Source of the DNA: Sipunculus nudus
Taxonomy: Eukaryota; Annelida; Sipuncula; Golfingiida; Sipunculidae
Reading direction: 5' to 3'
Length of the DNA stretch: 64,000 nt
Assembly (NCBI GenBank): GCA_026874595.1
Contig: CM049316.1
Location: forward strand, 30,239,339 to 30,303,338
Numbering within the stretch: position 1 is the first letter of the stretch; the number at the start of each line of letters is the position of its first letter. A model generated the notes under the pieces. That model searched no databases and was not told where the DNA came from. It was given only the letters and a program-made list of their open reading frames with translations. Positions 1 through 64,000 of the stretch are shown piece by piece. Both the position numbers and the translations under genes were made by a program.

Positions 1-2332
1 ACACTGCATATAGTAACGGTATAACGATATATACTATATATATCATCTCTCCGACGAGTTATCAGCTGGAATTTTAGTATATATTACTTAATCAATAATT
101 CCTGATAAAATGAATTTTCATAATTATACAAATGAAACATGAAATTAAAAAAAAAACTTTGCATACTGTTATTTGTCTAGTCTATCCGTAAATCTATTTA
201 TTCACGCTTCCTATAAATGCCGAACAAGGAATTGTAATAAATGAAAAAAAAGTATTTTACTTAACTTTAAGTGATTAGCCAATGCATGCAAAGAGCTGAT
301 GTTTTGCCTTGTGAAGTCTGAGTTTGTGTGCGTAGACTATTTGAATGGATTTTTGTCCCATTTCCATGAAAAATAGTATTGAAATTGTTTTAATCTCCAA
401 AGAAGGAACACTACTTCAGCGGTCCGCGTCTGCCAGTCCGTCCTAAATTCTCCGTCATTTGGTCAGTCCGTCCTCCTTCTTTTACCAAAATCCCCGGTGC
501 TTTTTTCTTTTTTGTATTGCTGACATATTGATCACATAACTAGTGCTTGTGTATGCTGTCAGACCATGTGGTTAAAATATGACGCAGTTTAGAATAAATA
601 TTGGTTTAAAATAAATACGCCAAAAATTGATAACTCATAACCAAACGTCAAATTTCCAGCTCCTTCCCCCTTTCTCCAGGTACTGGCTACCCTCCTGTCA
701 AAATGAACTGACTGATATACTCCACATAAAGAATGGGATGTCGTCAAAATGAGCAGTCCACTAAAGTCATGTTTACCCAATTTTACCGCAGCTGGGGGAT
801 AATTAATGAACTTAATTCGGATCCGCCATCTCAGTATCAGAGGACAGATAGAAAAGACAAGTTAATGTGGTTGCACGCAAAAACAAAATTTTCAAAATCA
901 TATTTCGTTTGATCAATGTTTGATAAAAATGCTGTTGTCTTCCTTCGGTTTTCTCCGCGTATGCATGCATAGTCTAATGATGGCTATCTGCAGCAATCAT
1001 ATTTCCTTAGGATATAGGACCATGCATCGGTAGCACTTTCAGTTTCACTTGGCTTTAGATAAAATGTATATAAAGAAATTTATCTGGGATATACCAAAAC
1101 CATTAATGCATTTGGTGTGCGTTGGCCTGCATTTCAGTTTTATACCATCATATAGGCCTAATCGCATTATCAGGACATTTGTGTGTTTTTTTCATAAATT
1201 TTGTTACAGTATGGAAAGTTGGTTTAAGGTCAGTTGGTCAACCTGGCATTTTCAAACATCGGTGACCCCAGCCTTTAGTTATCACACGACAATGGAACGT
1301 CCACTGTAAGTGCGGGTTAAAAGGGGTCATGGTATTTAGTGAAGGGCACAATATGTGTCTCCTGTCATGTCCATGGCAACGTTAAAGAAGTCTTCTGCGG
1401 GGGTTGAAGAGACATGAAAAGTCCACGTGCGATGTCCAGGCTGGAGTCAACAGGTGCACGCGCACTGCTTTTCAAGACAATTTCACGGTCGTTTCAGGCT
1501 TCAGCGGGCGCCAATACGGCCGTGTGGCGGCACGTGCTTCCATGAGAACCGCTGTTTGTCATTCCCACCATGCAACGCGGCGGCTTTGTCCTTCCGGGGC
1601 GTGAAATGATTGGGCACTCGTGTAGGTTGAAAGGCGATTACTATGTTTTTGTGCAATATTGAGGATAATCAGTCAGACTGGTGGCGTAGCGCCTGACTTA
1701 GACAGGCGTGCAAGCACGGGGACACGCCTTATTCACGGCTCCCTGGCTGAAATTAAATAATCTAATCCGGAGATATTGTTGAAACAAAGGGTGAGAGAGA
1801 ATAATGAATTCACATCTGATATAATGTAAGCCATTGTATTATGCCTTCGCACAGGTTCTGTCGAAAATATTGAACTCGTGAATTATCCTCGTGCATTATA
1901 TTTGGTCATTTTGCAGCTGGACATTTTCACAACATGTCCAACAAATGTTGCCTTTATGTGCAAATATAAAAGGACGCTTGCACGCTTTGTAAGGCGTTAA
2001 ATGAGTGATATAATCAACTGTTTATCTTATTGTCTAAATTAAGTAGTTGGTATATATTTTTTTTAATTTGTGATCAAAGCCACACTTTTGTGTCTAAAAA
2101 TACTATATCTCTATGAGATTAACATGAGAAATGTGCTTCATCGATGATTTTCAGTTGAAAATTCTTTAATTCTTTCCCCCTAAAAATAAATATATAAACT
2201 ATGCTCTTTAGCCGTTTTTCCTATTTTTTTTAAGTAAAAGGAAGTATATTATATTCACTAAATGTCCAGGTTTGTCAGAAATTAAACAAGGTGCCTTGAA
2301 TTGAAACCAAATACAAATAACCCGAGGGTCTT
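1..2332. other. AT-rich intergenic DNA, no gene seen
   Basis: No ORF here resembles a known protein, and the longest is 86 codons. There are two nearby copies of a CAGTCCGTCCT motif at about 435-475. Around 1400-1740 the DNA is locally richer in G+C, but I see no recognisable element. Nothing else can be supported. Confidence 0.6.
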
Positions 2333-2347
2333 GATAGTCATTGATGA

Positions 2348-2794
2348 CCGACTTCTATGGTTCAGGGGTACAGTACAAGAATCAAAGCCGGGAGATCGTG
2401 AGTTCGAATCTCATCCAAAGCGGTGAGATTTTTTTACGGCCGGCCCCAATCCAGGGTGAGCACTCTGCAGGCTTAAAGGGAAGGCCTTTCCTCACGGCCG
2501 TGTCTCACTCACAAACGAGTGCGCCTTTCGGGGGTTCCTCGGTGATATGACTCAGCAATGGGGACGATTACAAACTCCGGACCCGCAGGAGCAGTAGTCA
2601 CCGGGCGTGGTTAACACCAGGATATAAAATTGGAGGAAGCGTGTGCATGATACTGCCCTGTCACGTAGTCCGAAACCGGAATTCTGCAGATGTACATGTA
2701 TATCTAGAATTAAGCTAGCATTAAAAAATGGAGGCGGTTACCTCCAACAAAAAATCATAAAATAAATAAATAAATAAATAAATAAAATAAAAAA
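2348..2794 (+). mobile_element. tRNA-derived SINE, family A, full-length copy
   Basis: The 5' head looks like a tRNA gene. It has an A-box-like TGGTTCAGGGG at about 2357 and a B-box-like GTTCGAATC at about 2403. A G+C-rich body follows, then a short hairpin (GGAGG, 6-nt loop, CCTCC; about 2730-2746) and an A-rich (AAAT)n tail at 2757-2790. The element is flanked by a 15-bp target duplication with one mismatch (2333-2347 and 2795-2809), which is the mark of LINE-driven insertion. A second copy lies in reverse orientation at 14949-15334. RNA polymerase III would be expected to transcribe it from the internal boxes. No protein is encoded. Confidence 0.85.
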
Positions 2795-2960
2795 GATAGT
2801 CATTAATGAGTACTTAAGCGCATTCTTCCCATCCGTTTTTCTTTATATATTGCATATATATAAAGAACACAATGACTCGTCAAGGAAAATGTGCTTCAGT
2901 TATGTATTGAAACAAGGGTTCAAAATCAATTTAAGACGTACACAAATCCAAAATTTTATT
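2723..2960 (+). repeat. Segment shared with 5230-5486
   Basis: The 3' hairpin of the SINE, its target duplication and the following ~150 bp (through ATATTG(C/T)ATATATA, AAAGAACACAATGACT and TATTGAAACAAG) recur with scattered differences at 5230-5486. The shared part runs across the SINE/host junction, so the second copy arose by segmental duplication after insertion and not by a second insertion. Confidence 0.75.
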
Positions 2961-3067
2961 TAACATCTGAATATTTTTGTTCCTTTGATTTGTTGTATTA
3001 ATGTGCATCAAGCTTAATTAATCTTCCCCGAATTTTTCAAGGGTTGTGCCGTTTTGTATCGCGATAA

Positions 3068-3112
<45 letters not shown>

Positions 3113-5084
3113 GAAAGTCCATATATATATGGGCCAGTCGAACACGACAGCAGTTTGACAGTTTTAGAATACAAAGATCTTTAGGACTAATTAGGACTGT
3201 CTATTAACGTTTATGCCATTTTGATAAAGATGCGAAATTGATGACGCTTCAGCAAGAAAAAGGGTTAATTGTACCAAGGCTAAAAATAGGTTGGGAACTT
3301 TTTCAGAAAGGGGCGCGGAAGGGCATTTTAACACCTTTTTTTCGATAAAAATTCATATGATATGGGGACATTTACAGAACTGTTTTGCTAAACAGGTAAA
3401 AGTACATCAAAACAAAACTTTATCATTTTTTTTTCTTGTCAGAGATATCCGACGCGCGCGGTGCCTTGGAAACCAGCATTTTTTGCCTACATTTATATCT
3501 TACATTTCGTTCTTTCTGATGCGACGGACAGTGATGACGCAATGCTCCCCCCCCCCCCCCCCCCCGGAAAATGTTCACAAGCAATGAATAAAGAATGTCA
3601 AATCCTCGTATCTTTTATCCTTTGTAAAAAAAAACTGTTAATAATTCTGCGGTTAGCAGTGGTGGATGTTGTAAAAGACGTAAAGTTAATTGGCTAATTG
3701 ATGATTCAATACACAGAACGACAAAGGCTATATTCCGTCGGTTTTATTGTTGAATAACAGAAGTGCTTCTCTAAATAGCCACTCCAATATTGTTTCATGG
3801 CGGACTGACAAGCAGGAACGTGCCGAACTGCGATCTAAAATGGTGGTCCACTTGTTTGTGGGCCATAAATGCAACATCCCACGCACACATCGCGCCCTTT
3901 TCGTACCATAAACCCTCCAGTTTTAGTACCATAAAGAAAGCATAAAAATCCCGCCAGAAAAGATATTTCAGAGTGTAATTTGTAAAAATACAAGGAATTA
4001 TTGATGAAGCCCCTGACTAATTGCAAAACACATGTCACGATTTTCTATGGAAAGTTTATCCTTGGAAACACAAACGAAGCGTGAAGATGCGCGCCCATGT
4101 TACCGGGAAAGAGAGCGGAAATATGCAGATCGGTTCATGAATATTCAATACGGGGGCGACGAAATGGCAAGTGGAGTCAAGATGGGCAAATTGCTTCCAT
4201 TGTTGTTCAATGGAGTTGTAACATATGAAGCATAATAGCCTATTCATAATTGCAATTGAGCGTCGCATGCTAATCAAGGGGGGACGGGGTATGACACAAA
4301 ATATCGCATGCTTACTGAAGGGGACGAAAATGCCTGGAGATCTGCGACAAAGGAAGGCGTGTGCGGTTGTTCTGTTACTGTAGAAGCCTTGTTACGTGCA
4401 CCTGTTTAGACGCTGGTGTCACCCCCAATGCCTCCATATGGCACACCGAATGTGAAAACGATCGTGCATTTGGGAATTGAAAAAGATATGGAAATAATGT
4501 TTCCTTATTTTCCTCACGGAAGCTTGTATTTTCATAGTTTTTTCGCACATCGCCATAGGCAGTCCCCAGCAGCTGACCTAAGTGCGAAACGGACACACGC
4601 ACCCTGTGTGCAAAGTATAATACAAAATGTTTATATTCTCAGGGAAGTTTTTTTTTTTACAGCATAATTGAGAGACATTATAACAGTAACGGCTGTCATA
4701 TCGCGAGCAGCTTTGTTATTCCGTTTTAAATTAATTCTCAGTAAAACATATAATCTAAAACTACACAAGAAAAACAAGAGAAAAACTGATTTTCATGATA
4801 CGCCAATGATTGTAGCCATTAGACAAACGTTTTTGTTACCTGTTTCACTATCAGTTCCTTTGTCATTCGGCTTTAAAGATACCAGGTGGGTCGATAAACT
4901 ACACGAGTTACAACGATAATATTCTTTTCTAATTTTACACACTGTGGGAAGCGAAAACATCCTATTGCCTTTGGTAAAATTTATGAGTCCTTCTGGCGTT
5001 TTCTGGCATTTTCCAAAGGCTGTCAATAGGTCATTGTAAAAAAAACTTGTAATAAAGATTGACGAATATTTCATGCACTCAGAT
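2961..5084. other. Intergenic DNA with simple repeats
   Basis: This stretch contains an (AT)n array at about 3070-3109 and a run of 19 C at 3547-3565. Several 60-100-codon ORFs occur on both strands, but they overlap one another, have no recognisable domain and look like chance frames. I see no gene. Confidence 0.6.
3070..3109. repeat. (AT)n microsatellite
   Basis: About 20 uninterrupted AT units. It is followed by a short palindromic motif (CCATATATATATGG at about 3119). Confidence 0.95.
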
Positions 5085-5355
5085 ACATAACAAATTTGAT
5101 GACATTTTGCAGGTATCTTTATTCCAACGGATAGTACTGACTACTGTTCATCTCGTATTCAATCACGTTCTCACGAGATAAGGCCTCATTCCAGTGAGTT
5201 AGTAGTATGAACCTATTGCCGACGCATTCAAAAATGGAGGCGGTTACCTCCAACAAAAAAATTATTTAAAAAAATGTAAAAAAGATAGTCATTGATCAGC
5301 AGACTATTTTTTTGTTGTACTGCAGCGCTTTCTTCACATTAATTTTCCTTTATAT

Positions 5356-5397
<42 letters not shown>

Positions 5398-5625
5398 AAG
5401 AACACAATGACTTGTCATGGAAAACGTGCTCAGTTATATATTGAAACAAGTGTTAAAAATCAATTTTAAAGGGTTCAACAATAAATTTGATGAAATTTCG
5501 AAAGTATATTTATTCCCACGGATAGTACTGATTACTTTTTATCTCGTGTTCAATCACGTTCTCACAAGATATGGCCTCGTTCCAGCGAGTCAGCAGTATG
5601 AACCAACTGCCAACGCAGGGGTCTG
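5085..5625 (+). repeat. Composite repeat: two ~145-bp arms around a duplicated SINE-tail segment
   Basis: The block at about 5085-5229 (AAATTTGATGA... to ...GCCGACGCA) recurs at about 5482-5620 with roughly one difference in ten. Both copies contain CGGATAGTACTGA and CAATCACGTTCTCAC. Between them lies the copy of the 2723-2960 segment with the SINE hairpin GGAGG/CCTCC, plus an (AT)n run at about 5360-5394. The SINE head is missing here. The arrangement is a direct repeat interrupted by a block that also exists 2.5 kb upstream. Confidence 0.7.
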
Positions 5626-8600
5626 AGTTGTCTCAATGAACGAGATGATGGGAAACCAGATGTCATTGTCCAGATCCATACCTCAACGTTCCGCTACACA
5701 TATTTAAATAAAGATGAAGCACACACAAGCCGCTCAAGATGGGCATTTTATGTCAGACATTGGATAAATGTAGTATATATGTAAATGAAAGTGAAAAGGC
5801 TTCGTGTGGGGAAAAATTATGACAGGCTCCAGGAAACTGCGGTAGTCTTTCATCTTCATAACTCGCTTTCTTTTGATTTACTCAACGTGGTGTCGGTAAT
5901 GGCTTGTTTTATATTTTTATTTTCTTATCACTGTACGCCTAATGGGCACATCCACGAGAATTTAATTGTTAAAAGTAATGGTCTTCTTATGAAAAAACAC
6001 AAACCGTAACAACCCACAAGTTATTACCGATTACCTATTAACTAATGTTTATTTACAATAAAAAGTATTTATATCCATGACGACTTAATACTAAATTATT
6101 AAAGTGGGCAGTTCAACAGTTAAATAGAGTTGGAGATTAATAGCTAGAAAGCATCCAAGACACAAAGGTGACAATTACATAAACCAATGAAAATTCAGGT
6201 TGTAATTGTAGTTGTAGTTTAAAATGAATAATAATGCAAAATCCGACTCTGGTTTTGCGGCATTTAGCGCTTATTGGTCTGTTTTCCAGATTGTTAAGTT
6301 CGAAAAAAGAGAAGTGCCCCCCCCCCCAATTCGCCCCTGGTATTCTGCATACGACATTTAGTTCACTTATGTTACAAATACACTATGTCGAAATCATTAA
6401 TTGCTGTTTTCGATCAGTGTACACCGCACGCATGCAGATATGTGTACCTTTGTATGGGTATTTAAACATTTACCCTAAAGTCTCCGAATCTGACTTAACA
6501 AGCAACATAAAGACAATATTTGGCTGCCAGGTGTGAGGCATGGTGCCGGCTATGATCATATGCCAATAGTTCGAAATGGTTAGGCCTCCGTCTAATATAG
6601 GTAATAGACTAATTGCCTAAATTTTGAAATCTGAAGAACTGTTAATGTCAACTATTAGTTTTGATCGCTCGAGTTTTGATACATATTGATATATTAAGGA
6701 CATAAAGAGAGTCTGTAAAAGGATGCAAATAATCTGAACCTTGCAGCAAACGTATTCGCTTTTGACTGGTAATAAAAGATCTTGATATACCTGTATTTGC
6801 CTAGTGAGAAATCGCAAGTGAAGACCTGTAAATTAGGTCACGCTAAAAAATAAACATCAGATGCTACTCTGACTATATTATAAGAGTAAGTTTTGAAAAA
6901 TCAGTCGTATTGAATATAACGCAAACAGGGGGCAAAAAGAAAATAATAGAAAAAGAGCTCGCTCGGAAGGCGCAATTACCACATTATATTGATGAAACTA
7001 ACAAAAAGTTTAGATGTTTCAACCAAGGTTTCTCAAAATAAGAATATATAGCCGTCTCTGTCGCTCGAAATCTCTTTCGGATGCCCGGTCCTGGATGTCC
7101 GAGCGCCCATTAGGACGCGCAATTTCTGTCTTAAGGACGGAGTGGATCAAAACTGGGTCTTGTTGCAGTAACCGTCCATTGCCGACTACCTCAAACCAGT
7201 CAAACCGGCGCTGACATTTCACTTTAATCAGATAATCATATAAAGAAACGATAATTAACCAAAGAATGACTAATATAATGACATGAAATACAAAAATAAA
7301 AGTTTGATTAAAATTTGCATAACATTTCAAAATTTGACACAATCTCCTCCCATTGGGACGCTCCAAAATCACACGTGATGCTCCAAAATGTTAGCCTGAG
7401 CGTCCCAAACTCTCCAATTTTTCTGACTCTTGATGGCTCTGTTCCACTGCACTTAAATTGCCTTGAAATGTCTTGATCGCAGTCTTTGACGTTATTTTTT
7501 CCATATAAAGTTTATTCAGAATTATAAAAACTTAAATGTTATATCAGCTTTAAATGTTTAACGAGTTTGTATGTTTTAGATCGGCCATGGTCAGAATTAA
7601 AAAAAGATTTATATCAACATGGTAAGTTTTAAGGGAATCTTTCCCCGCACATGATGAGAGGTGTAAGAAACTAATACAAACATTTAACGGTTAGTCTGTT
7701 TTACTGTAAGTGTTATTTTACATGTCAACGGTGAAGCGTTGTCAAAAATGAAAAAAAAAATACTATGATTCACAAGGGTTTCAAATACGCTATATTCACG
7801 AAAAAAAAATATCACTATAATTAAATCTTCTTGAAAAAGGAGCCCCGTTTACACAGTTGAAGAGTTATTTATTCTGTAGCTTCCTTGGTATTCTATGTGC
7901 TTAATACATGCTTAATTAAGTGTCCAAAGTCGAAAAGCTTAAGATATATATTTTAAATTCTATACAAAAACATTTTTTTTTTTGTATTTTAAATATTTAT
8001 ATTATGATTATAATCAAATCCTTAATAGATCTATCAATAATGAATAAGAATTTCCGCCTACGCTATGTATCCTTGGTTTCTCAATATTATATGGCTGTTG
8101 AGATATTGCGTGTATATGAAATAATACATTTGATTTTTAATATATTAATTTAGATACCCTGTGATGGTTACTCTATGATGAAACCGCGAAAATCGAAACC
8201 CTCACAATACACTGCCAACCGGGAAATCGCGAATATTTATACCAATTTAAAGCCTACTGCAGTATTTATTTTCCCATCGCGAATTACACCATATATTAAA
8301 GCTGGATTGTTTTACAGCTGTCCTAACACTCTCACATATCGGTAGACGAAACATAATTTGTTTTGAGAGAACAGAGCAATCGATAATCGCACCGGTTTCA
8401 TATATCGACCAGTACTGTGGTTGTCTCATTGTTCGCGAGGGTTTCTAGTTCGCAATACTCGCTAAAGGCAAATAATCGCGAAAATAAAACCTTCATGTGT
8501 AAGACGACTCATCTACACAGGTAAATGGTCATTTATATTTTAACCTATATTTATGTATTTTCTATATATCATTATACATGAAACAGTTCATTTATACATA

Positions 8601-10171
8601 ATTGTACCTGTGACAAAGAGACTGATTCATAGAGTATATGTCCTATCAGTATTAACATTATGTTAAATAGAGTAGGTTATATGGTGCAGACACTGTGCAA
8701 TAAACAGTAAGAAAACTAAAATTACACTTTTCGCAATATAGAGAAAACAATATAATTATAATTTGATTATGAAAATAAATATAAATATAATTAATATGAT
8801 TCTTAGGTGGGGGTAAAAATATTCTTTAATACGACGTTTAAATGTTGATAAAAAGGATCAACATCTTTAACCATATTGTTCGCAATTCCAACCCCTTAGA
8901 ATTGTAAAATCTTACTGTAAGCTGCAGTTTTACCTACTGTATATATATTTTATGTTACCTGTAAATCAAGGATTTACATTATAATAATATCAGATCATTA
9001 ATATCATTCCCTGACTGGGGACAAGAATAGGGGACTGAAGGGTCATATATCCGTAGCTGTCACCAGCAATGTGATTTTACGATTCAGTGTTGTTAATTTT
9101 ACATTTACTATTTTGCTGGTTTCCATTTTTTCTCAAAATTATATTCTAAAACGTGATTAATGCACTTGTTATTTACAGAAATGAATCCTCCAAGAGAAAT
9201 GTTGCGCAGATATGTTACGCATGCGCGCGTTATCTATATACATGTTTGTATACTTGTAACTCATTACATTGGATAGAATCGAGACAAACCAACAACATCG
9301 CTAGCTCTGTATGCTGCGTGCCTCTCATGTCACTTCAACTGTCACTTGTACTCTTCATTTAGAATCTGTTGCCGGGTGTTCTAATAAGTGCTCATTCTAT
9401 TTTGTGATCCTTATTTTCAATTTGATGACCCTATGCTTTAGAAAACATAATTGGAACTTCTTGGTTCACCGTGTTTCTTCAACCTGGTTATGATGATTGT
9501 AAAAACACTTATTGTCGGGAATAGAATCAATTTAGTTCATTAATATGCATGATGGGTAATCCAGAAATCACATACATTCTATAAAAAAGATAGATATGAC
9601 AGAAGATAGAAAAGGTGGCTTTAGATAAATTGCACTATCAGTTGTAACATAATTTCATATAAGCACAATAAGTTCATGCCAAAAAATCTACATCTTTTAT
9701 GGTAACATGGGTTTATTTTATAATCCCAGTTGCATCACGGATATTATTGCCTTTCACAGCAACGTGGTTCTGCTAACATTTCACAGATGTCGCTATGTGT
9801 CATGCCCGGGGCCCAAATAGTTGAAACATGGAACCAGGATTCCCGTCACATAAACTTGCATGTCGACTTGTACGGATGCGGTAAAAACGTGCACAAAGAA
9901 TTAAGAGAAACTGTGTCCATTTAGGCGTTGCAGAGTGCGGTCCACCTGCGATGTGGATACGTTTTTGGTTAACCGGATCATGTCGCAGTAGGTCCGGAAA
10001 CGCAAAGGAAACTGACAGGTGCATGGACATAGTTTTATTTATCCTCTTTTTTTAATTTCATCAGGGTGTAAGCTACAGAAATTATTATACCCTCTTCGTG
10101 ATGATGCAGAAGTTAGAATATCGGTGCCACTTTGAAGATCTGAAAGACGTTAAGCCGCAAGTTAAGTTAAA
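5626..10171. other. Long AT-rich stretch, no gene recognised
   Basis: Only short ORFs occur (none above 117 codons, none with a recognisable domain). Around 8165-8530 there is a sequence with several CGCGAAAAT / GCGAGGGTTT motifs. Loosely similar pieces occur at about 20600-20990, which suggests a decayed dispersed repeat. Nothing else stands out. Confidence 0.55.
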
Positions 10172-10411
10172 TTTAAACTTATTTATTTTACATGGATTGT
10201 ACAAGTAGTTATTATAACTAAGTGCGGCACTCTCCATGGCTCAGATTGTGGCGTTCTGTAGACTGTAGAGGTGGAGGAAACCGGAGAACCCGGAGAAAAC
10301 CACCGGCCTTGGACGGGCACCTACAACCCACTCTCATAGCCACGCGGGGGAAGGAACCCGGGCCGCCAGCGGAGAGAGCCGAGCGTTTTACCTCTCAGCT
10401 GTCCCCACAAA
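10172..10411 (-). mobile_element. tRNA-derived SINE, family B
   Basis: Read on the minus strand, the element starts near 10411 with a tRNA-like head (GGACAGCTGAGAGGTAAAACG as A-box region, GGGTTCC near 10348 as B-box). It continues through a GGTTTTCTCCGGGTTCTCCGG core and ends with an AT-rich tail (CATGTAAAATAAATAAG) near 10172. Copies lie at 17366-17545 and 20203-20346. The 20-kb copy has the cleaner B-box (GGTTCGATCCC). A 129-codon plus-strand ORF across it is incidental. No clear target duplication was found. Confidence 0.7.
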
Positions 10412-11120
10412 GCATAAGAGGACGAAGAACGTATAGCCTGAAGGACTTAAAGACCATAGTCAATGTTGTGCTATTTAGTTTTTATGCGGAAGACATTAGG
10501 CCATGTAAGGTTCCTTTATTGAAATGTATGAACCTGTTATGCTCTAAAGAAGCAAATGAGGACCATTCTTTATTTGACTCACTGAATAACGATAAATTTT
10601 GTAATTCATGAGACACCGTCGCACAGTTCATGTGATAGCGTGCAAGTACAAGGTTGTTTTACAATGTCCTATTTCAAACAATTTCTCTCTGCATTAACCT
10701 TTGTCTGAAATGGTGATTGATGAACCTGTCGTTGTACCAGAGAAAGTAAGGTCCCAGTACTTTGAAAGTATTCGAGTATGAGCGCTAAGTACTCAAATTA
10801 TACTCACTAGTACTCAAACCTTAGCCGCCGACGGCCACGAAACTTTTTTTTTTATTATATTAAGTCTGTTGCATAGTTGGCTTCCAAAAGATTAATTGGG
10901 ATTATGGCACAGAACGATCTATTAATCTTGGAAGGAAATTAAAACCATATTATGACATACCAATGTTTATCTTACGTTAAATCTTGAAAAGCCTGTCATC
11001 TCAAATATCCGTTCTGGGAGACACGAAACACGAAAAATCAATATTCGGTTGATTTATCCAGAGAGAAATGAAGCATATACACGGCTTGTTGTATTAGGCG
11101 CCACCTAGTATTTGTGTAAA
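10412..11120. other. Intergenic DNA, nothing recognised
   Basis: No ORF, RNA gene or repeat could be assigned. Two or three AGTACT(C/T) motifs cluster around 10755-10815. Confidence 0.5.
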
Positions 11121-11533
11121 GGCGCACTCGAAAATTCGAAACTGGTTTCGGTTTCGGCCACTTCCTGGAAACCGTCCACTTATTAATAGCGAAACCGAAA
11201 CTGGTTTTGGTGAAACTGCGAAACCATCTCCGGAGATGGTTTCGGTTTCGGTTTCGCCAAAACCGTCCGCTCGATAATTATACTAGGAAGATGGCGTAGA
11301 TGGGCAAAAGTAGTGCAATTTTGTTAATTATTTTATTAATTGAAAATGTTGATGCCTGTCAGAGTTAAATATGCAATGATTGAGATATAAACATTCTTCG
11401 GAAGTGTTTTTTAATTCAATATTCCCTACTATAACCATGTAGTGCTGAAGATTCGCCGCACGTATCCTGTGCGTCCATGCCGTCTGACACGTGTACATGT
11501 TATAAGACGCAGAGAAACAGTCTATTTTCATCA

Positions 11534-11594
<61 letters not shown>

Positions 11595-11823
11595 GCCGGT
11601 CACAATTAATAATGATCTCCATTTGTCTCAAAGTGCCCAGGAATGGATCTCTAACGTTTCAGAAAATTTTCATCATTTATTCATTTGATTAATAATAAAT
11701 AATTTACGATGTTATCAATATTTTCTATTAAAACCGAAACCGTCCACTTAAAAATACAAGGTGAAACCATACAGAACCGGTTTTCCCGGAACCGAAACCA
11801 GTTTCGAATGTTCGAGTGCGCCC
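11121..11823. mobile_element. Non-autonomous inverted-repeat element (MITE), ~700 bp
   Basis: The ends are inverted repeats beginning GGCGCACTCGAAxATTCGAA and extending, with gaps, for about 100 bp on each side. Both arms contain CTGGTTTCGGTT and a GGACGGTTTCGG / CCGTCCACTT motif. The left arm also holds a perfect palindrome CCATCTCCGGAGATGG at about 11225. An (AT)n array (11538-11591) sits inside. No transposase is encoded. The flanks share only a few bases, so the superfamily is uncertain. Confidence 0.75.
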
Positions 11824-13189
11824 TAAACTTGGGGGTTATCTAACTTGGGGGTAGCTCTTTGCCCTGATTGGAGATTTTCGGAGATTGAAGTTAACGAAAA
11901 TGGCGCAACTCATGTATATTGTTTGATGTCTGTGTACTATTATGTGCATTTTATTACTCCCTAGATGCAAATCAAAGCAGTGAATACCGCATTTTAAAAG
12001 TTTTAATGGTGAAATATTCAATACATATATATTTACTGAACATAGATAGCTCGACAGCTTAGGAAAGTAGTCTCAACCTCCCCATAAATCCCCAAATGGA
12101 AAAGTTTGTTTGTAACAGAAACGACCATACGCGGATGGGCATCAGACCCCCTCCGCCTATTCATTTACGCAGCTTGTAACATCTTTCAACAGATATACTA
12201 GCTTTTGTTGAGAATTTGTTTTTTGTTTTAATATGGCTTAATTACGTCACTGCCCAGTTGATAGTGTTCATGTATGAGTGCGGAAGCTTATTTTACCTCA
12301 TTTTTCGTGTGCAAATCGAGGCATTTCTCTGTGGGCTCGGTAATCATGTATTAATATTTTTTTATATAGGCAAATGTGATATTTAATAATATAATTGGAT
12401 TTTGGATTTGTTTGCTTGGTCCTGATATCCTTGGGAGGTTATTGGTGGTGCTGCCCCCTGGCGGAAAATATAAAAACAAAATCAAATGAGGCCAACAAAA
12501 TATGGCTATCTTAGCCACTGGTTCCAACGTTATTATTCATGCAACGCGGTCCAAGCCCAGCTCGACCGCATCAGCGACTGGTCAGACACAATATTCAGAC
12601 TTAGACCTAATCCAACTAAAAAACAACAGTTTTGCTGAGAAGAGCATACAAACAAAAATATTTCGAACCCTCCGTATTGTCAGTTGAAAATTAAAAAGAT
12701 TCTTACACTGCTAGATTCTTCATTAGGTTTAAATTTAATAAAAAGCCAGTTGACGTTCTCATGCAGAATACATGATTAATCGAATGTGGAACAGGATTAA
12801 TGCCCTAAAGGCTTGTGAGCTATACAAAGCACGGATCTATAACAGACAGCTACAGAGTTATATGAAAAATGGGTCGTCCTATATATAGAATCATATGGAT
12901 CCATGGGTTTTGTTATTTGCTGCCGAGCACACCTATATTTTCAAAGTCCTCATAGTAGCCTTAACGTTTAGTAGGTTCACTAAAATATCAGATTAAGGTC
13001 ACGCAAACCCACCAACTGCTAAAATTATATGATATAGTACAGTCAAAATACGAAGACAGACAAAGAATAACACAAAAACTCAATACAAATCTTAACAAAT
13101 GAAAACAAAACATACAACAGTATATAAAATATATATATTTAATATATACATATTATTCATTGTATATATTTTTTACAATCATGTATATA
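11824..13189. other. AT-rich intergenic DNA with one possible RT crumb
   Basis: Nothing firm is present apart from the weak reverse-transcriptase-like fragment at 12552-12638 listed separately. The last 100 bp before the Tc1 element are almost pure A+T. Confidence 0.5.
12552..12638 (+). pseudogene. Possible LINE reverse-transcriptase fragment (thumb region)
   Basis: In frame from 12552 the DNA reads QAQLDRISDW, then a stretch with NPTKKQ, then a TGA stop. The spacing of a DLxxISxW-like segment followed by FNPTKT-like residues resembles the region just after the RT active site in CR1/L2/Jockey-type LINEs. No catalytic motif is preserved next to it and the fragment is under 30 codons, so this is a weak family call. 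Confidence 0.22.
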
Positions 13190-14743
13190 CAGTATGTCAC
13201 ATAAGTGAGGACACCACTCACGTTTCAGCAATCATTTTATTAGATCTTCCATAGAACAAATACAATGGAACTGAAACTTGGATAAATTTTAACATAGTCA
13301 ATGAAAAACATCAAAAGTGAGTACACTCCACAGTGACCATTGTCATCTGGCACTCTCCTGACACAGTTACAATTCATTCAACCATGCAAATCCACTTGTC
13401 CTATTCTATATGTACATGTACCTGTATGTATCCTGTATTAGAGTTGTGAATCTTGATGCCTTGGGATAATTTTCTCATACTGTTCACTGAATGTTCAACA
13501 TGGCACCTCATGGCAAAGAAAACTCTCTGAGGATTTGAGAAATAGAGAAATAGCATTGTTGCTCTTCACGAAGATTGCCCAGCTAGGCATACTTGTAACA
13601 CCTGAAACTGAGCTACAGTATGGTCAGGGTCATACAGCGATTTTGCAAGACAGGTTTCACTCAGAATAGGTCCCGCCAGGTTCGATCAAACAAGCTGAGT
13701 CCCCGTGCTAAATGTCAGGTTCAGAAGCTGGCTTGAAAACAGACGCATGAGTGCTGCCAGCATTGCTGTAGAGGTTGTAGAAGCAGGAGTTCAGCCTGTC
13801 AGTGCTCAGACCATACGCCATACTCTGCAACAAGTTTGTCTGCATGGCCTTCGTCCCAGAAGAAAGCCTCTTCTGAAGCTGGCTTGCAAAAAAGCCCGCC
13901 AGCAGTTTGCTGATGACATGCATGAATTACAGGAACCATGTCCTCTGGTCTGATGAGAGTTAGATAAACTTGCTTGGCTCAAGTGGTGTTCAGCATCTGT
14001 TGTGGCGCCATGGTGAGGAATACCAAGATAGTGTCTTGCCTGCAGTCAAGCATGGGGGTGGTAGTATCATGGTGTGGGGCTGTGTGAGTGCTGCTGGTAT
14101 TGGGGAGCTGTGGGTCATAAAGGGAATCATTAATTCAAACATGTTTTGTGATATTCTGAAGAAGAACATGATGCCCTCCCTTAAGAAACTTGGCCACACA
14201 GCAGTTTTCCAACATGATAACGACACCAAACATACCTCAAAGATGACAACTGCTTTCCTGAAGAAGGTAAAGGTGAAGGTTATGGAGTGGCCATGTATGT
14301 CTTCAGACTTGAACTATTTTGAGCACCTGTGGGGCATGCTCAAGCGTCAGGTGGAGGTGCGCCTGGTGTCTAACATCAACCAGTTTTGCGATGTCATCAT
14401 GGAGGAATGGAAGATGATCCCAGCAACAACCTGTGCAGCTCTGGTGAATTCCATGTCCAGGAGGATTAAGGGAGTGCTAGTTAACAATGGTGCTCACACA
14501 GAATATTAACACTTTGGATGCTGTTTAGATATTTTCATTGTAGGGTGTACTCACTTTTGTTGCCTGCCATTTAGACAACTAGGCCTCTATGTAGAGGGAA
14601 AGTATTTCTATGCTGCTATACAAGTTGTACAGTGACTTTGCTAAAATATATCCAAGTTTCAGTCCCATAGTTTTAGCCCTTAGGAAGGTCTAATAAAATG
14701 ATTGCTGAAATGTGAAGGATGTACTCACTTTTGTGACTTACTG
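13190..14743 (+). mobile_element. Tc1-type transposon with IR/DR ends, inactive
   Basis: Complete element of about 1554 bp, flanked by TA on both sides (13188-13189 and 14744-14745). The ends start CAGT and pair as inverted repeats over about 100 bp; both contain TTTCAGCAATCATTTTATTA. Each end carries a second, inner copy of the AAAAGTGAGTAC-type motif (left about 13314-13325, right about 14553-14566). This is the IR/DR layout of Tc1 elements that bind transposase at two sites per end. The only gene inside is the broken transposase at 13500-14509. Confidence 0.95.
13500..14509 (+). pseudogene. Tc1 transposase, DD34E, disrupted
   Basis: Cut-and-paste transposase of the Tc1/mariner superfamily, about 340 codons in intact relatives. 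The start is MAPHGKE at 13500. The N-terminal paired-like DNA-binding part is scattered over several frames: a one-base insertion lies just after the start region near 13522, and more shifts follow. The second DNA-binding subdomain (NRRMSAASIA, PRRKPLLKL) is readable at 13705-13930. A frameshift near 13930 leads into the catalytic domain. The three catalytic acids are all still encoded: D at 13952 (LWSDES), D at 14216 (QHDND) and E at 14321 (EHLWG), the last two 35 codons apart as expected for DD34E. A TAG at 13961 interrupts the frame three codons after the first D. The C-terminal 179 codons are open. The copy is dead, but its TIRs look mobilisable in trans. Confidence 0.93.
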
Positions 14744-14948
14744 TATAGTTATACATGTGTGTGAAATTTAAGATTAAAAAAGAAAACGGAAAAAAAAATA
14801 ATAATTCAGATACATTCTGCATGTACAAAGTATATTATGACACAAATGAATGTTGAGGATGGATGAAAAAATTCAATAATCGTAAATTATTTAATTTAAT
14901 AACAATTTTGTGGAATCTATAATTCATTAACTGGAGTTTCTTTGTTAT

Positions 14949-15334
14949 CTTTTTATTTGTTGGAGGTAACTGCCACCATTTTGTTTAATGCTAACTTAGC
15001 AACGTATATGTACATCAGGGATCAGTTCATCAAGGGGGAGTATCACTCACTTTTCTTCATGTTATATCCTGGTGTTAACCAGGCCAGGTGACTACTGCAC
15101 CTGCGGGTCCTCGGTGCGTATTCGTCCCCATTGCTTGGTCATACCACCGAGGAACCCCGGAAAGGCGCACTCGTGTGTAAGTGAAACACGGCTGTTGGGT
15201 ACGGCTTTCCCATTAAGCCTGCGTTCACCCTGGGCAGGGGCCGACCGTCAAAAATATCACCGCCTCGGCTTAGATAAGCACCCACGATCTTCCGGCTTCG
15301 AGTCCTGTGCTTTACCCCTAGGCCACAGAAGCAT
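14949..15334 (-). mobile_element. tRNA-derived SINE, family A, reverse copy
   Basis: Minus-strand copy of the element at 2348-2794. The tRNA-like head is at the right end (reverse complement reads TGGCCTAGGGGTAAAGC near 15325). The G+C-rich body contains the same AGTGCGCCTTTC-type segment, and the tail hairpin (GGTGGCAGTTACCTCC in SINE orientation) is at about 14965. A perfect 13-bp target duplication, GTTTCTTTGTTAT, lies at 14936-14948 and 15335-15347. The exact duplication suggests this copy is younger than the one at 2.3 kb. Confidence 0.9.
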
Positions 15335-15347
15335 GTTTCTTTGTTAT

Positions 15348-15935
15348 TTTATAATATGTTAAGAAATGGTGCTCCTAGGAAGATCTCTTTAATTTGTTGT
15401 AAATTACAATTATAATGATTATTTTTTTTTATAAATTTGCAATATCTTTGATGCATGAAAGTTACTTTAATACCGCCATTTTCACGGTCAGATATCAAAT
15501 ATTTAGTGTCTGGGATTAAAGGAAATGGTACTGTCAGTACAAATGTTATATGAATGCTCCACCGGTACCAAAGTTGGTGGAGGAGGGAGGGTCGATGACT
15601 TCCTCAACTTTTCCTTTATTCCGTATTTAGTTAGTGCCAATTAATATGACGTAAATAAAAACAAGACAAAATATAAATGTGCTCAGAGCGCAGACTTTCG
15701 CTAAGGTAGCACATTACACGCGTATGGTATTGTCAAAAATGACTCCAATGCTGTACGTTGATTGACTGACATCTTTCAGGGAAACGGCACGTGCACATGG
15801 AACGTAACGTTTCTTTCCCTTCTGAGCCAATGAACAACTATTCCACTTCGTCATTTCGACCACATAGATCAACCCGACCTGATTTGTCCCCATATGTTGA
15901 ACCGCCATGGCAACACTTTGGGTCCCCTATATATA
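15348..15935. other. Intergenic DNA, nothing recognised
   Basis: No gene, repeat or RNA feature could be supported here. Confidence 0.5.
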
Positions 15936-16597
15936 GTACAGCGGCTAAGCACCAGAATTGCTCAAATTTTGCAGAAAGCATGTACTTGTGCCCCTGGGTA
16001 TCTTAAAAAATAGACCCCAAAAATTCAAGCCCCCTAGTGGCCGCCATCTTGGTTTTAAATATTGCTGCAAAATTATGCATTTCATTGTATTTCTAAAGCT
16101 CTTACTATATTTTGTACTCACTAAAACCATGCTTTGTCGGTACGAAAAGAGGGGAAATTGCAATAAAGGTATTTTTATTAAAGTTTTGGGTCTCTTAATG
16201 GAAAAAATAGTGGATTAAAGTACAAGGCAGGTGGCGTTCTGAAAATATATGTTGGTTGCCATGGCAACCTTGGTCAGTTTTGCCAGTGATGCCAATATTT
16301 AAATAAATTGCCATAACTCTGTTGATATTATACATAAAATGATGAAATAAAAAATAAAATGCTCCAAATTGAGAGGATTTTCTTACGTGTACAATCTTTT
16401 TACTTAATATAATTTGCATAATCTGCTATATATAAATTTATGCAAATTTAAGTATAAAAATCGCACTAGGGGGCTAGAATTTTCGGGGTTTATTTTTTTA
16501 AAGATGCCTAGGGGACTAGTAGTATCCCTGTGCAAAGTTTCATTCCTTCTGCAAAATTTGAGCAATTCTGGTGAAAAATGGGCCTTAGTCGCTGTAC
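15936..16597. mobile_element. Fold-back element with ~160-bp inverted arms
   Basis: Left arm about 15936-16090 and right arm about 16430-16597 are reverse complements with small gaps. Shared blocks include GTACAGCG at the tips, CACCAGAATTGCTCAAATTT, ATCTTxAAAAAATA and AGCCCCCTAGTG. TA lies on both sides (15934-15935, 16598-16599), which fits a Tc1/mariner-type target site. The ~340-bp centre holds no ORF of note. This is a non-autonomous DNA element or a simple fold-back repeat. The ORFs of 70-100 codons inside it are shadows of the palindrome. Confidence 0.85.
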
Positions 16598-16789
16598 TAC
16601 TAACCATGCTGTCGCAGAGTGTTTCTACAGTTCTCCTCTGCAGTGTTTTTTGTGTAAAACATGGGGACGCAAAAAGGTCCTTTGAATTCGCACTAGGGCC
16701 ATTGTAACGCTGCATGAAATGACCCAGATGTGATCACGTCGAGCAAAATAAAGGCTTGAGACTGGTCCACTTAAATGTTAATTTTCTTT

Positions 16790-18047
16790 TAAATAAAGGG
16801 ATAAACTTAGATATTTATTAATGGAATGGAAAATTTTTGATATTATAGGACTCAGTGACACATTTTTGAGTGAATCACACTCTGAGACAGACGTTCAAAT
16901 AGAAGGCTTTAACTCTGAGACAGACCGACAGACCAGGTGGCGGAATCATTGTATATTTACGTGAATGTCTACAATATGATTACTCAGACAATTTAAATTC
17001 AGATACCGAAAGAATATGGTTAAAACTGAAATTGCAGAACAGGCGGGATTTCTGTTTATGTCATGCATATAGACCTCCTGATGTTTAGCCTGCTGGTATG
17101 ATCATTTTGAAGAACAAATAATTCGTGCATGTGATACAGGTTCAGTTACTGTTATCATGGGAGACTATTTCCTTACGGTTTGCAGTGTTTCCTGATTGTG
17201 GAGAAGGGCTTAAGTGAGCGCAAGACATGAAGGAGGTGACGCAAACAACCCTGACAATTATCGACCGATTTCTTTGTTTATCTGTTTATCAAAGTTCATA
17301 GAAAGACAAGTTTATAATAACCTCTATATAGAAATACTCGACTTTTGCAAAATTTGCCTTAATAAATATATAAACTTATTTATTTTACATGGATTGTACA
17401 AATAGTTATTATAACTATTCACAGTACTCCCCATGGCTCAGACTGTGGCGTTCGGTAGACTGCAGAGGTGAAGGAAACCGGAAAATCAGGAAAAAACCAC
17501 CGGATTTGGACGGGCAACTACAACCTACTCTCATAGCCACGCCGGGGTTAACCCTATCGATCAGGGATATCTTGTGTAGCATAGACGTTTCTAAAGCTTT
17601 TGATTTAATTCCACACGATATATTTCTTAGAAAAAAAAACTTAAATTTTATGGATGTTCGAATACCACTATGAAATGCTTTGAGTTTTACATTTTCAATC
17701 GTGTCCAGTCCCTTAGTTTCCTTGGGGAAAATAACAGCTCTTGTTCCTTGTGTGTCTGGAGTAACAGTACTCATGTTTCTTCTGTATATTAATGATTTCC
17801 CTCTGCGTCTTACTCATAGTCAAATGGAAATGTATGTAGATGGCACAGCACTATTTGTATTTGATAAAAATGTATCTGACATTGAAGCAGCTCTGAATTC
17901 GGACTTATCTAGAGTTAACACATGGTAGTCAACCAACAGCTTTGTCATCAATACCAAATAAACACAGGCAATGTTAATATGTTCATCTCAGAGTAAGAGA
18001 CAGATAGAGACAGGCGCTCTGTATGTATACAAAAATGGTATGATGAT
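16790..18047 (+). pseudogene. Non-LTR retrotransposon (CR1/Jockey-like) pol relic
   Basis: Remains of a LINE ORF2. An AP-endonuclease part is at about 16830-17080: DIIGLSDTFLSES, then in shifted frames GGGIIVYLRE and HAYRPPD. The RT N-terminal part is at about 17240-17320 (DNYRPISLFICLSKFIER). An RT palm fragment is near 17575-17620 (SIDVSKAFDLIPHDI). The RT active-site region is at 17770-17930 (FLLYINDFPL, then MYVDGTALF where active relatives have YADDTA). The catalytic aspartate pair is therefore damaged. Frameshifts and stops occur throughout, and a family-B SINE (17366-17545) interrupts it. A MITE starts at 18056 just beyond. The order EN then RT in one orientation is clear; the clade is inferred from motif style. 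Confidence 0.85.
17366..17545 (-). mobile_element. SINE family B, truncated copy inside the LINE
   Basis: This matches the 10172-10411 copy from the CTTATTTATTTTACATGGAT tail through the CTCATAGCCACGC segment. It then stops before the tRNA-like head, so it is 5'-truncated relative to its own orientation. It separates the RT N-terminal part of the LINE relic from its palm domain, so it landed after the LINE. Confidence 0.8.
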
Positions 18048-18055
18048 ACTAAATG

Positions 18056-18757
18056 AACGCTCCCGAGGCAGCGGAAATCTTGCGCTTCTAAAGAAGCAAC
18101 TGATCTTCACGCTGCCAGCTTTGACCGTTTATGATATATTTAGACACCAGATGGCGGTTCGTTGTCCGCTGAAAAAAAAACGTGCGTATGATGTAACAAG
18201 CAGCCAACCAGATGCCAATAAACAAACACTAGACAGGCATCCTGGCTCCGCCCATAGCTGCGCTTCAAGCGCCGCTTGATGAGAGTTACCGGTCGAATTT
18301 TAATTGCTCCCTCTGTATTCTTGCATTATCGACCGATTCGATTATGAAATTATGACTATGTTAGCGTAGCCATGCATCTGTTGTCTGCAGAACTGAAACC
18401 AGCCAGGGAAGTGTGCACGCAGCCTTTGTTGTTACGTTTCATTTGAATTACAACTAACCGGCCGGGCATCTTATGTGCCCAAGGCCCTAAGCAAACCACG
18501 TCTGGGGCAATTCTCTTTGAGCCTGTGGCCTGTTCAGACGGTTACCGGGGCGATGAGCTGTCACTCAAAACGAAATGAACAAGATTGGTTCCGTGTATTC
18601 CTCGCTTGGTCGTGTCTTCCAGCACAAGGTCCCATCTGATTGGACAAAAATACAGTGCTCCCCTCTGGTGTAGCAATTCAGGATACGAGGTCATAACAAA
18701 CAGCGCTTAAGATATAGGGAATAGGCATATAGTTAAAGCGCTGTGTAAAGAGCGTAC
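18056..18757 (+). mobile_element. Non-autonomous DNA element (family M1), 702 bp
   Basis: The ends are short inverted repeats (AACGCTC... and ...GAGCGTAC) flanked by an 8-bp direct repeat ACTAAATG (18048-18055, 18758-18765). A reverse-orientation copy with the same ends lies at 34462-34933; it shares GCTTTGACCGTTTATGAT, GAGCTGTCACTCAAAACG and CAGTGCTCCCCTCTGGTG. That copy lacks about 230 bp present here (roughly 18255-18475). The 8-10-bp target duplications would fit a hAT- or Mutator-like mobiliser. No gene is inside. Confidence 0.82.
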
Positions 18758-18765
18758 ACTAAATG

Positions 18766-19829
18766 TGGATCAAATCAAACTTCTAGCTGTAAAAACTGAC
18801 GGTTCATTGTACTCATATTACGCATGTGAATTACCGATGCAGTAAGTCGTTAGCCCTGTCGTTGAGATCTAAATAATATCTGAACTTTAGATGTAAAGTA
18901 TTATTATACAATTAATATATTGCTGTAAATCTGTTCAGGAAATCGTCCCGATATACGATATGTGTAAGTTACAAAGTAATTCCTGCAAAACTCTGGCCTG
19001 CTAAATATAAGACAAAAACAGGCAAGAAGGCGAAATCGAGTGCAACGGATAAACAGACAGACATACTGACAAGGTGACACATTTGAGATTACAGATGATT
19101 AGAGAAGCTTATGGCGAAATTGGAGAGGAATATTAAGATATACTGACAAACAGACACACATACTGACATAGTTTATGACCAGTTGAAGCAGAAAGGATGC
19201 ATAGGGAGAAATTAAGCGTGAATTTGTGAAGAAAGGACTAATATTGAAGAAGTAATGAGGAAATTTAAATTTTTGCCGTTATCAATGACCTTGACCTCTG
19301 CCCGATATCGACAAAGATCAATAGTCTTCGGAGACTTTTGTTTTCTGTTAGTTGTGAAAGTTTGAAAGCGATCGCTGCAAAACTTGGTATTTTAGACTGG
19401 AGACAGACAGACAGAAATCATAACAAACAAACAAACAGACATACGGAGCTCTTTGATTTCGGCAAGCAACAAATTATTATGATATTAACCTTCAAAACCA
19501 CTACTTGGTCAGACCAACAGTCTTGTCAATAATCGATGACAAGCACTGTTTCTCCTGCCCGTCGTCGTCTCTTTGATTTGTTATTATCCCCATGGCACTG
19601 TTGCTGGACTATTGTGTACAGTTATTGACCCATTCTGCTTTCTGTAATTTCTAGGTAATGTCACGGTTATTTATCCAAAACCAGGTCGTTCACCCAAATA
19701 TCGTATTTCCCGCCCTTTTATGATTAATTTAAAATCAGTTGCACCTTAAGTCTGTTTTTAAGGACTTGTGAATCAATCACTTTATATGATATTATGTTAA
19801 TGTTGCTGTTATTATTATAACTATTTTAA

Positions 19830-19873
<44 letters not shown>

Positions 19874-20202
19874 GTTATTATTATCATAAACATTATACCG
19901 ACTATACATTGGCAACTCATGAACCTCTTGTTTTATTAAAATGCAAATTTAGTAGAGCGCACAAGGCAGAATTAACAATCTTACCAGAACCGCCGTTTCA
20001 TCCGTACCCGCACCAACATTTATTGGCGTCTTCCCTGACTGACTGAAGTGTTGTCGGCGTTCAAGCCAGTCACAACTCTCGGAAAAATACGGCCTGCACT
20101 GGCTCCCTCAGCAACGACAAAGGTCAACAGATTGATTCGTCATACAGTTAGATATTTTAAGGCGAATATAAAAGATACTGATAGAGATGAAGATCGTAGT
20201 GA
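18766..20202. other. Intergenic DNA with CAGA-type and TTA repeats
   Basis: Short CAGACAGACA runs recur at about 19053, 19150 and 19405, next to sequence of the TTGAAAGCGATCGCTGCAAAACTTGG kind in segments of a dispersed repeat. An (ATT)n array lies at 19833-19873. No gene is seen. Confidence 0.5.
19833..19873. repeat. (ATT)n microsatellite
   Basis: About 13 uninterrupted ATT units, then a few imperfect ones. Confidence 0.95.
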
Positions 20203-20346
20203 GAGACGTGGAGGAAGCCGGAGAACCCGTAGAAAACCACCGAATTTGGACGGGCCACTACAACCCACTCTCATGGCAACACCTGGGATCGAACCCGCGC
20301 GTCGCCAGCGGAGAGAGCCGAGCGTTTTATCTCTCAGTTGTCCTGG
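20203..20346 (-). mobile_element. SINE family B, head-containing partial copy
   Basis: On the minus strand it reads from a tRNA-like head (GGACAACTGAGAGATAAAACG at 20343, B-box GGTTCGATCCC near 20290) through the GTTTTCTACGGGTTCTCCGG core. It then ends without the AT-rich tail seen at 10172. It complements the headless copy at 17366. Confidence 0.72.
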
Positions 20347-21766
20347 CCCCGGTGTCTTCCCTGCTCCATACACAATCAAGTATCAAAGGACAATAATTGG
20401 GCAGTTTTGCGTCATTCTGCTGAGATTAACAAACCCATGAACCAACAATAAAAACAGGCTTGGATGATAACCCAACCTCCTTATATAAATATACATAAAC
20501 AAACACGGGTGAAAGCATTTATAATCGCCTGGCGGAGGTAACAAACAAGCAACGAAAGGTGAAAACTTAACCTCCTTGGCTGAGGGAAAAACTTCTGTTG
20601 TCAGCATTTTGCTGGCGAGAGTTTCAGATTCGCGAGAGGGCAATTATCTCGAAAATAAACCTTCGTAAACAAGACGCCCAAAATGCACCGGTGAACATTC
20701 GTTTGAACTGTATAGTCTCATTATCTTTGTCTGTATTGTTGCCAGGCAAAACTTATTGACATTATTAATATTAACCGATATCTTTTCTCTTATCCATGAC
20801 AAAGATTATATTATTAATAATATATTTCACATTATCTGTCTATACCGAACAAGAAATTCTAGTTCCCTTGGTCCTACCTAAATAGTAAAGATATTTGCGA
20901 GCATTATCATTATTTCATAAAAAAATATACATCATGCGTGTAGGTAATTTGTAGTGATATCGGGAATCGAACCCTCGCGAAATACTGCACTATATTGATC
21001 ACACTAATTGGTTTTAAGCACAACACAATACTCAAAGTGATGATTTCCTGGAAACATCTCCCTTGAGTGTATTTAACAAATTTGCCGTCAGCGCAATTAT
21101 TATAGACGCGTTTTTGTAGATCTCTTTCTGTGCACGTGTCAAAAGACAACAAACAGTATACATCCTGTCCGGGTTAATGAACATTCTTCAATTATTAAGG
21201 TCGAAACAACTGAGACGGGGAGCAAACTTTCTTAATCACACAGAATACCGAGGGAATCGTCACACAATGCACACGAGAGCAGCCCCATATCGATGGAGAC
21301 ATGATTTAACCTTGATGGACATTGGCCAGAGTTGATTGTTCACAGACATGCCCGCCCCTGCGATCGGTCAGGGCATTCGATCCGGTGGCTGCTCACACAA
21401 AGACCAATTCTATTTGTCAAATGATTTTCGATTATCCTACAGGTCCCCTTTGACATAAATGGTCGTCAGCCTTGGGCGGGATTGTCGATTTTTTTTTACA
21501 TTCATGAGAAGAGATTAAAAGGTACATGGGCCTTGGTCAGATACCCACCGCCGACAGCCAGGCAACAGCAGTTTAATTCACGGTAAGTAGTAATTAAAGA
21601 AACACATGTACTTTAAATCCGTATAACATGATTATCTTTACTGGCAATATGTTTTAATTATCTTAAGGCTGAGCAGGACAAGGGTGTATTTACGTGATAC
21701 GAATATTATTTACCAAATGCTAAATCATAGAAGCTTCGTCCATGATCGTCTAGACATAGCTTTTGA
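20347..21766. other. Intergenic DNA, no gene recognised
   Basis: Sequence at about 20600-20690 and 20945-21000 shares GCGAGAGTTTCAGATTCGCG-like and AATCGAACCCTCGCGAA motifs loosely with 8165-8530, a probable decayed repeat. Otherwise nothing can be supported. Confidence 0.5.
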
Positions 21767-23022
21767 ACAAGAATGTATTTGACTTCTGGCTTCCTCTGTG
21801 TATATATTAATGATCTAAGGGTAATTATGGTTATGTAAAGTTCTTATAACGCCTCCGTGAAGAATGTATGAACTTATTTATCAACAACATGTTTGTAAAC
21901 ACAGCAATGTTGACAAACAGGACAAAACCATGTAGCCCAATGTGGTAGGTTGCATAAAAATGGAGGAAGAAGAGTCACTTGTTGCAGAAACACCATTTAC
22001 AAAGCTCTGGCTTATCTGACTTGCCGTCATATGCCCTTATTGAATTGTGTTTGATTATTTTGGCGGGCCTCCATGCATTTATTATAAAAACATTGATATA
22101 AACAAAACAAGCAGCCTGTGTGCGCTGATATCCACGTTTTCTCGCCTATTTTTTTAAACTCCAAGGGATTACCTTTAGTTTAAAAAGGCCAGTTAGGTGA
22201 TTGGGCCCCTTTTACTAAACTGGCGTTACGTAGAGCGCATATCGCCGCCAAGGAAAAAATAACCCTATTGGACAGCCCTTATTGGACATTGAACGTATTT
22301 ATTTTTTAGAAAATAGTCATAATGTTAATTTGTTATAAATTACTCCGACAGTTAACAGATTCTTAAGGGTATCAACACACGACAAAACAGACTTTTGTAC
22401 AAAAATGTATTTGACTTCTGGCTTCCTCTGTGGATATATCAATGATCTAAGGGTAATTATGGTTATGTAAAGTTCTTATAACGCCTCCGTGAAGAATGTA
22501 TGAACTTATTTATCAACAACATGTTTGTAAACACAGCAATGTTGACAAACAGGACAAAACCATGCAGCCCAATGTGGTAGGTTGCATAAAAACGGAGGAA
22601 GAAGAGTCACTTGTTGCAGAAACACCATTTACAAAGCTCTGGCTTATCTGACTTGCCGTCATATGCCCTTATTGAATTGTGTTTGATTATTTTGGCGGGC
22701 CTCCATGTATTTATCATAAACACATTGATATAAACAAAACAAGCAGCCTGTGTGCGCTGATATCCACGTTTTCTCGCCTATTTTTTTAAACTCCAAGGGA
22801 TTACCTTTAGTTTAAAAAGACCAGTTAGGTGATTGGGCCCCATTTACTAAACTGGCGTTACGTAGAGCGCATATCGCCGCCAAGGAAAAAATAACCCTAT
22901 TGGACAGCCCTTATTGGACATTGAACGTATTAATTTTTCAGAAAATAGTCATAATGTTAATTTGTAATATATTACTCCGACAGTTAACAGATTCTTAAGG
23001 GTATCAACACACGTCAAAACAA
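21767..23022. repeat. Tandem duplication, two 632-bp units
   Basis: Unit 1 (about 21767-22398) and unit 2 (about 22399-23022) align end to end with only about a dozen differences, such as GTATATATTAATG versus GATATATCAATG. The copies share TGACTTCTGGCTTCCTCTGT, AACAACATGTTTGTAAACAC and GGAAAAAATAACCCTATTGG. The low divergence implies a recent event. No ORF is conserved across both units, so this is a duplication of non-coding DNA. Confidence 0.95.
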
Positions 23023-24019
23023 AAAGAGATTTAAGAAGAAAGTTCAATTCATTTCATTTTCGATTTATATATTAATAGCGTAAGGCGATTTTTGTGACCT
23101 TCCGTATCTCCTCTGACACCACCATACGGACTGCCGTGATTTCAACATACATATGTCCCCGGTTTGTCCGAAGACATTCCACCATTCTTACCGGAACGTA
23201 TTCGTCCAAGTCATCCAGACTCGGACACAAGGTCAACTTAAAGACAGAACATTTACACCAAATGTCATCTTCAAAGACATCTTATGACGGTAACATTGTA
23301 CAACCAAGACATTCAACTATGAAAGACTATTTGACATCAGAATTAACTGCTCTCCCCAAACCGGTAACTATTTATAAAGTTTCAAGCTGTTTAGAGATCG
23401 TCCTTTTCACAGTGTTTCATACTTTTTGTCTCCGTTTTGTAACTTTTTTTCAAAATACCTAGACTTGTTCCCACTTTTTAGTATTGATTTGAACGTCGAG
23501 TTTCAAAATGATTCTGTGCTTGTTTATAAAAAATATTTTAGAGCAACTCAGAGTTCATTCTCCACAACATAAATTGCAGGTATACACTGACCACCATTAA
23601 AAAAAAGTCTGTGTAGATGTTCTCATTTATATCACCTCCTTTTTTATTTTACATTCGTTTGTAAAGAATGAGCATGAATAATGTTGTATTGTGTGGGTTC
23701 AGTCCTATTTTGTCCTATTCTTTCCTTGTATATTAAGACATTCGTCCTACTTTTACTATAAATCCATTCCTACTTTGTCCTACTTTTTCATATGTATGTG
23801 CTGGAGAACCTGTTGTTACAGTTTATGGAGTTTGTATTCTTCATTCACATCAATTCTATTCAAAGTCATCAATACGCAGATTAATTTACGCTCTATTCCA
23901 CCAACCTCTGTCCACATGGGTTTGGGGTATGTTCTTTTTCAACTAGAAGTCTCATTGTGAAAACCTAAGTGACAGGGGAATCTTGTGGAATATAAATAAT
24001 TTAAAACAAAGTTACAACA
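23023..24019. other. Intergenic DNA, no gene recognised
   Basis: A 122-codon plus-strand ORF at 23094-23462 has no recognisable domain, signal peptide or splice context and is not called. Nothing else is seen. Confidence 0.5.
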
Positions 24020-24431
24020 TTCCATATTATTAAAGATAGGAAATTAATTAAAAACATGGGGATAAGTACATGCAGCTCAACATTTAAAGTACATATTTGA
24101 CGGGTGCTCACTGGATGAAGTCTAGTAAAAACTCTACAAAGCATAACAGACACATGCATTATTCCATATCATTTAAGATAGTAAATTCATTAAAAACCTG
24201 GGGATATGTACATGCAGCACAACATTTAAAAATCCATATTTGACGGGTGCCAACTTGATGAAGTCTTGTAAAAACTCTACAAGGCATAACAGACAAATTA
24301 TTCCATATCATTTAAGATAGTAAATTCTTTAAAAACCTGGGGATATGTACATGCAGCACAACAATTAAAAATCCATATTTGACGGGTGCCAACTTGATGA
24401 AGTCTTGTAAAATCTCTACAAGGCATAACAG
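24020..24431. repeat. Tandem array, three units of ~140 bp
   Basis: Unit starts (TTCCATAT(T/C)AT) fall at about 24020, 24162 and 24301, giving periods of 142 and 139 bp. Shared blocks are GTACATGCAGC(A/T)CAACA, CATATTTGACGGGTGC and TCTACAA(A/G)GCATAACAG. Units 2 and 3 are closer to each other than to unit 1. No coding frame runs through the array. Confidence 0.92.
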
Positions 24432-24659
24432 GCTAAAACAAAGGTCTTGTAATTAAAAGGAGTGCAAACATTGGAGAAGCGTGAACTTATGATTTTTTTT
24501 CAAATCTATATTGGTATCTAAGATTTGTTGTTTTCTATGAAATCTAAAAAACAAGCTGTTATTTTAAAGCTCAAACAAATGGAAATATATTGACACGCGT
24601 GGGTCGAACAATATATAGAACTGTCGATATCAAACCGATTCCTGTCAACAATCTAGTAA

Positions 24660-25465
24660 AAATAGGGTTGAACCCGGAACAAATTGCAACAGAAATGAAA
24701 CCATCTGTATTTTACTCAGATATTTCTGGAGAATAACATATCAAAAGTCCAAAAAAAGTCTCATCGGGGAAAAGTCATTTAATATAATGATTTTAACTGG
24801 CTAATTAACTATTAAGTTTTACTTTATCTGCATTTTGCCATATTAAGCTTTGTCTTTGCCCCTACGAGTTACCACTCATTTAAAAGATCTCTTCATTTCC
24901 TATCTAGTAAATCTGACATGGATGTGAATTTACTAATTATAACAATTTTATGTTAATTAATTAGGACAGGGTTCGACAATAACACTTGCCCATTGCCCTT
25001 AGGGGTTGGGAATATCGTGAGAACGACTTGTTTCAGTGTCTGAAAGTTGCCAGCTGGGCCTACGATATAAAAGACCATGCTGTTGAGACAGTTCAGTGTA
25101 CAGGATACATCATATAGAATATATCATATAGAAATATAGGAGATGAGGATGTTTATATCACGAGGAAAATAGGGTTAACGACATCAGGGAATGTTTAGCA
25201 TTTAAATAATGGTCATTACTCTTCACTGCATGTCCATTAAATCTAAATAAGATGTCATTTTTACCAATAATAACAATTTTAAGCATATTGGCAAGGGCGC
25301 CGGTGTCTGAAAGTTTCCCGGTGGGTTTATGATATATCAGACCTTGCCCTTGAGACAGTCCAAGGGAATATCACATACAGAATAAACCATATAGAAACAT
25401 AGGAGCATGTAGGGGATGTATTTTATCACGATATGTATCATGAGGGATATAGGATTATTAACATC
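24660..25465 (+). repeat. Left arm of large inverted repeat (two sub-units)
   Basis: Sequence here matches, as reverse complement, 28905-29600. Shared blocks include ACAGAAATGAAACCA, GGTTCGACAATAACA, CCAAGGGAATATCACATA and TATCATGAGGGA(T/C)ATAGG. The arm holds two related sub-units (about 24960-25190 and 25275-25460), both containing AGTGTCTGAAAGTT-like and TCACGAxATG-like segments. Divergence is moderate, perhaps one base in four or five. The function is unknown. Confidence 0.78.
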
Positions 25466-25620
25466 AAGGAATATTAAGCATTTACATGGTGTTCAATCAT
25501 ACTTCAATGAACTGCAATTTAATATGTGAAAGTTGTAATTCTCCCCTCAGAAAAGCTTTGTCTGTCGTACAAACTTTAGTAATCTGGTCAACGCTTAATT
25601 AAATTTAAGTGATATTAAAA

Positions 25621-26343
25621 GTTTAGTATATTTACGTCATCCTCATGTATCACAAGACGTAATGTTGGACTTTCGTAGAAAAACGTTTTTGAATTGTACT
25701 ACCTTAAATAATCTGGTCAACGCAAATAAAAAATTAATAACTATCGAAACAGGATGGAATACAAAACAGCTGGACAGGACAAAGGAATGACACTACTTAC
25801 ACTTTACATTCTTTCTTCTCTTTACCTTTAAATATTCTTTGTCAGTGTACCTATCTCAGATTAAATGAAATATAAATCAAGGTATCCGATTTGTTATACA
25901 TCTCTTTATTTGTTGTAGCTTATATATTATACTAGCTGATAAACCCGGTATACCGGGCTTTTTACCGGGGTTTGGGAGATATGTTTACTGAGATATTGAA
26001 TATTGGCTCAGTTTTTATTATGAAAGCTTGAAGAAAATACAGATTTTAAGTGGAATACTCTCGGAATACGATATGTACAAATATTTTTACTGTCATATTG
26101 TGGCGCTGTGCTCGTGGCAAAACCATACCCCGGTATGTTTACCTTGAAGACCTGGTCAGCGATGGTTTACATTGCGAACCGGAATGAGACGCAAAGGCAT
26201 ACAGTGTTTCGTTGATATTTGACTGGTTTCTATCGTTGGACGTATAAAGAATAGGTTGATGTGAGGAACACATGAAAGATTAATTATATGTACGTTGCAA
26301 GGAAACTGTTCCTGAAGAAGGAAACAGGAATATGCATACATCA
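25621..26343. other. Spacer with a short CCCGGTATACCGGG hairpin
   Basis: At about 25930-25970 the DNA reads CTAGCTGATAAACCCGGTAT and then completes the perfect 14-bp palindrome CCCGGTATACCGGG. Sequences of this type (AGCTG...AACCCGG, a palindrome, then pyrimidines) are familiar as ends of dispersed repeats in invertebrates. No gene is present. Confidence 0.45.
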
Positions 26344-26545
26344 TAAGAAGCAGAAGCGGACCCAGTGGGACTCCATGCAGTGGGTCCGTATCCCATTTTC
26401 TGCCACCGCAACCTTTTTTCATCGTATTAGACAAATTTTGAGGCCTGAAACCCCCGCCACAACCCCAGCCCTGTTCCTGAAATTTGGACCTTGAATTAGG
26501 TTTTGTCATTAATCCTCCTGGGTTGAACCCTCCATTTCATAAAGC
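26344..26545 (-). mobile_element. hAT-like MITE, diverged copy
   Basis: A decayed relative of 26667-26876. It has the same order of landmarks (AGAAGCGGA(C/T)CCAG, GCAACCTTTTTT, GGCCTG(A/G)A(C/A)CCCC, TTAxTCCTCCTGGGTTG), but the right terminal repeat is not clear. Confidence 0.55.
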
Positions 26546-26666
26546 GAGAACATGTGTTTTTCACTTTTACAGACCACGCACGTGGGTCAAATCCCCCATT
26601 GAAAGCAAGCGTTATTCATATGAACAAAAGTCCTTAGTGTTAGAGGTTAAGTGACCACGATGCACG

Positions 26667-26876
26667 CATTCCCAGAAGCGGATCCAGGGGGGGGGGGGTC
26701 CAGGGGGTCCGGACCCCCCCTTTTTCACCCGAAGCAACCTTTTTTAAGGGGTTTTGGACGTAATTTTGCGGCCTGGACCCCCCCTTTTCCAAACATGATG
26801 CCCTTTTTTTTAGGAATTTCATTAGTCCTCCTGGGTTGGACCCCCCCCCTTTTCCTAAATCCTGGATCCGCCCCTG
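26667..26876 (-). mobile_element. hAT-like MITE, ~210 bp
   Basis: The terminal inverted repeats read CAGAAGCGGATCCAGG on the left and CAGGGGCGGATCCAGG as the reverse complement of the right end. The interior is full of poly-C/poly-G runs and the palindrome GGGGGTCCGGACCCCC. CAGGGGCGG tips are typical of hAT-derived MITEs. I could not find a matching 8-bp target duplication. ORFs of 60-88 codons inside it are incidental. Confidence 0.7.
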
Positions 26877-27394
26877 ATTCCGGTGATTGCCGAAGGCAGT
26901 TCGGCTGTGCTCGGTAAAAAAACGGAAAAATCACTCAAAATTATATGTATATAAAAAATATTTATTTTCATATCGCCTATGTCACTGCAGGGATAATAAC
27001 CTTTAAAATGATGTATGGCACAATATTGTACACAACGCGGTTTTAGAGAACATTGCGAACAAACGTGAACCGAATTCCTTTAATAAGTATTAGATTAATT
27101 TAAAGTCATACATATTCATACACTATTCCATAACTGAATATTTTAAACAATATTAAGAGTTCATTAAATATTTTGAATAGTATCTATCGTGTGGCATACC
27201 GCAATCAGAAACGAAGCAGAAACCTATACATGTCATATTCATATTTTGTAATTACTTCAATAAGCAAATTACAGTAAAATATCTCCACTTCCTTACTAAA
27301 GAAAATCCATTCATGAGGCATTCTAAATACTTTGACCATGAAGTTACTAGTTTGTTAGTTATCCTCGAACAATTACTGGCTACATTCTGTTACT
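26877..27394. other. AT-rich DNA, nothing recognised
   Basis: No ORF or repeat can be supported. If the Ty3/Gypsy fragment at 27395 once extended leftwards, its sequence here is not readable as protein. Confidence 0.5.
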
Positions 27395-27589
27395 CCTAGT
27401 CCAGTACAGACCAACACTAGGCCAGCGCCAACTAGTACAGTGAACACTCAAACTCCAACCAAATCCATTTTGAGGAATATATCAGAATCACAAAATCCTC
27501 AATCCCAGCAAAGCACCAACCGCAAGCCAGCCGTGATCAGTCGAGTTTCCGGTCGAGTCATCAAACCACCTGAGCGTTATGAGAATTGA
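27395..27589 (+). pseudogene. Ty3/Gypsy pol, C-terminal end only
   Basis: An open frame of about 60 codons rich in P, T, N, Q and S ends with VSGRVIKPPERYEN and a TGA at 27587. This matches the way Ty3/Gypsy integrases of the Mag-like lineages close: a low-complexity tail, then a SGR(V/I)xxPPxR box. The catalytic integrase core and everything 5' of it are absent. An LTR-like sequence follows 360 bp downstream, so this is the 3' remnant of one element. Confidence 0.7.
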
Positions 27590-27951
27590 TCACTTTATGA
27601 GTGCATGTACCTATAGTGAATTATATGTACAAATAGATACATAACATGATAGTTTGTTATGCAAAACATAATGTAGTGTTTATAAATGTTTGTAGTGACT
27701 CTAGTGTCATGTGAAAAATGTCCAAGTACATGGTATAATATTTCTAATATCCGTACATGTTTGCTATTTAAATCCATCTGTATGTAGGCCTATGTTTCTG
27801 ATTGTACACACAAGTATTAATGATCATCTGCGATTTGTTAATGCGAAAGTTAAATGTGCAAGTTTTTAGTGTGCTGTAATTAAGCATATAAGTACCAATC
27901 GTTAATTTTAGTCAGTTCACAAAGTTTCCATTTTCTGCATAAAAAGGAGGA

Positions 27952-28119
27952 TGTTGTATCTGCCTCTGTTTATACCAGTCTCTGGTCAGTGTTTAAAAGG
28001 TCACACCAGCTGATCGTCTGGTGCCGCCCCCTGGTGACCATACTTGGTACTACGCCAATGTACATGTGCTCCAATAAACCAGTTATGGACATATCGGTCT
28101 TCTGGCTTCATTTACAACA
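27952..28119 (+). mobile_element. Short 3' LTR (168 bp) of a Ty3/Gypsy element
   Basis: The segment starts TGTTGTA and ends TACAACA, a perfect 7-bp inverted terminal pair with the TG...CA ends of LTRs. It is immediately preceded by a polypurine tract (AAAAAGGAGGA at 27941). An AATAAA polyadenylation signal lies at 28073. Together with the pol end at 27395-27589 this fixes the orientation. No 5' LTR was found in the window. Confidence 0.8.
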
Positions 28120-28904
28120 ACATAAGCCAATATAACAAGATTGATAAAAAATTGTCAGAAATATAAAAAAAAGTACGACGAAAACATAGTCAGGAGATAA
28201 GACAAACAAGATATACCTGCCCATACATTTAAATGGGAACAGGGAATGCGTAACTAATTTGAAATAATGTGTCGCATATCAAATGTTGACATCAGACTGA
28301 TGTACAGTCAGACAGACTGACAGGGTAAATTATTTTCGAGATTTACTCTCCGCATAGAGTCAGGAAATGAATATAATACATGTCAGATTGAATATCTGTT
28401 GTGTTGCCTCAGATATTCCCATAATATTAATTTAGATAAGTCGTTGCAACAGAACAGACGATTAAATAATCAGGCTGGGCTTCATATTTTCAATTTATAA
28501 CTGAATAAATAACACAGTTTTGTAGACTACTTCCTTTTTGCTTTACTAGTCCCCCGGGCAGGTGCTTCTCTTTTTATTAAGTATTTTTTAAGTCAACCAT
28601 TGAACACATTGGTTACTGTATCAAACCCGTATTGCTCTATGATTGTGCTGGTGTCGTCTGTTACAGTGATCTTACATTGGACTTCAGCCAAGTAACAAGC
28701 CTAAATATACTGATACAATTGTGACGTCATAATGGTTACCATAATGACACACAGATGGTCTAAATTCATTAACATGAATTAAGCCAGCTTTTTTATGCAA
28801 CCGAGCAACAATGTTTTACAACGACTGAAGATGATGGCAGTAAACTATTGAAGAAGACCATCATTACGTGGTATTATACAAGATTTAAATGCTCAATATA
28901 TTCA
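28120..28904. other. Intergenic DNA, nothing recognised
   Basis: No ORF above chance and no clear repeat apart from AT-rich sequence leading into the right inverted arm. Confidence 0.5.
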
Positions 28905-29600
28905 CTGATGTCAATAACCCTAAATCCCTCATGATATATATCGTGATAAAATACATCGGGGCAAGTTGTTCTCATGATATTTCAACCCCTTGGGAAAGTG
29001 TACAAGTGTGACTGTCGAGCCCTGACCTGGTCAGTATTCTTAAAATTGTTATTATTGGAAAAAATTTAAATCTTTTTCAGATTCAATAGACAGGCAATCA
29101 AGATGAACGGAACGTCATTTAAATTCTAAAATGTTGAAAACCCTATGTCCCTCATGATGCATATCGTGATATAAAACATACCCTGCTCCTGCATTTCTGT
29201 ATGTTTTATCCTATATGTGATATTCCCTTGGACTGTCCAAGGGGCCTGGTCTGATACAAGTATATCGTTTGCACATGGCACCGGGAAACTTTAAGACACT
29301 GCTGCAAGACATTCTAACGATATTTCCAACCCCTCAGGCAAGTGGGCAGTTGTTATTGTCGAGCCCTGCCCTAACCTATATACATAAAATCATAATTGTT
29401 ACTAAATTTATATCTTAATCAGATTCAATAAATTAAGTATAGAAAATCTCAATACTTAATAAACCAATTAAAATCATCAAATTAAATGACTTTCCCTAAT
29501 GGGACTTTTTGGGACTTTTGATATGCTATTCTCCCGAAGTTTCTATGTAAAATACATACAGTTGGTTTCATTTCTGTTGAATTTTGTTCCGAGATCGGCT
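28905..29600 (-). repeat. Right arm of large inverted repeat
   Basis: Reverse complement of 24660-25465, again with two sub-units. Between the arms lie 3.4 kb with the hAT-like MITEs and the Ty3/Gypsy 3' remnant. Either two copies of one dispersed element sit in opposite orientation, or one fold-back element has been filled by later insertions. Confidence 0.78.
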
Positions 29601-29777
29601 TAAAAACCAAGTAAAATGACAAGACTACAGAGTCACCGATAGCAAACGGTTCTCTTACATATGGAATGTTATACCGATCTGTCACCCCTGTCCTAATGCT
29701 CATAGTTGAAATCATTTTATATATAATCGGTGAACTTATTTTATCTTATTTTTGTTATATGATTTACTTTCTTTCAG

Positions 29778-29925
29778 TATGTTTCAGAATTGTGGAATAC
29801 GACCATAGCTGTCTGACGTCATATCCTAAAGCAGTTTATGATGACGTACCACATCCGGGTAGTAGTCTGTCTATTGGTTGTGTGCTTGCATGTTTCATCT
29901 CCAAAATCAAAATCAAAAGAAGCAG
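29778..29925 (+). other. Possible exon, unassigned
   Basis: An open segment bounded by a good acceptor (CTTTCTTTCAG) and a donor-like GCAG/GTATTT. It would encode about 49 residues with three cysteines, including HSCLTSYP and SIGCVLACF. The spacing faintly recalls a PAN/apple-type half-domain. It would enter in phase 1 and leave in phase 2, like the first half-exon of a CTLD, but no partner second half follows before 31119, where a phase-1 exon begins. It may be a chance ORF. Confidence 0.2.
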
Positions 29926-30062
29926 GTATTTACATACAGCATCTTTTACCACTCAATAGTTACTCACCAAGTCGCACAGTTGCGCTCGAATGCCCAAACT
30001 TTTAGGGGAAGTGAATCATTTTAGGTTAGGCCACGCAAAGAAAAAAAATTGTTTTTACCGAG

Positions 30063-30908
30063 TAGGGTTGGGACGGTTACCGGTATACGGTATTATCACG
30101 ATATCTGACAGCTACGGTTATCATACCGTCAACTTTTCCTAATATCGTGATACCACGATATCAATTTTGTTCACGATTTTGGTTCACAAGCAAGCCCTTG
30201 AGGTTCAAAATAAATTTATTTCAGAGAATCACATTAATTTTCATAAACCACATGTATTTAAATACACGCGTGTTGGTGAAACCGTGTGCTTACAGACTTC
30301 GGGATTAGTCGGAAATGTCTGGAAGTAGCAGGATGAATCAGAGAGGACCTAAACCTGAGAATATCAGGACAAAATAACATTGTAATAAAAGAGCAATAAA
30401 TTCACATATTTATGCTTTTATTGCATAGAACGAAAATGTCAAAATAAAAGTGTCACAACTGAATCGAACATTCCATACGGGTTGCATATTTTGCCATATA
30501 AAATTGGGATGGTATATTTAGCAATGATTGGTATGACACGCTCTCCGAAAATTCGCCGGGATTCTCCGGCTTTTATGTAGCTATAGGAAACTGATGGAAA
30601 GTTCTGTCAAGCGTGATTTGACGATGGGGGCAGGACTTCCCGCGCCTCAAGCTTGCACACCTGCAGGACCTTCATGCAACTTACATCACTTAATGAGTCA
30701 TTCTGTGGTACTGGCACAATAGGTATAAATGATATTAATACTTAACCCCTTGTATAAGGTCAAGACAAAGGCGGTTGTTATAAATATCATTACTGAAGGC
30801 TTATTAATGCCATTATATATAATTAAAAAATATCGCGAAATCACGGTATATCGCGATAAAATTTGAATAATTATCATGATATCAAAAACCCATATCGTCC
30901 CAACACTA
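30063..30908. mobile_element. hAT-type MITE, 846 bp, perfect 8-bp TSD
   Basis: The terminal inverted repeats are TAG(G/T)GTTGGGACG. A perfect 8-bp direct repeat TTACCGAG flanks the element (30055-30062 and 30909-30916), the target-site length of hAT transposases. The interior shows GGTATACGGTATTATCACGA at the left and TCGCGATAAA at the right, so the arms pair further. No transposase frame is inside. The intact duplication points to a fairly recent insertion, just upstream of the first visible lectin exon. Confidence 0.92.
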
Positions 30909-31118
30909 TTACCGAGTCGCTTCTTCTGTTTTGTATGTCTTTTTAACAGGTCCTTTGTAATATTTCTAATTTGTCCTCTTGCCTCGATTCCTAAAAAATA
31001 TTATTTAAAAAAATATAGAAAATAGAGAAATAATGGGACCCTCGGGAAACACAAAAGAAGTAAAAAATCCCGAATACGAAAGCAATTATGTGCATAATGT
31101 TATATACTGTCTTTCCAG

Positions 31119-31308
31119 CGACTGTAGTGACCACTCCCAAAGTTCTTGAAGTCAATGTACCTCACTACTGTATGAAAGCTTTTCCCTTCGTTTACGGTGA
31201 CACAAAATCTTGGCTTTCTGCCCAATCGAAATGCGAGAGCTACAATGGGTCGCTAGCACAGATAAGCACCCCGGATCTACTCCATACAGCCAGGAATCTT
31301 TTTGGCTT
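31119..31308 (+). CDS. C-type lectin-like gene, CTLD1 first-half exon
   Basis: Exon bounded by a pyrimidine-rich acceptor (TGTCTTTCCAG) and a consensus donor GTAAGT at 31309. It enters in phase 1 and leaves in phase 2. After a short Thr/Val-rich lead (TVVTTPKVLEV) the peptide reads YCMKAFPF, W plus AQSKCESYNGSLAQI, then LLHTARNLFGL. This is the N-terminal half of a C-type lectin-like domain: the (S/A)xxxC helix with the first framework cysteine, then the GGxLAxI strand. The neighbouring intron places the second half at 31733. The phase-1 entry means at least one more exon lies upstream, but I could not identify it. The protein would act outside the cell. No signal peptide is visible here. Confidence 0.88.
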
Positions 31309-31732
31309 GTAAGTATTGATACGATACCTTAGTGGTTAGATGGACAGTTTTGAAGTTAAACTCTGTTATACACCGAGTCTATGATTATTTTAATTCTTTC
31401 ATATTATTTTTTGTTATACTACATGTCTTGATTTTTTTTTTATATTTTGAATACAACAATCATGAAAGAATGCTACGGTTTTATTAGGCTAATATTAAAC
31501 TTCACGAGAAAACTAGTATCTAACAACGTTTTCCTCTCTAAATCACATTTTTTCCTATTAAAGAATTATGCAAGACTTTCTATATTTTTTAATTGGTCAA
31601 TTCACTGAGATTTTACGGGCATAATAATTCAATACAGCGTTTATTCTATATTTGAAGAAGTGCTTAACACTCCTGTCAACCAGGATGGTCTGTCTTTCAC
31701 AGAAGCTTAAATCAGATTTCTTTTCTTTGTAG
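31309..31732 (+). other. Intron inside CTLD1 (424 bp)
   Basis: Starts GTAAGT, ends TTTCTTTGTAG, phase 2. No repeat or ORF of note. Confidence 0.85.
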
Positions 31733-31947
31733 CATTACAAACTATTTTATTGGTTTGTCATTTTCACTCACATCGTACCAGTACGAATGGAAATTAGATG
31801 GTTCAGTACTGATCTGGGACAACTGGGCTGACTCACCGGGTCACGGGGGTTGTACTTATGCTAGCATACAGGATGGCCATTCGTGGTACAAGGTGTCTTG
31901 TTATACGGAGAAGAGTGACGTCACGCACTACGTGTGTCATGTGCCAG
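31733..31947 (+). CDS. C-type lectin-like gene, CTLD1 second-half exon
   Basis: Acceptor TCTTTGTAG, donor CAG/GTAAGT at 31948; in phase 2, out phase 1. It completes CTLD1: YFIGLSFS (WIGL-type motif), EWKLDGSVLIWDNW (the WxW/WxNW strand), GGCTYASI (third framework cysteine), WYKVSC (fourth) and THYVCHVPG (last cysteine). All four framework cysteines are therefore present across the two exons. The loop after WDNW has DSPGHGG and lacks EPN or QPD, so classic calcium-dependent mannose or galactose binding is not predicted. A decayed paralogue of this same exon lies at about 42150-42290. Splicing phase is compatible with joining straight to the mucin-like exon at 43935. Confidence 0.92.
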
Positions 31948-32234
31948 GTAAGTCGAAACCTTTCGGTTAGAGGGACGTTTTTCCAGGCTAAATAATTATA
32001 ATTTAAGGCACACATGTTTTGGGCTCTCGGGAAATACTTTTCTTTTGGCATCCTGTGATACAACAAAATCAATTTCTGCATTTTTATTTTGTTAAGGGAA
32101 AACAGGGGTTGTGTATGTCATTTTCACGAAATATTGCAATATGTGGCAGGTTCTTAAACTGGCCATTAGATGTCGCCACCCGTCAAGCCTTACCACAGAA
32201 CCACATGCAGAACTTTCAAGCCCCTTAGTCCGGG

Positions 32235-32345
32235 AGTCAAACCCCCGATTTCGAGTGAAGCGTGCATTCGAGTCGCATAAAATATTTTTGATATTTCATG
32301 ACCTTTGGATCCTCTTTAATATTAGAGAGGGTGTCGCCCTGGCTC
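32235..32345 (+). repeat. Dispersed repeat, inverted copy at 35365-35460
   Basis: Shares GCATAAAATATTTTTG, TTTCATGACCTTTGGAT and GAGGGTGT(C/T)GCCCT with the reverse complement of 35365-35460. The function is unknown. Confidence 0.6.
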
Positions 32346-32369
32346 CTTTGCATAAAACACATTAATATG

Positions 32370-32715
32370 CAAATTAGCCGTCGCCATTATTGGAACATTA
32401 TTTTTGCTCAGATCTCTTTTGGGTCTTTTCTGTCTTAGAGATCAAGGTGTCTACACTGACGTTTTCATGATAAAAAATTATGATGAACCGTTTTAAATTG
32501 CCGTTTAATGAATTTCTTATGATACATATTAGATGTCGCCATTAACGGAATTTTTATTTATGCTCCCATCTATCTTGGACATTGTCCTATCTTAGAGATA
32601 ATATGCAAATTATCGGTTGCCAATTTTGGAAGTTTTTATTTTGCTCATATCGGACTAAGTTCTTGTCCTATCTCAGAGATTAAGGTGTCTACATCAACGA
32701 TTTCATGATAGAGGA
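32370..32715 (+). repeat. Degenerate tandem repeat
   Basis: Two to three units share GTCGCCATTA(T/A), TTTTTATTTxTGCTCxxAT, TCTTAGAGATxAAGGTGTCTACA and ACGxTTTCATGATA. Spacing is about 110-240 bp because of internal deletions. Non-coding. Confidence 0.65.
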
Positions 32716-33082
32716 GTATATTGAATCATGATTTCATCAGATAACGTGATTTTATCACATGACAGTTTATTTCGCTAGCAATTAACATATATTTGAAATT
32801 AGCAGCTTTAGCTTGTTCCTTCTTAAAATCTAAAGAGACTACAATCCAAATTTTTATGGTGACGGATTACGTTGAAAAATTCAAAATTGTAAATTAACAT
32901 TATTTTTACAAATAAAAATGCTGTGTGCGTGGTATTAGTCTGTGTCTTTAACATTCGCACCTATCATTAAAAAGTATTATGTTTACGGTCTCAATAGGCC
33001 GTGATGATAAGTCAATTGGCATGATATCAATGAATAAAATGAAAGTGGTAATGATGAAAGGTTATTATAGATTATCTGGATT

Positions 33083-33084
<2 letters not shown>

Positions 33085-33145
<61 letters not shown>
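33085..33145. repeat. (AT)n microsatellite
   Basis: About 30 AT units inside the long intron. Confidence 0.95.
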
Positions 33146-33148
<3 letters not shown>

Positions 33149-33600
33149 GGTTAGAGCCACATGCCGGTCGGCGCCGGTCTTAAAGATCTTAAAACCAGCT
33201 ACCAGGAATGAAACTTTGGTTATTTATTACCCCAAATAGCATTAAATTTGTACCTCATAAGTGTATTTACAATAATTAACCGAGAGCAAAAATAACATTA
33301 AAAACAGTTAAAGGTAAACAATGTAAAGGTACATCCTACATATTCCGAAACCGAGTTTGTGCACCTATAGTAAATAACATATCACTCAAAGCATGTGTTC
33401 CATTGTTAAAAGACTGTTGTATATAAAAATTCTTGCATAAATTAAGTATCTGAGCTAAATAAAAGTGGACTCGTCACTCGTGTGTGTGTATATAGTATAT
33501 AGTATATATAGTATATATATATACCCGCCGTGACCACCTCCGCTTGCTTCGCATATGTCAATAAATTGAGCCGGCACTCAAATTTTTTCTAGCTATACCC

Positions 33601-33603
<3 letters not shown>

Positions 33604-33672
<69 letters not shown>
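33604..33672. repeat. (AT)n microsatellite, left of hammerhead-like hairpin
   Basis: About 34 AT units. Together with the array at 33864 it brackets the ribozyme-like hairpin. Confidence 0.95.
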
Positions 33673-33676
<4 letters not shown>

Positions 33677-33742
33677 TGTTCACATAGCGTGAATTCAATA
33701 CATCGCGGTGATAATGCTCTATCGTATGGGAGCGTTAATAAA

Positions 33743-33857
33743 TAATTAAAGTACGGTTAGTTTTACTTCATCAGGTACCTGAAGAGTGAGCCGGCTTGAA
33801 TGCTGCTCTCACGAAACAGATCTGTCGCACAAACTGATGAAGTTAAACTAACCGTAC

Positions 33858-33865
<8 letters not shown>
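33743..33865 (+). ncRNA. Hammerhead-ribozyme-like motif at the tip of a 31-bp inverted repeat
   Basis: The core is CTGAAGA at 33779-33785 (fits CUGA-N-GA). Stem II is GTGAG 33786-33790 with CTCAC 33808-33812. GAAA is at 33813-33816. Stem III is ACA 33816-33818 with TGT 33823-33825 around a GATC loop, and C at 33826 is the cleavage-site base. Scission is predicted between 33826 and 33827. Stem I continues with GTAC/GCAC (33775-33778 with 33827-33830, one C-A mismatch), a small internal loop, then 33743-33774 pairing with 33834-33865 in 31 of 32 positions. All invariant core bases of a type-I hammerhead are present. Hammerheads with a very short stem III are known in animal genomes, including Penelope-like elements and small retrozyme-like repeats. 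Whether this one is transcribed or active is unknown. (AT)n arrays flank both sides. Confidence 0.72.

Positions 33866-33914
<49 letters not shown>
33864..33914. repeat. (AT)n microsatellite, right of hammerhead-like hairpin
   Basis: About 25 AT units directly joined to the end of the inverted repeat. Confidence 0.95.
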
Positions 33915-33917
<3 letters not shown>

Positions 33918-34315
33918 TGTATTCAGTGGAGATGTGATCACCTACTGCCCTATGAGGCTGCATGGGGCAAGCCTAGTTTGAACAAAATGAACGGTTTACT
34001 TGCATTACCTTTAACGTTTAAAATCATTTTGTGTGCGAAATGGGTAATTGTAGTTTATCGATTGAAGACCATTATTTATATAGCATATACTGCTCAGACC
34101 TGCCAACGAGTCAGAATTCATATTATTTTCTCTGCTTTAAAAGATGTGTCGCTGCAGAAAAAAAAAAAATTTTAAGGGAAAAGGGAGATTCATTTTTTAT
34201 CTGTAGATGTCTTGCCAGCTGGAGCATGCGCACTTATTCACTTGGTGTGCGCGTGATACAGAAAATAGTGAAGACTAGGCCTTGGAGCGCATAGCAAGAA
34301 TAAAGACACGTTAGG

Positions 34316-35105
34316 CCAAAAAAATAAAAGGTGTGATTCTTAGGCACCGCCCGCGTCAATTTTAAACCCCCGCATCAAAATTATTTTTTTTTGTTATTCA
34401 ATAGAAACTTACCCATTTTGATCTTAAGCCCCTCGGACATTAATTTCAAGAAGATAAAATCTACGCTCTTTACACGGCGCTTTACCCATAGGCCAACTAC
34501 CTATATCGTAAGCGCTGTTTGTTATGAACTCGTATCCTGAATCTCTGCACCAGAGGGGAGCACTGTATTTGGTCCAATCAGATGAGACCCTGTGCTGAAG
34601 ACAACACGGTTTACCAGCCAAGCGAGGAATACACGGAGCCAATGTTGTTCATTTCGTTTTGAGTGACAGCTCATCGCCCCGGCGACCGTTTGAACAGGCC
34701 ACAGGCTCAGAAAGAATTGCCCCGCACGTGAATTCTGGGCGGAGCCTGATGCCTTTCGAGTGTTTGTTGACTTGCATTTGGTTGGCTGCGCGTCGCATCA
34801 GCAGTTTTTTTTTTCAGCAGACAGGCCCATATGCACCACCTGGTGTTTAAGTGCATCATAAACGGTCAAAGCAGGCAGAGCGAAAATCTGTAGCTTCTTT
34901 AGAAGCGCAAAATATCCGCTGCCTCGGGAGCGTAGATAAAATCATACAATATCGATAAAATTGTTATGTAGTAATTTTACTTGTTTAGCAAAATAAATAT
35001 GTTATTATCATTCTTTTCCCTTATGGTTTGACATTTTATTCGAAACATACAAAAAAAAATTAAATTAAAAAATTCGCCCGCCTGCATTGATTTATTTTTG
35101 CCTAA
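34316..35105 (+). repeat. Dispersed repeat interrupted by MITE M1; intact copy at 61738-61985
   Basis: Left part 34316-34460 (GCCAAAAAAATAAAAGG, CACC(G/T)CCCG(C/T)GTCAATTT) and right part 34944-35105 (TTAGCAAAA, GACATTTTAT, GAAACATACAAAAAAA, CCCGCC(T/C)GCA(T/C)TGATTT) are contiguous in the copy at 61738-61985. The 61-kb copy is thus the pre-insertion state of this locus. Confidence 0.8.
34462..34933 (-). mobile_element. MITE family M1, reverse copy, 472 bp
   Basis: Reverse-orientation relative of 18056-18757 with the same terminal bases (TACGCTC... and ...GGAGCGT). It is flanked by a perfect 10-bp direct repeat AGATAAAATC (34452-34461 and 34934-34943). It lacks an internal ~230-bp stretch of the 18-kb copy. 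The 61738-61985 sequence provides the related empty site. Confidence 0.85.
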
Positions 35106-35697
35106 TCAAAACAAATAGTCAGAAATAGCAGTGAGTACGAGCAACAGACATTGTTGTACAACCTGAGTTAGTTTCACATTGCTTTTTCTTCACCAGCAGA
35201 TATCAAGCAAATTTCATAACACCGCTCCTAGTAGCTTAAGTAGAAACATTCTTACTTATGTCGTCTCCAGTCAACCCGCATCATTTCAAATAGACCTTAG
35301 TCTTTTGAGTGGCCGGTAAACAACTGACAAATGATGTCTATGAGTATCGTGTGTGCTCAAAAGTCTTAGGGCAACACCCTCTTTAACTTAATTAATTAGA
35401 ATCCAAAGGTCATGAAATTGCAAAAATATTTTATGCGAACACAAGTGCAAGGTTCCACTATCAGACTGCCGGACTACCTCCAACATAAACAAAAAAGGGC
35501 CAAGCTTGCATTTTTTTTATAATTTATCCTATCCCCCACTTGCTATGAATATGAATACTTTTCGCCTGAAATTTTCTGCTGCCCTGCAATACTTAATGCC
35601 TGCTCACTCTTGAAGCCACACACTGGACTGACCTTGATCGGACCAGGAAATAGGTCACTCTTACCTTTTCGGCCACAGGCCCTATTGTTAAAACCAT

Positions 35698-35739
<42 letters not shown>

Positions 35740-36735
35740 TGTGCAGCTTTAAAGAATTCCCCGATGTTGCATGTAACATCTTTAATTTTTTTGTCCATGT
35801 TTTCGCTATATCACCAATACTACTGATTTTCCGAAACTGACCTTTTGTCGAATCACCCGAGGCAGATTTGACCCAATTTTAATATACAAGGTTGTATAAG
35901 ATATGGTTATTGTGGTCGCTGGGTAATTTTACACCTCTCATTTCCCTTTTGCATGGGAGACCATGAAAAGTAAAGGGAGACATTGCAAAGACATGATGAG
36001 AATATCTCTGCATTTTAAGAAAATGTAAGCATCAGTAAGAAGAAGCCTTTTGTCAAGATTATCAACAAGCATGGTTTATTTAAGGGGCAGATTCAGTGTT
36101 TAGGGAAGGAAGAGGTTTACCATTGAAACCGACAGGGGCGTCAATATAGGGATGATTAGGGTATATATCCCCCTCTACTATTAATAATTTTGGAAAATAG
36201 CCTATATCTTATTTCATTTTGCTTTAAACAATTTCAAACAATTTATGAGAATCAAGTCTATTCTATAACGACATCATACCACTAATCGTTTAAATGAACC
36301 TGACAGGGAACAAGTGAGGTCATAATAAACGTAACGCACAAAAGACGCACCAATTCAAGCAAGTTTGGGTAGGTAAGAGTTCGTTTATGAGTAGGTACCA
36401 GTCTACTTTGTTGAGAACAGGTGCCCGTTCTGCGGAAGACGTCAGCACGAAGTTGATCGGAAGCGAGGCTGTGGACTGAAAAGCGATTTTGACGAGCGTT
36501 GGACGTTAATAGTATAGATCTAGGCTTGACTGCTATGGAGCCAGTAAGTGGTCCACAACCTACTATAAGTCGTGGATTAAACTCTTTGTTACTGTTTATC
36601 GTCTTCTGCTGTGTTCTTCCCTTCGGTCGGTCGTCACATAAATTTCCCTTCATTATATTCAAGCCCGGGTTCTTATTCGGATCGAACCTCCGGGAAATTG
36701 CAATACCGGTTTGGAAAGTGGTATAGAGAAAAGAA
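35106..36735. other. Intronic or intergenic DNA with (CT)n array
   Basis: This contains the inverted copy of the 32235 repeat (35365-35460) and a (CT)n array at 35701-35737. Two overlapping opposite-strand ORFs at 36282-36726 have no recognisable domain. They may belong to the leader of the downstream Ty3/Gypsy element, but I cannot show that. Confidence 0.45.
35701..35737. repeat. (CT)n microsatellite
   Basis: About 18 CT units. Confidence 0.95.
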
Positions 36736-37189
36736 ACGGTACATTGGCGCTGTAACGTGGGGCAAGGGTTGAATTTCTGGGTTGGGCCTGGATAACAGCC
36801 AATGGTATATAGAAACAGGTCAGTCAGTCAAAACGATAGTCTGAGTGACGTCACACTTGGCTACTGAATTTCATTGTAATATTATTTGGAGAGACTCTCA
36901 ATTAATAGATTCATTAAGTAAATAAATTGCCACGTGAATGATAAGATATAGATTAACAAAAATGGACAGTATTGAATTAATATTAAAAGTATTGTGCTGG
37001 TTTGGAGATGTGGAGCCCGACAATTCCATTTTTGCGATGTTCCGCGAGTTGAAGAGGGGCAGTAGAGACCCTTATGGATTACGGAAGTGAGGTCTCCCAT
37101 CTTGCACAGAGGGCAAACCCAGATTGTGGCAGCGATGCCTTAGATTTGATCACAAAGGATCAGTTTGATAGAGAGTTTGGCTAAATTGA

Positions 37190-37800
37190 GATGAAGAGAC
37201 ACGTGGATCTCAGCTGCCCATCGAGTCTTGAGGAAGCTGTTAGCCTAGCGACTCAATATGAGTCATTCGAGGAAGGTGAGAGTGTACGGTCGGATTGTTA
37301 GATTGTAAGCTAACCAAAGTCAGCTCTGATAGATGTTCCGAAGACACAAACTGACATACAGATCACACAGCTTTAAGAACAAATTAAAAGGTTGATGGCC
37401 AAAGAGAGTTGGACTCAAAAGGTTAACCAGACTGTATGTCCCCAGTTAGAGACTCTGACTGAGCGGGTTAAAAGCTCTCACAGGTGTTGACCGGAGCAGG
37501 TCAACCGCGGGCAGCTGCCCCGGGCGATGGTGGTGCGCGTGAGGCCGGAAGTAAATGGAAACCACCCCGAAAAAAAACATTTCAGATCGTGGACCAGCAC
37601 AACTGTGGTTTGGTTGTGGCCAGCCTGGTCAGGAGAAACTGTCCCGCAGGACGAAAGAAACCCCCGGATGTGACCAACCCAAATGGGAGTACCAAGAGAA
37701 CCATCAGCATAAAGGGCGGATGGTTAATAGAGGGTGTCGTTCAAACAGGGTTCTTGACCTCCTGGTTGCTAGTGGTTCGGTTATGTCTTTACTGGACTAA
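37190..37800 (+). pseudogene. Ty3/Gypsy gag end and protease, degenerate
   Basis: At 37218-37281 the frame reads SLEEAVSLATQYESFEEGE, the C-terminal capsid helix common in this group. Near 37600 a GCGQPGQ piece remains of the CCHC nucleocapsid knuckle, with the later residues altered. Near 37740-37795 RVLDLLVASGSVMSLLD stands where a retroviral-type protease has LLDSGAxVSLL, so the catalytic Asp-Ser/Thr-Gly triad is lost. Several stop codons lie between these pieces. No functional protein can be made. Confidence 0.65.
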
Positions 37801-38659
37801 TCGTTCTTCCAGAAGCGTCCGAATTACATCAGGCGTAGGCTGAGAGATTCCGGTTGTTGCATCAGGACTGTCTCTATAGAAGCGATGGACATCAAAAGAT
37901 AGATTGATTTAAAGTTTCGGTTAGGTGACCAAGTGTGGATCCGAATTTATTTAATCTCCAAATTAGGTTCTGTAAAAGGAATTCTTTGCAACGATTTTAT
38001 CCGAGAGGATAGTTGCTTAATTGACATGAGGTTAGTGAACCTACATACAGAGAAGGAGCGGTAAATGTTACGGGCTGAAGGGAGCGACAGCTGTCGCAGA
38101 GTAAGTCTTAGTGAGGCCCTTGATGTTCCACCCAGACACGAGGTTAAAGCCCCTGCCTTATTGGATAAACTCAGGGTTGAAAACGGTCAGCCTGAGGTGG
38201 GTTTGGTACAACCTCTAACATCATTGGTCGAGGAAACAGGACTCTTCATGGGAACAGCTCTAGTCAATATCACAAGGGCGAGGGTACCAGTCCCCTTGTT
38301 GAACTTAGGTGAAGAAAGTAGGTACTTGCCCGCCGGAATCACAGTAGGAGTGTTGGAAGACGTTAATAGAGTCCCAAATGCGGCTGAGTCAGAGGTGCGG
38401 AGCTCGATGATGCCTTAGTACCTAAACATTTGAACCTATGTTAGAGGAGATATCCAATAAGTTGATTCCTGACCAAAGAAAACTAGAACGGCGACTGTTA
38501 TGGGAATGTGTTCGCATCACTAGATGGCGCCTTGGGACTCACTGATTTAGCAGAATACACAATTGATACAGAGGATTACTCACCGATGAAACAACATCTA
38601 CGGAGGTTGCCGTTTGCTCGACAGGAAATAGCTTACCACCAAATGGACAAGATGCTCGA

Positions 38660-39281
38660 TAAAGACTTCAGGGAGCCAACTTAAAGTCCATGGGCTAGAC
38701 CTGTTGTATAAGTGACTAAGCGTGATTGATCCACCAGATATTGTACGGAATATAGGCGTTTAAATGAGAAGACCTGTAGAGACGCGTATCCGCTGCCGCG
38801 AGTGGATGAAACTATTAAATTTAAGACAGTGTCGGACGCACTGTGGTTCAGTTCACTTGATCTTCCTAGTGGCTACTGGCAGATCAGCGTCGCAAAGAAA
38901 GACCGGTCAGAGACGGCATGCACGACCAGGAAGGGACCCTTCCAGTTGCGAGTCATGCCGTTCGGGCTGAGCAACGACCCAGCAACCTTTTCCAGTTTAA
39001 TGGAACTTGTACTCCGTGGGCTTCACCGGTAGAGATGCCTCGTATTTCTTGACGATATACTTGTATTTGGTGCAGACTTTGACCAGACTTTGCCAAACTT
39101 GAAGATTGTATTCAACCGACTGAGATTAGCAAAGTTGAGGAAGAAACCCCAGAAGTGTATGTTATTCCAACCGAGTGTAAAGTTCTTGCGACACCATGTG
39201 TCTGGAGAAGGAATCAAGTGTAACCCAGACAAGATCCAGTATGTGCAGGATGGAAGATTCGTGAATGTCTGTCTGAGGTGA
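38660..39281 (+). pseudogene. Ty3/Gypsy reverse transcriptase, degenerate
   Basis: RT landmarks in order: the SPWARPVV start, broken by a TAA at about 38709 and a TGA near 38727; DAYPLPRVDE; SSLDLPSGYWQI with the first catalytic Asp at about 38860; GPFQLRVMPFGLSNDPATF; an in-frame TAG at 39030-39032; then FLDDILVF with the catalytic DD pair at 39051-39056. The frame from 38802 to 39281 is continuous apart from that single TAG, so decay is moderate. The RNase H domain follows in other frames (39480-39720, a DxxxYxIGxxLxQ-like segment). Confidence 0.9.
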
Positions 39282-40108
39282 GAAGCTTCCTTGGCTTCGC
39301 CTCGTATTACAGGATATTCATACCAGAATACTCACACATCGCCGCACCGCTAACAATATTGACCAAGAAAAAACCAAGTTTAATTGAGAGGATGACTGCG
39401 AGGAAGCCTTCCAATAGTTAAAACAGATGCCGTCTACCGCACCTGTGTTGGCTAGCCTCGTCCTCAAGGTCTACCAATCCTAGACAAGGATGCAAATGAG
39501 TACAGCATTGGGAGTTGCCTCTCACAGATTCAAGATGGGCAAGAGCGAGTTGTGGCTTACGCGAGCTAAAGCCTTAGCTCTGCCCAGAGGAAATACTACA
39601 CCGCTAAACGGGAGTTTCTGGCATTGGTGACCTTCGTCAAGCATTTTCGGATGTACTTGTGGAGACGAGCATTTCTGATCAGGAGGGACCATGCTCTTCT
39701 ACAATAGCTACTGAACTATAAGGAATCAGAGGTGAATTTCCGTGCTAGATACGTATGATTTTACCATTCGTCACCGTCCTAGAGCCAAACATGGATATGC
39801 TGATGAACTTACTAGGCAGCAGTAGACTCAGTGCAAACGAAATGATTGCCGTGCAGCCACTATTGAGTCCAAGAAAACGGAAATGACGACAACCGAAGCA
39901 GACACTAAGCAGGCTGCTCAATAGACAACAATACTGGGCAGGCTCCTCAATCAAACTGGCTAGACAACCGGAGTGTTGGCCAGCTGAGCCAACTCCAATC
40001 CAAAGATAAAGGTATCGCTAAGATCTGACGCTGGATATTGTCTGGGCGAGATCAACCTGGCACGAAATATCTCATGAAGGGCGGGATCTCAAGGCCCTAT
40101 GAAGCAAG

Positions 40109-41032
40109 TTGAATATCCTGGAGATCCGTAACAGGGCTCTCTGCCGTAAATTTGATCAGGACGCCAAGTCAGAAACTATCTTTCAATTGGTGGCTCCAAC
40201 TGAGATCCAAAAGGAGATAATGATGCAGCTGCATGACCACAAAACGGGCGGGCATCTTGTAGTCTCCAAGATACTCCACATCATACGACAGCAGTTCTAT
40301 TGCACTGGATAACGAGGAAATGTAGTATGGTGGCGCCAGCGGTGCAAAGACTGTGGGGCCTTGAAGCCCAGACAAAAGAGCAATAAGGCATCATTCAATC
40401 AAGAGGTGGCCGGCTTGCCCCTAGAAAGAATCGCTTTGAACGTCATGAGACCCCTTTCGAAATCTCGATCTGGGAATCAGTACATTTTGGTGATAAGTGA
40501 CTACTTCACCAAGTTGACAGAGGCCTATGCCCTCCCCGATCACACGGCGCAGACCGTTGCCCGGGTAGTTGAGGATGAGTGGATCTGTAGGTTAGGAGTG
40601 CCTCGGGTCATTCACACAGATCAGGGGAAATACTTCCTGAGCAATCTCTTCAAAGTGGTGTGCCGTCTGCTGGACATCCCGAAGACAAAGACAACGCTCT
40701 ATCATCCGCAGTCTGATAGGAAAATTGAGAGATAAAACCGAAAAGTTACACAGATGCCTGCAGCTTTCGCGAAACAGAAAAAGGGCGATTGTGATGAGTA
40801 TCTCCATGCCTGACACTGGCTTACCGGAGTTCGATGCATGCCGGTGTCATGCCTGATATTTAGGAGAGAGGTTACCCTCCCTATTGACATAATGGCTGGA
40901 CAATCCCCCAGAGAAGGAGATGTATCCAAGTGTCCAGTAATATACACGGAGTGGTTGGGTGATGCCCTTGCTTCTGCATTTGCTTATTCTAGGAGACTCC
41001 TAGCACAAGCAGCAAACCGACAAAAACGGTAG
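40109..41032 (+). pseudogene. Ty3/Gypsy integrase, degenerate
   Basis: The HHCC zinc-binding region (MQLHDHKTGGHL, then CKDCG after an in-frame TAA near 40310) is followed by the DDE core. At the first catalytic position the codon at 40439-40441 encodes Asn (IALNVMRPL) where relatives have Asp. The second Asp is present (IHTDQGKYF) and the Glu is present (HPQSDRKIER). Stops follow near 40733 and 40812. The C-terminal part with RREVTLPIDIM is open to 41032. The fold is recognisable but the enzyme is dead. Confidence 0.9.
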
Positions 41033-41440
41033 TACGATCGTCAGGAATCTGAACGAGGTTTCACCGAAGGAAACTGGGTCTACTGGTTTTACCCTTCCGC
41101 AGCACACGACACAGTTCAGTTCTGGATGGGTAGGTCCCTACTTGATAATCCAGCAAGTGACTGGTTTGCTGAATAAGACCCAGTTGTCAGCCCGGGCGAA
41201 GCCAAAGGTGGTCCAGTTGAATCAATTGAGACTGTATCCACAGGGGAACGACGGATGACTCTGATATGAGCTCGGAGTCGGGTGATACGTAATAAGGAGA
41301 CTCCCTCTAGCTCTGTCGAAATGGAAATAGTAGAACAATTAGGGCCAGGTAAACGTTCTCAGAAGCCTCCGGAACGCCCAGACTTATAGAGGTCAGGAGG
41401 CTTCTGAACTTAAGGCTAATACTGCTTCTATGTTGTAGAC

Positions 41441-42149
41441 CGGAGTAATGGCAGACTGACAAACCCAGGAGAGTGACTAGCCCAAGAGACTCCGGGCTAC
41501 TGCTGAGATGACTATAGAGTCCGGAAGACTTCTGGTAGCATCCATCACCATCATCAGCTGCTGTGCAGTCTGCACCCTCAATCTAAAGCCAGAGATCAGA
41601 GAAGAAGAATGCAGTCGTGGGCAGCTGCCCCGAATATTTTCATATCCATAGCCAAGGAGGATAAACAATATATGTATGAGACATAAAAACCAGGTCGTAA
41701 AGTGAAAGAACCATACATCATAAGCTGGCATTTTTTTAGCCATTGGTGCAAGTTCTGTCTGGGAAATTTCTCTTTATCTGGAGATAATAGGGAAAACTCG
41801 GGTGGACAGGGGTCGTGGAACGGACTATAAATAGTGAAAATCTCCAAGTGACTTTATATTTAATAGTGAACTAATGTAAATGGGGAAGCAAACACTGCGG
41901 AGAAGATGGTACGAAAAGCAAATATCTCCAGATGGTACCCTTGAGCTTTGGACGTTAGCTTATATTGTTCCTGTCAACGTTACTTTCAGTGGAAATGTAA
42001 ACGATCAACAACCATGATGAACATTCACTTATTGTCCACCCTTCTGGGAAATGTCGCGTGGCATGACGTCATAGCAATCTATGACTTCACGATTCACGAC
42101 GTCACATGTTGCAAGTCCAAGACAGTTGTAAAAGAAATCGGGCAAACAC
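41441..42149. other. Intronic DNA right of the Ty3/Gypsy body
   Basis: An LTR would be expected around 41440-41900, but no matching left copy was found. A few overlapping ORFs of 80-90 codons have no recognisable domain. Confidence 0.4.
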
Positions 42150-42295
42150 CAGTAGAACGCTCATCCCGGGGTTCGGTAGGCCTAATTTGGGATTTACTTA
42201 ACTGAGACGACTCTCCGGGTATCGTTGGTTGTGCTTCTGCAAGAATACAGGATGATAGCTTGGATATTTTCACAATACAGACATATATGTGTAAC
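42150..42295 (+). pseudogene. Dead CTLD second-half exon, paralogue of 31733-31947
   Basis: DNA and peptide both align to the CTLD1 second-half exon. ACCAGTA, GGTTC(A/G)GTA, GAT(C)TGGGA and ATACAGGATG are shared at the right spacing. The frame reads GSVGLIWD, then LLN and a TGA at 42204, then DSPGIVGCASARIQDD, then IQTYMCNGT and TAA. Compare GSVLIWDNW, DSPGHGGCTYASIQDG and HYVCHVPG at 31.8 kb. The in-frame TGA and the loss of the WxNW strand make it non-functional. No first-half partner is seen upstream, perhaps because the Ty3/Gypsy insertion and decay removed it. Confidence 0.82.
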
Positions 42296-43934
42296 GGAAC
42301 CTAATATCAACAGATCACGTAGTAGTGACGAACATAAATTTTGTAATGGAGAAAAAAATCAGATTTTGTAACACTAGGCAGCGTGAAATGTCTAGGGGAA
42401 TGAATAAAGAAGTGGTTTGATGTTATCAAATAATTATAATTTATTCTTAAAACAGTCCTAACATTACAAGACACTAAATCAATACAATTACACAATATAA
42501 CAACAATACAACAGTAAATCAATACAAGTATATAAATAAAGTGTACAGTGCCTGGATACCACCACTGTCACAGCGACAACATCCCTTTATAACGTACAAC
42601 CCGGATGAACAGTTCACATAAATCTTCTCAGAGAAAAACAGTCCAGTTCATTCACAAAATCAATCCGTTGTAATCCAAAAGTGAAGTTCTGAAGGTGATC
42701 CCAAAAGCAAACTTAAGACTAATTAAAATCCGTTACCAATTCGAAGAAAAGTTATAACTGCCGCAACTATAGAAAAAAGTCCTCAAACTGACTTACACTC
42801 TTCTGTGTCCGCTGGAATATATCTCCACCCTCTCTCTGTCGGCTCTAAAACACAGCCCCTTATTTATGACTTTTCACCTCAAGCCGAGAACTTTCCATTT
42901 CTCGAACAATCCAAAGAACCAAATAGTACACACGTTACAGGAAACATCTAGAACAACGAGTGCTGTGTTTCTTCATATTAGGGTTCACACGCGGGCCGGC
43001 CAGGCTCGGCTGGCGAGAAAGCCCCAGATTAGCAAGACCGCTGTGTTTACACGTGGGCCGCACCCGGCCAGCTAGAACAAGGAACGCTGTAGCATAGCAA
43101 CGCCCAGGGCTTGAGCCAAACACGAATTAGAATGTCAACAGCGGACAGTAAAACAGACATCTGTAACATATGTCAAATGTCAATCAAATAAACCGTTCTT
43201 CAGATATCTTGCGGACACAGGCCCTTACACACATAACCTACATAATCGAGTGAACAATAACCCTCGCAATCTTTGTTGAAATAAGGAGGACATATTTTCT
43301 TCTGCATTTTTCGCAATGAATTATATTTAAAAATTACATCCCGAGTCTTCCAATCAGCAAGTTTCTGGTAGCTTCGGTTCCGTAGACCTTGCTTTGTCCA
43401 GAAATTTATATTGTTGTTTCATGAATTATGAATAATAAAACTGAACCAATCAAATGGTTCGCGTGCGCTTCCTTTACGCATGGATGAAAAACATGTTGTT
43501 GGTATCTTCGCTTATCGGTCCGGTAATGCTAGATCGAAATTCATATAAACTAACAAATCAAATAAAGGTTTGTAACCCTTTTCAGTTCCCAGTACATGTG
43601 TTCTTGTTCATGCGGCTTGTGAACAATTTGTGAACAACTGTGAACTGTTTACTTCTGTCACGTTGGATGTGATTGGCCGTTATAATGCGGGCCCTTCTCA
43701 GGAACGGGCTTGTTTATAATTTATGAAACATAAAACAGAGGACCTCTATAGAACAAGGTGTCAGGAGGCGTAGCTGCCAGAGCTTAAAAGAAAGATAACA
43801 TCACATGTGATCCAGTTGTCCAATGCTAGCGCATTCTAACATAACATTGAAGACGCAACATAAAATTAAAATTGTTGACAAAACAATTGTTAAATATAAA
43901 AGAAACTATTCATTTTATACTCTTTTATTTACAG
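42296..43934. other. Intronic DNA, nothing recognised
   Basis: Short ORFs only. The 150 bp before 43935 are AT-rich and end in a pyrimidine-rich acceptor for the mucin-like exon. Confidence 0.5.
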
Positions 43935-44651
43935 GTTGTAGTGATAAGGTCACCACTCAGCCTCCCAGCACCACTCCGATTCCGACCACCTCTGAACCTC
44001 AAAGCACCACTCAAATTCTGACCACCTCTCAACCTCCCAGTACCACTCAGATTCCGACCACCTCTCAACCACCCAGCACCACTCAGTTTCCAAGCACCAC
44101 TCAACCTCCCAGCATCACTCAGAATCCCTCCACCTTTCAACCTCCCAGAACCACTCAGATTCCAACCACCTCTCAACCTCCCAGCAACACTCAAATTCCG
44201 ACCACCTCTCAACCAACCAGCACCACTCAGATTCCCACCACCCCTCAACCTCCCAGTACCGCTCAGATTCCCACCACCTCTGAACCTCCCAGCACCAATC
44301 AAATTCCGACTACCTCTGAACCTCCAAGCATCACCCAGATTCCCACCACCTCTGAACCTCCCAGCACCACTCAAATTCCGAACATCTCTGAACCTCCGAA
44401 CGCCACTCTGGGTCAGGGCATCTCTCAACCTCCTAGCATCACTCATTCGCAAGGCATCACTCAATCTCCCAGCATCACTCAGGCGCAAGGCACCACTCAA
44501 CTTCCCAACAATACGCAGGCGCAAGGCACCACTCAGGATCAAGCAAGTTCTCTACCATCCAACCCTACTCCTGAGCAAACAACAAATGCTCAAATGTCAA
44601 CAACACAAGGATATAATGGCGAGTATAAAATTGCTTCATATCATTATATTG
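43935..44651 (+). CDS. C-type lectin-like gene, Thr/Pro-rich mucin-like exon
   Basis: Acceptor TCTTTTATTTACAG; enters in phase 1, as required by the exon ending at 31947. After GCSDKV the frame is a tandem array of a 12-residue unit close to QPPSTTQIPTTS, about 12-13 clear units. It drifts into ITQAQGTTQ-like units and ends near QGYNGEYK. At DNA level this is a 36-bp minisatellite. Such Thr/Ser/Pro arrays are heavily O-glycosylated stalks that hold binding domains apart from each other or from the membrane. The 3' limit is uncertain: the frame reaches a TAA at 44666-44668, and the only phase-1 donor-like site near the end is G/GTATTC at 44652. Use of the TAA would give a short secreted form. 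The antisense 205-codon ORF is a shadow of the repeat. Confidence 0.8.
43966..44400 (+). repeat. 36-bp coding minisatellite
   Basis: About twelve imperfect repeats of a 36-bp unit (CCTCCCAGCACCACTCAGAT plus TCC-GACCACCTCT-CAA-like), all in frame. Copy number is likely to vary between alleles. Confidence 0.9.
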
Positions 44652-44699
44652 GTATTCAAATTAATTAAAAAAAAATAATTCTTATAAAATGAAGAATAG

Positions 44700-47420
44700 C
44701 CATCAGACCGTTTTTAGCTCAGCTGATTGAAAGTCATCTGCGCAATAGCGATCACTCTTCGTCCGTCATCCGGCTGTCTGGCCGTCCGGACGTCTTGTCG
44801 TCCGTCCGTTAACAGGGCACAAATCGTAACCGCTGGACCTGGAATCTTCTAACTCAACAAATATCCTTGGAAATGTGAAAGTAAGTCTCTGTTACCCAAT
44901 TTTTTTTAGCTATGGGTCTCGTAAGTACCCCCCAGAATAATAAAAAATTTGATTCAAATGCTCAAATATTTGGATAACCACTACATTGATCCCCATGATT
45001 CTCTGCATGAATATTGATCATGGAGTGTTCCATCAGTTTCTGCAAACTGGTGACGTCACCTGTATTTTTTTTCAATTTTAACGATTTTTTTTTTCTCTAT
45101 TTTTGATATCTTCAAAGAAGCTGTCATCTGTTAACAGGGCACAAATCGTAACTGCTGGAACTGGAATGTTCTTATTTGACATCAAGGGAGGTCCATGAAA
45201 AGTCTCTGTGGAAACATGAAATTAGGTCTGTGTTACCCTTTTCATCCAAGCTATTGGGCTCGTAAGTACCCCTCAGAATAATTAAAAATTTGATACAAAA
45301 GGTCCAGTATCTGAATAACTAATGCATTGATCATCATGATTCTTTGCATGAATATTGATCATGGAGTGTTCCATAAGTTCCTGCAAACTGGTGGTGCCGC
45401 CTGTATTTTTTTCATTTTTTTACGAATTATTTTCTCTATTTTTGTTACCTTCAAAGAAACTGTCATCTATGATCAGGGCACAAACCGTAACTGCTGGACC
45501 TGGAATCTTCATACTAAAGTTCAAGGGAGGCCCATGAAAGGTCTCTGTTGAAACCTGAAATAAGGTCTCTGTTACCCATATCCTCCGAGCTATGGGGCTC
45601 GTATATACCCCCAGAATAATTAAAAATTTTATACAAAAGCTCCAGTTTCTGATCAACTAATGCATTGATCACCATGATTCTTTGCATGATTATTTATCAT
45701 GGACCTCTTCTTCAGTTTCTGCATACTGGTGGCGCCATCTCTAATTTTTCTAATTTTTATGGGGTTTTTTTCTCTATTTTTGAGACCTTCAAATAATGCT
45801 TTATCTGTTAACAGAGCACAATTCATCACTGTTTGACCTAGAATCTTCTTACTTATCATCTAAAGAGGTCCATGAAAAGTCTTTATGGAAATTTGATATT
45901 TTGTCTCCCATATCCTCTGAGCTATGTGGCTCATAAGGATAAGTAAAAAAAACTCTGCATTCGTTTTCGGAGAACTCATCTGAGACCCTTGAACTAATCT
46001 TTTCGAAACCCAGCATAGTTGTTTCCTCACCTATGTAGTTGTGGGTAGTAAAGACAGGTGGCACCACCTGCAATCCTTTATGGGCAATACGAATGGGTGT
46101 CTTTTTAGATAACAGCCCATATCTCAGGAGTGGTTCAATGTATTGGGCTGAAAATTTGTGTGACTATAGATCTTGGATCTCTCCATCTCGTAATTGCGAC
46201 TGGCGGCGCCACCTACAATACTTTTTGCGTAGCGTCCACCTGTGCATTTGCCATCTCTTTGTCTAAGTGGTTCTTTAATGTATCGGGTTGAAATTGTGCA
46301 TGTTCATAGATTCTCGACACCTCCATCTCGTAAACAAGACTGGTGGCGCCATCTGCAGTTGAATTTGCGTGGCGTCCACCCATATAATTGCTTTTGGTGA
46401 AAATTGCTCATATCTCAGGAGTGGTTCAAGGGATCGGTCTGATATTTGGCATGTCCATCCATCTTGGAAAATTTTCTTGTAAAACAGACAGGTGGTGCCT
46501 ACTACCTTCCTGTTTCAATAGAATAAATTAATGTTTTTTTCTTAGGAGTGATGTGCCGATATTGGCCAGAAATTGTGCATGTCCATATATCTTGGACTCC
46601 TCCATCTTGTACTCAAGACTGGTGGCGCCATCTGCAATTGTTTTCCTGTTGCATCCATCCGTACATTTGCTTTGGGTGAAAATTGCTCATATTGTAGGAG
46701 TGGTTCAAGGTATTGGTCTGAAATTTTGCTTGTCAATCCGTCTTGGAGAGTTTTCTCGTAAACCAGACAGTTGGCGCCAGATGTTTTTGTTGATTAATTT
46801 TTTGCACTTTTCTCCGAGTTTTAGTGGACTATATTCAGGAGTGGTGTGACATACCACTCAATTCATCTCTCACTTCATCCGTACCACTTTGATTTCGGCA
46901 GATACACGTTGCCGCTTGTTGACTGTTTTCTAGTTAATGATGTGTTACGAATACTCTAGGAATCTGAATAATAAATAATACACTGATGGCCATATTATTT
47001 AGCATGTATATTGATCATGGAGTGTTACATCAGTTCCTGTACACTGGTGGCACCACCTGTATTTTTTTATTTATTCTCTATTTATGAGAACTTCAAATGA
47101 AGTGGTCATCTGTTAACACAGCACAAACCGTAACCGCTGAACCTAGAATTTTCTAACTTGTCACCCAGGAAGGTCAATAAAAAGTCTTCATGGAAACCTG
47201 AAATTAGGTCTCTGTTTCCCTTATCCTTTGAGCTATTGGGCTCGTAAATATCCCCGAGAATAATTATAAAATTGATACAAAAGCTCCAGTATCTGAATAA
47301 CTAATGCCTTGATAGCCATGATTCTTTGGATACATATTGATCGTGGAGTGTTTCATCAGTTCCTACACACTGGTGGCACTACCTGTATTTTTTCCATTTT
47401 TTTCTATTTATGGGACCTTC
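44700..47420 (+). repeat. Diverged tandem repeats, ~340-bp and shorter units
   Basis: A ~340-bp unit starts near 44820 and recurs. TGATCATGGAGTGTTxCATxAG is at about 45015, 45357, 45695 (as ATCATGGACCTCTTCTTCAG), 47011 and 47340. ACAAATCGTAAC(C/T)GCTGGA is at about 44820 and 45135. Between 46000 and 46850 a shorter relative dominates, with CTCGTAAACAAGACTGGTGG and then CGCCATCTGCA. All copies carry GGTGGCGCCA(C/T)C or a variant. No open frame persists across units. This is intronic satellite-like DNA. Confidence 0.75.
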
Positions 47421-49959
47421 AAATGAAGTGGTCATATGTCAAAAAGCCCACTGTAACCCATTTCTAAGGACAGTTCACAAAATTCATGATTTTTTTGCAC
47501 TCTGGCAGTCATTTTGGTCATTGTTCAAAGTTTCTTGAATTCAGCTGAGCGTCATTGTCCATGGGCCACTAGTTAGTACATGGATTCAACGGACTCAACA
47601 AACGTGTTTAGAGGGGGCGCAACAGGCGCGTGCCCCCCAAAAATCTGTTCAACAAATTTTAGGGGCATCAAATTTCGTAAATTGTCAGGGCGTGACTAAA
47701 CCTTTTGCAAAATAAGCTCACAAAGTTGTATTTGTAAGGCCCAGGCCCTAGTTAGCCTCAATTTAGTAACAGTATATTGGATGACACCCTTTCGTAGATA
47801 TGATTGACCAAACAAAATCCTCATTGGAAGCTGCTGCTCATGCATAGGTCATGCCTAAATTAAGGGACTTGCACCGGCGAGGAATTCATAAAGGGCCCCA
47901 TTGAAATGTTTGAAAATGTAGAAGTCTCACTTAATTTTATTTTAGCATAGGAATTTCAAATGAGGCACAAGTAAGAGCTGGAAAAGGATTAAATCACGTG
48001 TTTTACGAAACGTAAAAAGGCCTATAAAGTTTCCAGAGGTTCCCGGGCCCGTCAGGAAATTCCTATGTGAAGAACACAAGAAAATATTTGAAAATGAGAA
48101 AATCTCTTTTGGCTTTTATGTTAACCTGCATTTATATAGCTGTCATCAGGACAACTCAGTTTTACAAAGGGGCCCGGCCAAATGCCTGTTAATGCGATCT
48201 TCACGGATTCATGCTGATTATAAACGATTAAGTGGAGAAACTTCTTTATTTTTTTTTTAAATTATCTGGGTGCTTTTTATGTGTGGGTGGGTGGGGGGGT
48301 CGCTTTCATTTTGTTTATTAATCCCGCGCTACCTTTATATGCATGCTATATATATCTTGTCGAATACAACTTATCAGGAACCCATATAGCTTCCTATTAT
48401 TGTGACAGACCAGGTATGGATGCGTTTGAGATGCACAATATCAAATATTCAAATTCATACGAGCAAATTTATTATTAAACTTTTTTTATCATACATGACG
48501 AATGTCCCCAGAAAGTAAAAAAGAAACTTTGGTAGTTCCTTCGATCTGTTTGGTGGAACATGATGCAAGCTGATATATGTAAACCGTGAGCTATTGTATA
48601 TAAAAAAGAAAACGGTTTTCAAAGGAATCACAGTAGTCATCGATACAGCTTCCACTGCTGATCTAACACCTGTCAAAGTATACTAAGTATGTAACTATGT
48701 GACGTCTCTGCACTCGCCTTGGTTGCGGCGGCACTGTTTTAACTATTTTAACCCCTTATTATGTTTCTGTAAGTATTTTTTTATTCTTCCAAATTTCAAT
48801 TGGTTTTGTCGTTATTGTGATAGTTTTTCTTGTTGATAGAACATATAGCATGAGAGGCACATACTGCAGTGTGGATAATCTCTTGTAGGTTGCTTGCCTT
48901 GTGATTAAAGGTATGCCTGCTGAGACCTGTACATCGTTCTGTTCAGTTTAGCATGGTGGAAAAAGTATATATATGAGAATATATACGTATCATGAAATAA
49001 GGATAACTATGAATCCATCTTTTACAGTCCATTCTTTAGTATACCGCTTCAATATGTAGATAGCCTTAGATTTTAACCGAATAGAAAGTTTATAACATGC
49101 GTAAAACTGAATGGATATTATAATGAAGAAAAAGGAGAGGGCCGGAAACCTTTTGTACCGCTATAAAAAAATTCTCTCGGAGGCCCTGCTTTAAGTCTCA
49201 TGCAGAGCGTCAACATATTATCACAAGAAAACTGAATAAAATATATCCTTTCTACTAAAACATCACTGATTTTTAATTAATCTTAATAATATGACCGAAT
49301 AGACACATTAGTGATTGTCACCCTTGACGCAAAGTAGGCCTAACTCTATGCATTAGTAAAATCCAGTAAAAATGTGGCTCTGCAATTTGAAACAACTCTC
49401 ATGCACAACAGAACAGCATTAGAAAAGCCTGGGCAAACAATGATTCACAAGTAGCTTACCTATTTTTGTCTGTATATGTATTGATTAAGGAGAATAGAAT
49501 GTTGAAAAACAAAATTACATACTTCACACAGTCTTAGAGAGGGTGTTTTTAGCGTCGTGCGTCGTTTGTACGTTAACCATAGCTATCTCAAAAACGGCAG
49601 GAGCTAGCATCACCAATTTTTTTGCAAATAATCAGTCATCTGAAAAACTCTATCGGGTTTTGTTTATTTTTTTTCTAACTGCATTTTCCTGGTAGATTTT
49701 ATGAGGGGAAAGCTAAAAAAAGCTTTAAAAAACCTTCTTCTCCGAATCTGTCCAGCCAATTTGTCCAGTATTTCACAGAAATGATCTCTGGAACAATTTC
49801 TTTCAAGTTTGTTTGAATGCTTCCAGTTCGGAGATTTTTTCCGAGTTGCAGGATGTGAACTTAGTCATCTGTCCAAAAAAGCATATTAAAATTTCAATCT
49901 CAAAAAAGGATGGAGCTATCATCACCAATTTTTATGTCAATGTTGGTCACATGAGTCAT
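47421..49959. other. Intronic DNA, mostly unrecognised
   Basis: Apart from the weak CTLD-like crumb at 48333-48413 and a purine-rich stretch GGGTGGGTGGGGGGGTCGC at 48285, nothing could be assigned. Confidence 0.45.
48333..48413 (+). pseudogene. Possible CTLD C-terminal crumb
   Basis: The frame LYACYIYLVEYNLSG, then THIASYYCDRPG, runs into a donor-like G/GTATGG at 48414 in phase 1. The spacing of the two cysteines, the THxxSYYC segment and the phase-1 donor resemble the end of the CTLD1 second-half exon. The WIGL and WxNW parts are missing. This could be chance. Confidence 0.22.
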
Positions 49960-51930
49960 ATCTGAAATTGAGGTATTGGTGGCGCCACCTGCATCGGCCT
50001 TTTTTTGTACGGGGTCATTATTGTCTTAGCTCACTGAGGGCTACAAAAAAAACTTCTTCTCTGGAACCATAAGGCCAAATTGTTCAATATCGCTCAGAAA
50101 TGATCCTAGGGTAGTGCTTTCTGAAGTTTATTTATTTATTTATTTATTAAAACATATTTATATAGGGTAGCCCGTTCAGACAAGATTGTCTGATCTGCCA
50201 CTGGGCCCTATTTGGATATACAGTTTATTCAATGTATAAAACATGTAAAATGCAATCAGAATTAATTAAAGTGAGACTCAAATAGTCTCTGTTCAGTGAA
50301 TTTTGGCTGAGTTATGGGAAGCTGAATTTAGTCATATGCCATAACAGCCCATATTAGCAAGATCTTCATCTCAAAAACCACTGGGCCAAATTGTTAAATC
50401 TTACACAATGATTATCCTCAGATAATTATAAAACAAGTTTGTTCAAATGGTTTTGGTTCAGTGCTTTTGGTTGAGTTAGGGGAAGCTGAACTTAGCCAGA
50501 TTGCTGTATCTTCCTATATGAGTTATAAACCTGCAAAACGTTTTTTGACTGACGCCACTGAAGCCAGTTTGTTTAATAATATCAAAAGAATAATCCCCAC
50601 AATAATTCTTATAATAATTGTCTTTAATGGTTCCACAAGAATGATTTTGGGCTGAATTATGGAGATTGAATTGAGTCATTTTACCATATATATTAGCTGT
50701 GTGATGCTGTTACATCTAGCCTGGCACCAGTTTATCAGCATCTATTACATCATGCCACTAGACAGTTAGATTTCAGGTTATCTTTGGTTAATATTGAAAT
50801 GAAGGTTTTTAAAAGCTTTAAAAAAAATGGAGTGATGATTTATTTTATTCATCATACCTAGCAACATTACAATCATGGATATTCAGCTCTCTGTGGCTAT
50901 ATAGAGACAACTGTACATGGATTATAAATTATTGTTATCTATATTAATTTAAATATAAATTAAATCAAAAATTTGCCATCAATAAGATGTATCTGTATTA
51001 TAATTTTGCATTTAGTATGCATCTTTAATAATTTTACATATTCCTGATTTCTTTTTTATAAACGAAAAAGTCAGCTGAAAAGCATTTTGTATTTGGAAAA
51101 TTTATTTCAAAGTTTTTTTAAGTAATGACCACTTTTGTGTACAGATGGCAGCACTTGGTTTACCATTGGCCGATTGACAGTGCCTTGATGTTGCCCATCA
51201 GCCCAGATGATGTCGACTCTATAAATAGTTTTGGCACAGTGCCAGGATTGGAAGAAGTGCAGCAAGGTATAGGTCAAGAGTTAACTCAGTACAGTATCTG
51301 CATTCTATTTACAGCTTTAGCAGACTGCTCACTGCATCAGATTTGGCACCAAAGTTCAGCCTGGATCTATTTATGGCTGTGGCAGACTGCGAATTGGGTC
51401 AGATAATGCAACAAGTCAAGAGTTCAATCAGTGCAGCCAGGTACAGGTCAAAAGTTCACTCATTCTAGCCAGGTGCAGGTCAAGAGTTCACTCAGTGCTG
51501 TAGCTCAATTGAGGCAGCCATTTGTCACAGTTCTCTCGGGGGCAACTGCCTTACTCACCTAAGCCTGGTCAGCCCAGTGCATCAAACTCAAGGAAGTATG
51601 ATGTATTGCCCTAATATTTTGTCCTGTCTGTGCTCTTTGGATGGCTTTCTTGTTTACAAGACAGGTGTCGCCACCTACATTGACTTTTGCACAGTTTATG
51701 CGCCTGCTTATTTCTACAGAGGAATTTGATACATCAGCCTGAAATCGGGCATATTTATACGTATCGAGTAGCTTTATCGTGTACAAGACTTGTGGCGCCA
51801 CCTACAATAATTTTTTGCACAGTGTATGTCCCTGCTGATTTCGAAGGAGGGGTTTAACATATCAGTCTGACATTTGGCATATGTATATTTCTCTTCGTTG
51901 TATATAAGACTGGTTGTGCCAGCTACAATC
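49960..51930 (+). repeat. Diverged tandem repeats with GGTGGCGCCACC core
   Basis: Units similar to those at 46.0-46.8 kb recur: GGTGGCGCCACCTGCA at 49979, GTGTCGCCACCTAC at 51665, GTGGCGCCACCTACAAT at 51791 and GTTGTGCCAGCTACAAT at 51914. A second short tandem (AGGTCA(A)(A)AGTTCACTCA) occurs at about 51270-51500. No gene is seen. Confidence 0.6.
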
Positions 51931-53307
51931 ATTTTTGTGTTGTGTGCACCCATCCCAGAATTTCAGCAGTGATGTTTGTGTAATTGTTTCTTGTTCAAAA
52001 TGTTTATTACTTGCATTGTTCATATACATGTTACACATGTTCTTGAAAAGTAATGGTCCAGCATCGAAGCATTATACGTGGTGTAATCCAATTGCACAGG
52101 TTCGCATTATGCCTGTAGGCCTTGTTACCTGGTTTATAGGCCAAGCCAAGCCAAAGAAAGTTTACGCTCTTCTAGCAGCTACAGGTTGCTGTGATCAAGA
52201 CCTCAGCCCTGTGCGCTCCTTAAGCAAGTTCTCCGAGCCAACAGACGCAATGCCACACCAAGCCAAGCAGAGAGCCGCAAAGGCCGCCACCGCCCTTCCC
52301 GAGTCGGTGATCTTTTTAGGAAAGCTACAGCATCCACAGCTGCAAAGCCTTATATTGATACAAAGCAGCAGGGGCCCAATTTATTGTGCCCGGGGGGGGG
52401 GGGGGCAATCATACACACAATTTCTCTCCCCCCCCCCCCCCCCCAACCCCATGCATAAATCCTGCGCATGCCCTTGCTCCTTTAATTGGTCATACCAACG
52501 GTCTGTTAGGTACATGGAGCGAATCCCTGATACATGTATTTGTATATAAGTACGCCACGCAGGCTTTGAAGGAGAGGGCGAGTTTTTCTCATTTGCATAT
52601 TATCAGGTCACGCTTTAGGTCAAGATTGTAGGATGACTGGATGACCCACATTTTCTTTTCGGTTAAATTCCGAGAGATATCCCATTTTGTTGACCAATCG
52701 GAAGTACGCCTGCAGTTCAGCTAGGTAGTGACAGGTGGCACTTACTGCTACCTTGTTTACTTGTATCAGTCGATAGGCATTTACATGCAGCCGTGTTTGG
52801 TATATCGAGTTTTTATACTAGTAATAAACAAGAGGCAGATTATTTAACCACTTTGTGGGTTGAGAACTTTTAATTAAATGCAAGTCAACTGTGGTCTATG
52901 ATGGCGGACCATAATAATGGAAAAAAAGTATATCATTTACGTTAACTCACCAGAGAAAACGAGATCAAACGAGCCAGTATCACTTTCATAGTAACTGTCG
53001 TCTGTTAAGCCGATTTCACACTGACGCTATTTACTTCTGTGACAAGGTTGCGATAGGAGCATACCGCATACATGTACGTAACACCGACGTTCCTTTACAT
53101 ATACATTAACTTTTTTTATGTGGGGAGAGGGGTATCGTAGACGTAAAATTTCTCACCGTAACATCAAAGGATCGCAAAAGAAAACTTTGCAAACGACCTT
53201 TGCTCAACGGAATACCTCGTTCAAGGAACACTGAGGTGACTCATAGGCCTGGGAGGCAAACTCTTTATTTTTTATACATGGTCAATAAAAATCATCTGGT
53301 TTTACAG
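51931..53307. other. Intronic DNA with poly-G and poly-C runs
   Basis: A run of about 14 G near 52391-52404 and a run of 16 C (52429-52444) could pair as a hairpin. A 211-codon ORF over 51914-52549 reads through the homopolymers and has no recognisable domain. It is not called. Confidence 0.5.
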
Positions 53308-53482
53308 ACAACTGTCCTTCACCCTACACTGAATGGACAGAAGGATCCGTCTCAGTTTGTCTCATGAATCTGGCAAGTCCGGGGTATTGGACAACAACTG
53401 AAAATGAGTGTCAAAAGCACAATGGCGTACTCTTCATGGTGAAGAACGAAACATATTTGAACATCCTGACAAACTTTACAAG
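53308..53482 (+). CDS. C-type lectin-like gene, CTLD2 first-half exon
   Basis: Acceptor TCTGGTTTTACAG, donor AG/GTAACC at 53483; in phase 1, out phase 2. It encodes NCPSPYTEW, SVSVCLMN, WTTTENECQKHNGVLFMV and KNETYLNILTNFTR. The N-terminal cysteine pair (NCP and VCL) is the hairpin seen in long-form CTLDs. NECQKHNGVLFMV is the helix and first framework cysteine followed by the GGxL strand. Its second half is at 54893, and the split codon AG/G joins in frame. The previous known exon is the mucin-like exon 8.7 kb upstream, with compatible phase if the 44651 donor is used. Unseen exons in between cannot be excluded. Confidence 0.88.
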
Positions 53483-53610
53483 GTAACCTGTTTTATATAT
53501 ATAATTTATATATACATTTATTATTATTATTATTATTTTTCCGTTCCCATTTATATAAATATAGTCCTTGACTAAGACTTGCACTCGGACTTGCCTACGT
53601 CACTGATATA

Positions 53611-53673
<63 letters not shown>

Positions 53674-54892
53674 CGTTATCTTGCGTTGTGACCGTTAAGA
53701 AACTGTGTCAGTAGATAACGTATTCATATGGTTAACACTTTAATCATGTTGCGCTGTGGCGGAGGGCTCGTACACGGTAAAAACATGTACGGTTGAGATG
53801 CGTCGTCGAGTTTGATTCTGTTTAAACCATTTAATATTATAAGTGTAATATAATTATACATTTTATGACATACGATTTTAATGAAAAATAAGGTTGCTTC
53901 ATTATACTTATTAGTGTTGTAATTATATAATTAATTATCATTCTACTTAAAAATAAATATTCTTTAAACGGGTGACAGGAACTAAATTACTTAGCAAGAA
54001 TCAACTGAAAAAAAACTACGTAAGTGGACGGCTCTTACAAAGTTAAAGCATATATGCAGTCGGGGGACGTGCTGTTTAAAATGGTTGATTGAGCATATAG
54101 GTAAATGTTAATCAGTACAGCAATAAATTATGAATTAGATCAAGTCCAAGCTGGGCGATGAGCGTGTCATCTGCTCAAAAGCCCGCGGTCGCCACGGCCA
54201 GTGATCGTGAACGGGGGCTCATCTGAAGAGCGAGACCAAAATAAGGTGGTCGTTGGTCGTTATAGCGGGGTGGTCGTGTTACCGAAGTTTTTTTATATGA
54301 TAATTTATTTAAGACAATTCTGGGACCAAGAAAAGTGGTCTTGTTAGCGGGGTAGTCGTGTTAACCACCTGTAATACACTAATATCACTATTACACCAAC
54401 TGGTTTTCTATAAAATGCACTTAAGAAGTACTAAGGCCGTTACGGATTTTACAATATAATTGCCTACAGAGAATCCTCAGTTACATTTATGGTGACGTAA
54501 TATTGCCCTAGTCTTTTTTTTTCATGCAAAATTTGCATTCATATATATATATACAAATATAATGTAATATGTCTCAAAAAACAAGCTGTTATGTCCTCTA
54601 ACTCAGATTACATGGGCCTGCAAAGACAAATTCATTCTATTTTATTACTTATGTGACAGATGTTGGATTGTAGTAATTCACCTGTTGTTATTGATGTTAT
54701 TTTCATTGAATTATATTAATGAGATCACAATATCAGGAATTTATTATGCAAAGCAGGAAAATTGGAACAAAACACAAAATATTGTGCAATGTTGAAAAGT
54801 AGTAAAGTAAGGCGGCTCTGATCCAAGAGAAGGGAGACCCAACTCGGGCCACACTCTTGACTAATTGCTTGTATTCATTTTTCTTAATCAAG
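53483..54892 (+). other. Intron inside CTLD2 (1410 bp)
   Basis: Phase 2. It has (AT)n arrays at about 53606-53671, beside a GACTTGCACTCGGACTTG motif that recurs in variant form near 58960. Around 54180-54365 there are GGTGGTCGT-type repeats similar to 61430-61520. Confidence 0.8.
53606..53671. repeat. (AT)n microsatellite
   Basis: About 32 AT units with one CA interruption. Confidence 0.95.
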
Positions 54893-55137
54893 GGGAAGAT
54901 TTTCTGCTGGTGATAAGTTTTGGATTGGCTTGAAAAGAGAACATTCAACATTAAAATTGGACTATATCTGGTCTGATGATACTTATATGACGTGGACAAA
55001 CTGGAATCCAGGATATCCAACAAGACGAGCAAAAAGGCAGGGAAGTTGTGTATTGTCGACAGGTTCCGGATTATGGGAAGACGATGCTTGTTACTACAGA
55101 AGACAGCTCCCCGCTGTTTGTCAGTATTTTCCAAACG
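54893..55137 (+). CDS. C-type lectin-like gene, CTLD2 second-half exon
   Basis: Acceptor TTTTTCTTAATCAAG, donor CG/GTACGT at 55138; in phase 2, out phase 1. It contains FWIGLKREH (WIGL motif), YIWSDDTYMTWTNWNPGYP (WxD and the NWxPGxP strand), GSCVLS (third framework cysteine), GLWEDDAC (WxDxxC, fourth) and LPAVCQYF (last cysteine). It is the most canonical CTLD in the window. The loop that would hold EPN or QPD reads GYPTRRAK, so the usual calcium/sugar motif is missing, while WED is close to the WND calcium motif. A basic TRRAKRQ stretch sits in this long loop and could be a protease-sensitive site (inference). Confidence 0.94.
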
Positions 55138-55207
55138 GTACGTAGACCGGCCCAGTCAGCATGCTTTACATTTGCTGTATCCTAACACCTAAAACTATGT
55201 GTGACAG

Positions 55208-55381
55208 GTATTGCCATCTGGTGGCAAATTACGTTACTTACTCATACTCGTCCGACCGTTACCATGGTACAGAAAGTCCCGACTCAGTTACGTTTATTGA
55301 GGCATGTAATTATGTTTTATTTTACAAAAATACCAGTGGTATATATTTCTTTCCGCCTGGGAGGTCTAAACGGCCAGTGAG
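55208..55381 (+). pseudogene. Possible decayed CTLD first-half exon
   Basis: Open from an acceptor-like GTGTGACAG to a donor-like AG/GTAAAA. The peptide has YCHLVANYV, then DSVTFIEACNYVLFYKN, similar in order to CMLLVNES...TFENASATC...LFFYND of CTLD3. It would leave in phase 2 like a first half. However, it enters in phase 2 while the upstream exon leaves in phase 1, and no second half follows before the linker exon at 56096. It is best read as a relic or skipped exon. Confidence 0.35.
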
Positions 55382-56095
55382 GTAAAAATGTTGATATTTT
55401 TGGACAGTGCTTATATTCTATTATCCAAGAGAGGTATTCGTGTGGATTTGTTTTAAAAGTAATTTGAAAATCTTCATTTATATAAAAACTTAAAGTTGCC
55501 GTTATGTTTTCACTTTTATAGGGTTTTAACTGTTTTAGATGGTCAAGTGTGGGATTGATTCCATGTCTTCAGATTCTGATCACAGGCTATTTCACGTATA
55601 AAGACCTTATACAGTTTTACAGTTAATGAAAATTATGTCAGCTCAAATTCAGACACATGTAATCATGAGGCCGGCTGAAAATACCTTTATTTATTATAGT
55701 TTTATTTTAGTAATGAAATGAAACATTGCTTTTCATAGCTATCAGGGTCAACATTGGGTCAAGATTAGTTTAAACTGTCAGAAGTCTACTCTCAGAATAC
55801 AGTTTGAGCAAAATCCTGCTTAGGATTAATTGTGATCGGACCAGCTTGAACCTGGTAATTTGCGGAACGTGAAACTGGCTATTGTATTTTTTTTTTGTGC
55901 TCAAACTGTAAATGGTTTGTTTACTTACATTTTGAAGGAATCGCCGTCAGTTATAAAGGTTCGTAGGAGTTTTAGTTTCTTTGAAGCTGAGGACGACAGA
56001 TTATATTATATATAATAATTTAAGACTTTTAAGTATATTATTTTATAAATAAATAAAACCCAGAGAATTATTCTCATCTTCTTCCTATATTACAG
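55382..56095 (+). other. Intronic DNA
   Basis: No repeat or ORF of note. It ends in the acceptor CCTATATTACAG. Confidence 0.6.
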
Positions 56096-56131
56096 GTGTG
56101 GTCAATATTGGAATACCCACGGCCCAACCCG
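56096..56131 (+). CDS. C-type lectin-like gene, 12-codon linker exon
   Basis: A 36-bp exon, phase 1 to phase 1, encoding GVVNIGIPTAQPG across its split codons. Acceptor CCTATATTACAG, donor CG/GTAGGT at 56132. It sits between CTLD2 and CTLD3, and its symmetric phase lets it be included or skipped without changing frame. The Thr/Pro content recalls the linker exon at 63320 (EVTTAEAPQPTTG). It is too short to call on its own; phase and position support it. Confidence 0.6.
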
Positions 56132-57380
56132 GTAGGTATAATCTTCAGTAATTCACAAAATATTCATAGTATAAAAGGGGCCTAATTACCTATGGAACAT
56201 GTTGTATGAACACGAAAAATAGCGTCTTCTCTATGAAATAAATTGGTACCTGTCAAAATTTTGCCTGAAACAGTTGGCTCACTCCTGTGCTGTACACGAC
56301 TGTTAAAACATAGGACCGGGTGTAATCAAAGGCCTCAGCATAGACACAGCGGGTAGGACTCTGTGCATCGCCTGGGCCACAACCCCTGTCAATCAATAGA
56401 TGCCCTTACCGACTTTGAAACAACAATGTAATACATGTTGCCGTTGACTGAAACATCGAATGATGCGGTGACTTAGGCCTGTGACCCGATACACGTTCTG
56501 CACTACCCGTGTAATGTTCGCTGAGGCCCCTGGTTCGATCGTACTAATCAGTTACAGGATCTACAATGAATTTACATTCGGCCCATGGACCGCAATGTCC
56601 ATCCAGCAAAGATATATCAGAGGACATGAAGGTTATTGTATGGACTAGTTTGGACACATCCTTGTTTGGGATCTGTCATCATGCTTGAAATCGGACCTTC
56701 GGTCACGCGGTCTTGTTATCGTAAAAAGACACACGTGGACTGTATTTACTAATACGCAAAACCATAATAAGCTATTTAACAGCTCAAAAGGGGCACTGAG
56801 ACAGTGTGCTTTGGCGTTTTTTTTCGGATATTATTATATAAAGCACAAGTGAACTGAAAGTGTGAAAGAATAGGCATAATATTGCTTCTGATTATGTCCC
56901 TTTAACCATGGCCTGATCATCCATGCTAGAGTGATTTATGTTTTTACGAAGTTCAGCCACGCAGATAGTGAAATATATAATAATGATCATTTATATTGTT
57001 AAGCTTAAGACCCATGATGATACAGGCTCTAAAACGCTGTTACATAACAAAAATATGATCATCTAACAATATACGTACTATGATGAGAATATAAGTCCAA
57101 TTGGCTGAAATATCACATTCAGAAGTTAAAAATATTAAATGAGACATCTATAGACATATATTACAATAACCTAATTCAGCTATCAAAGTTCCACTATTAT
57201 GTTCAAACATTTCACTATCAATATTTAAAATGTAGAAAAATGACTAGGCATAAAATAATTCCATGAACACCAGTATCTAATTAGTTTACTCTTAAATTCT
57301 GAAAGACTGGTGGCTTCCCTTTTAGAGTATCTTGAAGTTCATTCCACAGTTTCGGGCCAGCAACACTGAATGCACGATAT

Positions 57381-57457
<77 letters not shown>

Positions 57458-57532
57458 CGGGGTCTCGAAAGTAAAGGCTATTAATTGGCGAGATAGTCGA
57501 ACACTCAGCCTGTGCATCCCGACGGACACCGC

Positions 57533-57582
<50 letters not shown>

Positions 57583-57808
57583 TTTGTTGTTCCATTCCAA
57601 TTCTACGAGACATAATGGGGGCTCATTTTATGTAATACTGTCATTCTGGCCAAACTGCCACTATAGGTGGTTACTATATGAAGGTCAAGATCTTAACGTG
57701 AATCATAAATAGAAAAAAATCCGGGACTGTAAAAGAATGTCAGAAATATTTTCGATCATTTGCGAAAGTGCCCTTATAGAGAGATCCCACTGTAAATTTT
57801 TGTTGCAG
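56132..57808 (+). other. Intron before CTLD3
   Basis: Phase 1. The segment about 56290-56790 is loosely similar to 60040-60470 in the intron before CTLD4. Shared features are ACCGGG(T/C)xxAATCA(A/G)AGGC, CATAGACA(C/T)AGCG and GTAGACTGT(G/A)TTTA-like blocks. Two (AT)n arrays (57384-57455, 57539-57579) bracket an 80-bp unique piece. Confidence 0.7.
57384..57455. repeat. (AT)n microsatellite
   Basis: About 35 AT units; a second array follows at 57539-57579. Confidence 0.95.
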
Positions 57809-57950
57809 GCCCGCGGTGCATGCTGCTGGTGAACGAGTCTATGACGTTTGAAAACGCTTCCGCCACATGTGCAGGACACGGGAGCCATCTGTTCTTTTAT
57901 AATGATGTGAATACTTATAATAGACTCATGACCATTTCGTCAATACAAAG
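57809..57950 (+). CDS. C-type lectin-like gene, CTLD3 first-half exon
   Basis: Acceptor AATTTTTGTTGCAG, donor AAAG/GTAACT at 57951; in phase 1, out phase 2. It reads PRCMLLVNES, MTFENASATCAGHGSHLFFY, then NDVNTYNRLMTISSIQR. TFENASATCAGHGSHL is the alpha-helix with the first framework cysteine and the GGxL strand. The long-form N-terminal cysteine hairpin is reduced to one Cys. Two N-glycosylation sequons (NES, NAS) are present. Its partner exon is at 58617. Confidence 0.87.
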
Positions 57951-58616
57951 GTAACTCAGGGACGTAAATAAATGTTATAACACCATTGGTCCATTAGTCC
58001 ATAGATGTGTCTTTTTGAGAGTGTGCATCTGTGCAATTATTATGTAAAGTACGACAGGAATAGGTTAAATTATTTTAATCCATTACGTGTTTAACACGTA
58101 GTGCAAGTTATCTTATTACATAACTCCTGCATGCAAAACTGTTTGGAAGAAAACGGCACCTTTTCCATATCAACCATATAAAATTTTATTTCACAGCCAC
58201 CCCCCCCCCCCCCCAGCGCACTTCTTAATCCGCCCCCTGCCTATTCATATATGGAATTTCTTAGGGCTTTTCTACGACGATTACTCGCATGTTGCACGTG
58301 TATATTTTAAATGGCGAAAAGTAATGATCTGTGAGTTAGCCATAATACTTCTTACTTTATCATAACCTATCAAAACATATCATATTAATGTTTGGAATAT
58401 AAATTATGTTTAAAATAAGATTTAACTATTGTTACTTTTGTAAACAGAAATAATTCTTGGGATCTATTTACACATTTTTTTTTTGTATTTTATTATTCAT
58501 TCTGTGTATTTTCTGTATCTGGCCCAAGCAACTTGTTAGATATATTAATTAATCTTCATTCTTTGAATGTTATTTTATTCTTTGTTATTATATGAGTTTA
58601 ATTGTTTTTTTTTCAG
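57951..58616 (+). other. Intron inside CTLD3 (666 bp)
   Basis: Phase 2. It includes a run of about 17 C at 58199-58215. No ORF of note. Confidence 0.85.
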
Positions 58617-58828
58617 TTGGCCTGATTATTGGCTGGGTTTCTCCGATGCTGAGGTAGAAACACAGTTCCGTTCGGTGACAGGGGAGTACCTGCTAATGGA
58701 TATTTTCAAGTCACACAAATTACCAGCTTTTGACAAAAACACGAACTGCCTGGCTGCTAATGGCTCCGACCACAAAGCCAAGCCGGTATCATGTGATGAA
58801 TCCAAGCCATTCTTCTGTTCTCATCAAG
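58617..58828 (+). CDS. C-type lectin-like gene, CTLD3 second-half exon
   Basis: Acceptor TTTTTTTTTCAG, donor AAG/GTAAGG at 58829; in phase 2, out phase 1. It reads PDYWLGFSDAE (WIGL-type motif), FRSVTGEYLLMD, NTNCLAANG (third framework cysteine), KPVSCDES (fourth) and PFFCSHQG (last). The domain is compact and the WxNW strand is replaced by KLPAFDKN, so it has diverged from a sugar-binding CTLD. No EPN, QPD or WND is seen. The cysteine framework is complete, which argues that the fold is kept. Confidence 0.9.
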
Positions 58829-58877
58829 GTAAGGTGCTATTTGTGCAAGGTATACAATGTGATTTCACATTTTTATG

Positions 58878-58917
<40 letters not shown>

Positions 58918-59700
58918 GCGAGTTCGAGTGAAAGTCAAAGTCCAGGACCCCCGTGTCCAAGTCCGAGTCTTTAAGAAAATTGACTTGATTCCGGACGTCA
59001 CTGAAATCATATATATATATATATGCATATAGGTATGCATAATTATCTTGTAGAAGGTGAACTGCTCCATTTTTCAATTTCAATACGTTTCTACTTTTAA
59101 TTTTGGGAACAATATTATAACAGTTCTCCTTAACTTCATTTATTAAATCTCCTTCCTTAGGGAGGGGACACTTCTAGTGGATGTTGAGTTTATTTCTTTA
59201 TCAATATTTGGGGCTAAATATAATGTTGGACTCTCCTAGGTGCCCCCATTGCAAAACCACCGATCATTTTTTTTTTTTTTTTTTTTTTTTGCTCTTGTGT
59301 GAGCTTAAATGTGACTGTTTAAAAAACTGACCTTCAGCTGCAATATTAGTCACGGGATACAGATTTGCACCTGATATTTATGTTTGACCTTATATCAAAG
59401 CTCTAATCCGATCACAAATTATCGCTTGATTCTGTCATAGTTTGAGCTAGCTCTCCAATACGACTGATTATCCAAAATTTGCTTTGGGTCAGAGTAATAT
59501 TGACAAGTAATATATTTACAACTGGTGCTTATTTTGGACCATAACCTTATTTTCGAGCAATCCATATTTATTGAGTCATCCTTATTCATAGGCGCTGAAT
59601 ATCAGTTTTGATTTGGGACTGGTTGCAAAATATATAACATGTTTGGAAGATGTGTTATACACACATACACATACACACACACACATATATATATATATTA

Positions 59701-59738
<38 letters not shown>

Positions 59739-59889
59739 TATATTACCTTAAATGGACTCAAACACTTTATCAAATCTAAGAAATGTACCCAGAAGAAATA
59801 TGGTTGTGTTTTTAGCAAACCAAAATTATATTCAATTCCTGTTTTTATTGGGTTTTATAGAGTCGCCAAAAAACTGCAACCATATATAA

Positions 59890-59956
<67 letters not shown>

Positions 59957-60709
59957 CATCCCATCAAAACACTGATTCAGCAAAAGGATAAACATGACTC
60001 ATGGTCATAGTTCGCTCATATTAGCTTTTATACTTACATTAAAGGGACCTATCACATACCAAGCATATTAAATATACATCGAGTATCGTGTTTTCTCCTT
60101 AATATGTTATATAATCTGCCAATGATTTGTTCGTAATCCATATGCTTACCATTTTACACAATTGGAGATAAACTAACACCGGGCCCAATCAGAGGCGCAA
60201 AATATAGACATAGCGAGAACGCAACCCTGTAGCAACTTTACAAATCAAGATTTTTTAAAGCTCCAAACCGGTGTTTCTTCGATGTCTTCTTTTATGTTTC
60301 TTTACTTTGCGCAAGATCCTCTGGTAACGTATTCTTGTTGTTAAACAGACGCGTAGACTGTGTTTATTAAAAAGCAGAATCAGAACATCGTTTAAAACGG
60401 GTAAATTTGAGATCTTAAGTCCTTGTGCCATGATAATTTTTCTGGGTGTAATCAACATTTATTTCGAGCACGGAACGAGGCACTCTTCCGCCCCCTGAGA
60501 GTCCGAGTGTGCCTAGTGTTAGAACATGGACTTACATGGTAGAAAGCAATTGATTACCGTAAAATAATAATGAAAACTTAACTTTATTATGTACGAAATC
60601 TAGTGGTCATTTAAGGTACTACTGACGCTTTTCAAAACATAAAAATGGGAAACGTGTGTGTTCAGCCAATATGGTATATATTTAATGCAAATGTTTGTGT
60701 ACCTTTAAG
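58829..60709 (+). other. Intron before CTLD4
   Basis: Phase 1. It holds (AT)n arrays at 58879-58911, about 59687-59735 and 59898-59952, and a poly-T run of about 28 at 59262-59290. An AAGTCCxxGTCC-type repeat lies at 58930-58970. The segment 60040-60470 is related to the intron before CTLD3. Confidence 0.75.
59898..59952. repeat. (AT)n microsatellite
   Basis: About 27 AT units. Two more arrays lie at 58879-58911 and about 59687-59735. Confidence 0.95.
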
Positions 60710-60896
60710 GGTGCCCAGAGGGTACGAATTATCACCGAGTGGCAGGAATATGTACCAAGCTGATCGTGAACGCTGATTCGTTTGATGCTGCTTCAAGAGA
60801 CTGCAGTGAACACGGAGCAACCCTCTTGTTTATAAAAAATGAGACCCACATGACGGAAACCTATGATCTTTACCAAAACATAAGCACAATAACAAA
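60710..60896 (+). CDS. C-type lectin-like gene, CTLD4 first-half exon
   Basis: Acceptor TGTGTACCTTTAAG, donor AA/GTGAGT at 60897; in phase 1, out phase 2. It encodes GCPEGTNYHRVAGICTKLIV, then FDAASRDCSEHGATLLFI, KNETHMTETYDLY and NISTITK. This is a long-form CTLD start: the GCPEG...GIC hairpin, the FxxAxxxCxxxGAxL helix with the first framework cysteine, and an N-glycosylation sequon (NET). LLFIKNET closely resembles LFMVKNET of CTLD2, which supports duplication among the modules. Confidence 0.92.
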
Positions 60897-61231
60897 GTGA
60901 GTATCATTTATGAAGACTATATAAGTTATGACCGCCATCGGCAATGGCTTCAATTTATCTTTCAGGGAGGAGGGATGGCTCGGAGACACAAACACACACA
61001 AACACGCACGCGCACACACATATATGTGTATATACATGTATAAGTATATTAATTTTAGCTTTTGTATGACTCATTTCAAATTTATTTACTTTGTCACATT
61101 TCATATACATTACAAAAATTATAAGGTGTCAGAAAATGTTTTATGTTTCCAGTGTAACTTAATTCTAAAAACCAGATTTAGATATAATATTGCATAGTAA
61201 ATTCATATATGCAATTAGAAAAGTCTATAAT

Positions 61232-61236
<5 letters not shown>

Positions 61237-61291
<55 letters not shown>
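61237..61291. repeat. (AT)n microsatellite
   Basis: About 27 AT units. Confidence 0.95.
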
Positions 61292-61296
<5 letters not shown>

Positions 61297-61597
61297 CTCT
61301 GAAAAGTGGGGAAAGATGATTACATTGACCATCCCCCTTGCTATAAAGTGGGGGATATAGACCCCCGTCCCCCCTATATTATCGCCCCTTGCAAACGGGA
61401 CCTCGATAAAGTGCATGGTCACATTTTCGAGGTGGTCGTCTAAGCGAGGTTTGATATATATAAACGGCAAAAAAAGGGTTGGTACCATGCAAAAATGGTC
61501 GTTATTTTAAGATGGTCGCCTAACCTAGGTTTTATATATATTTGTGATTTATATGATATCACAGGTGCATGAAGTATGTATATGTATAGGTTATAAG

Positions 61598-61599
<2 letters not shown>

Positions 61600-61661
<62 letters not shown>
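61600..61661. repeat. (AT)n microsatellite
   Basis: About 31 AT units. Confidence 0.95.
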
Positions 61662-61663
<2 letters not shown>

Positions 61664-61737
61664 CTTCATTGCACGAGACCCAGTTACATGTTTTGCACCC
61701 TCCACTATTATTGCATTCATAACCAGTAATAATATTA

Positions 61738-61985
61738 AGGCAAAAAAAATAAAAGGTTTGGTTATCAGGCACCTCCCGTGTCAATTTGAACCCCCCGTAT
61801 CAAAAATTTTTATTTTGATTTCTATCTTTCCAGAAGATAAATAACACAAATTATGTAGTGTTACCTGTTTAGCAAAACAAAGTGTTATGCTTCTCCCTGA
61901 TCATATGACATTTTATAGAAACATACAAAAAAAGGTAAAAAAATAAAATACCCGCCCGCACTGATTTCTGAAAAAAATTGCCTGA
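61738..61985 (+). repeat. Dispersed repeat, uninterrupted copy
   Basis: Collinear with the two halves at 34316-34460 and 34944-35105, without the MITE found there. Poly-A-rich, with CCCGTGTCAATTTGAACCCC and GAAACATACAAAAAAAGG landmarks. Confidence 0.8.
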
Positions 61986-62014
61986 AAACCATACTTTTTT
62001 GGCCTAATATTCAC

Positions 62015-62017
<3 letters not shown>

Positions 62018-62047
<30 letters not shown>
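62018..62047. repeat. (GA)n microsatellite
   Basis: About 15 GA units. Confidence 0.95.
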
Positions 62048-62049
<2 letters not shown>

Positions 62050-62315
62050 AAAGTACACTTAACTGATGAATATGTATGTATACATTTAAATATGTCTTTA
62101 TATATGTACGGATAAAGGGGACACCTCTCTATTCAGTCATCTCTTAATTACTCGGGGGTAAAGAACCAAGAAACAGCCAATTTTTTGTAACCGGGAGGCT
62201 TTAATTCAGTGTAAAACTTTTGACTACACTTTTTTGTACTAAATATTCACCTTAGATTTATAATATATCTGATTTTACTGATAAAAGTTTGTGTGACATT
62301 TCGTGTTTCTATCAG

Positions 62316-62545
62316 TTCTCACACCTTTATCACACGTAGCGACGCCTTCTGGATTGGGCTGAACATTTCTGGGTCTGGGATGATGCAGTGGTTGGACAGT
62401 GAACCAGTCACCTATGACAACTGGCTCCCCCCACGGCCGATTTCAGGCACTCACCTGTGTGGTGCTGTATCAGTAAAAGATGATTGGAAATGGATACAGA
62501 AGCCGTGTTCAGAGAGTCTACCCTACATATGTCAAATACCTGTAG
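62316..62545 (+). CDS. C-type lectin-like gene, CTLD4 second-half exon
   Basis: Acceptor TCGTGTTTCTATCAG, donor TAG/GTAAGG at 62546; in phase 2, out phase 1. It reads SDAFWIGLNISGSGMMQWLD (WIGL motif, W strand), EPVTYDNWLPPRPISGTHLC (NW strand and third framework cysteine), GAVSVKDDWKWIQKPC (fourth) and SLPYICQIPV (last cysteine). The fold signature is complete. The position of EPN/QPD is occupied by LPPRPIS and the WND by WKW, so canonical calcium-dependent sugar binding is not expected. One NIS sequon is present. Confidence 0.94.
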
Positions 62546-63319
62546 GTAAGGTGCCTCTTTTTGTGAGCCTTTGGTAGAGGCTAGGATCGTGTGCGGTCAG
62601 TCCTGAAGCAGTTCTGTGATTGATTGTGAAACCGCCAACTGCGACACCTGGACCACATTTTATGAGAAGGCTACTTGTTGAAAACCTGTTAAACAAACAC
62701 TAAGATAACGATAATATGTATAAATTATATAAATATATGTAATTACTTTGTCCATCGCCGTCACATTTTTAAAATAATTTAGTTAACATTAATATCGATT
62801 TTTTTTGTAAATCATCCGTACACACTTCTAAAGGTGTATACTTTATAGGCTTCCATGGATAATTTAGGGTAATGCGCTTTCTAATTCGCGCAGATTCTGA
62901 CAACGATTGGGACAACAGAAATTTAAACGATTGCACGAGATCAAGTTTTTGTACCTCCGAAAGAGTTCTATTTATTATGCATGTCCCGTGATCGAAATGT
63001 AAATTGCAACATGTAAATTAAAAATATGTTGTGTTTATACAGGCATAAAATCATATATCATGAGCTGTCATAAACTTTTGCACCAGTGATTGCAGTAAAT
63101 TGATTGGTTGTTTTATAACAGAACGAATGATGTTTCCCGTGACATGATTGGTTGCTGCGCTGCGATGGACTCAAACTTTAAGCATTCAATCAACCTAACG
63201 GCTCTATCACATACAGCCTGGGAAAAAATGAATAAGTGACTGTTAGTGTAATACCATGCGTTATTTTAATATATTAAAAACATCACCAATCTATTGAATG
63301 GGGGTCTGTTTCTCTCTAG
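62546..63319 (+). other. Intron after CTLD4 (774 bp)
   Basis: Phase 1, GTAAGG to TTTCTCTCTAG. No repeat or ORF of note. Confidence 0.8.
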
Positions 63320-63376
63320 TCTGCACAGATCTGCCATCCGAAGTTACTACTGCAGAGGCGCCTCAGCCAACTACAG
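63320..63376 (+). CDS. C-type lectin-like gene, Thr-rich linker exon
   Basis: A 57-bp exon, phase 1 to phase 1: acceptor TTTCTCTCTAG, donor CAG/GTTTGT at 63377. It encodes VCTDLPSEVTTAEAPQPTTG across the split codons. It follows CTLD4 directly and must lead to further exons beyond the right edge. It has the same role and symmetry as the 56096 linker. Confidence 0.65.
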
Positions 63377-64000
63377 GTTTGTTCCGTATTAGACTGAGCT
63401 TACACATCAGGCAGCAGTTATTTCACTGCACGCGTTCTAAATCCAATCATTTTAACCTCTGCATTGTATTACAAGATCCTCCGGGTTTCGACACCAGGGC
63501 TAACCACCTGAATTTGCAATCAGACTGGTCAATGAGAGTGGAATAGAAATGTGCATCGAGCGCCAAAATTTAACTATGCGACACTCCCGTTCTTGTTGGT
63601 CTGATTACACCGGTTTGGAACATGCCAAGAATAAGACCAACAAAAACAGGGTGTCGCGAGATCCGGTATGACTGCAGCGTACAACCGCAGCGCGAGGAAA
63701 GTAGATCCAGTCGAGTTTTTATGTCCTTCATTTTTTATAAACTTGTGTATGTGAAATGATTGTCTGAATAGAGATTTGATATTACCTTTCGTCGCTTGTT
63801 ATGGGATTTTGTTGTCTCTGTTTGTCTATTATTTACTTCTTGTTTGTTGTTCCTAATTGTCTGTTATTTTTCTTTTCTCGGTTGTTTTCTACGGTGGGTT
63901 ATTTTTTTCATGTCTGTTGTTTTCTCTTTAAAAGATTTAAAAAAACCTATCCTTTATTTGCTCCACACGTTTTAGAATACACGCACAAATTGCAGGATTA
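63377..64000 (+). other. Start of the next intron, window edge
   Basis: No further exon can be recognised. From about 63780 the DNA is T-rich with repeated TTGTTGT(C/T)T motifs. Confidence 0.5.

Follow-up and report, generated by a model that had tools for sequence, protein, structure and literature searches.

A hairpin with a hammerhead ribozyme motif in Sipunculus nudus as a probable remnant of a Penelope-like element

The hairpin at positions 33743-33865 of the analysed stretch of Sipunculus nudus DNA (64,000 nucleotides, hereafter the window) is very probably a tiny, dead insertion of a Penelope-like element (PLE), in which two broken copies lie head to head and carry the motif of a self-cutting ribozyme. 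The family of copies, a large reverse transcriptase (RT)-like open reading frame (ORF), the hammerhead, two fixed tail ends and the head-to-head arms can all be read directly in the genome.

Hammerhead core and inverted arms in the window

The hairpin consists of the following features, with arm boundaries taken from blastn of the family unit against the window and TA arrays from Tandem Repeats Finder.

33604-33676, no strand: left (TA)n array, 36.5 copies, the probable target sequence
33669-33774, minus strand: left arm, an inverted 5'-truncated element end with a long tail (unit 72-177; blastn 93.4% over 106 nt)
33772-33778, plus strand: head-to-head join CAG/GTAC, with what is left of the native 5' strand of stem I (CAGTTTGTAC in the family, here lacking TTT)
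33775-33871, plus strand: right arm, a 5'-truncated element end with the hammerhead and a short tail (unit 13-109; blastn 95.9% over 97 nt)
33779-33785, plus strand: hammerhead core CTGAAGA (C3-A9), from the letters directly and a core descriptor scan
33786-33812, plus strand: stem II, GTGAG (33786-33790) with CTCAC (33808-33812), and a 17-nt loop that can pair further (CGGC/GCTG)
33813-33816, plus strand: core GAAA (G12, A13, A14, A15.1), from the letters and the descriptor scan
33816-33825, plus strand: stem III, ACA/TGT with loop GATC (33819-33822), the ten letters ACAGATCTGT forming a perfect palindrome
33826, plus strand: predicted cleavage-site C17 (A in the other subfamily)
33827-33836, plus strand: stem I 3' strand GCACAAACTG, from the cmsearch alignment of family covariance model R1
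33864-33914, no strand: right (TA)n array, 25.5 copies

A complete hammerhead core spans 33779-33826, and all invariant type I elements (CUGANGA, GAAA and an H before stem I) are present. The first-pass annotation had placed CTGAAGA, a 5-bp stem II, GAAA, a 3-bp stem III with a GATC loop and the C at 33826 in this order, and each of these was confirmed. The core lies within an inverted repeat of 33 nt (33742-33774 / 33834-33866; 97%, one mismatch), slightly longer than the near-perfect repeat of about 31 bp noted earlier, and the (AT)n arrays described on both sides correspond to those listed above, the outer flank of each arm being all TA. The fold of the 123-nt stretch is far more stable than those of 200 shuffled versions (z -9.4). 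A loose core descriptor (GAA only, stem II of at least 5 and stem III of at least 3 pairs, stem I not required) finds 20 matches in 400 Markov-1 windows of equal size, or about 0.05 per window, and two in the real one: the core at 33779 and a minus-strand match at about 41518-41557, which has GAAG in place of GAAA and was read as chance.

Of the three helices, stems II and III are intact, and the core-proximal part of stem I is irregular with its 5' strand partly missing. Between the core and the long helix, GTAC (33775-33778) faces GCACAAA (33827-33833), leaving an A.C mismatch and a 3-nt bulge. The earlier claim that stem I is extended by 32 pairs is therefore not confirmed, since this irregular stretch makes the long helix discontinuous with the core. 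Both CAG and GTAC of the native strand are present, the intervening TTT is absent, and upstream of CAG stands an inverted second copy of the tail. On this alignment, what looked like a 31-bp "stem I extension" of the ribozyme is thus two head-to-head element arms paired with each other, not its own stem I. The cmsearch alignment of R1 to the window copy has a 3-nt gap at the join, and part of native stem I is, by the same comparison with the family, lost there.

The first-pass annotation had suggested scanning the hairpin with the Rfam hammerhead model. No Rfam hammerhead family matches the window (gathering and loose thresholds; 129 bases at E<=10). Other copies of the family are likewise missed, both in 12 loci at gathering thresholds and in one tight stretch at E<=10, so the miss says little about the window copy. 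A genome scan with RF00163, in which 73 of 150758 candidates were scored, named no family copy and gave two sub-threshold places elsewhere; such matches mean little because they occur in 11 of 14 control genomes. The weak Rfam matches listed look like (TA)n or hairpin artefacts. ARAGORN found no tRNA, the phage collection gave no match, and neither did viral contigs searched with a 710-aa ORF of a related family (described below).

Elsewhere in the window, an open frame of 181 aa at 13964-14509 reads like part of a Tc1/mariner transposase. Two adjacent 630-bp copies, 97.5% identical, lie at 21760-23021. An open frame of 285 aa at 43811-44668 consists largely of 36-bp repeats and is rich in Thr and Pro, and a 338-bp tandem repeat occupies 44868-45891 and 46970-47458, with three copies and further diverged copies downstream.

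A dispersed family adjoining RT-like ORFs

Further copies, which the first-pass annotation had proposed to look for, do exist: the hammerhead unit forms a dispersed family in the window's own genome (1,426,538,692 bases, 153 contigs). A search with 33743-33865, in which 40 of 462 first-look candidates were scored, returned at least 94 match rows; 34 of these cover the query from base 33 to 121-123, and many of the rest match a single arm. From the flanks of 30 loci, the native order of the unit is CAGTTTGTAC CTGAAGA GTGAG...CTCAC GAAA CAGATCTGT C/A GCACAAACTG, followed by the tail and usually by (TA)n. Native stem I in the family copies is CAGTTTGTAC/GCACAAACTG, which gives eight pairs, an A.C mismatch and a G-C pair.

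Blast-anchored extraction yielded 66 spanning hits, 34 of them distinct, the window copy included. Every core letter is kept in 24 of the 34, again including the window copy, and the other 10 are substituted or shifted by indels. An alignment was built from 23 of the 34, leaving out the window copy and ten copies that are head-to-head joins or carry indels, and retaining one copy with a stem I indel (L046). Stem II has 95.5% of its cells paired, stem III 98.5% and stem I 79.1%, and overall pairing is 86.9%, against 22.7-52.5% with the partners slid. Two-sided changes from A-U to G-C occur in stem II of L056 and L057 and in stem I of L045. This covariation is thin (two pairs with a two-sided change, equalled in 57 of 500 shuffles) and is, taken alone, weak support for a ribozyme family. 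The covariance model R1 made from this alignment scores the window copy at 82.4 bits (E 8e-22), its only match at E<=10 in the 64 kb. Because a family model built without the window copy matches it, and because 24 of the 34 copies keep the core, the window core is, by this comparison, a hammerhead by descent.

Longer copies share a region upstream of the unit that holds an ORF (L012:2183-2701, L037, L039, L040). With 150 of 2028 candidates scored, a search with 172 aa of this ORF gave at least 150 matches at E<=1e-10, and their open frames reach 764 aa. In a related family, at L063, ORFs of 710 aa are repeated in tandem with a period of 2427 bp; its three hammerheads have a CTGATGA core, are unlike the window's in sequence and stand one before each ORF start read, with the cleavage site 166 nt upstream of the ATG. 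The ORFs contain the blocks KDHKPNF, YRDDG and YIGLTE..FKxRY. The first two we take to be RT-like and the third to be like a GIY-YIG-type endonuclease, and by these motifs the ORFs are presumably Penelope-like. Pfam and PDB sequence searches with the ORFs gave no significant RT or GIY-YIG match, and the family is called PLE-like on the basis of motifs, architecture and literature. The earlier observation that the window holds no Penelope RT still stands, as tblastn with two ORFs of the genome found no match there at E<=1.

Among 11 related PLE-like loci scanned for hammerheads (L084-L091, 3' regions; L059, L061 and L062), five carry one: L086, L088 and L090, which are close to L063, and L087 and L089, both groups being unrelated in sequence to the window's. 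The scan found no hammerhead in the other six (L059, L061, L062, L084, L085 and L091). Two further PLE-like families have hammerheads of different sequence at the same place as the window family's, and this recurrence of unlike hammerheads is more telling than the covariance evidence. The hammerhead-bearing terminal repeats are tandem in L063 and form inverted arms in 32 distinct two-ended insertions. An autonomous element would read hammerhead - tail - ORF (RT and GIY-YIG-type endonuclease) - hammerhead - tail.

The first-pass annotation had raised the possibility that the hairpin is the remnant of a circular-RNA retrozyme, that is, of a non-autonomous, small tandem hammerhead repeat that moves via circular RNA. 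The short type I hammerhead does sit in a dispersed repeat, and metazoan retrozymes carry, according to PMC7229834, type I hammerheads in dispersed tandem repeats of 150-450 bp. One locus (L092) also has an extra tail piece 125 bp from a full copy, with its inner end (unit 63) beside the cleavage site. However, the short tandem repeats and the canonical loop-loop hammerheads of those retrozymes were not found in the loci read: no short tandem array of whole hammerhead units occurs there, family stem I has no loop for a loop-loop contact, and stem III is palindromic. Longer copies adjoin the RT-like ORF, and a single inner end of 52 (unit 1-101) falls at cleavage position 65. A retrozyme origin is accordingly very unlikely, and the suggested remnant is not supported.

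The same count of inner ends gives no support to insertions templated by hammerhead-cleaved RNA, a route that was considered and rejected. As a separate observation, the L092 piece (335-449) is tail only, starts next to the predicted cleavage site and has TA on both sides; it is possibly a copy of cleaved RNA.

Long and short tail ends

Element ends cluster at two points, a short end finishing in ..ACTTTAATTAT and a long end finishing in ..AACAATACAAAT, 68 nt further on. Outward of both there is nearly always (TA)n. The window insertion has its long end on the left and its short end on the right. This pairing was examined in family loci among L001-L083 and in L086, L090, L094, L095 and L102-L105. 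Across all loci the pairing table has 38 rows, of which 35 are long/short, two have one undecided end (L014, L026) and one is long/long; the last comes from an internal part of L016 (unit 109-177) and lacks TA on its outer flank. When one pair is taken per locus, and one per set of loci that overlap or share flanks (L064/L065 and L072/L075 share theirs), all 32 distinct readable two-ended insertions are long/short, the window's included, and 30 of them are TA-rich outside both ends. In another 32 loci the stretch fetched contains an arm without an inverted partner; these are uninformative on the pairing, so not every family copy is demonstrably two-ended.

Several comparisons bear on this regularity. 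First, arm ends overall are about evenly divided (n=98, a few internal pieces included: 48 short, 46 long, 4 undecided), and independence would therefore predict long/short in about half of the insertions. Second, 20 new loci were selected solely for matching the long tail. An inverted partner is present in 17 of them and is short in 17 of 17; three have none. This selection could not recover short/short pairs, but those by the 33743-33865 query and by the ORF query could. Third, the arms of an insertion agree in their subfamily letter in 29 of 30 readable cases, L038 being the exception, and in the letter at the cleavage site in 22 of 23, where L069 is the exception. Finally, seven insertions of two other PLE-like families were tried: all four readable ones are long/short, the end was not reached in two, and one is not a readable pair. 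Since every readable two-ended insertion is long/short, the sequences suggest that each insertion makes use of both reverse-transcription start sites, once each.

Inner ends are more variable. They fall at unit 2-17 in 27 of 52 cases, which is partly a selection effect of the 33743-33865 query, and in 10 of 26 for loci chosen by tail alone. Joins share more letters than expected (mean 2.35 vs 0.70 at random; four or more in 7 of 20 vs 1.9%), a rough estimate from overlaps entered by hand. The idea that one kind of tail always sits on the longer arm was rejected, as both long-tail and short-tail arms can carry element body. Compared with shuffles, the tail segment as a whole gives a better fold in the main family and in the window but not in the other two families. 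By eye, a GCTC..GAGCACT stem-loop lies between the two tail ends in all three PLE-like families (L029:1598-1665, L063:3965-4040, L105:730-800 and, on the minus strand, window 33669-33741); it is perhaps part of the RT start signal. L064 and L065 are the same insertion at two places on contig C16, in inverted orientation and some 9.5 Mb from each other; the flank is 99.5% identical, and a segmental duplication is likely.

The unequal ends weigh on two other accounts of the hairpin. It could be a MITE or another DNA transposon with inverted terminal repeats and a hammerhead-like string by chance, as a short inverted repeat with TA on both sides and many dispersed compact copies might suggest. 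Yet the outer ends of the arms fall at two fixed points within a longer element, their inner truncations vary as those of cDNAs do, longer copies continue into the RT-like ORF, and the outer ends differ in 32 of 32 distinct readable two-ended copies. This origin is hardly credible, and the MITE-like carrier envisaged in the first-pass annotation is disfavoured by the difference between its two ends and by the other copies that extend into that ORF. The second account is that a single cDNA folded back and primed itself at the hammerhead, rather than two cDNAs being primed separately. Palindromic head-to-head joins are common, self-priming is proposed for PLEs in the excerpts of PMC3846280, and some arms are truncated at nearly equal points (13/13, 4/3, 27/29). 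Fold-back predicts equal tails on both sides, however, and the tails are unequal in all 32 distinct two-ended insertions, including the window's; it is accordingly an unlikely origin.

The simplest account of the hairpin as a head-to-head PLE insertion would be the following course of events. An endonuclease would have cut both strands of a TA array, as the sequence and the excerpts of PMC11167929 suggest. Each 3' end may then have primed a cDNA on element RNA, one at the long-tail start and one at the short-tail start. Both cDNAs would have stopped early, within or just past the hammerhead, and, again from the sequence together with PMC11167929, may have been joined head to head via short self-complementary stretches. 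An early stop of both would leave two inverted arms with the hammerhead near the apex, as in the window. In its general form this becomes a tentative proposal, possible but doubtful: each PLE insertion would use both RT starts exactly once, one per cut strand and probably on the same RNA, and the two cDNAs, being of equal polarity, could anneal only at self-complementary stretches, which the hammerhead and the tail supply.

Ribozyme activity and PLE integration

In the minimum-energy fold of the window copy, the core CUG pairs with CAG and the hammerhead does not form; forcing it costs 5.2 kcal/mol. For two native copies folded as single strands, too, a different structure is more stable, by 2.8 and 3.2 kcal/mol. 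Stem III with its loop is a ten-letter palindrome in the main family (ACAGATCTGT) and also in L056 (ACAGTACTGT) and L087 (ACTACGTAGT), and with ACAGATCTGT a 10-bp stem III could form between two copies. When six sequences were folded as two copies, the double hammerhead was exact in L056 and L087, nearly so in L048 and L028, and absent in L063 and the window copy. Because of these single-copy and two-copy folds, the family ribozyme is expected to act in pairs or with the help of protein, and the window copy is expected to be poor or dead as a ribozyme. Since the head-to-head join appears to have removed part of stem I, the window copy is in all likelihood an inert relic. The ribozyme of the living element probably acts on tandem RNA, perhaps paired via the palindromic stem III or helped by protein.

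PLE hammerheads, tails and inverted ends are already published. The minimal hammerhead ribozymes of PLEs were reportedly described by Cervera and de la Pena in 2014. The double-hammerhead fold obtained here fits the idea that minimal PLE hammerheads act in pairs. The excerpts of PMC6431247 cite that 2014 work on the minimal PLE hammerheads, and such hammerheads are also described in those of PMC6155905 and PMC7229834. According to PMC6155905, hammerhead motifs are present in every PLE sequence available, mostly in a minimal form without helix III and tertiary contacts. The first-pass remark that short-stem-III hammerheads are established in PLEs is right. The window family shares with the minimal PLE hammerheads the short stem III, the lack of a visible loop-loop contact, a repeat adjoining a PLE ORF and many dispersed copies. 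Unlike them, the window copy sits in a truncated head-to-head insertion and has lost part of its native stem I strand.

Two published systems are close to the insertions described here. PLEs have, in the excerpts of PMC3846280, inverted pLTRs with a tail that is optional on one, palindromic joins and AT-rich targets. Inverted terminal copies, palindromic joins, an optional one-sided tail and simple AT-rich targets are thus shared with the Penelope elements of Adineta vaga (PMC3846280, same excerpts). In contrast, the insertions described here show the tail asymmetry in every readable two-ended case and often lack the internal body, and their (TA)n flanks make any target duplication unreadable. 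The excerpted open-licence literature, PMC3846280 included, yielded no claim that the two ends of a PLE always differ. In PAc, a Poseidon PLE of Anolis carolinensis, two RT start sites define the tail, both strands are cut, and a hammerhead lies at the start of the ORF (excerpts of PMC11167929). The window family likewise has a hammerhead near the ORF start, two adjacent putative RT starts and AT-rich targets. The cutting and extension of both DNA strands, described for PAc in the same excerpts, are here deduced from sequence. The cleavage site is inside the ORF in PAc, whereas in L063 the predicted one lies upstream of it, as noted above. In the same part of PMC11167929, the ribozyme did not cleave unless protein was present, insertion in vitro was normal with hammerhead mutants, and no reads ended at the cleavage site. 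These results call for caution on any role of the ribozyme in insertion.

The window hairpin contains a hammerhead that curated RNA models missed, and it illustrates how PLE debris can pass for a ribozyme-bearing MITE. PLE integration is still poorly understood, and long/short pairing, which argues against fold-back of a single cDNA, provides a concrete constraint on it from three PLE-like families of one genome. If each insertion does use both RT starts, the hammerhead would gain a second use as a DNA pairing sequence at the join, and abortive events would leave MITE-like hairpins such as the one in the window.
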